64,000 nucleotides of DNA. Origin: Polytrichum commune (taxonomy: Eukaryota; Streptophyta; Polytrichopsida; Polytrichales; Polytrichaceae). The notes beneath the pieces are model-generated. The model searched no databases and was not told where the DNA came from. It saw only the letters and a program-made list of their open reading frames with translations. Position numbers and translations under genes: made by a program. The stretch covers positions 43,787,554 to 43,851,553 of the forward strand of contig OX485803.1 in NCBI GenBank assembly GCA_950295325.1, in the 5' to 3' direction. Positions 1 to 64,000 of the stretch are shown here, piece after piece; position 1 is the stretch's first letter, and every line of letters begins with the position of its first letter.

Positions 1-1473
1 AATTGTTGTTTTAGGATGATTTAAAAATATTAAACATTACCACACACGCATCAAATATTGAAATTAATTTAGATTCGTAGTTTTTGCATGTTCATTGCAG
101 GCATTCTAAAATACGTTGTGTGCTCATAGATAGGGTTTGAATTGACCATCATAGCTCAATCCACTCAACACAACCGCAAGGGCTGAGCACTGACGGATGC
201 AATGAATTGCATTACCCATTATTTACAATCAGATAATTAAACCATCCCGTACTAATTATTTCCACATTTATTTTACACCCACACTCATAGGACTATTTAC
301 TGGAGCGCTTATAAATTCGCCCTTGGGCCTTTGTCAAGAAGAGGCCCATCGGAGATTTTGGAAGAAGTTCATGTTCACTTGCTCAAATGTTTATACTATG
401 CAAGGTCTCTCATCACGGAGCCAAACGGGCTCAAATACACTAATGTATCTTTTCTTTTTCTGTTTTTCTTTTTCTTTTTTTTCTGCCAGGTGTTGTAATC
501 TCCACTTGACAATCACTATGTTTCATAACATGGCTGAAACGGATTGACAACGTGCATTAATGGTAGAGGCGGACGACAACCCCATCAGCATTGATGGGCC
601 TAGCCTTCTCTTACCCTGAAATCATGCATCTGGGAGGAGTGGGAATACGGCGGCGATGCAGAAGATTCGTCATCCACATCAATTGCAGTGAAGGCATCAA
701 ACACATGTTTGTTTGTCCATCACCCATTTATGTAACTTATCTATGCTGTTGACGAGCTCTGTAAGTCAATGGCTTGGTTTTCATGGACACCCAAAGCACG
801 ATAGAGTAGTATCACACTCTTTGTTTTGACTTGACGGACACCTGTTTGTTCCTTCCTTTTGCACCAAAAAGTAAAGAATCACTAAAGATGAAGGTCGACA
901 GTCGGATAGATATATAGGACCAGGCGAAAAATATTAGATGCACATGAGCTAATGCATGTGAAGATACAGTTTGATGATAAATAGTGGACTAAATCTTTGA
1001 GTACGAATCAGAAAAAAAAAACAGAGTCAATCAAGCTTTAAATAAGCTGGGGCTCTTGGAGCATACAGGTTACAAGTACGGTTTCACCGGCCGGGTACCA
1101 AGTACAGGAGTCAAACAAACATATATATCTATATTTTTATTTATTTATTTATTTTCACAAGCTATTGCTGCACGGGGCATACTGTATGCCACGTTCATAA
1201 CCACCCCACCCCACAATCCACAGCACTCACCAACAACTTTGATACAATTGATTTCCTTGTGCACTCAAACTTATTTACCAGTATCCAATGTGATGTGATT
1301 CATATGTAGCAAGGGCTTGTTTAGACTACGGTGAAGAAGTGCTCATGTCTGTCAAAAATTTCGACCCAAGACAAGGTTATTTGACACAACGGTTTGTACA
1401 TCGGACAAGATGAGAAATACAAAAAACCAAAAATTTAAATAAATATAAAGTATTTAAAAAAAAAAATCATGTT

Positions 1474-1547
1474 GGAGTTCTCCGGAGGTCAAGTTTCTTG
1501 ACCAAGGATTTGAGGTTGCCCAAGAAACTTGACCTCCGGAGAACTCC
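1474..1547. repeat. Perfect 27-bp inverted repeat (hairpin)
   Basis: Positions 1474-1500 are the exact reverse complement of 1521-1547, separated by a 20-base spacer at 1501-1520. The arms contain TCCGGA near the middle. An A-rich run lies just upstream (about 1457-1466). The size and perfect pairing would suit a very young foldback element or a small-RNA precursor. Nothing in the window decides between these, and no second copy was seen. Confidence 0.85.
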
Positions 1548-2039
1548 CCTAGTAAAAAGTGTTGTCATGTTGGTCAGCCATGTTCTTTTTACATCCATGC
1601 GTGAAGGCTCTCCACCAACGAAGTCCTGGCCATAGTGTAAACCTCGGCCGCTGAAAGAAACCCATTTCATAGTCAATCATATTTCTCCAGTCCCCTAAAA
1701 TTCTTGACCTGTGCAATTCTTCATCGTAGTCTAAACCCTAAACCCTAAGGTAGACTCCACTGCAAAATTGTTCGCTGGTTTCAATCCCATTTTCTTCCTG
1801 GGTGGAGTGCCACATCCTCCCATGCATTCTCAGGCTTCTGATAGTCCCAGTCTGATGTACAAATATTTTACTGTATAAAACTAAGTTCTAATTTCTTTAC
1901 TCCCTATAGGGAGCTCGGCACTTATCCTCGGCCACACCTTAGCACTAAAGTTCTAAACTGGTCATTGGTGAACATGCTTTTTCTGTCACACCAGCGTTCT
2001 TTGCTCTCTTTACTCCTTTGCAAGTGATCACTGTTGCAA

Positions 2040-2450
2040 TGTTAATGCAGATAAGATATGTGGGTGTTATTCAGTGTGGTTTCATGTTCTCCAACTTCCA
2101 CCAACTAGGTTTACATAGCAAAACATGTGTTGCATTAGAAAATCTACAATGAAGCATCAACAAAAATTGTATTGAAAATCGGACCTCAACTAATTTAGTT
2201 TTGGTAATCAAAAGTGCATGTTTGTTGACTCCTTAGCTGAATACATTGGTCCTCCCTATTGTGTACACTATCGAGTGCGGAGTAGATAACCAAATTTGAA
2301 GTTGTAGATCAATCTCTTGTAAACATGTGTCTTTATAGTGTGTGTTCTTCGATCCTCACCTAACCAAACACCAATCAAATATAGATGTCTGATTAAGAAA
2401 AGTAACCAAATAACACCTGCATATCTTACATCTTTGGACACTTCGTAAGT
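2040..2450 (+). repeat. Dispersed repeat, copy 1 (second copy at 32408-32790)
   Basis: About 380 bases match the stretch at 32408-32790 in the same orientation. Shared landmarks in order are GTGGGTGTTATTC, a CATGTTCTC block, ACATGTGTT, GTGCATGTTTGTTGA, and AATATAGATGTC followed by GAT. The copies differ by many substitutions and small gaps, so the repeat is old. No coding potential or clear ends were found; the class is unknown. Confidence 0.7.
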
Positions 2451-2885
2451 AAAATAAATCAATGCACATGAGACAATGACAAGATATTGCTTATGGAAAA
2501 CATAACCAATGAGAGGAGAGTGGACAACAAGCTACAACAAACATCCACCTACTCAAGCCATTTATGGAACATGACTGGTCTGCTCACGGACAAGAAAAAT
2601 AAAGATTATGGGTGAGATGCTCTTTGTGGATTAATACAAAAGGGATTGGCAGTTGCCAGAAGCGCTCTCCAATTGATGAACAAGTGCATATGATCTCTCG
2701 ATACTCCTTGTGACAGAGATTGGTTGCACCTGTGCGGAAGGTGACTTCTGTTGTGGGTGTGTAGCTGGAGCAGCAAATTCCCCTAGATTACCTATTTTGA
2801 CCTAGATGACCTAACTGTATAAGGGAAACCTTATGCCATTGAGCACCTGTTTTGACTTCCACCACGACTACTCCACAACGTCATT

Positions 2886-2972
2886 CCCCACCCACACACA
2901 CACACACAGATATATCTCTATACATCTCTCTCTCTATATATATACATAGATATAGATATCTATATATACAGT
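2886..2972. repeat. CA/TA microsatellite
   Basis: A simple-sequence run: CA dinucleotides, then TCTC and TATA/GATA-type repeats. Confidence 0.85.
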
Positions 2973-4254
2973 TTTAGGAATTTAGAAATGCTTCACTTGA
3001 AAATATATGTGAACATTAACTCATCCAATAGATTTGGGTCGTTTGACATTCCAACCTTCAATGAGCTTGCAATGACACAAAAAGAATGTAATATTTTGTA
3101 TTTTCCACCACTTGATGGATGAGACACAAAAGCATCAATGTGCACCTCAATGCAGTGAAGAGATTCTGGACACACTTGTCATACTCTAGGTATTGCCTGG
3201 TTGATCCGCCACATCATAAAACAGACAAATAAACAAACTACCTTCTATGCTATATGCACTAGGTTGCCAATTCTGATTAAGAACACCTCCCACATATTAA
3301 CATGAACCCTCTAAAAAGTGAAGCATCTAACACATATTGGCAGATCCATGGCAAACCTGAAGTTCACCACACTCAATCCCATTAGACCTAGATCCTAAAG
3401 TTTACCTTGTAGGATACCCTTCTAGTCATGGGGTTCCAGGCCTGAAATTTAACCGCTAGAAATTTAACTACCTAAGCCTTGGAAGGGTTCCAAGATTGGA
3501 GGAATAAACGCACCTCCTTGGGATACTGAGTATCATAAATTAAACTAAACACAATTTTGATTTCAAATACTTCTTCCCATTTTATCTAGATACAGAACTA
3601 TCTTGGTGTACCCTCTCCATTAAGAGCGTTTCTCAATCAGCAAGTATATACCCATGAGCTGGCCAGCCGGCTCACCATGAGAAACAAACAAGAAAAAAAC
3701 AGAGCAAATTCAACACCAATCTTTCATATATGAATACGTTTGTGATTTGCAACACGAAACTCTACACTTGATCTCATGGGTTGATCAGCAAGGAAGTTAA
3801 AAGAACCCAATGACAGGTTGCACATCAAATATGCTTTAAAACACCTCATCTAGAAACAAAAGTTTGGCCCAAAAGGAGGCAAGGTTGTGAAAGAACCTGA
3901 AGTGAAGCCCCAGTTGAGAATTTAAGAGTATGCCTATCTTTCATGTATTGTTTGTATGTATCACTAACACAATTCACTATCACAAACATCCCAATGTAGA
4001 TTTCTGCAGTAGGATGTGTGACTCAATTGAAATTGACATCATAGGACTGAAATTGTGTGGACTGGGGTGGGGTGCATTAAGTACAGGTGAAGGGCGTATA
4101 CTGCATTCCTGTGTGAGTACTTTACAAATTCCCGGAACAATGACATTATCCTATTCCTATGCAAAGATGCATCCGAGGGCCCCCATCCAAGCACTTGCAT
4201 GCCACAACAACTTGCTCCAATGCCAACTACACATTCTCTACCTCTGACTTTCAC

Positions 4255-7200
4255 TTACTTCAAGTGAGGAACATATGCACCAACACAGGGTGAAATGGTA
4301 TTGTCTGGCAGCTGGCCCATCAGCTCTTCCACTGCTGCCAAGGCCTTTCCCAGTATGTCTTTCTCTATAGTGAGAAGCTTCTCTGCAACTCTTTTCTTTG
4401 CATTCCTCTTATCATCCCCAATCTGCATGCATTCCAGGCAACCGGATCAAGAATGCAATTGAGACAGAAGTCAGAGTAATAAACTCATATCCTGGTACTT
4501 CTTATACCTTAATGTTTCTAGTTTGACATCCTACTAGGGCTGACACCTTGTGGGTATATAACTACTGAGGGATTAAGGTTCACAGAATATGTCAACAGCA
4601 CATGTCCGTTAGACAGTTTCTAATCACACTAGTAAGATCCATGCAGGTACCTCTGTTGAATCTGATGATTTATAGCCTGCCAGCCGCCGTTGGAAATATT
4701 CAAGTAACTGAATTAATACAGCTCTCTCATTGCAAGGACTCACCTGTGCAAGCCACATTCCACAATATTTTCAACTTAATTCTCATATTCACAACCTACA
4801 GAAAGTAGATATCAGTTCCCCTCCTATGAAGATGGGCGCCAAGTAACTGAATTAATACAGCTCTCTCATTGCAAGGACTCACCTGTGCAAGCCACATTCC
4901 ACAATATTTTCAACTTAATTCTCATATTCACAACCTACGGAAAGTAGATATCAGTTCCCCTCCTATGAAGATGGGCGCCAAATATTCTTAAACAAGGATG
5001 CATTGTGTGGTAAGATGAGACCCTCCCAACACTAGAAAAACTAGTTCCCCAAATTAGGTTGGAAGAGACTCACAGGACAAACTGGCCCTTGGGCAAATGA
5101 AACAGACTCCATCTCTGCAGGGTCTGACAAATTTGCAAGTCGCATATAAGGAAGCATGTCCAGTACAGCTTCCATTTCTTTACCCCTGTAGATCTGAAAT
5201 TCATCTCCACCACTATCACAAACTAGCTCGTGACATTGCTTCTTAAGACAAATACAGCACCAGAACTCAACCATGCTTCTAGTCAGGTCTGAGATCATGA
5301 ATGACACCTTTGATAACAATGGACTTGAGGAACCTTTCTGTGATAACCAAATGGAAGACCTACCGGCCTTGAATAATCTATTTGAACTCACTTTGCAATC
5401 ACCCTAAACCATTCAAATACTAGCAAGTTTTATCTCTCTTGACAAACACATCACCTACATTGCAGGGGACAGAATTTTCATAAAACGAGCAGGGATAAGT
5501 ACCTGGAAGATTTGGACAGTTAACCGATCATTCTTCTGCACTATGCTTCGTTTTTGTTGATATAATGGATCATCTGTCTCCAACGATGCCTTTAGATTAC
5601 AGCCAGGTTTTAAAACTTGTTAGGGTACAAGCCCATCATGCAAACAAGGGCAAGAGCAATCAAAGCATTCCGCTTGCACAGCACAGAATCTTACAAAATC
5701 CACCTCCCATGTGGAAAAAAATGGTCAAGTATTACCTCTACTGCAATCCGGTCATATGGGTTATCTTCGTCTACAAAACCATAGTTCAGAAGAAGCCTTG
5801 AATTTGGTTGTGGCCCACACCTGTTAACCCCCCCCCTTAAAAAATAGGTCAAAATCAACCATGAATCATAAGCAATATTAAGGGAGTGACATGTGAATGG
5901 CAACTTCAAACCCATGCTGGAGAATCCTTAAACAAATATAAATAAAAGCAAATTGCTTTGCATTGAGATTCTTGGAATTATACCAAACAGAAATAGGATC
6001 ACCAGCCTTGTAAGCTCGATCAACTTCTAGCTGTACAACATCCCCAACCGCTTTCAACATCGCTTTGCAGTTGCTCTTGTATGCCAAAAGTGGTGGTCCT
6101 AACGGCACCAATGCAAAACGCCTTGCTAAACTAACTCCCTGTTTAAAAAAGGGAACAGATAATCACTGGAAGCATCTGATATAGAACAACATACTAACCA
6201 CTAAAGCTATATATGTCATTCCTCTGCATTTCAGGATTTCTACTGAACATGGGTGAGTATATATAGCCTTTTCAAGAGCTGGAGAAAAATGATGTTTACA
6301 ATCAGATCTCACTACGAGAGCATTGAGGTACCTTCTCGCAACACTGAAATAGTTTTTCTCTGACTCATGTAAGACACAAAAAATAAGATCCAAAGGGCCT
6401 ATACAAACCTTCACAAGCAATACAAGCAGTATGGATCAAGTAATGCCATTAAAACAGACACTGTTCTCACCACTTCAAGCACTGGATTTAGGTTAGCCTC
6501 ACTAGCTCCTGACTGTAGTGACGCTACCAGACTACAGAAGCACACGAGAGACATCATGATCTGAATGTTTGTACCTGAAGGTGAACAACACAGGACTGAA
6601 CAGCCACAAAAGCTTGCTTGAAGATCTCAAATGAAAAGGCCTCTGTTGGCAGGTCGAAAGGATATTGCTGTTCAGAGGACCATAACAAGGGGTTGACAAT
6701 GTATTAGTATAGAATGCGTGACAGTATCTCACTGAAGAGTGGCCGGAACAGCATCTCAAGATGTCTTATCTATAGATTAGTACCTTGAATAAAGAGCCAG
6801 CCATAAACCACACTGTGTCAAGCTCTCCATATTCTCGCTTGATTCCCGCCAACCTCTCCAATACAATATCCTGTATCATGCAATTCAAACGATTGCATTC
6901 CATTATTCTGGACAAAGACATCTATGAAATTTTCACTCACAAAAAAGGTTGGGATAAAACAAAAGACGTATTGAAAGATTCCAACGTTTCATACTTACCA
7001 GGAGTAAACTACTAGCAACATCGATTACGAAGTCCTTGATAGAATAGAATCTAGATATCACAAATTCTAGTAGTGAATGCCACAGACATTCAGAAAGGTT
7101 GTAAAAGATTGTCTAGATGTCCTATTGAATAGTAAACGCATTGTCACAAATCTCCTTAATTTTATGGAAAACTGAAAATCTGTACCCTCATTGGACTTCC

Positions 7201-7732
7201 AACGAAATACTCGTTCAACTCTTGTCGAGACCACAGCAACGGCGACTCTACAGCCAGCTGTCCTCGCCCTCGTTGCCTGTCAAGTTCCCGGATGTAAGGG
7301 TACCAGTATGATTCCTTCCCTTGCTTTTTCTCGTACATGAGATAAAGAGCTAGACATGCGAGTTCAGAGAGCTTGTTTGTCGTCAACAGTTCAGCTGCAT
7401 TTTGTTCATTATGCGAAAGTGCCAGTCAGCATCAACACGGACACAAGAATAACCAAATAAAAAAGTCAAACGAGAGAGCCACGTTAAACCCTAGGTCATA
7501 TTAAATCATAACGAAACCTATTGCTCTGCATACAGCATCACTCCGTTCACTTAAACTACACAAAAGAAAGTCCTCTGCTTAAGCATATGAACAAGACAGA
7601 TTGTAGCCACCTTCAGGTCATTCTGTTGATGTTTTCTACACATGAGACATAGAACTGTAATATTGTGAAATTCAGAAGTCTAGTGGCATCAGATGGCTTT
7701 AATCCATTATCAATTGGAAGACGAACTGCAAG

Positions 7733-7768
<36 letters not shown>

Positions 7769-8578
7769 GCTAGTCGTTGGCAAAGAGGACAATGGATTTT
7801 ATTCGAATGTCGAGCATACCTATAGTTTCGTCCCCGAGTACCTTCTCCAAGGTGACTACCAGTGACATAGGAACTGATATTGCCACTTCACCAGGCTGCA
7901 CCAGTTCAGCAACACCAAAAAGAAAAGGGAAAAAGAAATTATCAGCCACATACAATCTCGTCCTTCCCAAGGACTTTCCATAAAATGTTCCAAGGTCCAT
8001 GACATCGTGTTCATCAGATTTATTCGCAGCTTGATGAGTTTCATAAATATAAACATCCCTTCTCTTTCTCCTAAACTCATATCCATTCGTCAACCCACTT
8101 TGAATCTCAAATTATTCACCTGCAAGTCTTCACTGGCCACAATGTAATGAATAGGCCTCCCCTTGCCACCTGCCCACGGCTGATGCTCAGCCAGCGCCAC
8201 TTTACAATCCGGCAACCCCTGTTCGTGCATCCACTGCTTCAAATCAATGCCGCTCTCGTGCTCCTGTTTCCTTATTTGCGCCTCAATGTCCTCCTGCTCC
8301 TCGTCTTGTTGGTGGTACACATCTATAGTGAGTAGTGTAGTATTATTCTGCTGTTGCACACGAGGAGCCCCGTGTTGCACAAGCTTCTGTGCACACCAAC
8401 TCCGTGGCCACAGGTTCGCACCCGAGCCGAGCGATGTGAACATGGTGACCGAGTGACTATAAGGCCGTCCATAGCCATAGCCATAGCCACAGCCATGGGA
8501 CCTTGTAATTCCTACAGTGGCACTGCTGCTGCTGATGCTCGTTGCAGCAGGGGCTGGCATTGTAACCAATAATTCCAC
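4255..8578 (-). CDS. SET-domain protein, Rubisco large-subunit methyltransferase (LSMT)-like, probably plastid
   Basis: Eleven exons join in frame to 543 aa: 8578-8120, 7895-7820, 7394-7186, 6870-6784, 6667-6575, 6138-5984, 5820-5736, 5589-5503, 5193-5074, 4743-4651 and 4422-4255 (stop TAA). All introns are GT-AG. Residues 1-110 are Ser/Thr/Gly-rich with few acids at the start, as in a plastid transit peptide. The split SET domain runs from about residue 113 (LKQWMHEQGLP) to the NYGFV motif at 372-376; a Rubisco-substrate-binding-like C-terminal part follows and ends in LPDNTISPC near 528-536. The family methylates protein lysines using S-adenosylmethionine. The tyrosine at 373 is present, but where classical members have an Asn-His motif this protein reads LAYKSNCK (about 326-333), so activity is uncertain. 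The plant At3g07670-type subfamily is the closest I recall. Exon 10 lies beside a partial duplication. The substrate is not inferable. Confidence 0.92.
4701..4978 (-). repeat. 139-bp tandem duplication spanning the start of exon 10
   Basis: Positions 4701-4839 and 4840-4978 are two copies of a 139-bp unit with a single difference (A at 4800, G at 4939). Each copy carries the intron 9 acceptor and the first 43 bases of exon 10. Only the lower-coordinate copy continues into the rest of exon 10 and its donor, so it is the working one. The other is a decoy acceptor at 4882/4883, upstream in transcript order. Splicing to the decoy would read 14 normal codons, then 14 foreign codons, then TAG at 4798-4796. 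Confidence 0.93.
7732..7768. repeat. CT microsatellite in intron 2 of the LSMT-like gene
   Basis: An almost pure CT dinucleotide run. On the transcribed strand it is a GA run inside the intron between exons 2 and 3 (7395-7819). Confidence 0.9.
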
Positions 8579-9864
8579 AAGTCAACCAGAACCACGCCTA
8601 CAGACAAAGCGAATTACAGCCTGCGACCACCACGAATCATCATCATCATCATCGTCACCATCATTTCATCACCCTCAGCACCATCGCTCGAAATGAAGTT
8701 CAGGATCTATCCACATTCCACAAGTAACTTAGGAGAGAAGAAGAAGAAGAAGAAGAAGAGCAATTTTGCAATGCGTTCAATATACTTGGCAATCACGGCA
8801 ACCTTATCATCGTCGGCGTCGTAAGCGCAGAATCTCTGTTCGCAAATACGAAGATATTTTCTTGCAAAGACAGGGATTCCCCTCCCTTCACTTCGAGCCT
8901 TCGTTCTCCCTCGCTTTTGCACAAATCATCCAGATCCGACTTGCTTCGATGCTGATAGACACACTTAGATGCCAGGTGTCGTCATGACAGTGGTTGAGAC
9001 CCGGTCGACTCCCAAGTGGAAGGAAGGACACTAAGTGTTGATTGTGAAAGTAAGATTTGGCAGTACAGGTGGATTTACAGTAGGGTCCGGGTCCAGGAAA
9101 CTTGGGGTCCAAAACACCCCTTATTAATGGACCACGTATTCGAATTTTAAAAGATTAGACTCTCAAGTTTGAAGAATAATTTCTTGAATTAGGAGGAGTA
9201 CATTTTAAATGGGATCGTTGAGATTTGACAAGAAAGTGATGCTACGTAAGCGCCAACTAATTATTTTTCAAAGAACAATTTCTCTCAGTCAATAAGGTCG
9301 CTTGAGTTTGGAGTTTCTTTGGCTTTGGATCCTAATGTAAACCCACCCTAAGGCTCATAATCATGAAATTATGAAGGCCCTTTGAAACTCGTCCAAAGGC
9401 CGTACCATGGAAAATCAAGGGGATATTGAATTTAAGTTTTATGTAGTCATGGGCCTTCAAGTATGATATAAAGACATATGCAACCAAACTCTCAACCATA
9501 TGTGATTTCATTGCCGTCCTACTCATATGGCCCTTCTATACAATAAGTTATCATAAAATCAAGGATTGTGAGATTTCAAAGTGTCATGGTCTCATAGTTT
9601 TGGGGAAGCATGAACATCATCTATTGCATGCCATGTGGGACTCCATGTAAGTTTCTCATCCATTCAAACTTCCTTAGTCCCTGATGCTCTGAAGCTCTAA
9701 GTACAAAGTGAAGTGGGACCGACTTCAAATTTTCAACCAATGAGAGATTTTAGATTTCAATGATCACAAGCCCTCAAGAATTGACATAAAGTTCTAATAT
9801 AGGCCCATGCCGTTCTAGCCATTTGCACCCGTGCATAATAACACATCACTTTAACATGGTCTCC

Positions 9865-9895
<31 letters not shown>

Positions 9896-12257
9896 ACACA
9901 CACCCCTACCCATGTGGTTCCCCTACCTTTCTAGAACGGTGGGAAATGTCGAGACAGCAACCTCACCAGCACATTGTCCATTGTATATAGAATGAGAGAT
10001 TTTAGATTTCAATGGTCACAGGTCCTCAAGCTCTTGCATGAAGTATCCTTAAACAGTTCGTTTTGCTGCATTTCAATTGTTGTTTATCTTCAAATGACTT
10101 AGAACCAGTTCCCAATGTTTATTACCTCACAATTATCAAATGTTACGTACATAATCACACTAAGGAGACCCCACAGCCATTATGAAAGTCATGAACAAAT
10201 GGGGAAAATGTACACAAATTTCAATGTCAACTTCAAAGAAGTTTGTGCATGCTTTTATTGAAATTCCAATTTCCAATCTTAGAGCTTCCAATTTACACAA
10301 TGCCCCACTGCCCACACTGCAGCTACCACAATTGGTGGACGGAGAATATCCTCCCACACAAAACTTAGCATTATCTTGAACAATTCAAGTGAACTCTGTT
10401 ATCAGGGTCGCCAAGGTAGAGGACAACAACATACTTGCACTGGCCCTTCATATCTATCAGAGTAATCTTGACACAGGGTTTATGAATCTCAATTCACGGA
10501 CTCAAGAATTTCTCCAATATGGAGATCATTGCAGGGAGATGCAGTCCTCATAGTCGACAAATTCTTGAGTCTGTGCATCAGGATGCATAATCCCTCTAGG
10601 TTTTTATGGTGCTTTAGGCAACAACTCAGACATGGGTGTTTCGCAGGACAATTTGCGCTCATCAGACATACCTTCCAATCAGTGAGGGGCAATGGTCATT
10701 GTTTTGGCACTTTCATGAGAGACCTCATCAAGATCTTGATCTCCATCATGGTGGTTGCAGATGTGGGGGCAACTTTAGGTGTGACAATCTTTGTTGCATT
10801 TGGCAAGGCAGCAGTGATATATTCAAGTCGTTAACCTAAGTTAGTATTCAAGTGAGGTCACCTCCCTGACCATGTTGTCCATGTTCATGCTCGAGTCTAT
10901 CCTTAGGTTCACGAACTCAGTATCTGGAGTCCTTCCTTTCAGGCACTTGCCGCATGTGTGTTGGTCCCTTACACTCATTAACTAGCAAATGCACTATCAG
11001 GAGCAAGTTCCAATCTTTTTGTTTGAATTTCATTTGTTTGTACCAAATTACTTGCAGAATTAAATCCTGTTTTACAAGTAAATGTTCACAATAGTGGTGA
11101 AAAGGCTGATTCCTATGTAGAGGCTGAGGATTTATTGGTTTTAGCCAGACCAACACCTAAATCAAGGTCAGAGACCCCGATTAGTCTACTGAGGTTAATT
11201 TAGTGTGAATCCGCAATAAACCTAGAGGGGCAGATTTTCACTGCACCTCCGATAATAGGCGTTGGGAAGAGAAATCCTGGACTACCCAACAGTGAAACAT
11301 AAGATACACAGAAGATTGTGAAACCAACCACATGCCCTAAAAAGGCCAGTACAAAATGTAAGCATGATGCAGGCAACAAAATTTGTAAAATAATGTATTG
11401 CCCACAAAACTTACAGGCTCCTTTCCAATGTTCAACCAACACCCCCCCCCCCCCCAACAAGATACCAATACCCTAATGGTTGAGGATGGAGATTTACTGC
11501 CATGTCATCATCGACCTTGCATGTTGTGACCACACCAACATCATTAAAGCTGGCCTGCAAATCCCTTGCAAGGTGTTTAACTCTGGGATGCAACCTCAAC
11601 TGGACATTTCCTCCCATTATCAGCACAATGACTTAGTGCATTACACACCACTACAATGTCTTGTTAAAATGGTACTGAAACTGGCCAGATTTGCGGGAAT
11701 TGAACTTCCCAGCTCACTTCCTTGTTCAGGGTCCATATTTGCCTCTTCAATCAACAATCTGCAAGTGGCTCAACCTCTATCCATGTTTTCCCTGCCTTCA
11801 AGCACCTGTTAGGTGACACAACATTCCCACAAAACTCTTCTAGCATTTGTTGGTTGGATTTTCCACAATCTAGCAATAAGCCAAAAAATCACGAAGGCAG
11901 TGCCCATAGTCATATTGTTTTGTTGTCAATCACCTCATCCCTGGCCCAAACAGATGCATTAGAACTTTCAGTGAAATTGAGCAGTGCATAAAACCCCATT
12001 TGGTTATAGTGTGGTCTTAGGCCAGAAAATGGGGCGGATAAAAAACCAAACTCACAAGCCCACACTGGTGACTCGTCTTTGGACAACACCCAGACATTCA
12101 TGAAGCAATTATGACATTGATAGTCAGAGTCAAGATGCACTTCCCAGCACAATCAGAAGTTGATGTAAATGCCAATTGCAGAGCATCACATTACTAAGCT
12201 CAGAGAATCAAAACACTCAAGCTCTTGGAATGAAGGACAAGTGGTAGAAACCCTTCA
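8579..12257. other. Intergenic: 5' flank of the LSMT-like gene and 3' flank of the SETD6-like gene
   Basis: I see no convincing coding exon. The part next to 8578 should hold the promoter and leader of the minus-strand gene; it contains CATCAT and AAG triplet runs (about 8636-8655 and 8739-8760) but no clear TATA box. Farther out are a C-run joined to a CA-run (about 9859-9903), a 50-bp direct repeat (about 9739-9790 and 9992-10043), a C-run near 11442-11456, and at about 11165-11230 a short relative of the repeats at 36660 and 45550. Confidence 0.55.
9859..9903. repeat. Poly-C followed by CA microsatellite
   Basis: A long C homopolymer runs straight into CA dinucleotides. Such runs are prone to length change and to sequencing error. 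Confidence 0.9.
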
Positions 12258-15200
12258 TCACCCTGTCTTTTTTAACTTTGTAGACACAAAACTTGCACAT
12301 TTTGCCAAAATTGTGCGTTCGCTCACCCGTAAAGAGAGTGCATGGTACAGCTTTGCATCCACCTTGCTATTGAGATTATGCAACAACTCCTTGTCATATT
12401 CTAGAGCCGAAACTGCCTTATTGGCCACAAGATTTCCATTGGTCATCAAGTTAACATCCAAGTACAAGCCATCTCTTTCCGTCAAAACTGCCAGCAAGGT
12501 TGTGCAGACTGGCTTAGTGAGAAGCCACTTATCCAGAGGTGTAAGCCAGCTGGGATCTTCCTCCCTTACTGCCACAGAAGTCCTTCGCGGTCTTGGCTCC
12601 TTACTACTACTTTTCTGTGAGTTTCCTGCCTGTAAGTTTGTTGAATCCATGTCCCTTCCCCTCTTGCGGCTGCTGCCAATACAGAGTCCAATGAAAATAA
12701 GCAACAAAAACTCTGACTCCAGGGAGAAAGGAGTACCGAATATTTTTGAACCTGGAAAAACTTAAAACCTGGACGGTCTACAATAGTAACCAATTGAGAA
12801 TATAGAACAGATAGAATGGAACTGGCTTGACAGGCTTACAGTGGAAGAGAAGGGTCAGACAATGTACCTGCCACTTTTAACTTCAGACCATCCAAGTGCT
12901 CGAGAAAGCTTTTCCACAGCCATGGACTCAACTCCTTGACGGTCATCTGAATCCTCCATCCCAGACTTCAGATCTGCAGTCTCTTGCTCAACTTTGTCAC
13001 GAGTAGCATCTGGAAGATGCATGATATATAGTAACATCAAAAGTTCAGGCTGAGGTTTTCCATCTGCTGTAATTTCAAAATACTCAGAGCCTTGCGAGTC
13101 GCAAGGCACACAACCAGCCTTCCGCCAAAGTGCCACACATCTCCGAACATGCCGCTTAGTGAACAACCGATAACAGACATCATTGACAGTGGTGAGTTCC
13201 ACATTCACAATGTCAAACGAGTTATTTGCTTCTGTAAAGCCATATCGATGCAACAGAGCTGCATTGCTGAGGGTTCCATATGTGTTATAGATCTGCGTTC
13301 AATGCATTGCTTCAGTAACTGTTTGCACAGGTAAGGTAGAATCCATGGTGACAATTATGAGCAACAACAACATGCAAGATGAGAAAACTAACAAAGAAAA
13401 GAGACAATTGAAACACACATAGGTGATTTTTTGCTTCATAATTGTCTACACGTTTCCAATTGGTGTAGCCTGCAATGACTGGCAGCCATACAGAATTTGC
13501 CACAGGTAAACACACACAAGTCAAATTCTAAATCCATGCACAGTTAACAGCAGGCGCTATACCACATACCTCTGCACCCTTGGGAACATCTTTAACAAGA
13601 ATCATCTCAAGAACTTCACTGCTTCCCTCCCACTCCTCAGATGGTCCATCTGTAATACCTTCCTTAGTATTCTGCTTTGGACTTACGACTTTAGGATTCT
13701 TGTTTTCCTGGCTTTTGGGCACTTCAGGTAGCAATCCTTCCACACCAGTCTGTTGAACCCTGCTCTTCTTCCTCTGGCTTTTGGGTGTCTCAGTTAAAGT
13801 GTCCTTTTCCATGTTCTTCTGAGGCATGTGTTTGTCCGTTTTTTGGGGACTGAGCACCTCAGTCTTGAAGTTGCCGTCCTCAATGTGCATCTGACGCCTT
13901 ACCTTTGTCTTTTTCTGGTCTTCAGTCACCTTGGTTATGTCTTGTCCAGTAGTCAACTTCTTGGGTGTGCCTGTGTCCCTTTTCTGGTCAACAAAACCCT
14001 CGGCCAGTTTCTCTTCCTTCATTTTATCCTGAGATTTTCCCTTCAACTTTTTCGGGGACTTTTTCGGGGTACTCAACACCTTGGCTGGATTTTCTACCTT
14101 GATCCTTTTCTGAGGACTGTCTTTGTTCCTTTTTCTGGGTTTGAGGGCTTCACCATTCTTATGAGGTGAAGACAGTACAGGCTGATTTTTGGTGTCAGTA
14201 TCGGAGTCCAAGTCCACATCCAGTTCCGAGTCTGATCCTGCATCTGAGTCTGAGTCACTCAACACAGAAGTGAAATGCACATCTTCATCAGCAGTCTTGT
14301 GATTGAATCTGCATGACCGAAGTTCAGAAAATCAAAAGAAAGAATCATGAAGCCACCCAGGTTGCATATACATGTAGGAATATGGAAACGAAGGACAAAG
14401 CAACCCATCACAATGATTAAACAGAGTGGAAGGAAGAGTGAGAAAATAGGGCGTACAAGTCCGCCAAAGGTACCATGCCATATCCATGAACATAGTCAAC
14501 TTCAAATGCACGTGAGAAGACTAGCGTTTTAGCAGCCAAGTACTGCTCCAACGAGAACCACTTAGGAGAAAACCTGTCCTCTCCATAGAGATCACAAAGA
14601 ATACCATAGCACTCCCGCCAATCCTGCTTCATCAGCTGTAGGTCCTCCTTTATCACCTGTCTAGACCAATGTAACCCAACATATCCGCTCACTTATCATT
14701 CTGTCATGATTGGAATTGGATTTAGAGAACAAAAACCTCCAAGTGTTTGGACGACACAAGTGCAGTAATGGACATCATACGCTTGAGTGCAGCTTTCATA
14801 CACGGAGCCTACATTTTGAAACTCATTACTTTACTTCTCTGATTGCTTTGTTTGCAAATGTAATTTCATGATAGCATCTGGTAAGAAGAAACAAGTAAGC
14901 AGCAAAGACAAAGAGCTAGAGACAAGAGAAAGACAACATAAATAGAATTATACTCTAACTCAACATAATCTTTGATCGGGAGTTGGTTGTTTTGCATACA
15001 ATACCATCCAGGTTTGGTAAGTTTGCAGTGCATTCTTGCAGGTGGTAGTATGGAGGTTTGAACATTCATTGAGGGTCAAACTCATTTTGGCACGCCAAGA
15101 GGTGCTAAAATGCATTTGGCCTGCAATGAACCAAAAGAGGTTGCTCTTCACTCAAATTCAAACACTACATCCGCGCATGCACCACCAAGTGGAAAGAAAT

Positions 15201-17244
15201 GATTGATATTGTACGCAAGAACAACCAGTGGAAAATCATAGAAAACCAACTCCCATTGAAAAGTCCCATTGAGTTTAAAGGATGACTCTAATAAGTGTGC
15301 AAACTTTGAAAGAAGCATCAGGAGAGAGAGAGGGAGGGAATAAAAAGCACAGGACCACCCACCTTGTGCAGTTCAGTGCCAACAAGAAGCCGGTCAATCT
15401 CTGATAAAGTCCACACAAAGGGAAGGCACTGTTGAGAAGGAAGGAGCTGCAAGTAGCCATACCATTTTGAGAGCACCCCCAGACTACGCTCATACATCAA
15501 TGCAATCGCAAGCCCTAGACCCCCACCAAATTCTGCTTCCGCGATTATTTCACGAGCCTCGCTGGTCAGTACTGTGAGGCAGGCCTGCTTGGGAATGGTG
15601 GCTATCACATCGCCCTCATGGAGGTCTGTCTGGGATTTCACCCCAATATCTGCCACAGTGTTGCCGACATGAAACGATAGGGCCTCACTGTACTCCACGT
15701 TGTTTTCTCGCATCCAGCGTATGAACCCCCTCAAATGCCTGAAACAGGTTAAAACCAAACAACCTTCAACCTTGTGTTGTGCAAACAGAATGTTGTCCAG
15801 TTTTCCCACACCTCCAGCATGCAGGGTTCCAAACAATGAGATGCCTTGAGCTCATACACAAATGCTAATAATCCTGTCTTATAACTGTTACCCACTAGGC
15901 TCGAGCTGGCCTCAGAAGACTTCAATTGCACAATATGAAAAGAGTAGTGTAATCAAGTGCAGATTTCAACTGTAGTGGCAAATGCACTCCTGCTAGAAAA
16001 TTGTGTGGTTTTTCACCACATAACATTGCAGTGTTGCCCTAAATTTTGGTTTCCGCAACATCCCTTGAAGGACAATAGACTCATTGGATTGTCATTTGCC
16101 TTAGAAGAGTGGTCCAGAAATGCATGCTGATTGATTCTCTTGATGTAGACATACATCATCCCATGCCATGACCCCCTCTGAAAAGACTGCACCATTACAA
16201 CTTCCGGAGAATTGCATTCAGTAGAATTTGGACTTAACTCTAAAGTTCCATGCTGTATCAGTCAAAGCCAGACTTTGATTTGCTAATTATGTAAGTCTCA
16301 AAGAGAGGAAGCCCCTGCTAGATTTCCTTCTGCAACTTGTTCTATGCCTTCACTGAAAATAATCTGAAGGTTGAATTCGCAATTTCACTGGTCATCTGGC
16401 AACAATGACCCACCAAGCAAAATGTATGCCAACCTTCTTGTCCCACATGCCAAAGCCTGACCCTGCACCAATTAAATTCAGCATTATGCAGCTCGGGAAG
16501 GTGGTATGGCATTGGGCTATCCCAAGACCAGGTCTCAAACTTCTGCAGTTTGCCATTCAGCTGAAGATGGCCCGTGAAAGGGAAGCGCCAAGGCACTTCA
16601 ACCAGCATGCGAGCCTCCTAGATCGAAGACTGGACAACATGACCCAATTCATATGCATCGAGGAATCCCCATCAAGGCATTCTACCCACACACAGAGATC
16701 ACAGCTCAAACACCCACAAATAACATCAGGTGCGAATTGCCAAGAATACCAAACCACATAGCACATAACTCTCAAAAACCGTCACGAAAGACAGAGAGAC
16801 GACATGACCTAATTCACAAGCACAAGAATTCCCCATCGCGACATTTTATCCAGCGTCAAAAATTACAGCTAAAACATATACAAACAAACAACATCATTTG
16901 CAAATTACCAAGTGTACCAAACCGCATAGCACACAATTCTCAAAAAACTTCACGAAAGATAGAGAGACAACATGACCTAGTTCACAAGCATGAGGATTCC
17001 CCATCACGGCATTCTACCCACTGTCAAAAACCACAGCTCCAACACCCAGAAACGACATCATTTTGCGAATTTCCAAGAATACCAAACCGCATCACACACA
17101 ATGCTCAAAAACCCTCACAAAGACAGAGACAGACACAAGAGCTCATTGCCTCAACAGCGGAAAGGGAGTCATTTGGTTAATGAAAGAAGATGGACGCAGC
17201 AGCAGCTAAATTACTCACCTGGAGGATTGAGAAGTTGCTGCCAT
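12258..17244 (-). CDS. SETD6-like SET-domain lysine methyltransferase with large charged insert
   Basis: Six exons join in frame to 726 aa: 17244-17219, 15738-15363, 14656-14457, 14308-13570, 13292-12868 and 12672-12258 (stop TGA). The ATG exon encodes only MAATSQSS plus a split codon and ends in a strong GTGAGT donor; the next exon starts in phase with HLRGFIRWMRENNVEYSEAL, a typical SETD6 start. SET landmarks are GDVIATIPKQACLTV, GLGLAIALMYERSLG, FNHK (202-205), YNTYG (449-453) and NAALLHRYGF with the catalytic Tyr at 464. A C-terminal substrate-binding-like part follows. Members of this family methylate lysines of proteins such as ribosomal proteins or transcription regulators. About 210 residues (218-428) are inserted between FNHK and the YNTYG strand: first an Asp/Ser run, then Lys/Pro-rich S/TPKK-like repeats. 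Plant relatives have a short acidic insert here; this one is much longer. A tandem acceptor precedes the last exon. Confidence 0.92.
16637..17140 (+). repeat. Three-unit tandem repeat (about 165-168 bp) in intron 1 of the SETD6-like gene
   Basis: Units begin at about 16637, 16802 and 16970, each with ACATGACC, and share blocks such as AATACCAAACC, GCACACAA and CTCAAAAAC. Both periods are multiples of three, and the plus strand (antisense to the host gene) stays open across all three units from 16653 to 17180 (175 codons). The predicted peptide repeats motifs like PNRIAHNSQK and HDLVHKH. I know no such protein; the open frame could follow from the period alone. Confidence 0.8.
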
Positions 17245-17387
17245 AATGCCACTACTCCTACTCCTGCTGCTATCTCCGTCTTGAATGGTTCCGCAACCTT
17301 AAGTTCTCCTAAGCACCTTCCACAGCCAGGAGGATAGGTGAGGAGGGAGAGTGGAAATGTGAGTGGAAATTTGAACAAGTTAGGTAC

Positions 17388-17406
17388 AGCCCAGGGTTTA
17401 GGGTTT
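17388..17406 (-). promoter_or_regulatory. Telo-box plus site II element upstream of the SETD6-like gene
   Basis: On the minus strand the order is AAACCCTAAACCCT (telo-box, 17406-17393) followed directly by TGGGCT (site II, 17393-17388), about 145 bp upstream of the ATG at 17244. In plants this pair is common in promoters of translation and growth genes. It supports the assigned start exon. Confidence 0.6.
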
Positions 17407-18060
17407 AAGCTCCGACGGAAGTGAAGAGAATCTTTGCATTCGGGAACTGGACTTGGTCGGTAACCATCTTCAACTGTACTTTGACTGTTCCGTTCTCGTG
17501 TAAGATAAGTTATCACTTTGATATCTAGTATCTACATTGTGTCTAAATTGGGTTCGAAAATTGGAGGAAATCTGTAATTGTTCAAACCAAGTTCCTCAAG
17601 TTTAACACTTACCATGTCAATAAAATTTGTAAGTTGTTGGCAACTGTAGAATAGATTGATACACAAGATGTTGTGTTGCTTCTGTGAGTTACTTATTGCG
17701 TTTCATCAATGTACAATATTGATGCACAAGATGTTAGCTTCTTGTTGTTGAGAATGCACAAATTGAGGATTATACATGATGTGTGAGTTATTGCAGGAAA
17801 TTACTGCATATGAGCAAATAACATACTTGTGTCATGGACCAATAACAATCGGGTAAATAATTGCATAAAGGCAAGTTACAAGTGTAATACGTAAGATGGA
17901 TTTTGTGATATGTTTGAAGAGAAGCATAAAAGAACACTAATTGCAAGTAGGTTCAAAGATATGTATACCTATGCAAAGGCACGGTGTTGCAAAGGGAAGG
18001 GATGGGGAAAGTGAAGGTGGATGCAACACCAAATGCACCCTAAGACCCACTTTCAAGGTC

Positions 18061-18432
18061 TACACTATTATGATATTTAGTGTCATATGGTATTTGATGT
18101 CACTATGATAACTATTCAGATGACACTTCTTATGAATAAGTTTACAAATAGTGTCATGGATGAAGGATGAGTTCATCCATTGGCCAAAACCCTACCTTCT
18201 CTTGTCAGCAACTAGTGATGAAACTTGTCAAGGATGGTTGAAATTTGGATGAAACGTCACTTAGTAAGTGACAGTAATTGCAACACTTTAAATCTATAAT
18301 CCCCCAAAAAAATCAAGAAATGACACATAGTGTTGTGTTAACATTTAGTGTTGGAGATACTATACCACGGTTTACAATTAGTATTGAGCAAGACAATTAG
18401 AATTTGTGATACTAAATATCATATTTAGTGTA
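18061..18432. mobile_element. Small TA-flanked inverted-repeat element, about 370-bp family
   Basis: The ends are TA-CACTATTATGATATTTAGTG on the left and ATATTTAGTG-TA on the right. The interior matches 42310-42692 in reverse orientation and the pair at 30072-30789. Shared blocks include a CAATTACTGTCACTTAC-type motif and GTTTACAATTAGTATTGAGC. It has no coding capacity, so it would depend on a transposase from elsewhere. The TA duplication fits the Tc1/mariner group. Confidence 0.8.
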
Positions 18433-18675
18433 CTATTTCCACTTTAACTAAGGCCTTGCAACTCATGTATCTTCCGCACCACCTCCCATCGGTTGAAAAC
18501 ATCTCTTGCACGCACTCTCGAGGCTATTACAAACCCTTATTTACTAGACTACCATCCTTTCAACTCCAAACATCACTTCCCAATTGTTCAAACCAATTAT
18601 GTTTGAGCCTACACTCAAGCTTATTACAAAGAATGTCTTCACACTTGCAACTCCTTACCATTAGTTCTCTTCCAC

Positions 18676-19074
18676 TACACCGAGTATGGAATTTAATGTC
18701 ACTTACACTATTTGCGAAAGGCCTAAACTAGATGCTTAGAGGTCTCAAAGTGTCGTGCCCGCTTGTTGCCAATATGATTTCATTCAATCTTATGTTTTAG
18801 TATGCAAGGGGAAGATATTCTTGAGCATAGTATTGACCAATGTCACTTATGTACACTTTAGTTAACTTGTAAACCATTGTGTAATATAGGCATGCACCTC
18901 ATAACACTATTGAACATACTCATGCCAAGATATTAGTAAGCACACTTGAACGCCAAGTGTCATGAGTTGGCACTTATGGTGAACTTGTTACTCATCACTG
19001 CAACCTAGCATATGGCTCAAAATAGGGTAAGTGACATTGTTACGCATGTGACACTAAATACCATAAACGGTGTA
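18676..19074. mobile_element. Small TA-flanked inverted-repeat element, about 400-bp family
   Basis: The left end reads TACACCGAGTATGGAATTTA and the right end ATACCATAAACGGTGTA. The interior matches the interrupted copy at about 47490-48738, with shared blocks GGCCTAAACT, GATGCTT, CTCATGCCAA, ATATTAGTAAG, TTGAACGCCAAGTG and CTCAAAATAGGGTA. It is non-coding. Confidence 0.75.
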
Positions 19075-19154
19075 CACAAAATTGTAGTCTTTGAGTATAT
19101 GGATTGGAAATCTATTACTGTTGTGGATCATAAAACAATCCAATGGAAGAGAAC

Positions 19155-19589
19155 TACACCACTTATGGTATTTAGTGTCCCTTTCTTTTTGGAATTACAC
19201 AATGCTATGACTATTTACTATAGATCACATTTTTTACCAACAAGGGTAAACTTGGTTGTTTGGACATTTTGAAAATATGACATCTTTGATTGCCAAAAAT
19301 TAAATTAAGAATAAGACTCTATCGCACTTCATGACTCCTAATAGTAAGTGACATTAAATACCATACAATGTTTATAGTGTTTAATGTCACTTCCTATTTG
19401 GAATTCCACAATGCTATAGCATTTTACTGTTAATGTACATTTTCACCAATCAAAGATGTTCATGGTCTATAATGTTCAAACAACTAAATTGACCTTTTTT
19501 GGCAAAAAATAAATAAAAATGTATAACAAATCATTATAGCATTGTGTAATTCCAAAAAGTAAGTGACACTAAATACCATAAACAGTGTA
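19155..19589. mobile_element. Two adjoining 220-bp-family TA-flanked elements
   Basis: The first copy starts at TA 19155 with CACCACTTATGGTATTTAGTG and reaches about 19365. The second starts there and ends at TA 19589. Both carry the family inner motif GGAATTACACAATGCTAT or its complement next to the ends. Their junction is slightly degenerate, so the exact border between them is uncertain. Confidence 0.7.
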
Positions 19590-20985
19590 GTGATATGGAA
19601 CCAGGATTCATGTAGTGTTACCACATTCCTATGTATATGTGTATATGTTATATAAAGCTTAATTAGTAAGCACCAACTGTCATATAATGATCCCACACAA
19701 CAGGTACCATGAAACAGGTGAACAATAGGATGTCTATAGGAACTTCATTCCTAGTGAAAGTCCCAATCAAAGAATTATTGTGGAACTTTTACTGTACCCA
19801 ATTTACATGCAAAAATACTTGTACCTGTGACCCCTTTGCAAATATTGTACTCCCGCCCCTTTCCACATGAAGAATGTGGAATATCATTTCGAGTTACAAA
19901 GTGTTGAAACTTTCAACCGAGGACACTATTCTTCAAAAGCAGATTTGTGTATGCCATAAAATTTACTTGAGCACAATTGGGTACACACCCATAACACTTG
20001 AAGACCGATCAATCTGGGCCGATCAATCTAGCTTAACTCACCTAATCTCGTACTCCAATGTTGCAAGCTCCTTTTAGTATAGATTGTAATTTTATCTCTT
20101 TGCAGAATTCTAATTGAGTGAGTTTTACTCACTGTTCATTAGCAGAATGGCATGATGTTACATATATATAGCACCCATCTTGTCAAGAGCAACCATAAGA
20201 CAAATGCTTCACATCCAAAGTTTGTGTAAAGTTTCCAGCTACCAAATTTCTAGATGACCACATAGAAGCACCACCGCAGATTCCATTGAATGGATTTCTT
20301 TCCAAATATATACATTTCAAACTTGAATATGCATCTTATATGTCAGAGCATTGTCACTGCTTGTTGAAGGACTAGCTACCACAACAAACTTAAGTTCAAT
20401 CAACCCCAATGGAATGCATTGTGTAAAACACCATATTCATACCAATCATAGTTCCATAAGTCCATTAACCAGGACAATGGTGGTGATACAATCTGATAAG
20501 GTGCAGGGAAGTTCAGAAACATATATTGACCTATATCGAAGAAAAATGGCGCCATTATGTAGGACAAAAAAATCCTCTGGCCATGGTAGAATACCACTAT
20601 GAAGTACTTGGATCCAGTAGATGGCACTGGCATTCTTTTTAAAGACTTCTTGCAGTTCCAATGATAAATGGTCTATAATAAGACCCCCAAAGCTTGGTAA
20701 CAAAATGCTCAGGAAAAGCTATATAAGTTCATCTCAAAACAGCCCCCTTCTTAGTTCTATCCTAAACTAAATCTACTCAAAGCAAGGGAATTGTGGAAAA
20801 ATGAACGCCGTGTAACAAGGCCAGTTTGTATTCAGGTGTCCCACCTCTTCATATTGCTCTTCAGGATTTCTTGAAGTATTCTTCTGTTGCAAGAGAAGGG
20901 TTGCAAGGATGCATTGGACCATGATGTTCCTAGAGGTGGTCAGGAGCTGATAAATCCCCTGGCCACTGGATTGCATGAATCAATT

Positions 20986-23900
20986 TTAAGTGGATCTACT
21001 CGAGGATGGCATCTCTGTTAGACGCGTATTGTATGATCTGCAGCTGGTGCACTTATGTGCTACAATATGGTGTTGCACTTCATTTGTGGCTCCACAATCA
21101 TTGCAAAGAATCCAAACCTGAAAATCAACCAGTCCCTCATTAATAGCTGACTCAGAATACAACTGTAGTAAGGAGCCTCATTTTATAATTCAGCCATGCA
21201 AGACTAGTAAAATGTCCTGAATCAGATAAGGATAATCAACGAGGATTATAAATGAATGCAACAACAGAATTAGGTGCACTATATTACCAGTTGGTTCTGA
21301 TATTGGCTTGGCAAGGTAGTCGCGGCAATCTCTAGGTCAATCTGCTCCCAGACAGTGGACATGTCACAGACGGACTTAGAGCAAAGTGGGCAATTATATC
21401 TGCAAGAACAGTCCAGAGCACATTGATTAGAGACAGTGCCCTTGTGCAGTATGCAGCTTAAAAATTTCCTTAGCACACCATTCCTGAAATTCCCACATGG
21501 CAGCAATAACTACACAGAGACAAGGTATAAAGGGCACTTACTGAGCATGGGTATGCATCTCTCGTAGACACTCCAGGTGTAAAGTGTGACCACATGGCAA
21601 CACTGTGATGTCTTTTATCGAGTCAAACAAATACTGCAAAGTAGAAAAATGCCACAATCAGACATAAGATACAACTGAATATAACTCATTTTGAAGCTGT
21701 GGCCTTCCAATCCAATTCTGCAATAAAGCCACAAAGAACAGCCACCAATAATATTTGTTTTACATCTGCCATGGTCAAGGAACACATCCTTGGTGACAGG
21801 GATGTAGAGAAACACACCTCCATGCAAACAGGACAGTCTTGGTGCATCGACTTTTCAACACACGTGTGTCCCTTCTGCAAGGCAACTGAATAGCAGCAGC
21901 CACAACGATCACAATGGAAGTAATTTTCTTGTCCTCCTGTTCTGCAAATTCCACACTTATCGCAGTGGTATTGTAGCTTCTTAGTCTGCAAGAGTTGAAC
22001 AAACACTTTAGCAACAGATCCAACCAGAAACCAACGTATATCATACATGAAGATTCACATGCCATACCCATAATAAGAAGGGGCATAAAGGGAGGACAAA
22101 CCTCATCATCAAAGAACTTGCACTTTGAGCAGAAGTATTCGCCCATGCATACACCGCAATTTTCACAGACCTGCTGCACATTTTGTTCATGTTGACACAA
22201 TGAACAGATGACCTGCACCACATCAAGTATGACAAACAAATTCAGTCAGGACCACCAGCTGCCACGATCATACCATCAAAGTAGTCTACTCGACAGACTA
22301 AATTCCACAATAGACCCATTCAAGATAACCAGTTGCATGTACACTGCAAGAATTTAAAGAGCTGTCAGAAGTATACAACATACCCGTTCGACCTGATGCC
22401 TATCAATCTCATGGCGGAGCTTAGCATCCTTCTCATTGACATTCTGCAAATCAAAGATACAATTGTAAGATCCCAGCCACCTTCATGCAAAGGAAGATTC
22501 TCGAGAAACACAAAAAGGCTTGCTTCACAAAACTAAGCCAAGACAATTTTAGGGGACAGATACAAAACCTACCTTTGCTTCATTGTGGCAGTGCCGGCAA
22601 TCAAAAACTTCGTTGCAGCAAGGAGCCCGAATTTTGCATCTCCTTCTGTAGTGTGCACACCTGTCCATCCACAAAGAGTGTTATCCAGCAGTAGCCTCAA
22701 AACAACAAGCAATAATCAAGGCTGGGAGGTCTACACATACATTCCCCTACACACACAAAAAAAACCAATCAGTATAACCCACCACAGCACGGTGAAACAC
22801 GTTATCCATAAGCAGACCCTTACCCAAAATCATTCACTCCGATGGACAACTTCCAAGCTTCACCAAGGTCCTCCCTGATGTCGTCATAATCTTCTTCTGT
22901 ATCAGAGTCCAAGCAGCTTGTGTGCCCCTGTAGCAATAAAAATGAAAATAGATCAGAAGACTTACTTTCCCTCCTGTCAAACACATTCAGAGGAATAACA
23001 GAATTTTTCTCCCTCGAGGACAAGCTTGACAATCTTCAAGAAAACCATAATCAAACATGGCGATCCAGGATATGGAAATCAACAATATAGGGCGAAAGGG
23101 CGGTTAGCATAGAGTAGAGCAGAGTGTGGAGCAGCAACAATAATACCAATCTCTTTAAAAAATGCAGTATGACCTTCAGGTGCTTATAAACACTACCGCA
23201 AGCTTCCACTAAGCAAGAGATGAACCGAGTAAAATCAAAGCTGCTCATGATCGACAAATGCTTGGGCTGTTGCAACAAAGCGATTCACTTAGAGGAATCC
23301 AAGTCAACGATGGATGTACGGTTCAATGTGCTACGTCGAACACCCAAACTTAACAAACTACGTCGCATCCTTGTAAGACGAGTCTAGACACAAACATCCG
23401 ACTCCAGGGAGCGGCAAACATCCAATACCACAGACACTCGGTCAAATGCACTGGCCTGGCCAAGCTTGTCACATAAAGGTAATATAGAAACGATGCGAAG
23501 ATTGCAAAAGTAAGCAGCGACAAGCATTCAAGACAGCCGCATTTTATGTAAACTCAACGCAAAACTAGTTCACTACACTTCGATAGCGTGTTTGAGACTT
23601 CATGTGACGTACACATCTTTCCTGTGAGAAGTGCACTACATCTACCGAAACAGTTGCAAATATTAAACCAACACTGGAGACGGATAGCATGAGAACACCA
23701 TGTACAAAAGAACAACAACAGCATCCGGACACACCACGCGGTTAGTCATGTCACGGAGACATGAATAGAAAGCCAAGTGATGGGAGACTCGAGAGACTTT
23801 ACAGATGAGGAACTTGGACAACTTGCACAGATTCAGTAGGCGAGAGTGATACGACAATTGAGAGACATAGATAAGAAAGAGAATACTCACGTTCACGACG

Positions 23901-24034
23901 TGCTGATGAGAATGCGCTGCAACATTGTTGTAACCATAGCGATACTGCTCCACACTCATCAATGGCCTGAAATGAGCCTCCATGTTCGCCACCAGGACCG
24001 CCATATTGGCTAACTTCCTTCTCACCCACACCAC
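20986..24034 (-). CDS. CHY/CTCHY zinc-finger RING-H2 E3 ubiquitin ligase (PIRH2/CHYR1-MIEL1 type)
   Basis: Nine exons join in frame: 24034-23891, 22927-22824, 22660-22573, 22443-22384, 22212-22102, 21985-21818, 21633-21542, 21399-21288 and 21117-20986 (stop TAA), 336 aa from the first ATG. In-frame ATGs at 24004 and 23983 are alternative starts; the shorter MEAHF start would give 319 aa. The CHY finger starts at [20 protein letters not shown] (84-103). The CTCHY part covers about 135-218. RING-H2 has C220, C223, C239, H241, H244, C247, C259 and C262. A zinc ribbon with C298, C301, C316 and C319 closes the protein. All zinc ligands are present, so it should be active. The family ubiquitinates regulators in nucleus and cytosol; in plants relatives act in abscisic-acid, drought and defence control. 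The acidic N-terminal exon 2 ([10 protein letters not shown]) adds length over the usual plant protein of about 290 aa. Confidence 0.94.
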
Positions 24035-25330
24035 CCAGAGACTTATCTTGCCGATTGGTATCTCCGTAGGCCTCTGCCTTTTCCCCTTCCTTCACCAACC
24101 AAAAGTGAAGTGGCAAATGCGCGCGATTCAACTAATGAATACCTTGAGCAATCTCTCCCTCTCTCTTCCTAAACTTCATCCAATGGCACTCCCACAGGAT
24201 AATAAGAAAGAACACCTCTCTCTCTCTCCCTCTCTTCAAATGGCCACCCCAACCCGGCCTTTACAAACAGAGTAGACTAACTAACTAACTAACTCACGCG
24301 CACAATGTGTGCGACTTCGGCCGAAATTGAACGATCATCCACGCAATTGGCCGCACCCACGGCCGATCAATCCCCTCCCCTATCAACCAATCCCCGCAAC
24401 TAAGTCAAACCAAACCAATCTTCCGCTCGATCTCCCTCTTCCTACTCCAAATCCGTCCTCACCTACTCACTCCACCCTCCAATTCCACTCCAAACGTACA
24501 ATGCGCTAAACAAACCAACCACAAACACTAATCTCCACACACCTCCTCCCTCTCTTCAACACAACTCGGACGATCTCCTCCCCTCTCCTCTCCTCCCCTC
24601 ACTCGGCCCTGTCGATTGCACTCAGGTGCACAATGCGATGAGGGACAGGGGAAAAAGGACTAATGGAGCAGAATTGGAGACACTACGCTTCCCAAGGAGA
24701 AGCGTGTACGAGAGACGGGGAGCGACAGCTCGCTTACACCTAGCTCTTAACTCGACCGCCCTCAATCTCCTCGCCAATTGCACTCCCAAATGCCCAATGC
24801 GCTTAACCGACTCCAAACAAGAATAATCTCCGGGACCTCCTCACCTCAAGTCAAGTCAAGTCAACAGCGCTTGATCTCCTCCCACTGCCCGATTGCAAAA
24901 TGCGTTGAGGGACAGGGGAGGGGGGCTGCTGCTGACAAGAGAAGAGGAGAGAGGAGAAGAGGAGAGGAGAATTGAGTTGAGAAGACTGGAAGCAGCGTGT
25001 TTTTAGAGGCTGCTTCGCCTCTGCTGCCTGCCTCTTGCCTCTCTCCTTCTCTCTCCTTCTCTCTCCTCGATCGTGAGCCGGGAAGTGTTGGGAATTGCAG
25101 GGAGCGATGGCGATGGCGAAGGGCAAGTGGGGGCGGACGCAGCAGCATCTCGGTCGACGCCTATTATTAGGCCCAGTTTGCGACCCCGAAAGCCGCGTTA
25201 TTCAGCGTCATTCAGCGTTATTCAGCGTCCGGGGCCCAGGCAGGCAGGCAGTCAGTCAAGCCCAGTGTCTTCATTTCCTTTCAACAATTCCAGGAGATAA
25301 CACTACACTACACTACACTTGACTAATTAG
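24035..25330 (-). promoter_or_regulatory. GC-richer, pyrimidine/purine-skewed upstream zone of the E3 ligase gene
   Basis: The zone has CT-rich tracts (24165-24240, 24540-24600, 25030-25075), three GCCCA boxes (about 25169-25258) and a triple ATTCAGCG repeat near 25198-25228. Two similar segments (about 24613-24652 and 24889-24920) share GATTGCA, AATGCG and GAGGGACAGGGG. This looks like the promoter and leader of the minus-strand ligase gene. A plus-strand ATGGCGATGGCG in good plant start context sits at 25107 after a CT-rich stretch and opens 72 codons to 25322, so a divergent plus-strand transcript is possible. No family match supports it. Confidence 0.4.
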
Positions 25331-25725
25331 GTTATGTATAGCTACTTGTATGTAATAAGGCTCCGGCCGCACATCCCGGTTAAGGCTCCGGTTAGAGTAA
25401 GTAACCATTCCATTCCATTTTATTTGTAGTGTGTCCGCACTGCCCAGTTAAGAGAGTTAGGCAGCTAATCTATCTCACATCCACACCACCCAGTTAAATT
25501 AAAAGTTTAAATGTTGTGAAAGCTATCAAACTAGAAGTTAGTTGACTTTGGGAATCTTGTTTTTGTGAAGACATCTTAACTCGTCCATACCCTGATGCTA
25601 ATTAACTTTTTCAAATGAGTAGCAGCTCAATCTTCTTTTCTTGAATACATGCCTTTCATTTTCTCCATCTCTTCTCCATTCCACTAAAAGGTGGACCACA
25701 CTATTTCTTACATTGCCCTAGATTA

Positions 25726-25796
25726 ACATATATATATATATATATATATATGTATATGTGTATGTGTATGTGTATGTGTGTATGTGTATGTGTGTA

Positions 25797-25827
<31 letters not shown>

Positions 25828-25884
25828 GTGTATGTGCGTATATATGTGTATATGTGTATATGTGTATATATGTGTATATATATA
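25726..25884. repeat. TA then TG/TA microsatellite
   Basis: Pure TA repeats pass into a long TGTATG/TGTATA array. Open frames across it are artefacts of the repeat. Confidence 0.95.
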
Positions 25885-26782
25885 CCATTTTTTCTTCAAT
25901 ATCATAATGAAATGCAAATAATGTGGGCCGCGAAATTAGAATGTCTCATAATTAGTGTCATGTTCAAAACTTTGGGCAAGTTGAACAAAACTTCAGTCGG
26001 TCAACCTTAACTCCTCTCTTAAATTAGTCAACCTATGGTCAGTGGTAACCGGGATTTGTGGCCGTGCGACCAGTTAGCTAGCATATGAGTTAGTTGATTT
26101 CACTAACTCGTATTGTTAGCTAATTCTCCTAACTAGGTAGTGAGGCCATGATTTTAGTTAGATTTAACTTTAGTTAGCTAATTCTCTTAATTAGGTGGTG
26201 TGGCTTGACACTAAAGAACTAGGGTTCATTCCCTTTTGTTGGTTTTGTCCTTTCAAGGCTTAATAAATAAGGTTTGGTGAAGCTAAGTGAAAGCTTAATG
26301 GAAGCTAAATGAAAATTTCAATTCAATATGAAAAGAGCTGGTAAATTAAAAATGATCACTTTAAAGCTTTCATTTAAGGGCAAAGCCTCTTGTGGAAAAG
26401 CCACATTCCCTTGTATGTCCTTTATATAAGTGAACACCATGCTTGCATTATGGCACCCATAAACAAGTGGCATAATGCATTACTAACATGTTCAATCAAG
26501 GCTAGTGATTTACCAACCATAGTACGTAAGAATGCCTTGGGTTTTGTCCCCATGAGTAACTTGCACAAGTGAAAGGTTATGCGGACATGTGCATTACCTT
26601 ATTTGACTCAATGACTTCCTTTAGGCATGGCCCAACGAAAACCCAACAAAACCACACAAAAATTCATATCCATGATCAAGCTTCATACTAGAGGTATGAT
26701 CAAACATTGAAAGAATGGGATTGGAATTGATGCAATATGCAATGTAATGCATCAACCCTAATGCATGTCGCATTCAAGACCC

Positions 26783-26832
26783 TTTCCCCTCCTCCCCCCC
26801 CCCTGCCACAGGGTGGGGGGGGGAGTGGGGAC
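26783..26832. repeat. C-run/G-run inverted repeat
   Basis: A C-rich run (about 26786-26803) faces a G-rich run (about 26812-26828) across CTGCCACAG. It could fold as a hairpin, and the G-run alone could form other G-rich structures. Confidence 0.7.
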
Positions 26833-29800
26833 TCCTAACTTTGGGTTTGGGTACATGTTGCAACTTGCTTAAAGAGCTCACACGCTCTCCTAAATTCTAC
26901 ATTGTTTGATCCAAACTCAACACATGAGAATATAACTCGCTACAATGCACATTCAAGTTTCATGGAGGCATTTTATCCCCAAGTAAACCACTAGGATCAT
27001 TACCCCCATGCAATTCAATGCAACCATCCTAGCGCGTTTGGCTCTAACCCAACAATGATTTTCATTCATTTAAATTGAGAATATTTTTATTTTTTTTCGC
27101 AGCCAACACTACAGTAATTATCCCAATTTGTGCATGTGATACTAATTCCCAAGACATGCACTATTTTGCCAAATCTCAAAATTAGAGAGGGTCGATTATT
27201 TTTACTAAGTGATATTAAATTCACGAATACATGCTCATTTACCATACATTTCATCAAAATTAATACATGCTCTAAGATGCTTGTAGAGTGATTAACAAAA
27301 TACAAACACATGTTTGTTATTGAATATTGCATGATGAATATAATTGATACTTTCAATGTTATTGCTATGAATATTATTTTAGTGAACGATGCCGATATGA
27401 ACAGTGTTTCCTATATCTTTTGGTGGCAATACTTTCATAGCATAAAGAACTTGTTATATTACCTTCACTAATCTCCCACAGGCACTAATTGCCCTCCCTC
27501 GCTAATTGGGATAATCGGTTTGGTGACCATGTAGTTAATCATCTCAATGTCGTCTATTAGACTCGTGCGAATATTTCAAAAAAGTTCAATAAATTACACT
27601 CCTTTAGGCCACAAAGCAACTTGTAGGCTCACCAAGTTAGGTACACGTCCATTGAGAAAGACTTGATGATTGCACATCACCTTTATGGCCTTCCGGTACA
27701 TCCAATAAGATCTAACCGGAAAAAACCCTAAAAAAATAAAATTGCAATGGCAATGACTTGCCTTTATGCATGGCCCAATAGAATTCAATAGTTAAATCAT
27801 GAACATTTGCATTACATTCCAAGATACACCAAAGCATTGAGATGATATGAAAAAGAAAAAGAAAATCATATCTTTTGTATCGCATATGCAAGACATTTGA
27901 GCTTTATGACGGGACACTGATGTCTCACAATACACCGGTTAATCCCTAAAACTCACGTCGACGTCAAAAATGGTCAGTTGAAGGCGATCAAAGCAACATT
28001 GAGATTATCTCGACATCGTGTATACGTTATGATGTTTGAAGATGGTATTTATTTTCAATCACTTACAATCACAAAACCAATCGTCGAGGAGGCACTAGTT
28101 TATTTGGGACACTGGGGTCTTGCCATAAGGTTCATATGCCCGACATCGTAATTTTTTTGAAAAGTGGTTTATAATGCAATGGGACTACGCATGGTGATGC
28201 AAAAAATGTTCTTTGGCCACACTTAATGTTCGGGTATTATTTATAACGAAGCACGATCCTCCATTACTACATATTATAGTTTCAAATTGGTTGTTTTGCA
28301 TCTATCCTTGCTGCTTGTAGGATCTACCAACATCAACCTTACCCGATTTTCCAAGAAGCAAAAGGTGATATTGGTCAACATTATCATGCATATTTTAATT
28401 TATGTTGGCATTGATGTGATATTCTTTTATATTTTGCTAATTAGTAATACGATGGGCCTTATCATATACAAAAGTGAAAATAATAATGAAATCGTCACAA
28501 TGATCGTCTTTTTAGGACATTATTTCAATAAATGATCATTTTAGCAAAGAAGAAGGTCGTACACGGTGGCAACTCCACAAACCAATCATAAGTTCCCTCA
28601 TAATGTACTCACAAATGAACGCCTTTGGGCATTTTCACCCCATATGTAGCTATCAAGATCGTTTATCACCTTCAAAAGATCGTTCATGAAATTGTCTGCA
28701 TGGTCCTTTATAACCAATCAGGTGTTCACGTCTCAAGAGACACTTTGACATTTGATCACTTCAAGATCACATGATGGTTGCATATACCCACCAATCTATT
28801 GACATTGTACTTGCAACCAATCCCATAAAATATATCATTGATAATGAAATCTCATTACATTAGCCATCAACCCTTTGTGGCTCCGTTTCTATAACAAACA
28901 AACGGTCAATCAAGGCTAGTATCAATCCTTATTCTCATGTTGGACGCCGACCTACCTATAATTGTACCATGCCCTTCCATGTCAAGTAGGTTCATTGTTG
29001 CACACGTACCTGCAACATCAACATCGACACTTTAGCTTTTCTAGTAATATAAGCAACAAACCCAAAATGCAAGTTCAAACAAACCCAATTTTTTTTTATA
29101 GCACGTGCCAGTTCATTCTTGCAAAGTGAACAACACTCATGTTGGCAATTGTGAATTCATTTTGTAAAAGTGATCTAACATGAGTGGGCATGATGCTCAA
29201 CACTATGGGTGCAACAGCCTGATGTCGAGCAATGATATGTTGCGATTATGACAAATTTTTCAATATGAATTCAGCATGAGAGGACCACAATTAAGGTTTC
29301 GTATCCTTAAACATACAGACATGTTTCTTTAATGCTTTCTCACAACTTCTCAATCGTAATAGTCCTAAGAAAACCCTTGACAAAAGTAACTCCATAACAC
29401 CTTACATGTATACATCATGAAAGTTGTTATTCTAAAGTTTATCTAACACACTATTAACTCTAAAGACCATGCATTAGTCTAGTGCAAGTTGCATTTGAGA
29501 TGACGGCCCGGCCACAAACCAATAGGGTATCACATTTTTACATTGGATGGATGAGAAATACAAAATGTTACTCTCCACAAAAGGTAAGTAGTCAAGAGGA
29601 TCATCCACCCTACTTGAGGAGGAAAAAAGGAGCACAAAAGCCGGAACCAAGATGTTCCCATCCACATTTCTAATCAACTAATGAGAAGCTCATGCATCCA
29701 TATATATTGTGTGTTGGCCGGCCAAGGAGAGGATAAAAAGGGTGTGGTGACCTTCGGCAACCCAATAATTATGTTCTAAAACTAGGCCACGTGAAAAGCC

Positions 29801-30071
29801 TAGCAACATGAGTCAAGTGGGGTTGAATATGCTCGCTCACAAGAAAGATATGGACCCCTTCGGACCACACTTTGGCCCATTGTTTTTACTTCATGATCGG
29901 ATGTGTATTTGGGATCAATGTCAAGGCAAGGCGAAGCATGTGGAAGCGCAAGCATATTCAAGTCCAACTTGGTGTAGTTGACAACCTCAAAATCCCAATC
30001 CTTGGAATTTGGAGATCAAGTCTCAATGCACAAGTTGACCGATTCTAAGTGGCATTTGGTTTGCAAAAAAG

Positions 30072-30789
30072 TACGCTAAATATTGTATGTATTTAGTTGT
30101 CATATGATGCACTAAGTATGATATTCAATGTTCATATGGTATTTAATGTCAATATGGTGACTCTTCAAATGACACTTCTTATGAATAATTGAACAAATAT
30201 TGTCATGGATGATTGAAATTTGGATGAAAAATCACTTGGTAAGTGATAGTAATTGCAACACTGTAAATCTGTAACCCCCCCCAATTAAAAAAGAACTTTT
30301 TTATAAGGAATGACAAGTAATGTTGGGTTAACGTTTAGTGTCGGTGAGACTATACCGCGGTTCACAATTAGTATCAAGGAAGACGATTAGAATTGGTAAC
30401 ACTAAATATGATATTTGGTGTAATACGTATATGTCACTATAGTAACTTTTCTAATGACAATTATGTAACTTTTATGAACGAGGTTACAAGTATTATTGTT
30501 CTTGCTTATTTTTAGTTCATCAAAATGTCAATTGTTGAAACAAAATTTGGGTTAAAATTTTGCATCCAAACATTTTTGTAAATGTATGTTATCATGGGTG
30601 GTTGAAATTTAGATAAAAAAATCACTCAAAAAAGTGGCAAACCTTTGCAACATTGTAAATTCATAAGGCCCAAACCATTTTACATTGAATGACAAATATT
30701 GTTAGGTTTACATTCGGTGTGGGTGACACTACACATGTGGTCTACAATTAGTATTAGACTTGGTAGCACTAAATACAATATTTAGTGTA
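30072..30789. mobile_element. Two head-to-tail TA-flanked elements of the 370-bp family
   Basis: Copy one runs from TA 30072 to TA 30422, copy two from there to TA 30789. Each ends with a GATATTTGGTG/ATATTTAGTG-TA terminus. The interiors match 18061-18432 in the same order, including the GGTTGAAATTT-GGATGAAAA block and CAATTAGTAT. Divergence between the two is high, so they are old. Confidence 0.7.
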
Positions 30790-31074
30790 GTAATGACCAT
30801 AAATTTATAGTAAATGCACAATTTACCACAAAAACAACAATTCTACACATTAAATGACCCGTTGACGGTTGGTTCACGGCAAGGAATATGTGCAAAGCTT
30901 TCATGACCTTTGTTTAAACTAAATGGAAAATGATTTGTAGCACAAGGTTACTTTTATTATTCTAGAATCCTCGTGCCAAATTCAAGTGCATTCTTCAAAT
31001 GTGTTTGAAATTACACACATCCCAATCATTATAAGTAGTTTATTTCAGAAGAAAGTTTGTAGGGGAGTATTAAT

Positions 31075-31360
31075 GGACAATAGAGTTATTTGTAAAATCC
31101 CATAAACAAGGATGAAATGGTGGGGTTGGTCCTTCTTTGAGAGAAGCTCATATTTAGAGCTTGTTAGTTCGTTGTGTTTTGGAGCCTATTATGAGAGTTG
31201 GATGATTTTTTTTTGGACTTCCTATTGCCAACCTATCAACTTTAAGAGAATTTTAGGATTTACATGAGGGTATGTCGGTGAGACCTGTCACCTTAAATCT
31301 TAGATCAACTTATCAGCTTGGCCCATGCATCCCAAAGAAACAACCTAGGAAGTTGATCTT
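31075..31360 (+). repeat. Dispersed repeat, copy A (copy B at about 33915-34205)
   Basis: This block matches 33915-34205 in the same orientation: AAATCCC(A/C)-AAA-AGGGATGA, TTGATCC/TTGGTCC-TTCTTTGAGA, GTTCATTAGCTCATTGTGT, TTTTAGGATT and GAGACC. It has no coding signal; the element class is unknown. Confidence 0.65.
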
Positions 31361-32407
31361 TAATAGCTAAACACCACTATTTAATTCCGGTATTCTAAGC
31401 ATTAAGAAAATTTGCATGACTTTATGCACAAGCTCTCATATTCGTGTTCTATCCAGCTCGATGGGGATTTAATGCCGAGATTTTACGAATAATTGTAGTG
31501 AGTGGAGGAAACCACTACAAACGGGGAGATTTGGCAACTACACTAAATTTTCCTACTAATGTGGGTGGAAATTAATGTGGACATAGATCGCGTGGACCAC
31601 TCTGATTGTCTAGGCCATGGGTTCAAAAATCTTTGGCCTACCCCTTTGTCTTACTGGAGAAGTCCAATCAAAAGGCCATACTTTAATGACGAAATCATTC
31701 AAAAGGCAAAAATGACATAAAATAAAATGGTCAAACACAACAATGTTTTATACAAAACCAATCAACACGGCCTACGCTATCATTAAACTATAGACTTGCA
31801 GAATTATTGTGGCCCACACAACCTCGTGCAATTGCAACTCCACCGATTGAGTTTAAAGAAATCACCGATTCACATTCAAGACGAAATTATGGCGAAATGA
31901 TGGCCATTTTGGATTACATAGAAATCATATAGATAGATAGATAGCTAAACATCATGTAGTCGATTGGTCTTTTTGAATGTAGACTACATTCACCCAATGT
32001 CTCCCCCGTTCGCTTCTTACAAAGTGCGATATGATTTGCGGGACGGAATCGAAAGCTTAAAAGAAAACCGAAAGTGGACGTCAAGGGAAAGCCCAAGGAA
32101 ATTCCGGTCGAAGTTATTGGCATTGAAAAGCTGGGCCTCCATTATGTTGCCCACTCCTTAGGCATTGGACCAAGTAGCTAGAAGAGACTCTATGACCATT
32201 TGACCGAAGCCCGGGATCTCGGATGATATTTGATCGGACTCCGGGCTCCTTGCTACACCGTCATGCATGCCTTCTAATTTGAATTTAAAAATGTTTATAT
32301 ATGTCGCTAAGAAGTTAGTAGTTCGTAAGTAAGAGACCTTTTGTTAAGTAGGCTTGTTAGCTTTGTCGGGTCATTGGACCAAATTAGTGGGCCGGGGCTA
32401 AGATAAG

Positions 32408-32790
32408 CTTGATGTGGGTGTTATTCGGGTCGTTTTTCATGTTCTCTAACTTCGACCGATTAGATTTTATCTACCACAACATGTGTTACATTAGCAAATA
32501 CGTGATGAAGTAGTACTAACAAAACTCATATTGAAAATTGGACTTCCTAGTATTTTGGTTATGCTTATTGATAGTGCATGTTTGTTGATGTTTAACTAAA
32601 TACATAGGTTCTCTCTCAAGTGTGTTCATTGTGGAGTGTGGTGTAGATTTTCAACTTCGAAGACGTAGTTCACTTTTAATATACAAAAAATGTGGCTTTT
32701 ATGGTGGTTGGTCTTTGATGTTCACCGAACTACAAGCCGATTGAATATAGATGTCCGATAAGGAAAAGATTATCAACATGCTTTGGATGT
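32408..32790 (+). repeat. Dispersed repeat, copy 2 (first copy at 2040-2450)
   Basis: Same orientation and order of blocks as the copy at the left end of the window. Its right edge runs into a second shared motif (TGGATGTCTTGCTCTTTGAG) that is found elsewhere in the window without this repeat. Confidence 0.7.
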
Positions 32791-33914
32791 CTTGCTCTTT
32801 GAGATGGGCCCACCGATCTCACCTTAAGTAAAAATGCAAACACAAACCAATTATATTATAACACCGAACCTAGTAACTTAAGCTTAATCTATAATCAACA
32901 TTGGACACCACAATGTAGTCTAGGAGGAGCCAATAAAACTATATTATAACATGGAGATTCATAATTTGTTAAGTTGAAACATTTATGCATATACCATTAT
33001 CAGAGATCTCGAATGTGTAGCAAAGAAGTCAATAGGGGCGACTTGACCACATATGTAAGGGGACGGGTCATTGGACTATGTGAATGGGCAAGGGGGAGAT
33101 GTTTTGCTCTTAGAGTTGGGCCCCTACCAATCTTACTTACGGTCACCTAAGGTGAAAACGCAAACACAAATAACTATATTAAAACATGGAACTTTTTATT
33201 TGAAGCTTATTCAATTTTGAGATCAATATCATAAACCCAAATTAGTTTTAAAAGAAGCAAACAAAACCATATTATAACATTATTCTAAACGATTAATTTA
33301 AATGCAATTAGCTTTAGAAAATCTAAGAACTCAATATCTATGAATCAGCCACAACCATATGGGATAAATGGTTTAACTAAAAACCCCTTCGCTCTATTGG
33401 TGGAGGCCGGATCAAAGAGCAAGACATGCAACTCAATGGTTCAATTCCCTGACACCTACTGAGGGGGTTATAGTAAGAATTATCCCCCTCTATATGTTTA
33501 GTTGTTCATTCATACCAATTTGAGCTCACCGTACTCATTTGAGATCTATGACTCCAATATATAAATTAATATAATATATTTTAGTAATTGTAGTAGTCAA
33601 TGTTTTCACCCTATCCTCCCCCAGTTCGCCCTCCCCTTGGTAGGTGTTGTGAACATTCATGTGTACCTTATTCCATGCCTCAAAAATGTAATAGCCTTGC
33701 TTTGCATGAGCCTCATGAAGCCGAATTGGTGAGATGTGAGATAATCTAAGAAAAGTGAGTGAGGGGTTTCTCCGAAAGCTCAAAAGCCTTTGCTTTCTTT
33801 ACAAAAAATAGTTGCAAATTAAGAAAAAGATGGCCTTCATACATGTGAAAGTTGTGTTCAACCTATGACTTGAAGTTATAAAAAATTGAGTTGTTGCAAG
33901 TGCAAGCAAAATTA

Positions 33915-34205
33915 CATTCACAATAAAGTTATCCATAAAATCCCCAAAATAGGGATGAGATCGTGGGTTTGATCCTTCTTTGAGAAAACTTTATATTAAT
34001 AGTTCATTAGCTCATTGTGTATTGGACCCTATTTTGAAAAGGCTGAAATTTTTGGGGCCTCCTTTTTTTACCTCTCAAGTTGTGAGAGACTTTTAGGATT
34101 AAAGTAAGATATTCACATGAGACCCGTTATTCCAAATCCAAAATTGGCCTATGCAAGGCTAGCTTAGCCCACCCATTCTAGTAAGATAAGCTAGAAAGCT
34201 GATTT
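33915..34205 (+). repeat. Dispersed repeat, copy B (copy A at 31075-31360)
   Basis: See copy A for the shared blocks. Its right part (ATTGGCCTATGCA, AGCTTAGCCCACCCATTCTA) corresponds to TTGGCCCATGCATCCCA in copy A. Confidence 0.65.
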
Positions 34206-35205
34206 TTAATGTCTCGAAGCCACTCTTTGTGTATGGTAATTTAAGCAAGAAGAAAACTTGGACGACTTTGTGTTATTCTCATAAACTCAAAGTTTGAGAC
34301 TAAACCATGCTTTCATTTCCTTTACTTTGCAAATAACTATAATGTCATGGTAAATTTAGTGGAATTTTGAATCAAAATATGGAACCAAGTTACACCTAAC
34401 AAGTATAGTAAAAGCAAGTGAAGATAGAGTCATTTTACCTTATTTACTTCAATCATTGAAAACAGTACATTCAAGGCCATTTTACACATGTGACCACGGG
34501 CCTTGAGAAGAGAAAAATAAAACAATTCTACACGGTCATGGTTTGTGGTCCAAAGCCATGACCACAAGAAATTCTATATCATTTTTTAAAAATCGTGGTC
34601 ATTCGACATAGTGTAAAGTGGACTTAGATTGGGATGTGGTTTTTTCCATGGGGATAAGAACATGGATACTAAAACAATATTGATCAATATGTTTGCTACC
34701 AATGGAATTTACCAATAAACATTGCTCAAATGCATATTTATAGTAAATAATTTTCCCTAACACTCACCTTCACATCTAACGTTAAACATACATGATGAGA
34801 CAACTTATTTAATTTATTTTGTAGCAAAAATTGAGGATCCTATGAAGTTGGCCATACAAAGCACCTCAACAACAAACCACATACTAACAAACTGAGTCTC
34901 AATAGCTAATTCATTTTTTGCACTTTCAAAATCAATGCACTTCGTGATTTGACTCCTTTGTGCCATACCGGCTTGGATGGTGTCACTTCATGGCTTGTGG
35001 CAAATTTGAGACCCATTCATACCTTAATTTGCAAAGGTCTTCCTACATCTAGTGCACCAAATTTGTCAATAACAACGGATTTTAAGCACATCCCAAGCAC
35101 GTCCTATTTTTGTTGTTGTTGATAATGCAATGGGTGCCGCGTTGGACCATGGGGGTGAAGCATGGGACAATTTCTTTCCAAGAAATGTCAAAGAGTTTGC
35201 CAAAG

Positions 35206-36484
35206 CTAAGCATATGGCTTTCCAAAATCTCGTAAGGGTTTTTCAATCCATAAAGCATTGTTTGTAGGACTCACCAATGCTAAACCTACAATTGTTGCAT
35301 TTACCACCACGTCCCATGTAAATGCTCCGGGTTCCCATTGAGACACCTCCATTGTTAAGTTGCCACATGAAAAGTTGGAGTATATTAGGTATAGTTTCGT
35401 GCCACATAATGTCAATGGTCTTCTTGCAATCCTTGTGTTTAGAGTTCAATATTTTCAGGGTTGGAGGAGCTTGCTTTCCTTTTGTTAAGCTTGATCTCAT
35501 AGCCCAATTTGGTGGTGAAGTTGGAAAAATTGCCTCCTTCAACCAAGCCAATTTTTTTCCCCCAACAACCATTCAGGATGGAGCTTGATCCTCTAAAGAC
35601 TTAGATGTGATACAAGGGAATCTTCTCAGTAAGGTGTCGGGAGTTGAAGGTCATTTCTATTTTTCTCAAAGTGAGTGCCAATGGCATGAGTTCCGGGCAT
35701 ATGGATGGTGATATAATTGTTTTTACATGCTTCAACCCAATCACCTTCTATAGGGAGGGGGGGGGGGGGTGTGTGTCACAAGTTCTACGGCACCACTCAT
35801 GGGAGGGAATGGTATAAATGACGATGTTTTTTTTCTTTTCTTTTTCCCTTTGTTTTCATGTTGCCCAACATATTGATGAATTCCTCAAGACTTTTCCAAT
35901 CATTATTTCTTTCATCCCAAAGATCACCAATGCTAAAAGAATATTCAACCCATGTGCTACCAAAGGAATGTGGTTGATTGCCGATCATTTTTTTCTTTTT
36001 AATTCTAGATGAGCAAGTTGAAGAACAAAGCTTGTTTGTAGATTTCTTCAAGTTCTTGGGCTCACCTTAGTCTAAGCCTTCCAAATATCCCAACAAAGGT
36101 CAAAACTTGTGCCTTTGACACATTGTGCATTTAAAAACATTTAGTGAGCTTTTGCAGGCCAATCCCCGCCTTATTGGTTCAAAGTTTGGATTCTATATAA
36201 ACAAAGAGTACTCCACGAAGCATTTTCAGGGATGAGACCTCTAATGAAGAGTCTGGCAATAAGGGTGTATGGTTACCTTGTCACCTAATAAAACATGATC
36301 AAGGTAAAGAAAAGTAGGTGCAAAGCACTAATGTTATTTTCATTTTATTTATTATTGCAAGAAGAGTGTAAATCTCGGTTTGAAGGTCAATGACCTCAAA
36401 CCCACCAAGCTTGGTGGGAAGGGTGAGGGATTCGTCATTGACCTTTGCACGACAGTTTTTGTCCCCATATTCCCCAATCAACAT
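35206..36484 (-). pseudogene. Degenerate L1-type LINE reverse-transcriptase C-terminal region
   Basis: On the minus strand, three frames carry pieces typical of the 3' end of plant L1 ORF2. At about 36484-36370: AKVNDESLTLPTKLGGFEVI, the segment after the RT core. At about 35970-35840: IGDLWDERNNDWKSLEE. At about 35480-35210: WHETIPNILQLFMWQL followed by CNNCRFSIGES, the zinc-finger-like RVT domain (Trp, Cys pair, ES). Their order on the minus strand is correct. Frame changes and stops separate them, so it is a dead remnant. Upstream RT motifs with the catalytic Asp residues were not found. Confidence 0.75.
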
Positions 36485-36659
36485 TTACCTTTGAATCGAC
36501 TAGGAAACACATGAGATTTCGGGTCCTACACAATACATCGGAGGACAACATGTGGACAATGGACAAAGCTAACAAGTGAATGAAGATGGGATCTTTATTC
36601 ATGTCAGCTTAATGTGATCATTACACAAATATTCGAGATACAATTTTCATTGCTTTTGA

Positions 36660-37082
36660 ACCTCTTGTAAGGGTGAATGCTCACAACACCTATAGAGGGG
36701 GGAAGGGTGAACCAGGGAGATGGGAGGATGAAAACGATGAATAACGCTATAGACCCAAACATGTTATTTTAGAAATAAAGTGACCCCCAAATCAGGGACA
36801 TAGAGTCCGCATTAGTCCAGTATGCTAAAACAAGGATAAATTAACAACAAACATGTAGGAGGGGACATGTTTTCATTATCTCTCCTGCGTAGGTGTTGTA
36901 AAACGGAATCCCTCTTGGAAGGTGGTGTCCAACTTATTCATGCATGGATTCCACAAACATCTAAAGCGTGAACTACACTACTATGTACAATTAGGGTTGG
37001 GGCGAACCAACCCGAACATTGGTTTCTTGAAGGCAAGGGTTTAGGCATCCAACAAAGAACAAGTGTATGGGTTGGTTCACCC
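36660..37082 (+). repeat. Dispersed repeat with inverted-end block, copy 1
   Basis: 36660-36880 aligns with 45550-45770 (shared TCACAACACCTA, AAATCAGGG and a GTC-AGT block, then ATAAAT-AACAAC). Farther right, 37000-37082 is an 83-bp block with 14-base inverted ends, GGGCGAACCAACCC and GGGTTGGTTCACCC, and interior TTGGTTTCTTG-AGGCAAGGG. The same block is at 45816-45898. Shorter relatives of the left part lie near 11165, 33600 (reverse) and 47385. Confidence 0.7.
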
Positions 37083-37531
37083 AGATCTGCAATTAGGTTG
37101 ACCCATGCTATTACATCGACATTCCATACTACTTTGGGTATTTATCACTACAATTAAAATGCAGTAAATGTTGTTTGTACTGTGATTTCTATACAGATAA
37201 AGTAAATAAACAAGGGTGTATATTAATGAGATCTGGTTCTGACCCAAGGGTAAATTGCATGGGTAAAAAGTCAAGCTATTGGCGAGGTCAACCTAATTGC
37301 ACATAACTTATCAGCATACTTTACAGCTCCGTCCAGACCTAGCGGCTCACTTATTCAGTTCCAGCTCTGAAGTAATTTTTATTTAATGGTCGTAGATTGT
37401 GTTCAGGACAACAGTATCCTGGGCACATGGAAAACATCAAGTTACAGCACACTTGGCCTAATGATTCAGTGCTGTAAACACAACATCAAAATTCTGGCTT
37501 CAAATATACGGTCGAGCCTCTCGAACAATTA

Positions 37532-38012
37532 GGGCCACTTCACACACGAGACTGAGAGCCCGTGACCAGTACACTTCCAGCACTCTCATTGGTGGAAAAA
37601 GCCGGAGCCGGTCCAAGTTCGCTGCTTCCCACTACGCTTGAGGGACCAACGGAGTGTGTGAATGCAAGATGGATGTAAAGTCTACATGGATCGATTCCTA
37701 CGTGGCATTGAATGGATCGTGTTTAATGTTCACTTCGACTATATTCAAACACCACCTCTTGGAGGTAGGTCCAATACAAAACTGGGAGACCACGGCACCC
37801 CGCACGCTCACAACCGTTGGATTATCTATTTTATCATGTGTGAGGACCTGGCTGAATAGAAATTGATTGGAATAGCAGTTGGTTGAGGTACCGGTGACAT
37901 ATGACTTCACACTACATGATTTTGGAGGTGTGGGGGGACGGCCTTTGGATGCTTTCTTTTGGGCTCTCGCAATTTCATGGTCACGGCTCTTGGCTTGTGT
38001 GTGAAGTGGCCT
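37532..38012. mobile_element. Harbinger/Tourist-like element, copy 1
   Basis: The terminal repeat GGGCCACTTCACACACGAG starts at 37532 and its complement ends at 38012 (last base changed). The flanks carry TTA at 37529-37531 and 38013-38015. The interior matches 40437-40944 in reverse orientation over nearly its full length. The TIR start GGGCC and the TWA target duplication are those of PIF/Harbinger MITEs. It encodes no transposase. Confidence 0.85.
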
Positions 38013-38015
38013 TTA

Positions 38016-39576
38016 GATCATTACGATGTTATGTGCAATTAGACAGTTGCCCCATGCTAATTTACCAACATTCCACGCTATTTCAAGTATGTGTTCCCAA
38101 GGTAGCAAAATACATTAATCATTTTTATTTTGTTTTATTTTTATTGTGGTTGGTATACAAATGACTAAACAAAGTTATAAGTTAAATTGTAATTTGGTTA
38201 TGACTCGGGATAATTTGCAGGGATGACATCAACCGATTTGTGAAGGCAACCTAATTGCATGTATTAATGTACACTACACTTTTTACACCTATTGTTGTGG
38301 GATGAAAGCTAGGATGGGTTGAAAATACCGTGGCCCACTATAGTTTGTGTGTGGAATAAACATTAGGGTGGATTGTAGATCAATGGAATATTAAACTTCA
38401 AATATAGATTGATATATATTTCAACGAAATATTGATATTTTTAAAATAATACTAATGCTATAGTGATATTATATTTGTCAACCCATGGCAATTCATGTTC
38501 GTATAAAGACATTTGATCTATTTTCCTAGATTTAATCACATAATACTATGGGCTTGAAAATGGTGTGGGTCAAGGATTTCACAATGACCAAAATTGAAGC
38601 GGGCCACGATATTAGGTGTAGAGGGTACACTCATACGTAATTCGATTTTTTTTTACATTGAAATTGATGTGTTATGTTAATTAATGTGGCCTACATGACT
38701 TGTCATGTAGTAGCAAGAACCGCAATGAAATATAATATGTTCCAATTGTCTCAACAATAAAGACCATCGCATTGTGCCATTATGACTAATTTTCATAAGA
38801 TCTATCTACATCGGACAATTTGGTGGTGGTGAAGTTGTCGCCCCATCGTTCCCATGCGTTCCAAGAACAGTGGACGGAAATGGAGAAGTGGCAAGCTTGG
38901 ACCACAAGCACATTAAAGTGAGTCCTTGTTCGCATGCACAAGTGCAATAACTAGGACAATAGGGTTCCAAAGCAACCATTTACATGGGTTGATGGTGAAT
39001 AATGTGGATTGCACTAAATCAAATGTACAGTGTGGTAAAAAAAACATTGTTCCAAAGAATTTGGTAAATCAACACGTCCACTCTAGACCCCGCGTTAGAT
39101 TGGTAATGCCAATTTATAAGCATGTTGTTTGGAACCATGTTTTTCTACTACGTATTTGATGGACAATTGACAACAAGTTACAAATCTACCTCTATAGACA
39201 TGTATGTGCTCAAAATGTAGGGACCATTATAGATTCAAAGTTACAATTATTAGGAGGGCCTATGTGATCACATATGTAGAAAGAGAATCTTCACTTGCAA
39301 GTCTCATAATCTTCTCACAATCAATAAGCAAAGATGAAAACTTGACATGACATTTTGCATGATTTGTAGTTGCTAACAAGTTGAGGCAGCTCCCGATCCA
39401 TCCAACAACATTTCTAAATGTTTGTGGAGTTGGAAGTGCCCATAGGAGGACCACACACCCTCCCCTTCCCGTCATAGGAGTCCTAGGTAGTCATCATGTG
39501 TCAATGAAAAGAATATGCAATTCTACCACGATGGTAGATTGAAAGTTTTTTCATTGATGCAGAAGAGAGACGACGC
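38016..39576. other. Gene-free stretch between transposons
   Basis: AT-rich sequence with no recognisable exon or element ends. A block near 39425-39465 (TTGGAAGTGCCCA, AGGACCACAC) has a relative near 44753-44790, so part of it is old repeat. Confidence 0.45.
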
Positions 39577-39798
39577 TACACTATTTTGTCTAATTAGTGT
39601 GGGTTACCATTTGGAGTTATGTGTTGTCATAACTTTTTATTGACATTATTAATTTTTACCAACTAAGTTATACCATAGTCTTTGGTGTGCATACTAACTA
39701 ATTATGTTATTCACGTAAAAAATTGGTGCTCTTAGTAAAATGTTATAGCAACGAGCAACTCTATATGGTGACATGCACTAATTAGACCAATTGGTGTA
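39577..39798. mobile_element. 220-bp-family TA-flanked element carrying an empty insertion site
   Basis: It runs from TA 39577 to TA 39798, with ends CACTATTTTGTCTAATTAGTG and CTAATTAGACCAATTGGTG. The inner motif GGAGTTATGTGTTGTCATAAC is a relative of GGAATTACACAATGCTATA in sister elements. At 39690-39710 it reads CATACTAACTAATTATGTTAT, an uninterrupted version of the site that is split in the copy at 42149-42800. Confidence 0.8.
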
Positions 39799-40189
39799 GC
39801 CTCTAGGGCTGGCATGAATGAGGGACGCTTCATCTTGATCATAGTTGCAAGCTCGTCGGTGAACCTGGAGCAAGGTTATTAAGATGTGGGAGATTGGCGG
39901 AGGACAATCTTCTAGTGACACATGACAAATGCCGAAGACTCGCAAGAATAGTTTACACTGTGGTCGATGACCATGATTAGCACTTTCTAAATCCTCTCAT
40001 TGGTTGAAAATTGAATGTTGTTGGCCATGTGTGATAGACAACCCTTATATGCTCGTAGTGTCATAATCGAACCAACCCACTCTTCACGGATGCTCATAAA
40101 AAATCTCACTACATAGTGCATGCGAGGAGGTGATTGTGCTCAATAATACATATGTATAATGTGTGAAGTTGATTATTTTCATAAGGAAC

Positions 40190-40409
40190 TACACTAAATA
40201 TGATATTTAGTGTCACTTACTATTTAAATTTTCGTAATGCTATATCTATGTATTGCATATCTCATATTGTACCAACAAATTTCAAGTTGGTTGTTTGGAC
40301 ATTATAGAACAATAACAACTTTGCTTGGTAAACAATCACATTAACAATAATAAGTATAGCACTGTGTAATTCCAACTAATAAGTGATGCGAAATATCATA
40401 TTTAATGTA
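40190..40409. mobile_element. 220-bp-family TA-flanked element with perfect palindromic end
   Basis: It runs from TA 40190 to TA 40409. The left end (40192-40212) is itself a perfect palindrome: CACTAAATAT, one central G, then the exact reverse complement. The right end is a mutated version. Inside the ends come CACTTACTATTT and GTAATGCTATA, matching the other 220-bp copies. Confidence 0.82.
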
Positions 40410-40436
40410 CTAATTGAGCTTATGCATGATGCTTAA

Positions 40437-40944
40437 GAGCCACTTCACACACGAGCCAAGACCTGTGACCATGAAACTGTAAGAGCCCAAAAGAAAGTGT
40501 CCAAAGACAGGCCCAAGACACCTCCAAAATCATGTAGTATGGTCACGAACCCTCAAGTGTACTGTGAAGTCATATGTGACCCGGCCCTCAACCAAATGCT
40601 ATTTCAATAGAAAAAATCTATTCATGCAGATCCTCACACATGATAAAATAGAATAAACCAGCGGTTGTGAGCGTTCGGAGTGCCATGGTCCCCCGGTGAT
40701 GCGTTGAGCCTACCATCAAGGAAGTGTTTTTTGAAAACAATCCAAGTGACCATGAAACATGATGCGATTCGATGCCATGTAAGAATCAATCCATGTAGAC
40801 TTTACATCCATCTTTCATTCACATACTCCGTTGGTCCCTCAAGCGTAGCGTGAAGCGAGCTTGGACCGGCTCCGCCTTTTCCACCAACGAGAGTGCTTGA
40901 AGTGTAGTGGTCACGGGGTCTCAGTCTCGTGTGTGAAGTGGCCC
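40437..40944. mobile_element. Harbinger/Tourist-like element, copy 2 (inverted)
   Basis: The left end GAGCCACTTCACACACGAG and the right end CTCGTGTGTGAAGTGGCCC are inverted repeats. TAA flanks both sides (40434-40436 and 40945-40947). The interior is the reverse complement of copy 1 at 37532-38012, including the block around CGGAGCCGGTCCAAG. It is about 27 bp longer. Confidence 0.87.
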
Positions 40945-41173
40945 TAAAGACTTCCTTCGTATGCACACTTTGCAGCATTTGTGGCGAAATTGCATGACGT
41001 TTCTTCACACCACGTGCAAACAAGGCACCACAACATGAAGATTCTTGCATACCTTAATTTAGTGAAATTCTTCTTGTTTGCAATTACAATATATATATAT
41101 ATTCCCCAACGGTCACAGCAATAAGTGGCTGCTACATTCTCCCCTGCTACTGAAGCAGCCCCTACCTCCTCCT

Positions 41174-41876
41174 CAATGTCCGGGGAGAACCGGTGGTTAG
41201 TTGCAGATGAACCGGTTGAGTTCGAGAAATAACCGGTGGAAGGTCAAGACTTCAGGAAATTCACCGTTCATTTTAGAGGAATCTATAGAATATACTTCAA
41301 ATTAATGAAGAAAAAAAACCAAAAGATGTCAACACGTGACTGGTTGGAGTGACCGGGGAGAGTTTTGGGCATAACCGGTTGAGATCCTAGTGTTTGCAAG
41401 TCCAACCGGTTACATGTTGACATCCTCCGGTTTTCCTTGACGAAAATGGGGTATATTCTTCTATAGATTCCTCTCAAATGACCGGTAATTTTAATGCAGT
41501 CTTGAACTTCAACCGGTTATTTTTCAAACTCAACCGGTTCATCTACAACTAACCGCCGGTTCTCCCCGATCATTGACCGGTTGGAGTTGGAAACGCTAGG
41601 CTCTTGACCGACTATGCTCAAATCCTCCCCAAACACGGCTCCGCCCAGTGATCGGGGAGATTTATGGGCATAATTGGGTTGAGAAATCCTATTGTTTCCA
41701 ACTCCAACTGGTTGCATGTTGACATACTTTGGTTTTTCTATATTAAATTGAGGCATATTCCATGGATTCGTCTAGAACGATGGGTAATTCTCCGGAAGTC
41801 TCCAACTTCAACCGGTTATTTCTCAAACTCCACCGGTTCATCTGCAACTAACTGCCGGTTCTCCCCAATCATAGGC
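41174..41876. mobile_element. Foldback element cluster rich in ACCGGTT
   Basis: 41174-41575 folds on itself: the left arm from CAATGTCCGGGGAGAACC pairs with the right arm ending CTCCCCGATCATTG, over roughly 170 bp with mismatches. AACCGGTT-type motifs recur in both arms. 41580-41876 carries further pieces of the same element: one left-interior fragment, then a nearly complete right half from TGATCGGGGAG to CTCCCCAATCAT. Single-arm relatives lie at 58228-58440 and 58766-58960. Confidence 0.75.
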
Positions 41877-42148
41877 TCTGCGTACCAGCAGCAAGCGGGT
41901 GGGCCTTCAAACAAGGGCATATAATAATAAATTGCCTTTTGAATGGGGTTCCATGTGGGGACGGGGCTTGTGGAATCTAAGCTATGGTGAGGCAACTTGC
42001 AAGACACCTCACGTTTGTGCCCATGAATCGTAACGAATCGGCAAAACGGAGCCGTCCACACTCCGATCACCCTCAAGGGTCATTTACCTTACCCTAGGGT
42101 ATGGTTGAGTGGTTTGAGGAAGGTAGAAAAGATAGGAATACAAGTGAA

Positions 42149-42800
42149 TGCACTTATTTTGTCTAATTAGTGTGGGTTATTGTTCGGAGTTACGTGTTGT
42201 TATAAATACTACTTCTTCTTCTTTTTTCTTTTCGTTTTTAATTTTTTATCAACATTGCCGTTTTTACCAACTATGTAGTTGTATCATAGTTTTCGGTGTG
42301 CATACTAACTACACTAAAATATGATATCTAGTGTCACCAATTCTAAGTGTCTTGCTCAATACTAATTGTAAACCGCGGTGTAGTGTCACCAACACTAAAT
42401 GCTAACCCCACATTATTTGTCATTCCTTGTAGATCATTTTGGGGATCATAGATTTACAGTGTTGCAATTACTGTCACTTACCGAGTGGCTTTTAAAAAAA
42501 ATCTAAGTTTCGATCATCCATGACAATCTTTCCTCACGAGCTGCTGGCAAGAGAAGGTAGGGTTTTGGCCAATGGATGAACTCATCCACCATCTATGACA
42601 ATAGTTGTTCACTTATTTATAAGATGTGTCGACCAAAAAGTTAGTATAGTGACATGAAATACCATATGACACTATGTATCATATTTAGTGTACTTATGTT
42701 ATATGGGTAAAAAATGATACTCTCAATAAAATGATATAGCAAATGTGTGATTCCAAATGGTAGCCCACACTGACCCACACTGATTAGACAAATTAGTGTA
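42149..42800. mobile_element. 220-bp-family element interrupted by a 370-bp-family element
   Basis: The outer element starts near 42149 (CACTTATTTTGTCTAATTAGTG) and ends at TA 42800 (CTGATTAGACAAATTAGTGTA). It is the sister of 39577-39798. It is split after CATACTAAC-TA by the element at 42310-42692 and resumes with TA-CTTATGTTAT. Confidence 0.85.
42310..42692. mobile_element. Inserted 370-bp-family TA-flanked element with verified borders
   Basis: The element is bounded by TA at 42310-42311 and at 42691-42692. Comparison with the uninterrupted site at 39690-39710 shows that exactly one extra TA plus 379 bp was added, which proves TA target-site duplication. The interior is the reverse of 18061-18432. 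It has no coding capacity. Confidence 0.9.
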
Positions 42801-43591
42801 TTGGTGCACTAGATTGGGAGTAGAATGATTCTTATGTGGACCCAAAATGGTTGATTGTTAAAGTGGTGTCCGAAAAAGGATGCAGTGATTGGCCATGTTG
42901 GTCTTGTTCCACACCACTTGGGATCACTTTTGGGTGTTGTTGGGTCAACCGTTTCGTGTGCATTCAACATGCACAATAGGATATTTTGATGCTCGAATTA
43001 GAAAGACTTTATTGTGCAAGTAGGGGATTTGACTTACTTGCCTCTTTGGGAGAATGTGACAAATTATTTCCAAGGAATCAAATTATGAAACAACATGCAG
43101 TCCTCGTTGCTTCTTCTACTTCATCTCTGAAAAACATCGCACAATTTTTCAAGCCACTCTCTTTATGGCCGAATTAACTATTTTCTTCTTATTTCCTTCC
43201 TTACTTTCTTTTGGTTCTACTTATACAGTGAAGGCATTATAAATGCTAACCACAACCACAACTTCAATCACCTCATAGAGTTTCATTCGTCAATCCCACT
43301 TTTCAGCACGCTTCAATCATTCTTGGGGTGGGTTTTTCATGCTCGTATGGCACTACTGCATGGATTCAAGGTTGAGGTTTGCGGAGAAATTTGAGAAGGC
43401 AACCACTTTTACAATACAATTTGAGGCCAACAAGGATTGTTTACACTGGAGTAATAGGGATGGTTGTGGTTATGTGTGTAAGTATAAATTCCTCTGGTTC
43501 TATTCCATGGAGAAGACATAGAATATGCTAGCCACAGCCACGTCCACCATCTTACCCCATGAAGTGGTTGTTCATGTTCATGCAACACCAC

Positions 43592-43812
43592 TACACCATT
43601 TATGGTATTTAATGTAACTTACTATTTAGAGTTATGTAGTGCTATAACTTTTTGCTAAGACTGTAAGTTTTTACCAAGTAAAATCATTTATGTTGTATAT
43701 TGTCCACATAGCCTACTTAATATTTGTTGCTAAAAAATGTAATCTATATCACAAAGTTATAGGCTTGCGTAATTCCAAATAGTAAGTGAGACTAAATATC
43801 ATAAATGGTGTA
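43592..43812. mobile_element. 220-bp-family TA-flanked element, well preserved
   Basis: It runs from TA 43592 to TA 43812. The ends CACCATTTATGG and CCATAAATGGTG mirror each other; the inverted repeats extend through GTAACTTACTATTT / AAATAGTAAGTGAG and GTGCTATAACTTT / AAAGTTATAGGCTTGC. This is the cleanest 220-bp copy in the window. Confidence 0.88.
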
Positions 43813-45549
43813 GAGAGTCCCAAGGCCAAGGTCATGGGAGAAAGTTGAGGAGGCAAGCCACCTTGACACTACAATCTAAGGCCAACAAGGATAATAACTT
43901 GATAACGATCGCTTTAATTTCTTGTCGAGTAGGCGACTTGAACCAATTATAGGTTGCAATTTGGAGTATTGGCCCCACCCTCAATCACAACCATGAGGAT
44001 TTGCCCACTACAAGTGTGAATGGAAACAAAATAAAAATAAAAACTAAAAATGTAGTTGTGGTAGATTTTGGTGGTTAACTACAACAACAACCTTTTGTGC
44101 ATTATGAACAATTTTTCAAGGGCAATTTAAGGTATGTGGACATTATGTGGACCGTCTTTTTATCCTTACAACTGGGGTCCGAGGTGACCCTAAACTACTG
44201 GGTGGTAGTGGAGAGGTACCCATATTCTGAACGGAGTGGTTGGCAGTTTGATTTTCGTTGTGAAATCTTCTTTCTACCTGACGGGAAAAATTAGCTAGCT
44301 AGATAGGAAGCCAAGAGCCCACCCACCGCAAGATAGGCAGTAAACCCCACCCTGCACCAAGAGGATTCTTGGGTAGGGTAGGGCCAAGACACTCAAATTT
44401 ACGTCAGATTGCCCAACGTTGATTATTTACTTCTTTCTTTCTTTCTTACACCTATGGTTGAATGGTATGCAAAAAGGCTCACAGTTTAGAACAAATATAA
44501 AAAAGTCACGTGTGGGATTGGCACGCGTGTTCATAAATGTAGATACCATTGTAGGTTCACTAGTTGACACATATGGGAGCCCATTTGTTCACTTAAAGAG
44601 AAATAAAACGAGACTATTTCACTTTGACCTCTTTTGACCTTTGCATAACTCCAGTTTTGAGACTTGAACTAACAATCTTTGTGATTCACATTTACCAATC
44701 AAGTATGACGATTCATGTTTGGGTCCAACGTCCCAAACTAATTGTGGAATTGGAAGTACCCACAAGAGGACCACATACCTTCCACACAATCACAACCACA
44801 CACGCAATGGTTGATGGTTGTAGTTTACTTCCTTTGGGCTCTATTATTTAGAGATAAGGAGGATTAACACTACTGATGAAACTGCAGCCGCAATTATTTT
44901 CGCTTCATCAACTACAATGCAACGCGTAATTGAGGGCAATTGTGTTGGTTCTTGATCATTTTCCTTCGTTCTATGTTACTATCTTCCGTGTCTTGCACTT
45001 TTTAAAACTATACTTTCTCTTGGATCTATTTTGTTTGCAGTTACTATGCAGCACATGGTCAGAATTTCAAAGCTAAAACATGGGAAAGGGATCGCACAAG
45101 TCAATTATTTGTAGACAAAATATAAACTAGAAATTACCAAAAAAAAAATTCAATCCACAAACTACGTTGGTATGAGAGTAAAATAGTTAAGGTAAAATCC
45201 AAGAGAGGGGGGATTATTGCATATGAATGTACCTCTCGTTCATCTAACATAAAAACCTTAAATTGGTGTGTTTTTTCCAAAATTTTATTAATCTTAGTTG
45301 ATTTGACAATGGGATTCACTTTGAAGTGCCCAAACTAGCCAGTGCCAAATCATTTGAGATAAATCGGCCCAAACCTATAGGGAGTCAAGTTCAATGTTTG
45401 GAGGGGATGAGGGGAATGCTCGCAGGTTGTAATTCCATTCCTCCTAAAATCCGCTATTCCACTTCCACTACAAAACTACACTTTGTAAGAATTATAGTCG
45501 TGGTTGAAGGCGGGCTCAAAGTGGATGTCATGTAGCCTATATCCTAACT
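43813..45549. other. Gene-free stretch
   Basis: No exon or complete element is visible. AT-rich with short low-complexity runs (for example TTTCTTTC near 44430). Confidence 0.4.
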
Positions 45550-45898
45550 TTGGGCAAATGTTCACAACACCTACCAAGGGGGGGAAACGAACTAAGAGAG
45601 GGTGAACATGTTGATGACTTTACTAAAGCCCTTAAGTTACTATTTAAAGCCAAATTAACCCTTAAATCAGGGTAAGAACCCCCGATTTAGTCTAGTGAAC
45701 TTGAATTGAGATAAATCAACAACCACTCTACTTGGGAGTCAGTTTTTACTATCACCCCATTGCTCAGTGTTAACAAAACCAAACCGAGCAACTTTGATAA
45801 AACATCAATAGGCTTGGACGAAACAACCCGTACATTGGTTTCTTGGAGGCAAGGGTTTAGGCATCCAACAAGGAACGAGTGTATGGGTTGGTTCGCCC
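45550..45898 (+). repeat. Dispersed repeat with inverted-end block, copy 2
   Basis: Same layout as 36660-37082: a left part with TTCACAACACCTACCAAGGG, and the block at 45816-45898 with ends GGACGAAACAACCC and GGGTTGGTTCGCCC. The block interior is almost identical between the copies, while the sequence between the two parts is not, so the block is the more conserved unit. Confidence 0.7.
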
Positions 45899-47489
45899 AA
45901 ATCCACATCAATACACCCCCCGTCTACAAAATAGGGAGTCCTTACCGGAAAAGTGCAGGCTTCTCATGAACTTGTCCCAACAAGTGGGTTCCGTATCGTA
46001 TAAAGACAGTTCTTGATATTTCAATTGGAATTTCAACAAAAATTGCGTTCACAAAACACACACACACACACACAAAGTGGGACCGTCCCACACAAATATC
46101 TTCTTTGCGGGCTTTACCTTGGGACCGGCTCCTTTTCACCCTGCCGCCGCTCAATTGCCTTGCTTCCGGGTTGGCCGGATGGCCCCCAAATCATTCGATC
46201 GGGCACAAGGATTCCATCCTAGTGGCCGAGATATTTCAATGCGGACGGAAAAGGCCCTAGCGGGTGGCGGGAATCGAGGATAAGTGCTCGGAGCCGTAAC
46301 CGGTAAGAGAATGGGGTTATCCTTGAAAGGTCGGATATAAGGGCCACCTCTAGGAAACATCTTCACTTATGTTGGTAAATTCCAATCTTGTATAGTTTGC
46401 TCCTTTTTGTACAAGGACGTGAATACATGTTCGATGAGGTTGGTGTTTTATTTTTATTTTTTTATATTCTCAGTTTCACATAACTTTAGACATGTTTTCA
46501 AACCTCAGTCAATTTCAGAATCAAGTCGGCTCCATGATTCAAGCAAGTAGATTCTCAATGATATGTGGTGACCCACAGTTGGGTAGTGAACCGGCTATAA
46601 CCTCAGCATGCAAATTCGTTTTGAAGTCAATATATAACGGTCTAGCTTCGCACAACTTCACTTGTGTAATATGTTTCTATATTACTAGTCAGTTGCCGGT
46701 GGTCACGAAATTGCACTGAATAGTACTCACGTTGAGTATACCCAAAGTAGAAGGGACGTAATGCTCAAGGGATTCTCAACCTGGCAATGATTGATACACA
46801 ACCAAGTAATATTATGTCACCGAAGTTTAGTCCGAAGTTTGATCATTTTCTCTCTCTTGGGGACATGCCACTGCACTATGAGAACTTCTCGAGAATCGCA
46901 AGAACACCTACGAGTTTGGTGAAATTGACGTGTTGTATAAATACGAAGTGTTCTTTTAAACCAGGCTCGAGTTTTTGACACCAACACACTAAACAACAAA
47001 ATGCACCTCCAAACATCGGATGGTTACCAATGTCATTGTAAGGGATAACTTCAATGCAAACGACTTTTGGTAAGGCCGTTGGCCTTTGTCCCCATTTCTA
47101 GTAAAACGGATGTAAATGGCGAGAGTGAAACCGCATGGTCCCGCACTTTGTACATCTAGGCGTACACTCCACCACCGCCCGCCTACCCCCTATTCAATAT
47201 TTAGAGCTCCCTTGAGTGCCCGGCTTATTAGCCTATGAGTTTTTATAGACGGAGGGCTTGTCGCGGCCCCCATAGTACTACACAAGCCTTACACCGCACG
47301 CTAGTAACTTAATTCCGTTTCTTAATTGGCCGTTAAGGGTTGCAATTCGACCGTCCTAAACAGTCACTTGTTGGGGGTGGACGTTTGGGAGGGCGAACCG
47401 GGGAAGGGAGAGTGATTGTCATTATTGTAGAGTTCGGAGGCTGCTATTTAACTTCTAAGTCGGGGCTAAAGACCCCAAATTAGTCGACA
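45899..47489. other. Unassigned stretch with a GC-richer patch
   Basis: 46080-46360 is richer in G and C than its surroundings, with no match to a protein I know. A TATA-like TATAAATA at about 46936-46943 lies about 60 bp before an ATG at 47001, but that frame closes after 12 codons. 47385-47490 carries a short relative of the repeat at 36660. Nothing else is supported. Confidence 0.4.
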
Positions 47490-47764
47490 CCGTTAATGGT
47501 GTTTAGTGTCACGTGCACTATTTGTGAAGGGCCTAAACTGGATGCTTCGAGGTTTCAAAGTGTTACGTGCATTAACTGTTCATATGATACTATTTGTCAA
47601 CATGAGTAATTTTTTAAGAGTGAATCTTTATTTATGTTATGATATTTAGCGTAGCACATTGGGTTAATTGGGATGATAGTTATTTCATTTTATTATGCAA
47701 GAGGAAGGTAAAAATGAACATACTAATGGGATATGTCATGTGATTGTAATCTAGTATGTAAGAG

Positions 47765-48469
47765 TGTAACAAACCTCCCACAAGTTTGTCACCAACGTTC
47801 ACAATAACAATTATCAATCAAAATAACGAGTTGAAGAACTCAATTTATTTTCCTTCTAACGTCTAATTACAAACGTAGACCAAGGAGGTCTTGGTCTAAG
47901 GCTCTAAGCTCAACTACCCGAGCATAGGAGAGAGACAAAGGCATTATTTTTACTTTCTATTTTCACATATAGTAAAAGTGTTCTATTCATAACTCTATCT
48001 TTTAATTCTACTATGAATCTTCTATCTTTGGTTCTTCTAGAACCTTCTTCCATCTTTTAACTCGATCTCATTCTTCCACTTGGAATTGTCTAATTCCAAC
48101 TTGGTTCATCCAACCATTCCGCTAGTTGGAATTGTTTAATTCCAACTAGATCTATCTATTCATTGAGAGTTGTCTAACTCCAATGAATAGCATTCATCTT
48201 TCCAATTATGGAGTGGTCTGACTCCAGTCCACCTCATCGAGAGTTGTCTAACTCATCTGCACGTGTTCTCAATGTGGAATGGTATAATTCCAATGCACTA
48301 AATGTGGAGTTGTCTAACTCCAGTGCACATGTTGTCAATCTGGAGTTGTCTAACTCCAATCCATTCATCTTCAACAGGGAGTTGTCTAGTTCCCATCATC
48401 CTCTGCTTACACACTGGAACATGTGGTTATTATATTCAATCATCCATCCATATTTCTAATTACCTTACA
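47765..48469. mobile_element. Solo LTR with 5-bp target duplication
   Basis: The segment starts TGTAACAAACC and ends TTACCTTACA, giving TG...CA ends and a 5-base inverted terminus TGTAA/TTACA. AAGAG flanks it on both sides (47760-47764 and 48470-48474). Length is 705 bp. No internal retrotransposon region or second LTR is nearby, so it is the product of LTR-LTR recombination. It sits inside an older small element, which confirms the order of events. The orientation of the parent element is not settled. Confidence 0.85.
48030..48394 (+). repeat. Array of small hairpins with conserved GTCT loop inside the solo LTR
   Basis: About nine units spaced roughly 20-65 bp apart fold as short stems. Clear cases: 48080-48099 (TTGGAATT-GTCT-AATTCCAA), 48122-48149 (12-bp stem, loop GTTT), 48158-48188 (GTCT loop, one bulge), 48210-48225, 48241-48254 (GAGTT-GTCT-AACTC), 48275-48292, 48305-48322, 48341-48358 and 48377-48394. 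A related stem without the loop motif is at 48030-48044. Arm sequences vary between units, but changes on one arm are matched on the other. Confidence 0.85.
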
Positions 48470-48849
48470 AAGAGGAAGTTATTATTGAGCTCACTAATGC
48501 CAAGTGTCATTTGTGTACACTCCAATCAGCTTGTAGACCATTATGTAACATACGTATACACCTCACAACACTTTTGAACAAACTCATGCCAATATATTAG
48601 TAAGTGCAATTGAACGCCAAGTGCCATGAGGTGACACTAATGATGAGGTTGTTGATCATTGGTGTAACTAGCATACGCCTCAAAATAGGGTATGTGACAT
48701 TATTACGCATGTGACACTAAAATGCCATCAACGACGTAGTGAACTTACATGAGGATGAATAAGCAACCAACCATCCAAATAGGGGCATGTTGTTATTATT
48801 ACCCCTTTAGTGGGTGTTAGGAAATCAAACTACATAGTTGGTATGGGGC

Positions 48850-49402
48850 TACACTATTTATGGTATTTAGTGTCCCTAGCTCAATAGTGTCACTTGGGCC
48901 TTATGTTTAGGTCTATGCGTATTTTATGTGCGTTGTCAATGTGATCTCAATTAGTATTACTAGACATGTTAAAGTAAAGTATATGTCATATATACATATT
49001 TGGGTGACCGCCAAACATTATTCATTTTTGGACATGTGAGATTCCATATCTTTTTGTTCATATCACTTCCTCATCCATATGCTGACATAATCACACTTAT
49101 TTTGTTAACCTTGTGCAAAGCAAAGTGGGACCGCAAGTGATTTCTCAATCAAGGAATAAAAAAACAAAAAACAGTGGTTTTAGTCCATGGTATTTAACGT
49201 TACTTAATATTTGGAGTTACGCCATGCTATAAGTTTCTTTTGTGGATTGTATGTTTTTAGCGAGTGAAGTCCCTTATAACCTATAATGCTCAAACAATAT
49301 ATATGACCTTTCTTGGAAAAAAAAGATGAAAATCTATAAGATGAATTTATACCATTGGGTAGTTCTAAAAATTAGATGACACTAACTACCATAAATGGTG
49401 TG
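48850..49402. mobile_element. TA-flanked element remnants (220-bp type)
   Basis: A left end (TACACTATTTATGG, then TATTTAGTG) lies at 48850. A nearly complete 220-bp-type copy lies at about 49180-49402 (CATGGTATTTAACGTTACTTA to TACCATAAATGGTG). Inner motifs GGAGTTACGCCATGCTATAAG and TTTATACCATTGGGTAGTTC match the family. The relation of the first end to the second copy is unclear. Confidence 0.6.
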
Positions 49403-50574
49403 GTGTAAACTTGCCCCAAGACAACATGCTAATTTACCATTACTTGCCAACAAGTGGTGCAAAGTGACCTAGAGGGGGGTGCACTATATGCACCTCTCTT
49501 AACCATTTATTGCTCACTGATGCATTCCCTTGAACTTGGAACTTTCATAACACCTTGGATATCCAGGGCAATTCAACTCACTATTGTCAATGTATTTTAA
49601 GTTCGACTACTTGTACAATGTGGGAACCGATTCTATTTTGAAGATATGGGAAGAAAATCCTCATTGTTTCAACATAATTTGAGAAGATTTAATAGTTGCA
49701 AAGTTGAGGTTCTCAAGTTGTGGCAACTTAGTGATTTTTTTCTAAATGTAGATGACATGCTAGATGAGGTCACTCAATAAGAATGGATAGATAGATAGAC
49801 ATATAGATAAATACCCCCCCACACCCACACACACATACAAGAATATAAGTGATGAGGTGAAATCTAAACTAAGCGCTTATATGCTTATTCTAGAGGTGGT
49901 CAAAGTTCATTGACCGGGTGATGAGTGTCTCTCACAACGAGCGTGAATGTCATTTTTTGAAGAATGTATGGTTCAGGGATGAATTTACAATGGGCAACAC
50001 CCACATGCAAGAAAAACCGCTTTCTTATTCAATGTCTTATTAACATGTTATGAGCTTCAAATTCACTTTGGAGTATCATTATCCTTTAAATTATAACTTA
50101 TTTGAGTAGGAATTCCACTTATCTATTCTTGTAATACAAAAGAATCTCGAGTGGGTGGGTGGGGGGGGGGGGGCATATGAAGACATGACGTGACTTTATG
50201 ATGACTTCTCTTTTTTCGAGAGAGCCCATGGACCTTTCACGGACAATAAGGGTTAACATCACCACTTGCTCAAGGCCATGGCTAGATGTCTTGCTCTTTG
50301 GGTTGCACCCCACCATTTCTCCATAAGGTGGCAACACAAACAACCGTGTCATAACCAAAAACTAACAACTTAAGATTTCTCGTGATGGCTGACAACCCAA
50401 AGACCATGACTAAAAGAAATCTACATCACTTCACAAAGGCCTTGGTTATGGAACATAATGTAAATATGACTTAGACCATGATGTAGTATGTCTAAATGAA
50501 AATAAGGATTATCCATTTAAAGATTTGTTTCTTATATTATTAATTCATATAAATAGGAGATACTTAGAGTAGGT
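49403..50574. other. Gene-free stretch left of the LINE
   Basis: No exon is recognisable. It includes simple repeats (about 49782-49835, CA/CCCA type) and a G-run near 50161-50173. A block near 50287-50305 (GTCTTGCTCTTTGGGTTGCA) is a relative of repeats near 32790 and 56745. Confidence 0.45.
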
Positions 50575-51191
50575 ATGGTTGCCTTCATTTTATGGCGAGA
50601 CAACCTATTTGAGTTTCTCTTGGAGCAAAGTCTAGACGATCCCCAAACATTTCTCATTTTTGGACATATAGGCTTCATGTTGTTTTCATGTTCCTCACAA
50701 ACAGAACATCACAACAAGGTGGTTTTTTTGTCACGTAAACTTGCTAAGAAGTGGCAAAGGCACCTCAATACATATCACCTCATCAAAAAAACCATCTACA
50801 TTGTACAAAACAATCCACACTGGCAAGTCCACCCCATCCTAAATGATATACGAAACCATCAACACACCAACATTCCACATCCCCTTGTTACACTGACACC
50901 CCCTACTGAGTGGATTGACACACTCGCAACCATCGCAAAATATGCCAATAAAGAAGCCCGTAAAATCACCACAAAATATACCAAGGATTGCATTCTCAAG
51001 GCCGTTTCAAAATATCGTCAACTGTACGAAAAAAACCCCAAAAAGATAAACCGAAAAGTTTTCAAAAACACTGAACCCTCCCCTCTGGACTCCATCATTG
51101 ATAGACAGAACAATATACTCACCAACCCACACGACATCGCGTCAGAAATCCACATACAACAATCCATTAGTAATCGCCCTACAGTTCCCAC

Positions 51192-52451
51192 ATGCCTACA
51201 TCAAACCATACACCCACCCACTGCACGTGTGGCGTCTGCCAATATCCATGGCATGATTTAGAAGGATATATAATTGACAAACGAGGAGAGCCCCAAATCC
51301 CCCTCCATAAGTATTTTGACCAAGAAACTTACGACCTCTGTCTTAAAAACCTTAGTAATAACAAAGTCCCAGGCCTCGACAAAATACCCAACTCAATTCT
51401 AAAGAATATGCCCCCTCGCTTTCACAAGTTACTCTTCCTATTTTTCAAACATTGCTACAGACAAAAACAAATTCCAGCATCGTGGAAAACAAGTCTAACA
51501 GTTCTCTTATACAAAAAAGGTAATCCATCCCAATTAACCAATCACATATCTATTGCCCTAGCTAACACCATATATAAATTTTACACGAGTACATTAACCT
51601 CTATCCTCTCATCATACGGAGAAAGACACCAGATCTTACATGATAGTCAAGAAGGGTTCAGAGCCGAGAGAAGCACCTCCCGACAAATACAATTACTAAT
51701 CGCAGCACTTGAAGATGCAAGACTCACAAATCATGATATATATATCCTATACATTGACTTCAAAAACGCCTTCAGCTCCATTGATCACGCCAGACTCTTA
51801 GCCCTAATGAAAGATCTGGGATACCCCATTGACTCCATTAACCTTATCGGTAACATATACTCTCAATCCTCCACAATCTTCACTGGCGAACACTTCGGTA
51901 AAACCTTACCCATTCCCATCTAAAGAGGTACAATACAAGGTGATACCCTTAGCCCGTATTTATTTATCATATTCCTAAAACCCCTCCTTAGATGGCTCCA
52001 ACACAGAAATAATGGATACACTTTTGGTACATCTAAAGTTCAAATATCATCCGCAGCATATGCCGACGATCTAGCAGCAATAGCCAACAAACTAGAAACC
52101 TTACAAACACAACTTAACAAATTAGACAAATTCTGTGTTTGGGCAGGCATGGATCTTGGTATCTCCAAGTGTGCCATCACTGGATGCCCTAACAAATCCA
52201 AACTCCACCCCACAACCTTCAAAGCTCTAATCCAATCCACCAATATAAACTACAGGAACCAACCCATTCCCGCCTTAAACCAACATGAACCATACACATA
52301 TTTAGGAATAAATCTTACTCCATCACTCAAATGGAGAACACAAATAAATACCACTACAGCTAAAGTGATCAAACAATGTCAAACACTCGTAAACTGCCCA
52401 GCTACTATGAAATAAAAAATAAACATGGCAGATACTGTTATACGTGCATGA
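51192..52451 (+). pseudogene. LINE reverse transcriptase, broken by stops
   Basis: One frame carries the RT motifs in order: NNKVPGLDKIPN, WKTSLTVLLYKKGNP with HISIALANTIYK, SQEGFRAERSTSRQ, the catalytic YIDFKNAFSSID, RGTIQGDTLSPYLF, the catalytic AYADDL and PYTYLGINLTPSLKW. A TAA at 51921-51923 falls exactly before RGTIQGDTLSP; TAA at 52413 and TGA at 52449 follow the thumb region. Both catalytic motifs are intact. The linker before it (50575-51260, KYRQLYEKNPKKI to DRQNNILTNPHDI) is in another frame. The stops show the copy is no longer able to move on its own. Confidence 0.92.
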
Positions 52452-53892
52452 ATAACATACAGTTTTTATGCAGTGCCATACTCCATTCCAGCTATAAAAA
52501 AACTTGATAAAAAAATAATCGCCGTTCATAAAACGATCTGTGGAATTCCCAAGTGCACATCTAACATCGCTACACAACTCCCACACAACCTATTCGGAAT
52601 TGAAGCCTTCTCACTCCAAAATGCCTACTTACGATGCATTGGAGAACAACTACAAAACGCCCTTAATGACAAAGGTCGACTTGGGAAAATATATACCGGT
52701 CTATTGCAATTTATACTCGCCAAATATGGGGGTTCTAAAGAAATCACCTGCATTAAATATCATCATTGTGTTCGCTCACCCATCACCCGAACCCTATTCC
52801 TCCTCAAACATAAAGCCGGAGTCCATCTAAAAAGTACAATAAACAACTTCCTAATAGACCCATCCCCACTTGAAAATGCATGGATGCAAGAAGCACAACT
52901 GCTCCATGGCCTAAACCCAAGCATCTCAATTAAATTACTACATAAACTACTAATACATAATATAACCACACTAGCCCAACTTACTATGCCTAATGGTACC
53001 ACTCTGATGAATGCGGACGACTTCAAAACCTACCATTCCACTCCTTCTAAACTTATCAAAAATGCACTTCATATAGCTAATCAATTATTATGTCTCCCCC
53101 CTTGCAACCAATGCCCCATACCATGCCAACAACACCACCCTCCAGGATCCCTAAAAAACAAATATATAATAAGACACCACAACATCCTCCCTCACCCGAC
53201 CACCGCACCCGTACACCCTCCTAACCCCCCCATCTCCCATTTACCCCCCACTCCTAATAATATGCTAAAGGATCCCCACAAATTCCCTATACAAAAAATA
53301 CTCGACCACAAACAAAACCAATCCAATGACCATAACGGAATTCCCCCGCACAGTCACGTCATACTTATGTCAATGGACCACAACAAGCAACCACACATAT
53401 CACAAATGGCGTACCCAACGGGACCTATATCCCTACTGTGATACAAATACATGTAATCACAACACAAACCTACTTACCCATTACTACAGGGAACGACAAT
53501 ACAAACATTTCTTAAACATTATTAAGGCCTATTTCTTCACAGCACGACATAAAGACACAAGATACGTCACACCCACTACAATAATTCCACTACTACATAT
53601 CTCTATCACTGAATGCAACCCAGAAAATGACATTGAAACAAACTCTAATACTATCCAAATACAATTTGATGTTGCTCACATATATGAAGACAATGGCCGA
53701 CACCTCATCACCATCCTGAAAACTAGACTACTCTGGTTATGAAAACAATACCAACAGGCTAAAAGCACCACACACGGCCTGGAACCGTCCACCCAATCTT
53801 TCGAAACCGAAATTGTTTGGCTTTATCAACGCTACAAATACCGTATCCCAAAAAATGATCCACTCAAACGGGCCCAATATACAATACCCACT
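52452..53892 (+). pseudogene. LINE post-RT linker with Cys cluster, frameshifted
   Basis: From 52452 the RT frame continues after its stops as PYSIPAIKKLDKKII, AGVHLKSTINNFLIDPSPLE and a Cys group, PPCNQCPIPC (about 53097-53130). It then changes frame between 53326 and 53441 and runs on through a TGA at 53740. The segment resembles the long spacer after RT in related elements. I assign no catalytic function. Confidence 0.7.
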
Positions 53893-54440
53893 CCAATATT
53901 AGATCTCCTAATCACAACATTCAATATTAGCCATTCATACTTTTCATCCCCCGTTACATGCCCCACACAATTTACCCAGTTCTACTCTCCATACTCGCGA
54001 GATATAATATTTGGATCCCTCGGCAAAGCGTTTGGCCATAAATGGCAGGGAATCGGGTACGCACACCCTCACAACGCAACAGACTTACAACAAGCTATCC
54101 ACTGGGCTCGTATGGCGGCCCAAAATGACCCACATACAATCACTATAATTATCTCCCCAGATATTGATTGGTACCAAAATCCCAACCCGCATGCAGGCCC
54201 CTTCCCGGACACGCATGTCATTGCCCATTTTGCCGCGGATACGCTCACGTATGATGAACCCACAATACCACCCGAGCTCAACATCACCAGAAAAAAAACC
54301 CTCTACAGTACAAATATTTTGCATCCACCACCAAAACAATAGCATTGGCACATACGAACAAATGAAATTACTAAACGATACAACAAATAACCTCCAAATA
54401 CTACACAGCCACACCCGAATTGCACCACCTACCCCTCCTA
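53893..54440 (+). pseudogene. Dam-type adenine methyltransferase-like segment of the LINE
   Basis: Between the linker and RNase H the frame reads FSSPVTCPTQFTQFYSP, RDIIFGSLGKAFGHKWQGIG, AHP, LQQAIHWARMAAQNDP, ITIIISPDIDWYQN, HVIAHFAADTL and, after a frame change in the A-run near 54290, VQIFCIHHQNN. The spacing (SP, then D-FGS, then W-G-x(3)-HP, a helix ending WA-AA, then a hydrophobic strand ending in P-D-W-Y) follows phage Dam-type N6-adenine methyltransferases, where W-G leads to an NPPY motif and then a helix and a strand ending in P. The catalytic NPPY position reads AHPH, so activity is doubtful even before the frameshift. This assignment is my inference from pattern, not a database match. 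Confidence 0.45.
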
Positions 54441-56035
54441 ACATCACGGTTAACCCTAGTAAAAAATGGTCTAAATTAACTTACCCCAATACAATCCCAT
54501 ACAATAACCCCCAAGTCCCCCCACTCCCACATTACCACACCAACTTACCCCTAAAATTCCACCCCCAATTTAGTTACTACACTGATGGCTCCTTTATAAA
54601 ATCCAAAGAAATTGCCCCCGGGGAATGGAGAAGAGAAAAAGCTGGATATGGTATCTACAGCCCCAAAGGCCTAAATATCGCCAAAAGATTACACGGCCAT
54701 CAAAACATACTACGCGCAGAAATGATGGCTATACACGACACTCTACAAATAATAAATACACAATTTCCCAATGAACCCGCCTACATATTCACAGACAGTC
54801 TAAATGTATTATATCTACTCAACACACAAATAAAAAACCCCACCCTCCATAATAGTCATCCCGACCAAATCACACTCAACTCCATGGTAGAAATCCTTCA
54901 ACACCGAACACAACCAATCACTTTATACAAAGTTAGAGCCCACGTTAACATTGACGGGAATGAAAAAGCCGATACACTGGCAAAACAAGGGTTAGAATTA
55001 GAACACCGAATTGCTATCCTCCCTCACGAACATGCCCACGCCACCCCATACTATTATCAAAAAGACGTGTGGGCCTCAATGGCAGCCGTCCCAGACAAAG
55101 GTCCAGTAAGATTCTTAGAAAAACAAATTAAAAAGTATGATAGGGAAAACAATATTGCACTCATGGCCACACAAACCCCGAACGCATGTAAATGGACAGA
55201 AAATGTCGACATAGACAAAGAATTATCAAACGAATTTTGGACAAATCCCTTAATCACCGACAAACAAAAATCTTGCCTTATTAAATTTCGCACCGGAACA
55301 TACATGGGTAATGCGAGGAAACAAATTTTCTTCGGTCACCAAAGATACCCCTCTATTACGTGCTCCATTTGCAATTCAACCGACCCAGATACTTGGCTCC
55401 ATGTACTACTTAAATGTCAACAACAACATCTACACTCACTACGCGTCAAAAGACATAACAAAGCAATTGGAGAAATTAGGAAACTCCTAATCTCATCCGA
55501 AAAATCCCGTTGCTTTACTCTCATGAATGCCGGAATCTTCAACAATAATCCCCAAGAGGACACAGTCCCCGGCTGGCTACTCCCCTGCACATGTAACACA
55601 CAAAGATGCCACTGTAACGCAAGATTCCGACCTGATATACTTTGTGTTAATGGCCTCCCATATCAAAATGACCCACCAACTGATATTGACCCCACCCTCA
55701 CCATACAATTTATCGAATTCACATACTACAACGATAGATTCTCCCGAGAGGCACTCGAAGCCAAAAACAACAAATACAAGCCGCTAATTGATAGTATTGC
55801 TTCCAGGGGATGGAAAATCGAACCACTTATTGTCATCACCGCTGGTGCCAGAGCTACTACCCACATACCCTCTATGAAATCACTCGAAGACAATCTCAAA
55901 ATACCCATGACTGCCATAAAAAATACCTTTAAAAATATCAATACCATTGCAATACAATATGCCATGTCCATCCTCCTCCATAAAAGGAGGATTGAAAATC
56001 ACCAACCGCTACCCCAAAATCTAGACCCTCCATAA
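54164..56035 (+). CDS. LINE 3' open frame: RNase H, CCHC knuckle, restriction-like endonuclease
   Basis: An unbroken frame of 623 codons; the first 40-odd codons are probably out-of-frame shadow, and genuine coding starts near 54290. RNase H (about 54570-54990) keeps D (54584, YTDGSF), E (54719, LRAEMMA), D (54794, FTDSLN), H (54941) and D (54971, DGNEKADTLAKQG). A CX2CX9HX4C knuckle follows (55361-55417). A second Cys group (CTCNTQRCHC, about 55585-55620) leads to RPD (55628-55636), IEFTYYNDRF with the acid at 55715, and AKNNKYKPL with Lys at 55763: the PD-(D/E)-K pattern of the endonuclease that nicks target DNA in R2-like and Dualen-like elements. All catalytic residues remain, in contrast to the broken RT upstream. 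Confidence 0.88.
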   Translation: MIGTKIPTRMQAPSRTRMSLPILPRIRSRMMNPQYHPSSTSPEKKPSTVQIFCIHHQNNSIGTYEQMKLLNDTTNNLQILHSHTRIAPPTPPNITVNPSKKWSKLTYPNTIPYNNPQVPPLPHYHTNLPLKFHPQFSYYTDGSFIKSKEIAPGEWRREKAGYGIYSPKGLNIAKRLHGHQNILRAEMMAIHDTLQIINTQFPNEPAYIFTDSLNVLYLLNTQIKNPTLHNSHPDQITLNSMVEILQHRTQPITLYKVRAHVNIDGNEKADTLAKQGLELEHRIAILPHEHAHATPYYYQKDVWASMAAVPDKGPVRFLEKQIKKYDRENNIALMATQTPNACKWTENVDIDKELSNEFWTNPLITDKQKSCLIKFRTGTYMGNARKQIFFGHQRYPSITCSICNSTDPDTWLHVLLKCQQQHLHSLRVKRHNKAIGEIRKLLISSEKSRCFTLMNAGIFNNNPQEDTVPGWLLPCTCNTQRCHCNARFRPDILCVNGLPYQNDPPTDIDPTLTIQFIEFTYYNDRFSREALEAKNNKYKPLIDSIASRGWKIEPLIVITAGARATTHIPSMKSLEDNLKIPMTAIKNTFKNINTIAIQYAMSILLHKRRIENHQPLPQNLDPP

Positions 56036-58227
56036 ATCACACCTAAAAGCTAATAAATACTTACTATTTATCTCACAACCCCGGATAAGGGATTGGTACC
56101 GGTTCGTGGGCACAAACTTCCAGCCTTTTCTTCCCTTGCAACACCACGTCATAGGTTCTATATTCACCAACCAAACGGGCCATAGTGGGCCATAAGGGGC
56201 CCCTATTATTTGTTACTGGCTACTATAGTGTCCATCCTCGAAAGGGGAGAGTAGTTTTGACCCAACTTCCCCATGTCCTGTGGGCATCGGGTTGTTGGCA
56301 TTACGAACGGACACTCTATTCACGCCGGCCCCTAAAAGGGACCGGAGTTTCTATCTATCTTGTTTTCATGTCGCTTTATCGTCCATTCTTTGGCATGATC
56401 ATTTATATTCTATGATCTTGTGTAAAATGAAGTGGGATTGCCACTCATTAGTCAACTAATTAGAGCTAAGTTGTGATCATGGTCATTGGTCACTAGTGTA
56501 AACATGCCCTTAGCATTAGATACCCTAAAATGTTGGAAAGGAAACCAATTGGACAAGTCAACCACAAACATGTGCGGGACGGATTTCTACTAGACCCCCT
56601 TTACATCAACAAGATGATGGTTTGTTACCAAAACGGAGATTGTTCGCCCTCAAGGTATGTAACTCTACGTAACTCTTCTCGATTGCCAAGAAGAGTTGCA
56701 ATTAAACTATCCAAAAAAATGGGTTAGTTCTTAGCCATGGCTTGATGTATTGCAATTTGAATTGGACCCCATTGATCTTACCTAAGGTGGAAATGTAGTC
56801 AACTATATTGTAGCACAAAATTACGTTCTTAAAGACAATTTAACTCCAAAATTGCCATCAAATACCATGAAGCATTGCAGAAGAAACCATTTGGATGAAT
56901 TAACCTCAAACCTATGGGGGAGAAGTTTATACTAGACCCCCCCCCCTTGACCTTGATAAGATCGATGAGGGCCAACTCAAAGAGCAAGATGTCTACATTG
57001 GTATATGCAATAAGGTTACCTTTGCAAATTGGTTGCCTTTTTACCAATGCAATTTCCCTCATGTCAAGATTCGATCACAAATCTGATCAACTTTGTTTAT
57101 CCATCCATATAGAAACCACAATCAAAGAATAAATCACCTATTTTGATATTGTGGTAACAAAATCTCAAATTGATGTAGAATGTCGATAAATTTATGTGGG
57201 GCAACCTAATTACACATATCAGTGTAACCATGGCTGCTTCCATGTGCCTCACACAAGAAGCTAAGATATACGGGCCTTATGTGGTCGCTATATTAATTAG
57301 ACACCTTTAATTGAGTGATGTATGATAAGTCAATGGTGGAGTGTCTCCATTCCCACCAACTTGCAAGTAGTTCTCTCTTACATACACATACGATAAAATT
57401 TAGAGTCAAGAGCGGACACCAAAAATACACATGTTGCAATAAGTTTAGCCTATGTGCTCAAAACATTAATATTGTTCTAAGTTGAATGGTCAAAATTCAA
57501 AGGGCCTCTGTGATCACTTAATCGAGGAAGAAAATCTTCAAATTGACATTTGATGAGTTTTGCATCTCAATTGTGACTCTAAAACTCAAAATGGTAATCT
57601 TCATTATTCACAATTGCTCACTAGATGAGACAATCCAATTCAATCCAACAGCCAAAGTTGTTTGTGGAGCGCATGATAGAGCCACATACTTAAGACAAGT
57701 TGGAATTTGTTTCATTGGCTAATTACAAAAGCAGGAGTGAGCGATTAGGTGTGTATTGGAAAAATACGTGTGAGTGTGTGCATGCAAAAGGAAGGGGGGG
57801 GGGGGGGGGGGTAAGGGAGGCTCTCATGCATTGGTAGGCTTCTATTGTGTATGTGTGTAAACGTTAACAACCCAAGTTCAGCCGAAAAAGCCTATTTGGT
57901 GGCCTCAAACCAAAATTAGTAGCCATGAAAATAATTTATCTCTCAACATGAGGGCCACACAACATTATTCAAGTCCTTAACAATGTTTTGTGAGACTAAT
58001 AGTATTCCACATAATATTTCCAAATATTCCCCACATTCCCGGATAGTCCCCATATCCGTTGCCTATCACCAAAGTTTCACCACCTAGGAGGATAGCAAGA
58101 AGAGGGGGTTTAGCCGATCTCAAAATCTTAGCCCTCAATTTTATCCAATTTAGACCATGGATGATGAAGAAACTATACCTAACTGTTGGCAATTGCTAGG
58201 TGATGCCCTAACCATTAAACATGGTAC

Positions 58228-58960
58228 CCCGGCCACTAGTTACAGATGAACTGGTTGAGGTTGAAAAAATAACCGGTTGAAGTTCAAGACTTCAGGAAAA
58301 CAACCGTCATTAAAAAAAAATCTACATATTACCCCTCGACTTAATAAAGAAAAACTGAAAGATGTCAACATGTAACCGGTTGGACTTGAAAACACTAGGA
58401 TATCGACCAGTTATGCTCAAAATCCTCCCCATACATTGGCCTTGACCCTAACCCCTTCCACCACCCACCCCAATGTATAACTCTCCAATAGCCATCTCAC
58501 CTTTGTTTCTAGAAGGAAATGAAAGTGGGTTGGTGTGGACTCACATCTGAAACTTAGGGCACCTACTTTGGTAACCGAAAATTGTTGGAAAAGCCTCATT
58601 GCCCATGGTGGGCCACATTTTATTGTGTGTGGAGCCAAAACTTTGTGTCGGATCTTCTAACAAAGTGAACACCGGAACCCAAAAAAGAAGGGTTCTAGGA
58701 TTTGCGGGAACTTCCCAAATGAGTACACTACCATTATTATTCAAGATAGGCATCTCCGGAATGAACGAGGAGAACCAATCGCTCCTTACGGATGAACCGG
58801 TTGAAGTTCAAGGCTTTGGGATAATTACCCGTCGTTTCAAAGGAATGTATGAAATGCACCTCGAATTAATAAAGAAAACCTGAAAGATCACAACATGTAA
58901 TGGGTTGGACTTGGAGACACGAGGATTTTGACCAATTGTGCCCAATAATCTCCCAACATT
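58228..58960. repeat. Two single-arm fragments of the ACCGGTT foldback family
   Basis: 58228-58440 and 58766-58960 each carry the left-arm order GATGAACCGGTTGA, GTTCAAG-CTT, AATTAATAAAGAAAA-CTGAAAGAT, CAACATGTAA-GGTTGGACTTG and CTCAAAATC/CCAATAATC. Their right arms are missing. They are separated by about 320 bp of unrelated sequence. Confidence 0.7.
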
Positions 58961-59001
58961 GATCTCCGGTGAAGAACTCCACTCTATACATACATTCTAT
59001 C

Positions 59002-59035
59002 CTTACATTCTATCCTATGATGGATAGAATGTAAG
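59002..59035. repeat. Perfect 14-bp inverted repeat
   Basis: CTTACATTCTATCC (59002-59015), six-base loop, then its exact complement (59022-59035). The 12-mer ACATTCTATCCT also occurs directly upstream, so part of the arm is duplicated in tandem. Confidence 0.85.
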
Positions 59036-61577
59036 TATTTCCATGAATACAAGATGATGTTACATATCACGTTCACAAGTAATTTACACAAATGCAACTA
59101 CATGTCCATAGAGAGAATGATGTACGTCAACCAAAAATTTAGATATATATCCACATTGAAATGTGTGGGCATTTTAAAAGTTTTAAACCTTCACCAAATC
59201 TATAAAGCTAACTACAAACCTATTAAGATCCTTACTTGGTCCTTCGAGCTCTCTTTGCTAATGACACCTAGATTGTGAGTTTTCTCGAGGTTGGTTGTGT
59301 TTGAGCTCTTTTTGTTCACTAATCTTAACCCTAGCCGCCAACAAGGAGCCCTTAGACTCATTACTAGCCTTTCATATCTTTGCCATTCTAACTATGCTCT
59401 TTGGTTGTGCTCCTAACATCTCACCTTTTGTCATGGGCCTCTTTACTTGCTATTGTGTGGATGTGCACTAGCACCCTTTGGTGTGGCGGGGAGACTAGAG
59501 ACATTATCTTGTACTTGAACATGTGGGGGGTCATTTCTTGCAGTGGATGCAAAACAACACAAAATGGATCGCCTACACTTCAAATATTATGTGTTGCATG
59601 CGCATATGTACTTCTTAATATATGAAATATCTGATCAAATGAGGTACGGGCTTCCTCGTACCTTGCTCATTAGATTTCCATGTTTTGGTTGAGTTCAACG
59701 TATCTCTCAATCTCTCCTTTAGGGTTTTCTCTTGATATGTGATATCATGGAACTCATTACAAAACTCAATGTACACTTTCCGCCACACTAGATTTGGCAC
59801 AAGCTGAGGGATATTCTTCCTTATGCGAGAATACTCTACAAAATGCAGTTAATAAGAATGAGACATCTTGGCCAACATCTCCGATTGCAAAGTATGTTTG
59901 TACCCATTTTCCCTCCGCGGTCTCTTTAAAGTCGGCACATCTTGGGGCATTTTGTCAAGTGGAGAGAGTTGAGTTGGAATAAGTGGTTGACCCGACTGAG
60001 GGCCATCTATAACTCGGCAACCCTCCTCTTCTCGCCAATGACTGTAGCAATGCCTCATGAATTTGGAACAATAAGCATGCATCCCTAGAATTTCAACATG
60101 GCTTCCTCAGGTGTAAATGAATTTGAAAAACGATGAAGCATGAAATGATTAAATTATAGCATGACTTCTCCACATGCTAAAGATTATTGAAAATTTGAAA
60201 GTGCACATTCAAGCTTCAAGCATAGCATTCATGCTCCATCCTCACATTTAAGATAAAAGAATTCACCTCTTAATTCCACCTCCAAAATCTCACACTCCTA
60301 GCTCCCAGACTCCGATCTCGCATGACCTCCTAATCCAACTCCAAATCCCAACATGTGAGGCTAAACCAAGCAACTCCGAGCTTCGAGAGCATATTCCAAA
60401 CTTTGAGAGCAAACTTCGAGAGCAAGCAAAAGGAAGGGCCTCAACTTTGGAAGGGGAAATCGTTCACCCGAGAAGCATGATACATGAGAAACTCAAGTTT
60501 CATGGGATTATGAGCGTAGAAGGAGTTTCTAGTGAGATGTTTTTAATACACATAATCCATAATAGTGTTTTGTGGGACTGACTATATTCCATGGAACATT
60601 CCCGGATATTCCCACGTTCGGTATGAATACAGGGAATATTCTGTAGAATATTGTGAATCCCACGGAACTTTGTTATGGATCTGAATAATGTTATGGGGAA
60701 TAGCACAACTGATATGGTTCACCCAAAAACACTCGATTCTGAACCCGAGTTTGTTACTTTCCGGATAACGTTAATGTCCAAACAACCTATTGAACTTTCG
60801 TTAGTAAGAATCGAACTCCTTAGTAAGACAAGATTGGAGTGCATAACTCCGAACAGGAACACGCACGAATCGGGCTAATCAGTGTAGTTGGTTGATGATT
60901 CTGGAATCGGAATTAGGGCATCATCCAGATTCCAGATTTGTGGGTTAGGTGACTTATTATAGAGGATCTTGGGCCCTGTGGAAGCCGAGGCCAACTATTT
61001 CCGGTAAGAAGTATGTATTTTAGGAACAGAGAGTGGCTGAATTTTCTCCCCCCACCATCCTCGGAAAGCCCAAAAAGGCTGCAAAAAGCAGTGGCACCAT
61101 CCCTCCAAGTGGCCGGGCTTACATACATTCATCCATACATCCATCCATACATATATATGCACAGTTGACCGGGGAGAGAGAGGGAATATTATCGTATATG
61201 AGTGTTACTTTCATCCATCCAACATAAAAAACTTGACCCCTTATTATAGGTTTGTTGTCGATTCATCTCAAATGATCTCGAGTACACTGATTTTGGAGTC
61301 TTCTATGTTAATTCCCGTGTCAAATCAAGTAGAAAATAGTAACCTCCAGATTGTATGCTATTTCAAGGCTTTTACATTGGATGATGGGAGGTGTGCTCAA
61401 TTTCCTTTCTCCATGTTCACCTATTCTTAATGGTGGGCCCGAAGTCCATGGGAGGACATTCATTTGAAGACATGGCTTTTTGATAGAGGTGTTTTTAGAA
61501 GAATAGTATTATGAGATGTGACTGGTGTATGTAGTGTGTGTGTTTTTTTTGTTTGTTTTTTGTTTGTTTTTGAGAGG

Positions 61578-61808
61578 AAAAAACTTGTCCACTCCAACCA
61601 TCCATTGCAACTTGTTCATTGCAACTCGTGGTGAGAAAAATGCTTAACCAAATCATTTTGGTTGTCAACCAAAAGTTTTGTTTGCGGATTTGGGAGAATC
61701 GACAACCAGAACCCTAGGGTTGGCAACCAAAACAACTTATCTATGTATTGTCTTGTCATGAGTTGTAATGAACAAGTTACAATGAATGGTTGGAATGGAC
61801 AAGTTTTT
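61578..61808. mobile_element. Inverted-repeat MITE with about 55-bp ends
   Basis: The left end (about 61578-61633: AAAAACTTGTCCACTCCAAC, then TTGTTCATTGCAACTC) is the imperfect complement of the right end (about 61755-61808: GAGTTGTAATGAACAAGTTA, then GGACAAGTTTTT). A smaller palindrome GGTTGTCAACC sits near the centre. No clear target duplication was found. Non-coding. Confidence 0.8.
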
Positions 61809-62098
61809 GCCTAGAATCTATGCAAGGCATGTTGCCCGCAAAAGTAAGGCCACCATGTGCAACCACAATTTGGGATCCACCATAAGTTGGGTTACCAATA
61901 TCCTTCATCATGTGAGAGTAACTTATTAAGGAGGTAAGGGGCTTTTTGAACCCCAAGTTTCTCGACATGGATTGCTTGACAAATTGCAGTATGGGAGGGG
62001 TTGCGACAAATGACTATTTATATAACTTTTAACATAGATTCAGCAATGATGATGTGGCTCATTTCCTAGTGATGTGGATCTTTTATTGCTCACATGGC

Positions 62099-62170
62099 AG
62101 CCATCCTAGCTCAGTTGGTAGAGCGAGAGGAGGGTTTTTGCTTTATGATTTGAGCTCTCTCGAATTGCGA
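62099..62170 (+). repeat. tRNA-derived segment (SINE head or tRNA relic)
   Basis: 62101-62126 reads like the 5' half of a tRNA: the D arm TAGCTCAGTTGGTAGAGC is an exact A-box-type sequence with paired GCTC/GAGC. About 30 bp later GATTTGAGCTC is a weak B-box. The acceptor stem does not close and no sound anticodon arm forms, so it is not a working tRNA. A tRNA-derived SINE head is the likelier reading. A Harbinger-like element begins just after it. Confidence 0.55.
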
Positions 62171-62177
62171 ACACTTA

Positions 62178-62689
62178 GGGCCACTTTACATCTAGAGGCT
62201 GGGCCAATTTGTTGTGTAAGAGGCTTGAAATCTACACTTGTGATTGGTCAAAAGGCTCTAATCGGCCCCAACTCTTTTACACCTAGAGGCCGGGCCGATT
62301 TGGTGGTATCAAATTTTTAATCAAGAAATGCATCATATGACACAACCCAAGCTCGTTGAATTGGGTGCACCCAAAATGGAGCGCCAATTCTTGCCCCTGG
62401 AACTAATGTCACATTTCAAGAAATGATTTTTTAGCGAACCACGTCCATTAGATTATGTGGAAATCTAAACGGCTTTATGCTAGATTATGCTAGATCTGTT
62501 GGATTATGCTAGATTTGTTGAATCGGCCTAGCTTCTTGACCCAAAGGCCTTTACATATGAGAAAATTGGCCCCCATTATAATCTTATTATAATGTGTAGT
62601 TGAGGCCAACCTCCAACCCAAAAGGGGCTGAAATTTCATGCAATCGGCCTCAAGGGGAATTGGCCCAGCCTCTAGGTGTAAAGCGGCCC
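62178..62689. mobile_element. Harbinger/Tourist-like element, third copy, different subfamily
   Basis: The left end GGGCCACTTTACATCTAGAG and the right end CTCTAGGTGTAAAGCGGCCC are inverted repeats extending to GCTGGGCCAATT. TTA flanks both sides (62175-62177 and 62690-62692). The end motif recurs a third time inside (about 62275-62297). The first nine bases match the elements at 37532 and 40437; the rest differs. Confidence 0.85.
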
Positions 62690-62692
62690 TTA

Positions 62693-64000
62693 GTCTTTTT
62701 GACCCCTTGGAAGCACCACTGGTCGTGCAGCATTGTTCCCATTATACAACCATTCATCGCGTCCCACAATAAGAGCACATTGGCTCCAACATACATCCCA
62801 AACAACGACATAGTCAGCCCAAACGTGTGTCCAAGGTCGTCCGATGGTGTTACACAAAACCACTTACATACAGTCTCCAGCCCCGGTCTTTATGCTGGCT
62901 GTTGTAAGCACACCAATGCTTACATTGACGGCAACATCCCCACCACACGGTATGCTTCTCCTTCTAGTGTTAAATCAACCTCCCACACTCTCACAATGAA
63001 AACTTAGAGAACCCTCTCGGAATCTTCGAAACCTCGTACAAATGCTCTCATATGACATGATGAACAACCGGCTCCTTCATCTTGCAAACATTGATTTTTC
63101 ATCCGCCGAAATTCCATCCGTCGGAAGTGTTTTTCCAGGTTGCCCGAGCAGTTTCGTAGACTGTAGGATGGGGCTCTTTGATGGATGGCTTGGATGTGGT
63201 CTGCCCACGAGCACACACCCTACATTCACAACGCCTCAGTGACATGGGCGGTCGGGAAATGCCACCCCCTCGGCATACATCACCAACTACTCAAGTCAAT
63301 ATTGCCTCTAGACATGGATGCACCCCGGTGGTTCATGTCCCAAACGACACCATATAGGATCTCCGAGCAGAGTGCCATATCTCTAGAGAATTTTGCCTCA
63401 TATGCAAAATGGCTACACTAAATAAGATATTTAGTGTTTGATTATATCTAGTGTTGTTACCACCCTACCCTGCTTAACATTAATTTTCAAATCCTTGACA
63501 ATTAGTGTTAGACATAAATGTGCCGCACCCTTCCCTACTGCCACCTCCCTTATTATATATATATTTTTCATATCCTTACTAACACTAAACTCAAACATGT
63601 CCTTATGTATAGGACCTTCCGGATTGGAACCGGTACTCTAGGTGCCCATCTAGGCTCAAGTTGGCTTATGCCCCCTTCCCACCTGACTTTACCAAATAAC
63701 CAAAGTATTTCTTAAAAACCGGGTAAAGATCCCTCGGTTATAGCGGATGCATATGGCTATTCCAATGCAGCTACAAGAACTTGCTCTAGAGACTTTCAAG
63801 TGCGTTTTAGTTAAGTAGCTTTCACACATGTTCATTGTTTTATCTATCAAGCAATGAATGTTGGGTAGTTTTTGTCCCATCCCCAAATCCCTTTCTACTC
63901 ATTTATCTTACCATCGGTTTTTGTTAATGAAGCTCCGCATGCCCTCATAGCTAAGACTAAAAAGTAACCAATCACAAGGGCGGGAAGCGACACTTTAAAA
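62693..64000. other. Right edge, possible decayed coding sequence and a transposon end
   Basis: 62700-63410 is somewhat richer in C than its surroundings and has readable stretches (for example LYAGCCKHTNAYIDGNIPTT near 62890-62950), but frames break often and no family is recognised. 63416-63436 is a perfect palindromic end of the TA-flanked family (CACTAAATA, AGA, TATTTAGTG) preceded by TA. The rest shows nothing I can assign. Confidence 0.4.

What the first reader, a model, noticed from the sequence alone, without database searches (positions are those of the whole stretch)
48030..48394. Hairpin array with conserved GTCT loop and matched arm changes inside a solo LTR
About nine short stems follow each other within 365 bp. 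Seven keep the loop GTCT and one has GTTT. The arms differ between units (GGAATT/AATTCC in some, GGAGTT/AACTCC in others), yet complementarity is kept, and the last unit (GGGAGTT-GTCT-AGTTCCC) pairs fully only if two G-U pairs are allowed, that is, as RNA from the plus strand. Matched change points to selection on structure rather than simple tandem copying. It might be a binding platform, an RNA-level signal of the parent retrotransposon, or a small-RNA source.
Basis: partly seen in the sequence, partly recalled or inferred. Interest (0 to 1): 0.75.

Follow-up and report, generated by a model that had tools for sequence, protein, structure and literature searches.

The report
Palindrome array in a retrotransposon LTR
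Nine small mirror-image DNA boxes sit in the leftover end of a jumping gene, most like the repeated control boxes already described in some plant retrotransposons; it is a real and tidy example, but probably no new kind of thing.

Summary
Nine co-oriented units of GGARTT-GTCT-AAYTCC lie at 48082-48393 and nowhere else in the window. They lie in a genuine solo LTR, 47765-48469 (705 bp, TG...CA, target-site duplication AAGAG); a related element at 18.8 kb shows the empty site. The units are discrete boxes: mean pairwise identity is 82% inside the 16-mer and 38-40% in the flanks. Arms pair in 92.1% of 63 cells, but only 2 of 7 pairs show changes on both sides, and 4 of 9 units carry a true arm mismatch. 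A plus-strand RNA structure is not supported: wobble-type departures go both ways (3 against 1), and folding is as strong on the minus strand and as DNA. A double-stranded palindrome bound by a dimeric protein predicts the same matched changes. Palindromic box arrays in LTRs are published for Sireviruses (PMC2829016). Best reading: a palindromic cis-regulatory array, new in sequence, known in kind. Sirevirus membership is not shown; three tested traits fail. Other LTR copies could not be compared: the genome search did not complete (21 attempts).

The parts
47765..48469 (.). solo LTR, 705 bp, TGTAAC...TTACA; orientation unresolved, minus slightly favoured
   Evidence: TG..CA ends and flanking AAGAG repeats; empty-site paralogue at 18798 ff.
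47760..47764 (.). target-site duplication AAGAG, left
48470..48474 (.). target-site duplication AAGAG, right
48082..48097 (+). unit 1 GGAATT-GTCT-AATTCC, 8 bp contiguous stem with flank
48128..48143 (+). unit 2, loop GTTT, 12 bp perfect stem with flank
48166..48181 (+). unit 3, 15 bp stem with one bulge when flanks are included
48210..48225 (+). unit 4, G.G mismatch next to the loop
48240..48255 (+). unit 5, 5 bp stem, then an A.A mismatch
48276..48291 (+). unit 6, loop GTAT, G.A mismatch next to the loop
48306..48321 (+). unit 7, consensus, 7 bp stem with flank
48342..48357 (+). unit 8, consensus, 7 bp stem with flank
48378..48393 (+). unit 9, two G.T pairs, outermost pair G-C instead of T-A
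47964..47971 (-). TATA-like TATATGTG (one mismatch to TATAWAWR), candidate promoter if the LTR reads on the minus strand; one of five such sites on that strand, none on plus; the bare word TATA occurs three times on each strand
47844..47849 (-). AATAAA, candidate poly(A) signal if the LTR reads on the minus strand; none on plus
47487..48733 (.). DNA-element-like repeat that received the LTR; 47487-47570 and 48470-48733 match 18677-18758 and 18806-19069

Best explanation
The array is a cis-regulatory palindromic repeat array of an LTR retrotransposon, left behind in a solo LTR. Each box is an inverted repeat with a mostly fixed 4-base spacer (GTCT). In the living element the boxes would sit upstream of the LTR promoter as a multi-site platform for a host DNA-binding protein, probably one that binds as a dimer, and drive or gate transcription. 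Shown here: the solo LTR, the nine boxes, their conservation against their spacers, and partial arm matching. Inferred: the U3 position (needs the minus orientation), protein binding, and a role in transcription. Any small-RNA production from the folds would be a side effect, as proposed for maize Sireviruses.
For: Solo LTR with TSD and empty site. Nine co-oriented units confined to the LTR; the best model match outside the array has E = 0.43. Mean pairwise identity 0.818 in the box against 0.38 (12 bases of right flank) and 0.397 (10 bases of left flank). Spacing varies (46, 38, 44, 30, 36, 30, 36, 36), so the box rather than one fixed tandem period is what is kept. Precedent: palindromic boxes in 13 Sireviruses, at least 8 copies per element and 3 to 14 per 3' LTR (8 or more in 11 of 13), 117 of 127 LTR copies in the upper half of the LTR (PMC2829016, section 9 and passages). 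In the minus orientation the array lies at 77-388 of 705 (from the coordinates), followed by a TATA-like site at 499 and AATAAA at 621. [quoted passage not shown]
Against: The orientation is not proven; in the plus orientation the array would lie at 318-629, in the second half. The 4-base spacer is asymmetric yet conserved in 7 of 9 units, which a symmetric dimer site does not need by itself. PMC2829016 itself says that experimental confirmation of a regulatory role is lacking for its boxes. No protein is known to me that binds this box. Only one copy of the LTR was available, so conservation across the family is untested. Local duplication explains part of the likeness (related linkers 5-6 and 7-8).
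Confidence: 0.6

Rival explanations
1. RNA-level structure: the array lies in the transcribed part and forms a row of GUCU-loop hairpins used for packaging, reverse transcription or processing.
For: Paired cells 92.1% against 84.0% in shuffles, 0 of 500 as high; two G.T pairs in unit 9; z -6.0 on plus RNA; conserved asymmetric loop; longer matched flanks in units 2 and 3 (P 0.005 and 0.0003; the other 7 of 9 units 0.12 or more).
Against: Fold z-scores are stronger on the minus strand and in DNA; wobble departures in both directions and 4 of 9 units with true mismatches; the minimum-energy RNA fold of the region does not keep all nine hairpins; number of pairs changed on both sides not above shuffles.
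Confidence: 0.15
2. Substrate for small RNAs: transcripts fold into hairpins that are diced and feed silencing of the element; the array persists for another reason.
For: Small-RNA hotspots over palindrome clusters in maize Sirevirus LTRs, reported in passages of PMC10760457 and PMC5311732; the 2016 paper they cite is not held.
Against: In 7 of 9 units the uninterrupted stem is 5-8 bp (with unit 9 counted with its two G.T pairs), shorter than the 21-nt criterion used in PMC10760457; no small-RNA data could be examined.
Confidence: 0.1
3. Mutational by-product: inverted repeats spread by replication slippage, and hairpin-guided template switching or conversion keeps the arms alike without selection.
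For: Linkers 5-6 and 7-8 are related, so local duplication did occur; matched change at one pair could stem from few events; longer stems in units 2 and 3 fit hairpin-guided copying.
Against: Boxes stay 82% alike while flanks are 38-40% alike; the non-palindromic loop is also kept in 7 of 9.
Confidence: 0.15

Closest known systems
Sirevirus repeated motifs (RM boxes) in Ty1/copia elements (OPIE-2, PREM-2, Osr8, Tnd-1 and others; PMC2829016)
   Same: Array of many short palindromic boxes with dyad symmetry in the LTR (3 to 14 per 3' LTR there, 9 here); box sequence specific to the element; boxes 66.5-100% identical within an element by that paper's measure (82% mean pairwise here); possible place upstream of a TATA-like site. 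That paper found the boxes absent from the classic Ty1/copia elements it compared, which speaks for a Sirevirus source.
   Different: No CGG-CCG core (Tnd-1 lacks it too); arms separated by a mostly conserved asymmetric GTCT; no CpG enrichment (o/e 0.23 in the array); no run of 3 or more C in the last 70 bases in either orientation; LTR 705 bp.
Palindrome clusters of maize Sirevirus LTRs as small-RNA hotspots (2016 paper seen only as cited in PMC10760457 and PMC5311732)
   Same: Palindromic array in the LTR with strong predicted secondary structure.
   Different: The maize consensus CACCGGACNNNGTCCGGTG is longer and GC-richer; small RNAs not tested here.
Tnt1 U3 tandem BII boxes (recalled; the search returned no paper)
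   Same: Repeated U3 boxes acting as transcriptional activators, from memory.
   Different: Fewer copies and a different sequence, from memory; not tested.
Conserved Hairpin Site of fungal GalEa Copia elements (PMC5445492, passages)
   Same: Inverted repeat in a non-coding end region of a retrotransposon.
   Different: A single hairpin just after the 5' LTR where the primer binding site is missing, not an array inside the LTR.

Membership tests
Solo LTR | TG...CA termini | tested here: met
   TGTAAC...TTACA
Solo LTR | target-site duplication | tested here: met
   AAGAG on both sides
Solo LTR | insertion shown by an empty site | tested here: met
   flanks with one TSD align without gaps to 18798 ff., 44 of 57 identical
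Solo LTR | no second LTR copy nearby | tested here: met
   blastn of the LTR against the window: outside the LTR only short matches of E 0.95 or worse
Sirevirus | palindromic RM array (at least 8 copies per element) | tested here: met
   nine units in this one LTR
Sirevirus | CGG-CCG core of the RM (absent also in Tnd-1) | tested here: not met
   core is GGARTT/AAYTCC
Sirevirus | RM cluster forms a CpG island | tested here: not met
   CpG o/e 0.23, GC 0.402 in 48070-48400
Sirevirus | C-rich integrase signal about 21 bp from the LTR end (17 Sireviruses in PMC2829016) | tested here: not met
   no run of 3 or more C in the last 70 bases, either orientation
Sirevirus | TATA box downstream of the RMs, mid-LTR | tested here: inconclusive
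   TATATGTG at 499 of 705 in the minus orientation, one of five one-mismatch sites; orientation unknown
Sirevirus | PBS, multiple PPTs, gag-pol phylogeny | not testable with these tools
   solo LTR; the genome search for full copies did not complete
Structured RNA element | covariation across independent copies | tested here: inconclusive
   only paralogous units of one copy: 2 of 7 pairs with changes on both sides, 263 of 500 shuffles reach this; covariation score reached by 2 of 500
Rfam families | match at gathering score | tested here: not met
   0 matches in the window

The most novel reading that the evidence does not exclude
A row of nine co-oriented hairpins with a conserved GUCU tetraloop works in the element's RNA as a multivalent binding platform (for the element's own Gag or a host RNA-binding protein): a repeat-based packaging or localisation signal, which the passages read here do not describe for plant LTR elements.
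Probability: 0.1. Interest if true: 0.6.

Novelty: new member of a known kind. Interest (0 to 1): 0.3.

Why it matters
It adds a clear case, without the CGG-CCG core, of a retrotransposon LTR that carries many palindromic boxes. If full-length relatives prove not to be Sireviruses, palindromic box arrays would be a convergent solution in LTR promoters rather than a mark of one genus, and the tension between promoter boxes and foldable transcripts could be tested in another lineage.

Tried and rejected
Genome copies: the genome search on the window's own assembly was tried 21 times with the same request and never answered. So covariation across copies, copy number, orientation, PBS and PPT stay untested.

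Other collections: a two-unit pattern gave 0 stretches in viral contigs and 1 in genome contigs, a Flavobacteriaceae MAG. That stretch (L001) holds repeats with a hairpin of similar arms and loop and nothing else in common that I could see by eye; judged coincidence. The LTR had no match in plasmids at E 0.01; phages and E. coli genomes were not searched. None of these collections is expected to hold LTRs of a plant.

Rejected: simple tandem repeat (within the array TRF reports only 48271-48328, 1.9 copies); chance; known RNA family at gathering score; tRNA gene (none); strand proof from G.T pairs. Density of exact stems of 6 bp or more is high in the array (11 in 331 bases) but not the highest of the window: overlapping stretches around 25.5-26.0 kb, a simple-repeat tract, have 14-20.

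Orientation by TATA-like sites and AATAAA: minus favoured, but weak.

Literature: eight searches ran (two found no paper). One search failed. I opened four papers and saw passages of each (PMC2829016, with section 9 in full; PMC10760457; PMC5311732; PMC5445492). PMC3601003 was seen only in a listing, because the passage search failed on a short term. No listed title or shown abstract start, and no passage opened, mentions a GTCT-spaced box of this kind; the searches match words, not sequences, so this is no proof that it is unpublished.

Full report
What is there. The window holds nine 16-base units of the form GGARTT-GTCT-AAYTCC on the plus strand between 48082 and 48393. With up to two mismatches there are 9 matches, all in this stretch; 100 dinucleotide-preserving shuffles of the window give a mean of 0.23 and at most 3. 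A covariance model built from the nine units recovers all nine on the plus strand at E below 1e-4, as it must by construction; the best match outside the array has E = 0.43. Loops are GTCT in seven units, GTTT in unit 2 and GTAT in unit 6. Start-to-start spacing is 46, 38, 44, 30, 36, 30, 36 and 36.

The host of the array is a solo LTR. It runs from 47765 to 48469, 705 bp, begins TGTAAC and ends TTACA, and has AAGAG on both sides. It lies inside a repeat related to one at 18.7-19.1 kb: 82% over 84 columns on the left, 81% over 265 on the right. Left flank plus right flank with one AAGAG removed aligns without a gap to the paralogue at 18798, 44 of 57 positions identical, which shows the empty site. 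A MAFFT alignment of longer flanks instead places part of the paralogue against an earlier, similar stretch in the left flank, so the left flank seems to carry an older local duplication as well. Outside the LTR itself, blastn of the LTR against the window gives only short matches of E 0.95 or worse.

Boxes against spacers. Mean pairwise identity over all nine units is 0.818 in the 16-mer, 0.38 in 12 bases of right flank and 0.397 in 10 bases of left flank. The units are therefore discrete boxes and not simple tandem copies, although linkers 5-6 and 7-8 look related, so local duplication played a part.

Pairing. On an alignment of the nine units with seven pairs, 92.1% of 63 cells form a standard pair, against 84.0% in shuffles (0 of 500 as high). 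The covariation score is 0.282 against 0.163 (2 of 500), and cells with changes on both sides are 5 against 2.0 (2 of 500). Against this: the number of pairs with a change on both sides is 2, reached by 263 of 500 shuffles, and further pair types are reached by 218 of 500. The tool warns that shuffles ignore relatedness, and these units are paralogues. The main matched change is the third pair from the loop: A-T in units 1, 2 and 6, G-C in units 3, 4, 5, 7 and 8, G.T in unit 9. The seventh pair is T-A in six units and G-C in unit 9. Four units (3, 4, 5, 6) have core pairs that are neither Watson-Crick nor G.T; in unit 3 a one-base bulge restores a 15-bp stem. Outside the core, units 2 and 3 have longer matched flanks than random pairs of LTR stretches (P 0.005 and 0.0003, 20,000 draws); the other seven do not (P 0.12 or more).

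Strand. Over all units there are three G.T cells on plus, one A.C cell (G.U on minus) and four others, which is no strand signal. The 331-base region 48070-48400 folds better than all 100 shuffles on plus RNA (z -6.0), minus RNA (-7.95) and plus DNA (-9.6), as a DNA inverted repeat would.

Orientation. AATAAA occurs only on the minus strand of the LTR, at 621 of 705. Sites with one mismatch or none to TATAWAWR occur only on minus, five in all, one of them at 499; the bare word TATA occurs three times on each strand. In the minus orientation the array spans 77-388, upstream of the site at 499, a U3-like layout. This is weak; PBS and PPT are needed.

What it is like. PMC2829016 (section 9 in full, other passages) describes palindromic repeated motifs in 13 Sireviruses: at least eight copies per element, 3 to 14 in the 3' LTR (8 or more in 11 of 13), 117 of 127 LTR copies in the upper half of the LTR, with CpG islands upstream of a TATA box. 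Box sequence differs from element to element, and the paper reports the motif absent from the classic Ty1/copia elements it compared. The array here matches in number, symmetry and box-wise conservation. Three Sirevirus traits were tested and not met: the CGG-CCG core (also missing in Tnd-1), CpG enrichment (o/e 0.23 in the array, 0.40 in the LTR), and a C-rich stretch near the LTR end (no run of 3 or more C in the last 70 bases in either orientation). I therefore do not file it as a Sirevirus. It may still work like those arrays. PMC10760457 and PMC5311732 (passages; [quoted passage not shown]

Mechanism. The best-supported view is a DNA-level array of palindromic protein-binding boxes that controls LTR transcription. 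That step is inferred from precedent and anatomy; binding and activity are not shown, and the 2010 paper says experimental confirmation was still required for its own boxes. RNA-level function, small-RNA substrate and mutational by-product remain as rivals. The organism is not identified by any search; that it is a plant is my inference from the general make-up of the sequence.

Limits. The decisive test, other copies of this LTR, could not be done because the genome search did not complete (21 attempts, listed under Tried and rejected).

Noticed in passing
18069-19580, 30135-30780, 40199-43803, 47495-49393: A dispersed motif close to TATGGTATTTAGTGTCAC occurs 20 times on both strands with up to 3 mismatches (shuffles mean 0.11, largest 1), often at the ends of palindromic or repeated blocks; it looks like the terminus of a non-autonomous DNA element family, some copies inverted or nested.
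   Followed up: partly
50557-56035: Broken LINE-like element on the plus strand in several frames, with reverse transcriptase matches (PF00078) in two frames and RNase H (PF00075) further on; the end of the last frame looks to me like a zinc-knuckle and restriction-like endonuclease region, from memory only.
   Followed up: partly
L001:4290-4520: A Flavobacteriaceae MAG has repeats with a hairpin of very similar arms and the same GTCT loop; probably coincidence.
   Followed up: no
47828-47841 and 47876-47898: Two further inverted repeats elsewhere in the LTR: GAGTT-GAAG-AACTC, with the same inner arms as the array but another loop, and TAGACCAAG/CTTGGTCTA (read; the second lies within I6).
   Followed up: no
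16633-17129: Tandem repeat of a 168-base unit, 3 copies, which lies in one open frame on the plus strand (16578-17180).
   Followed up: no
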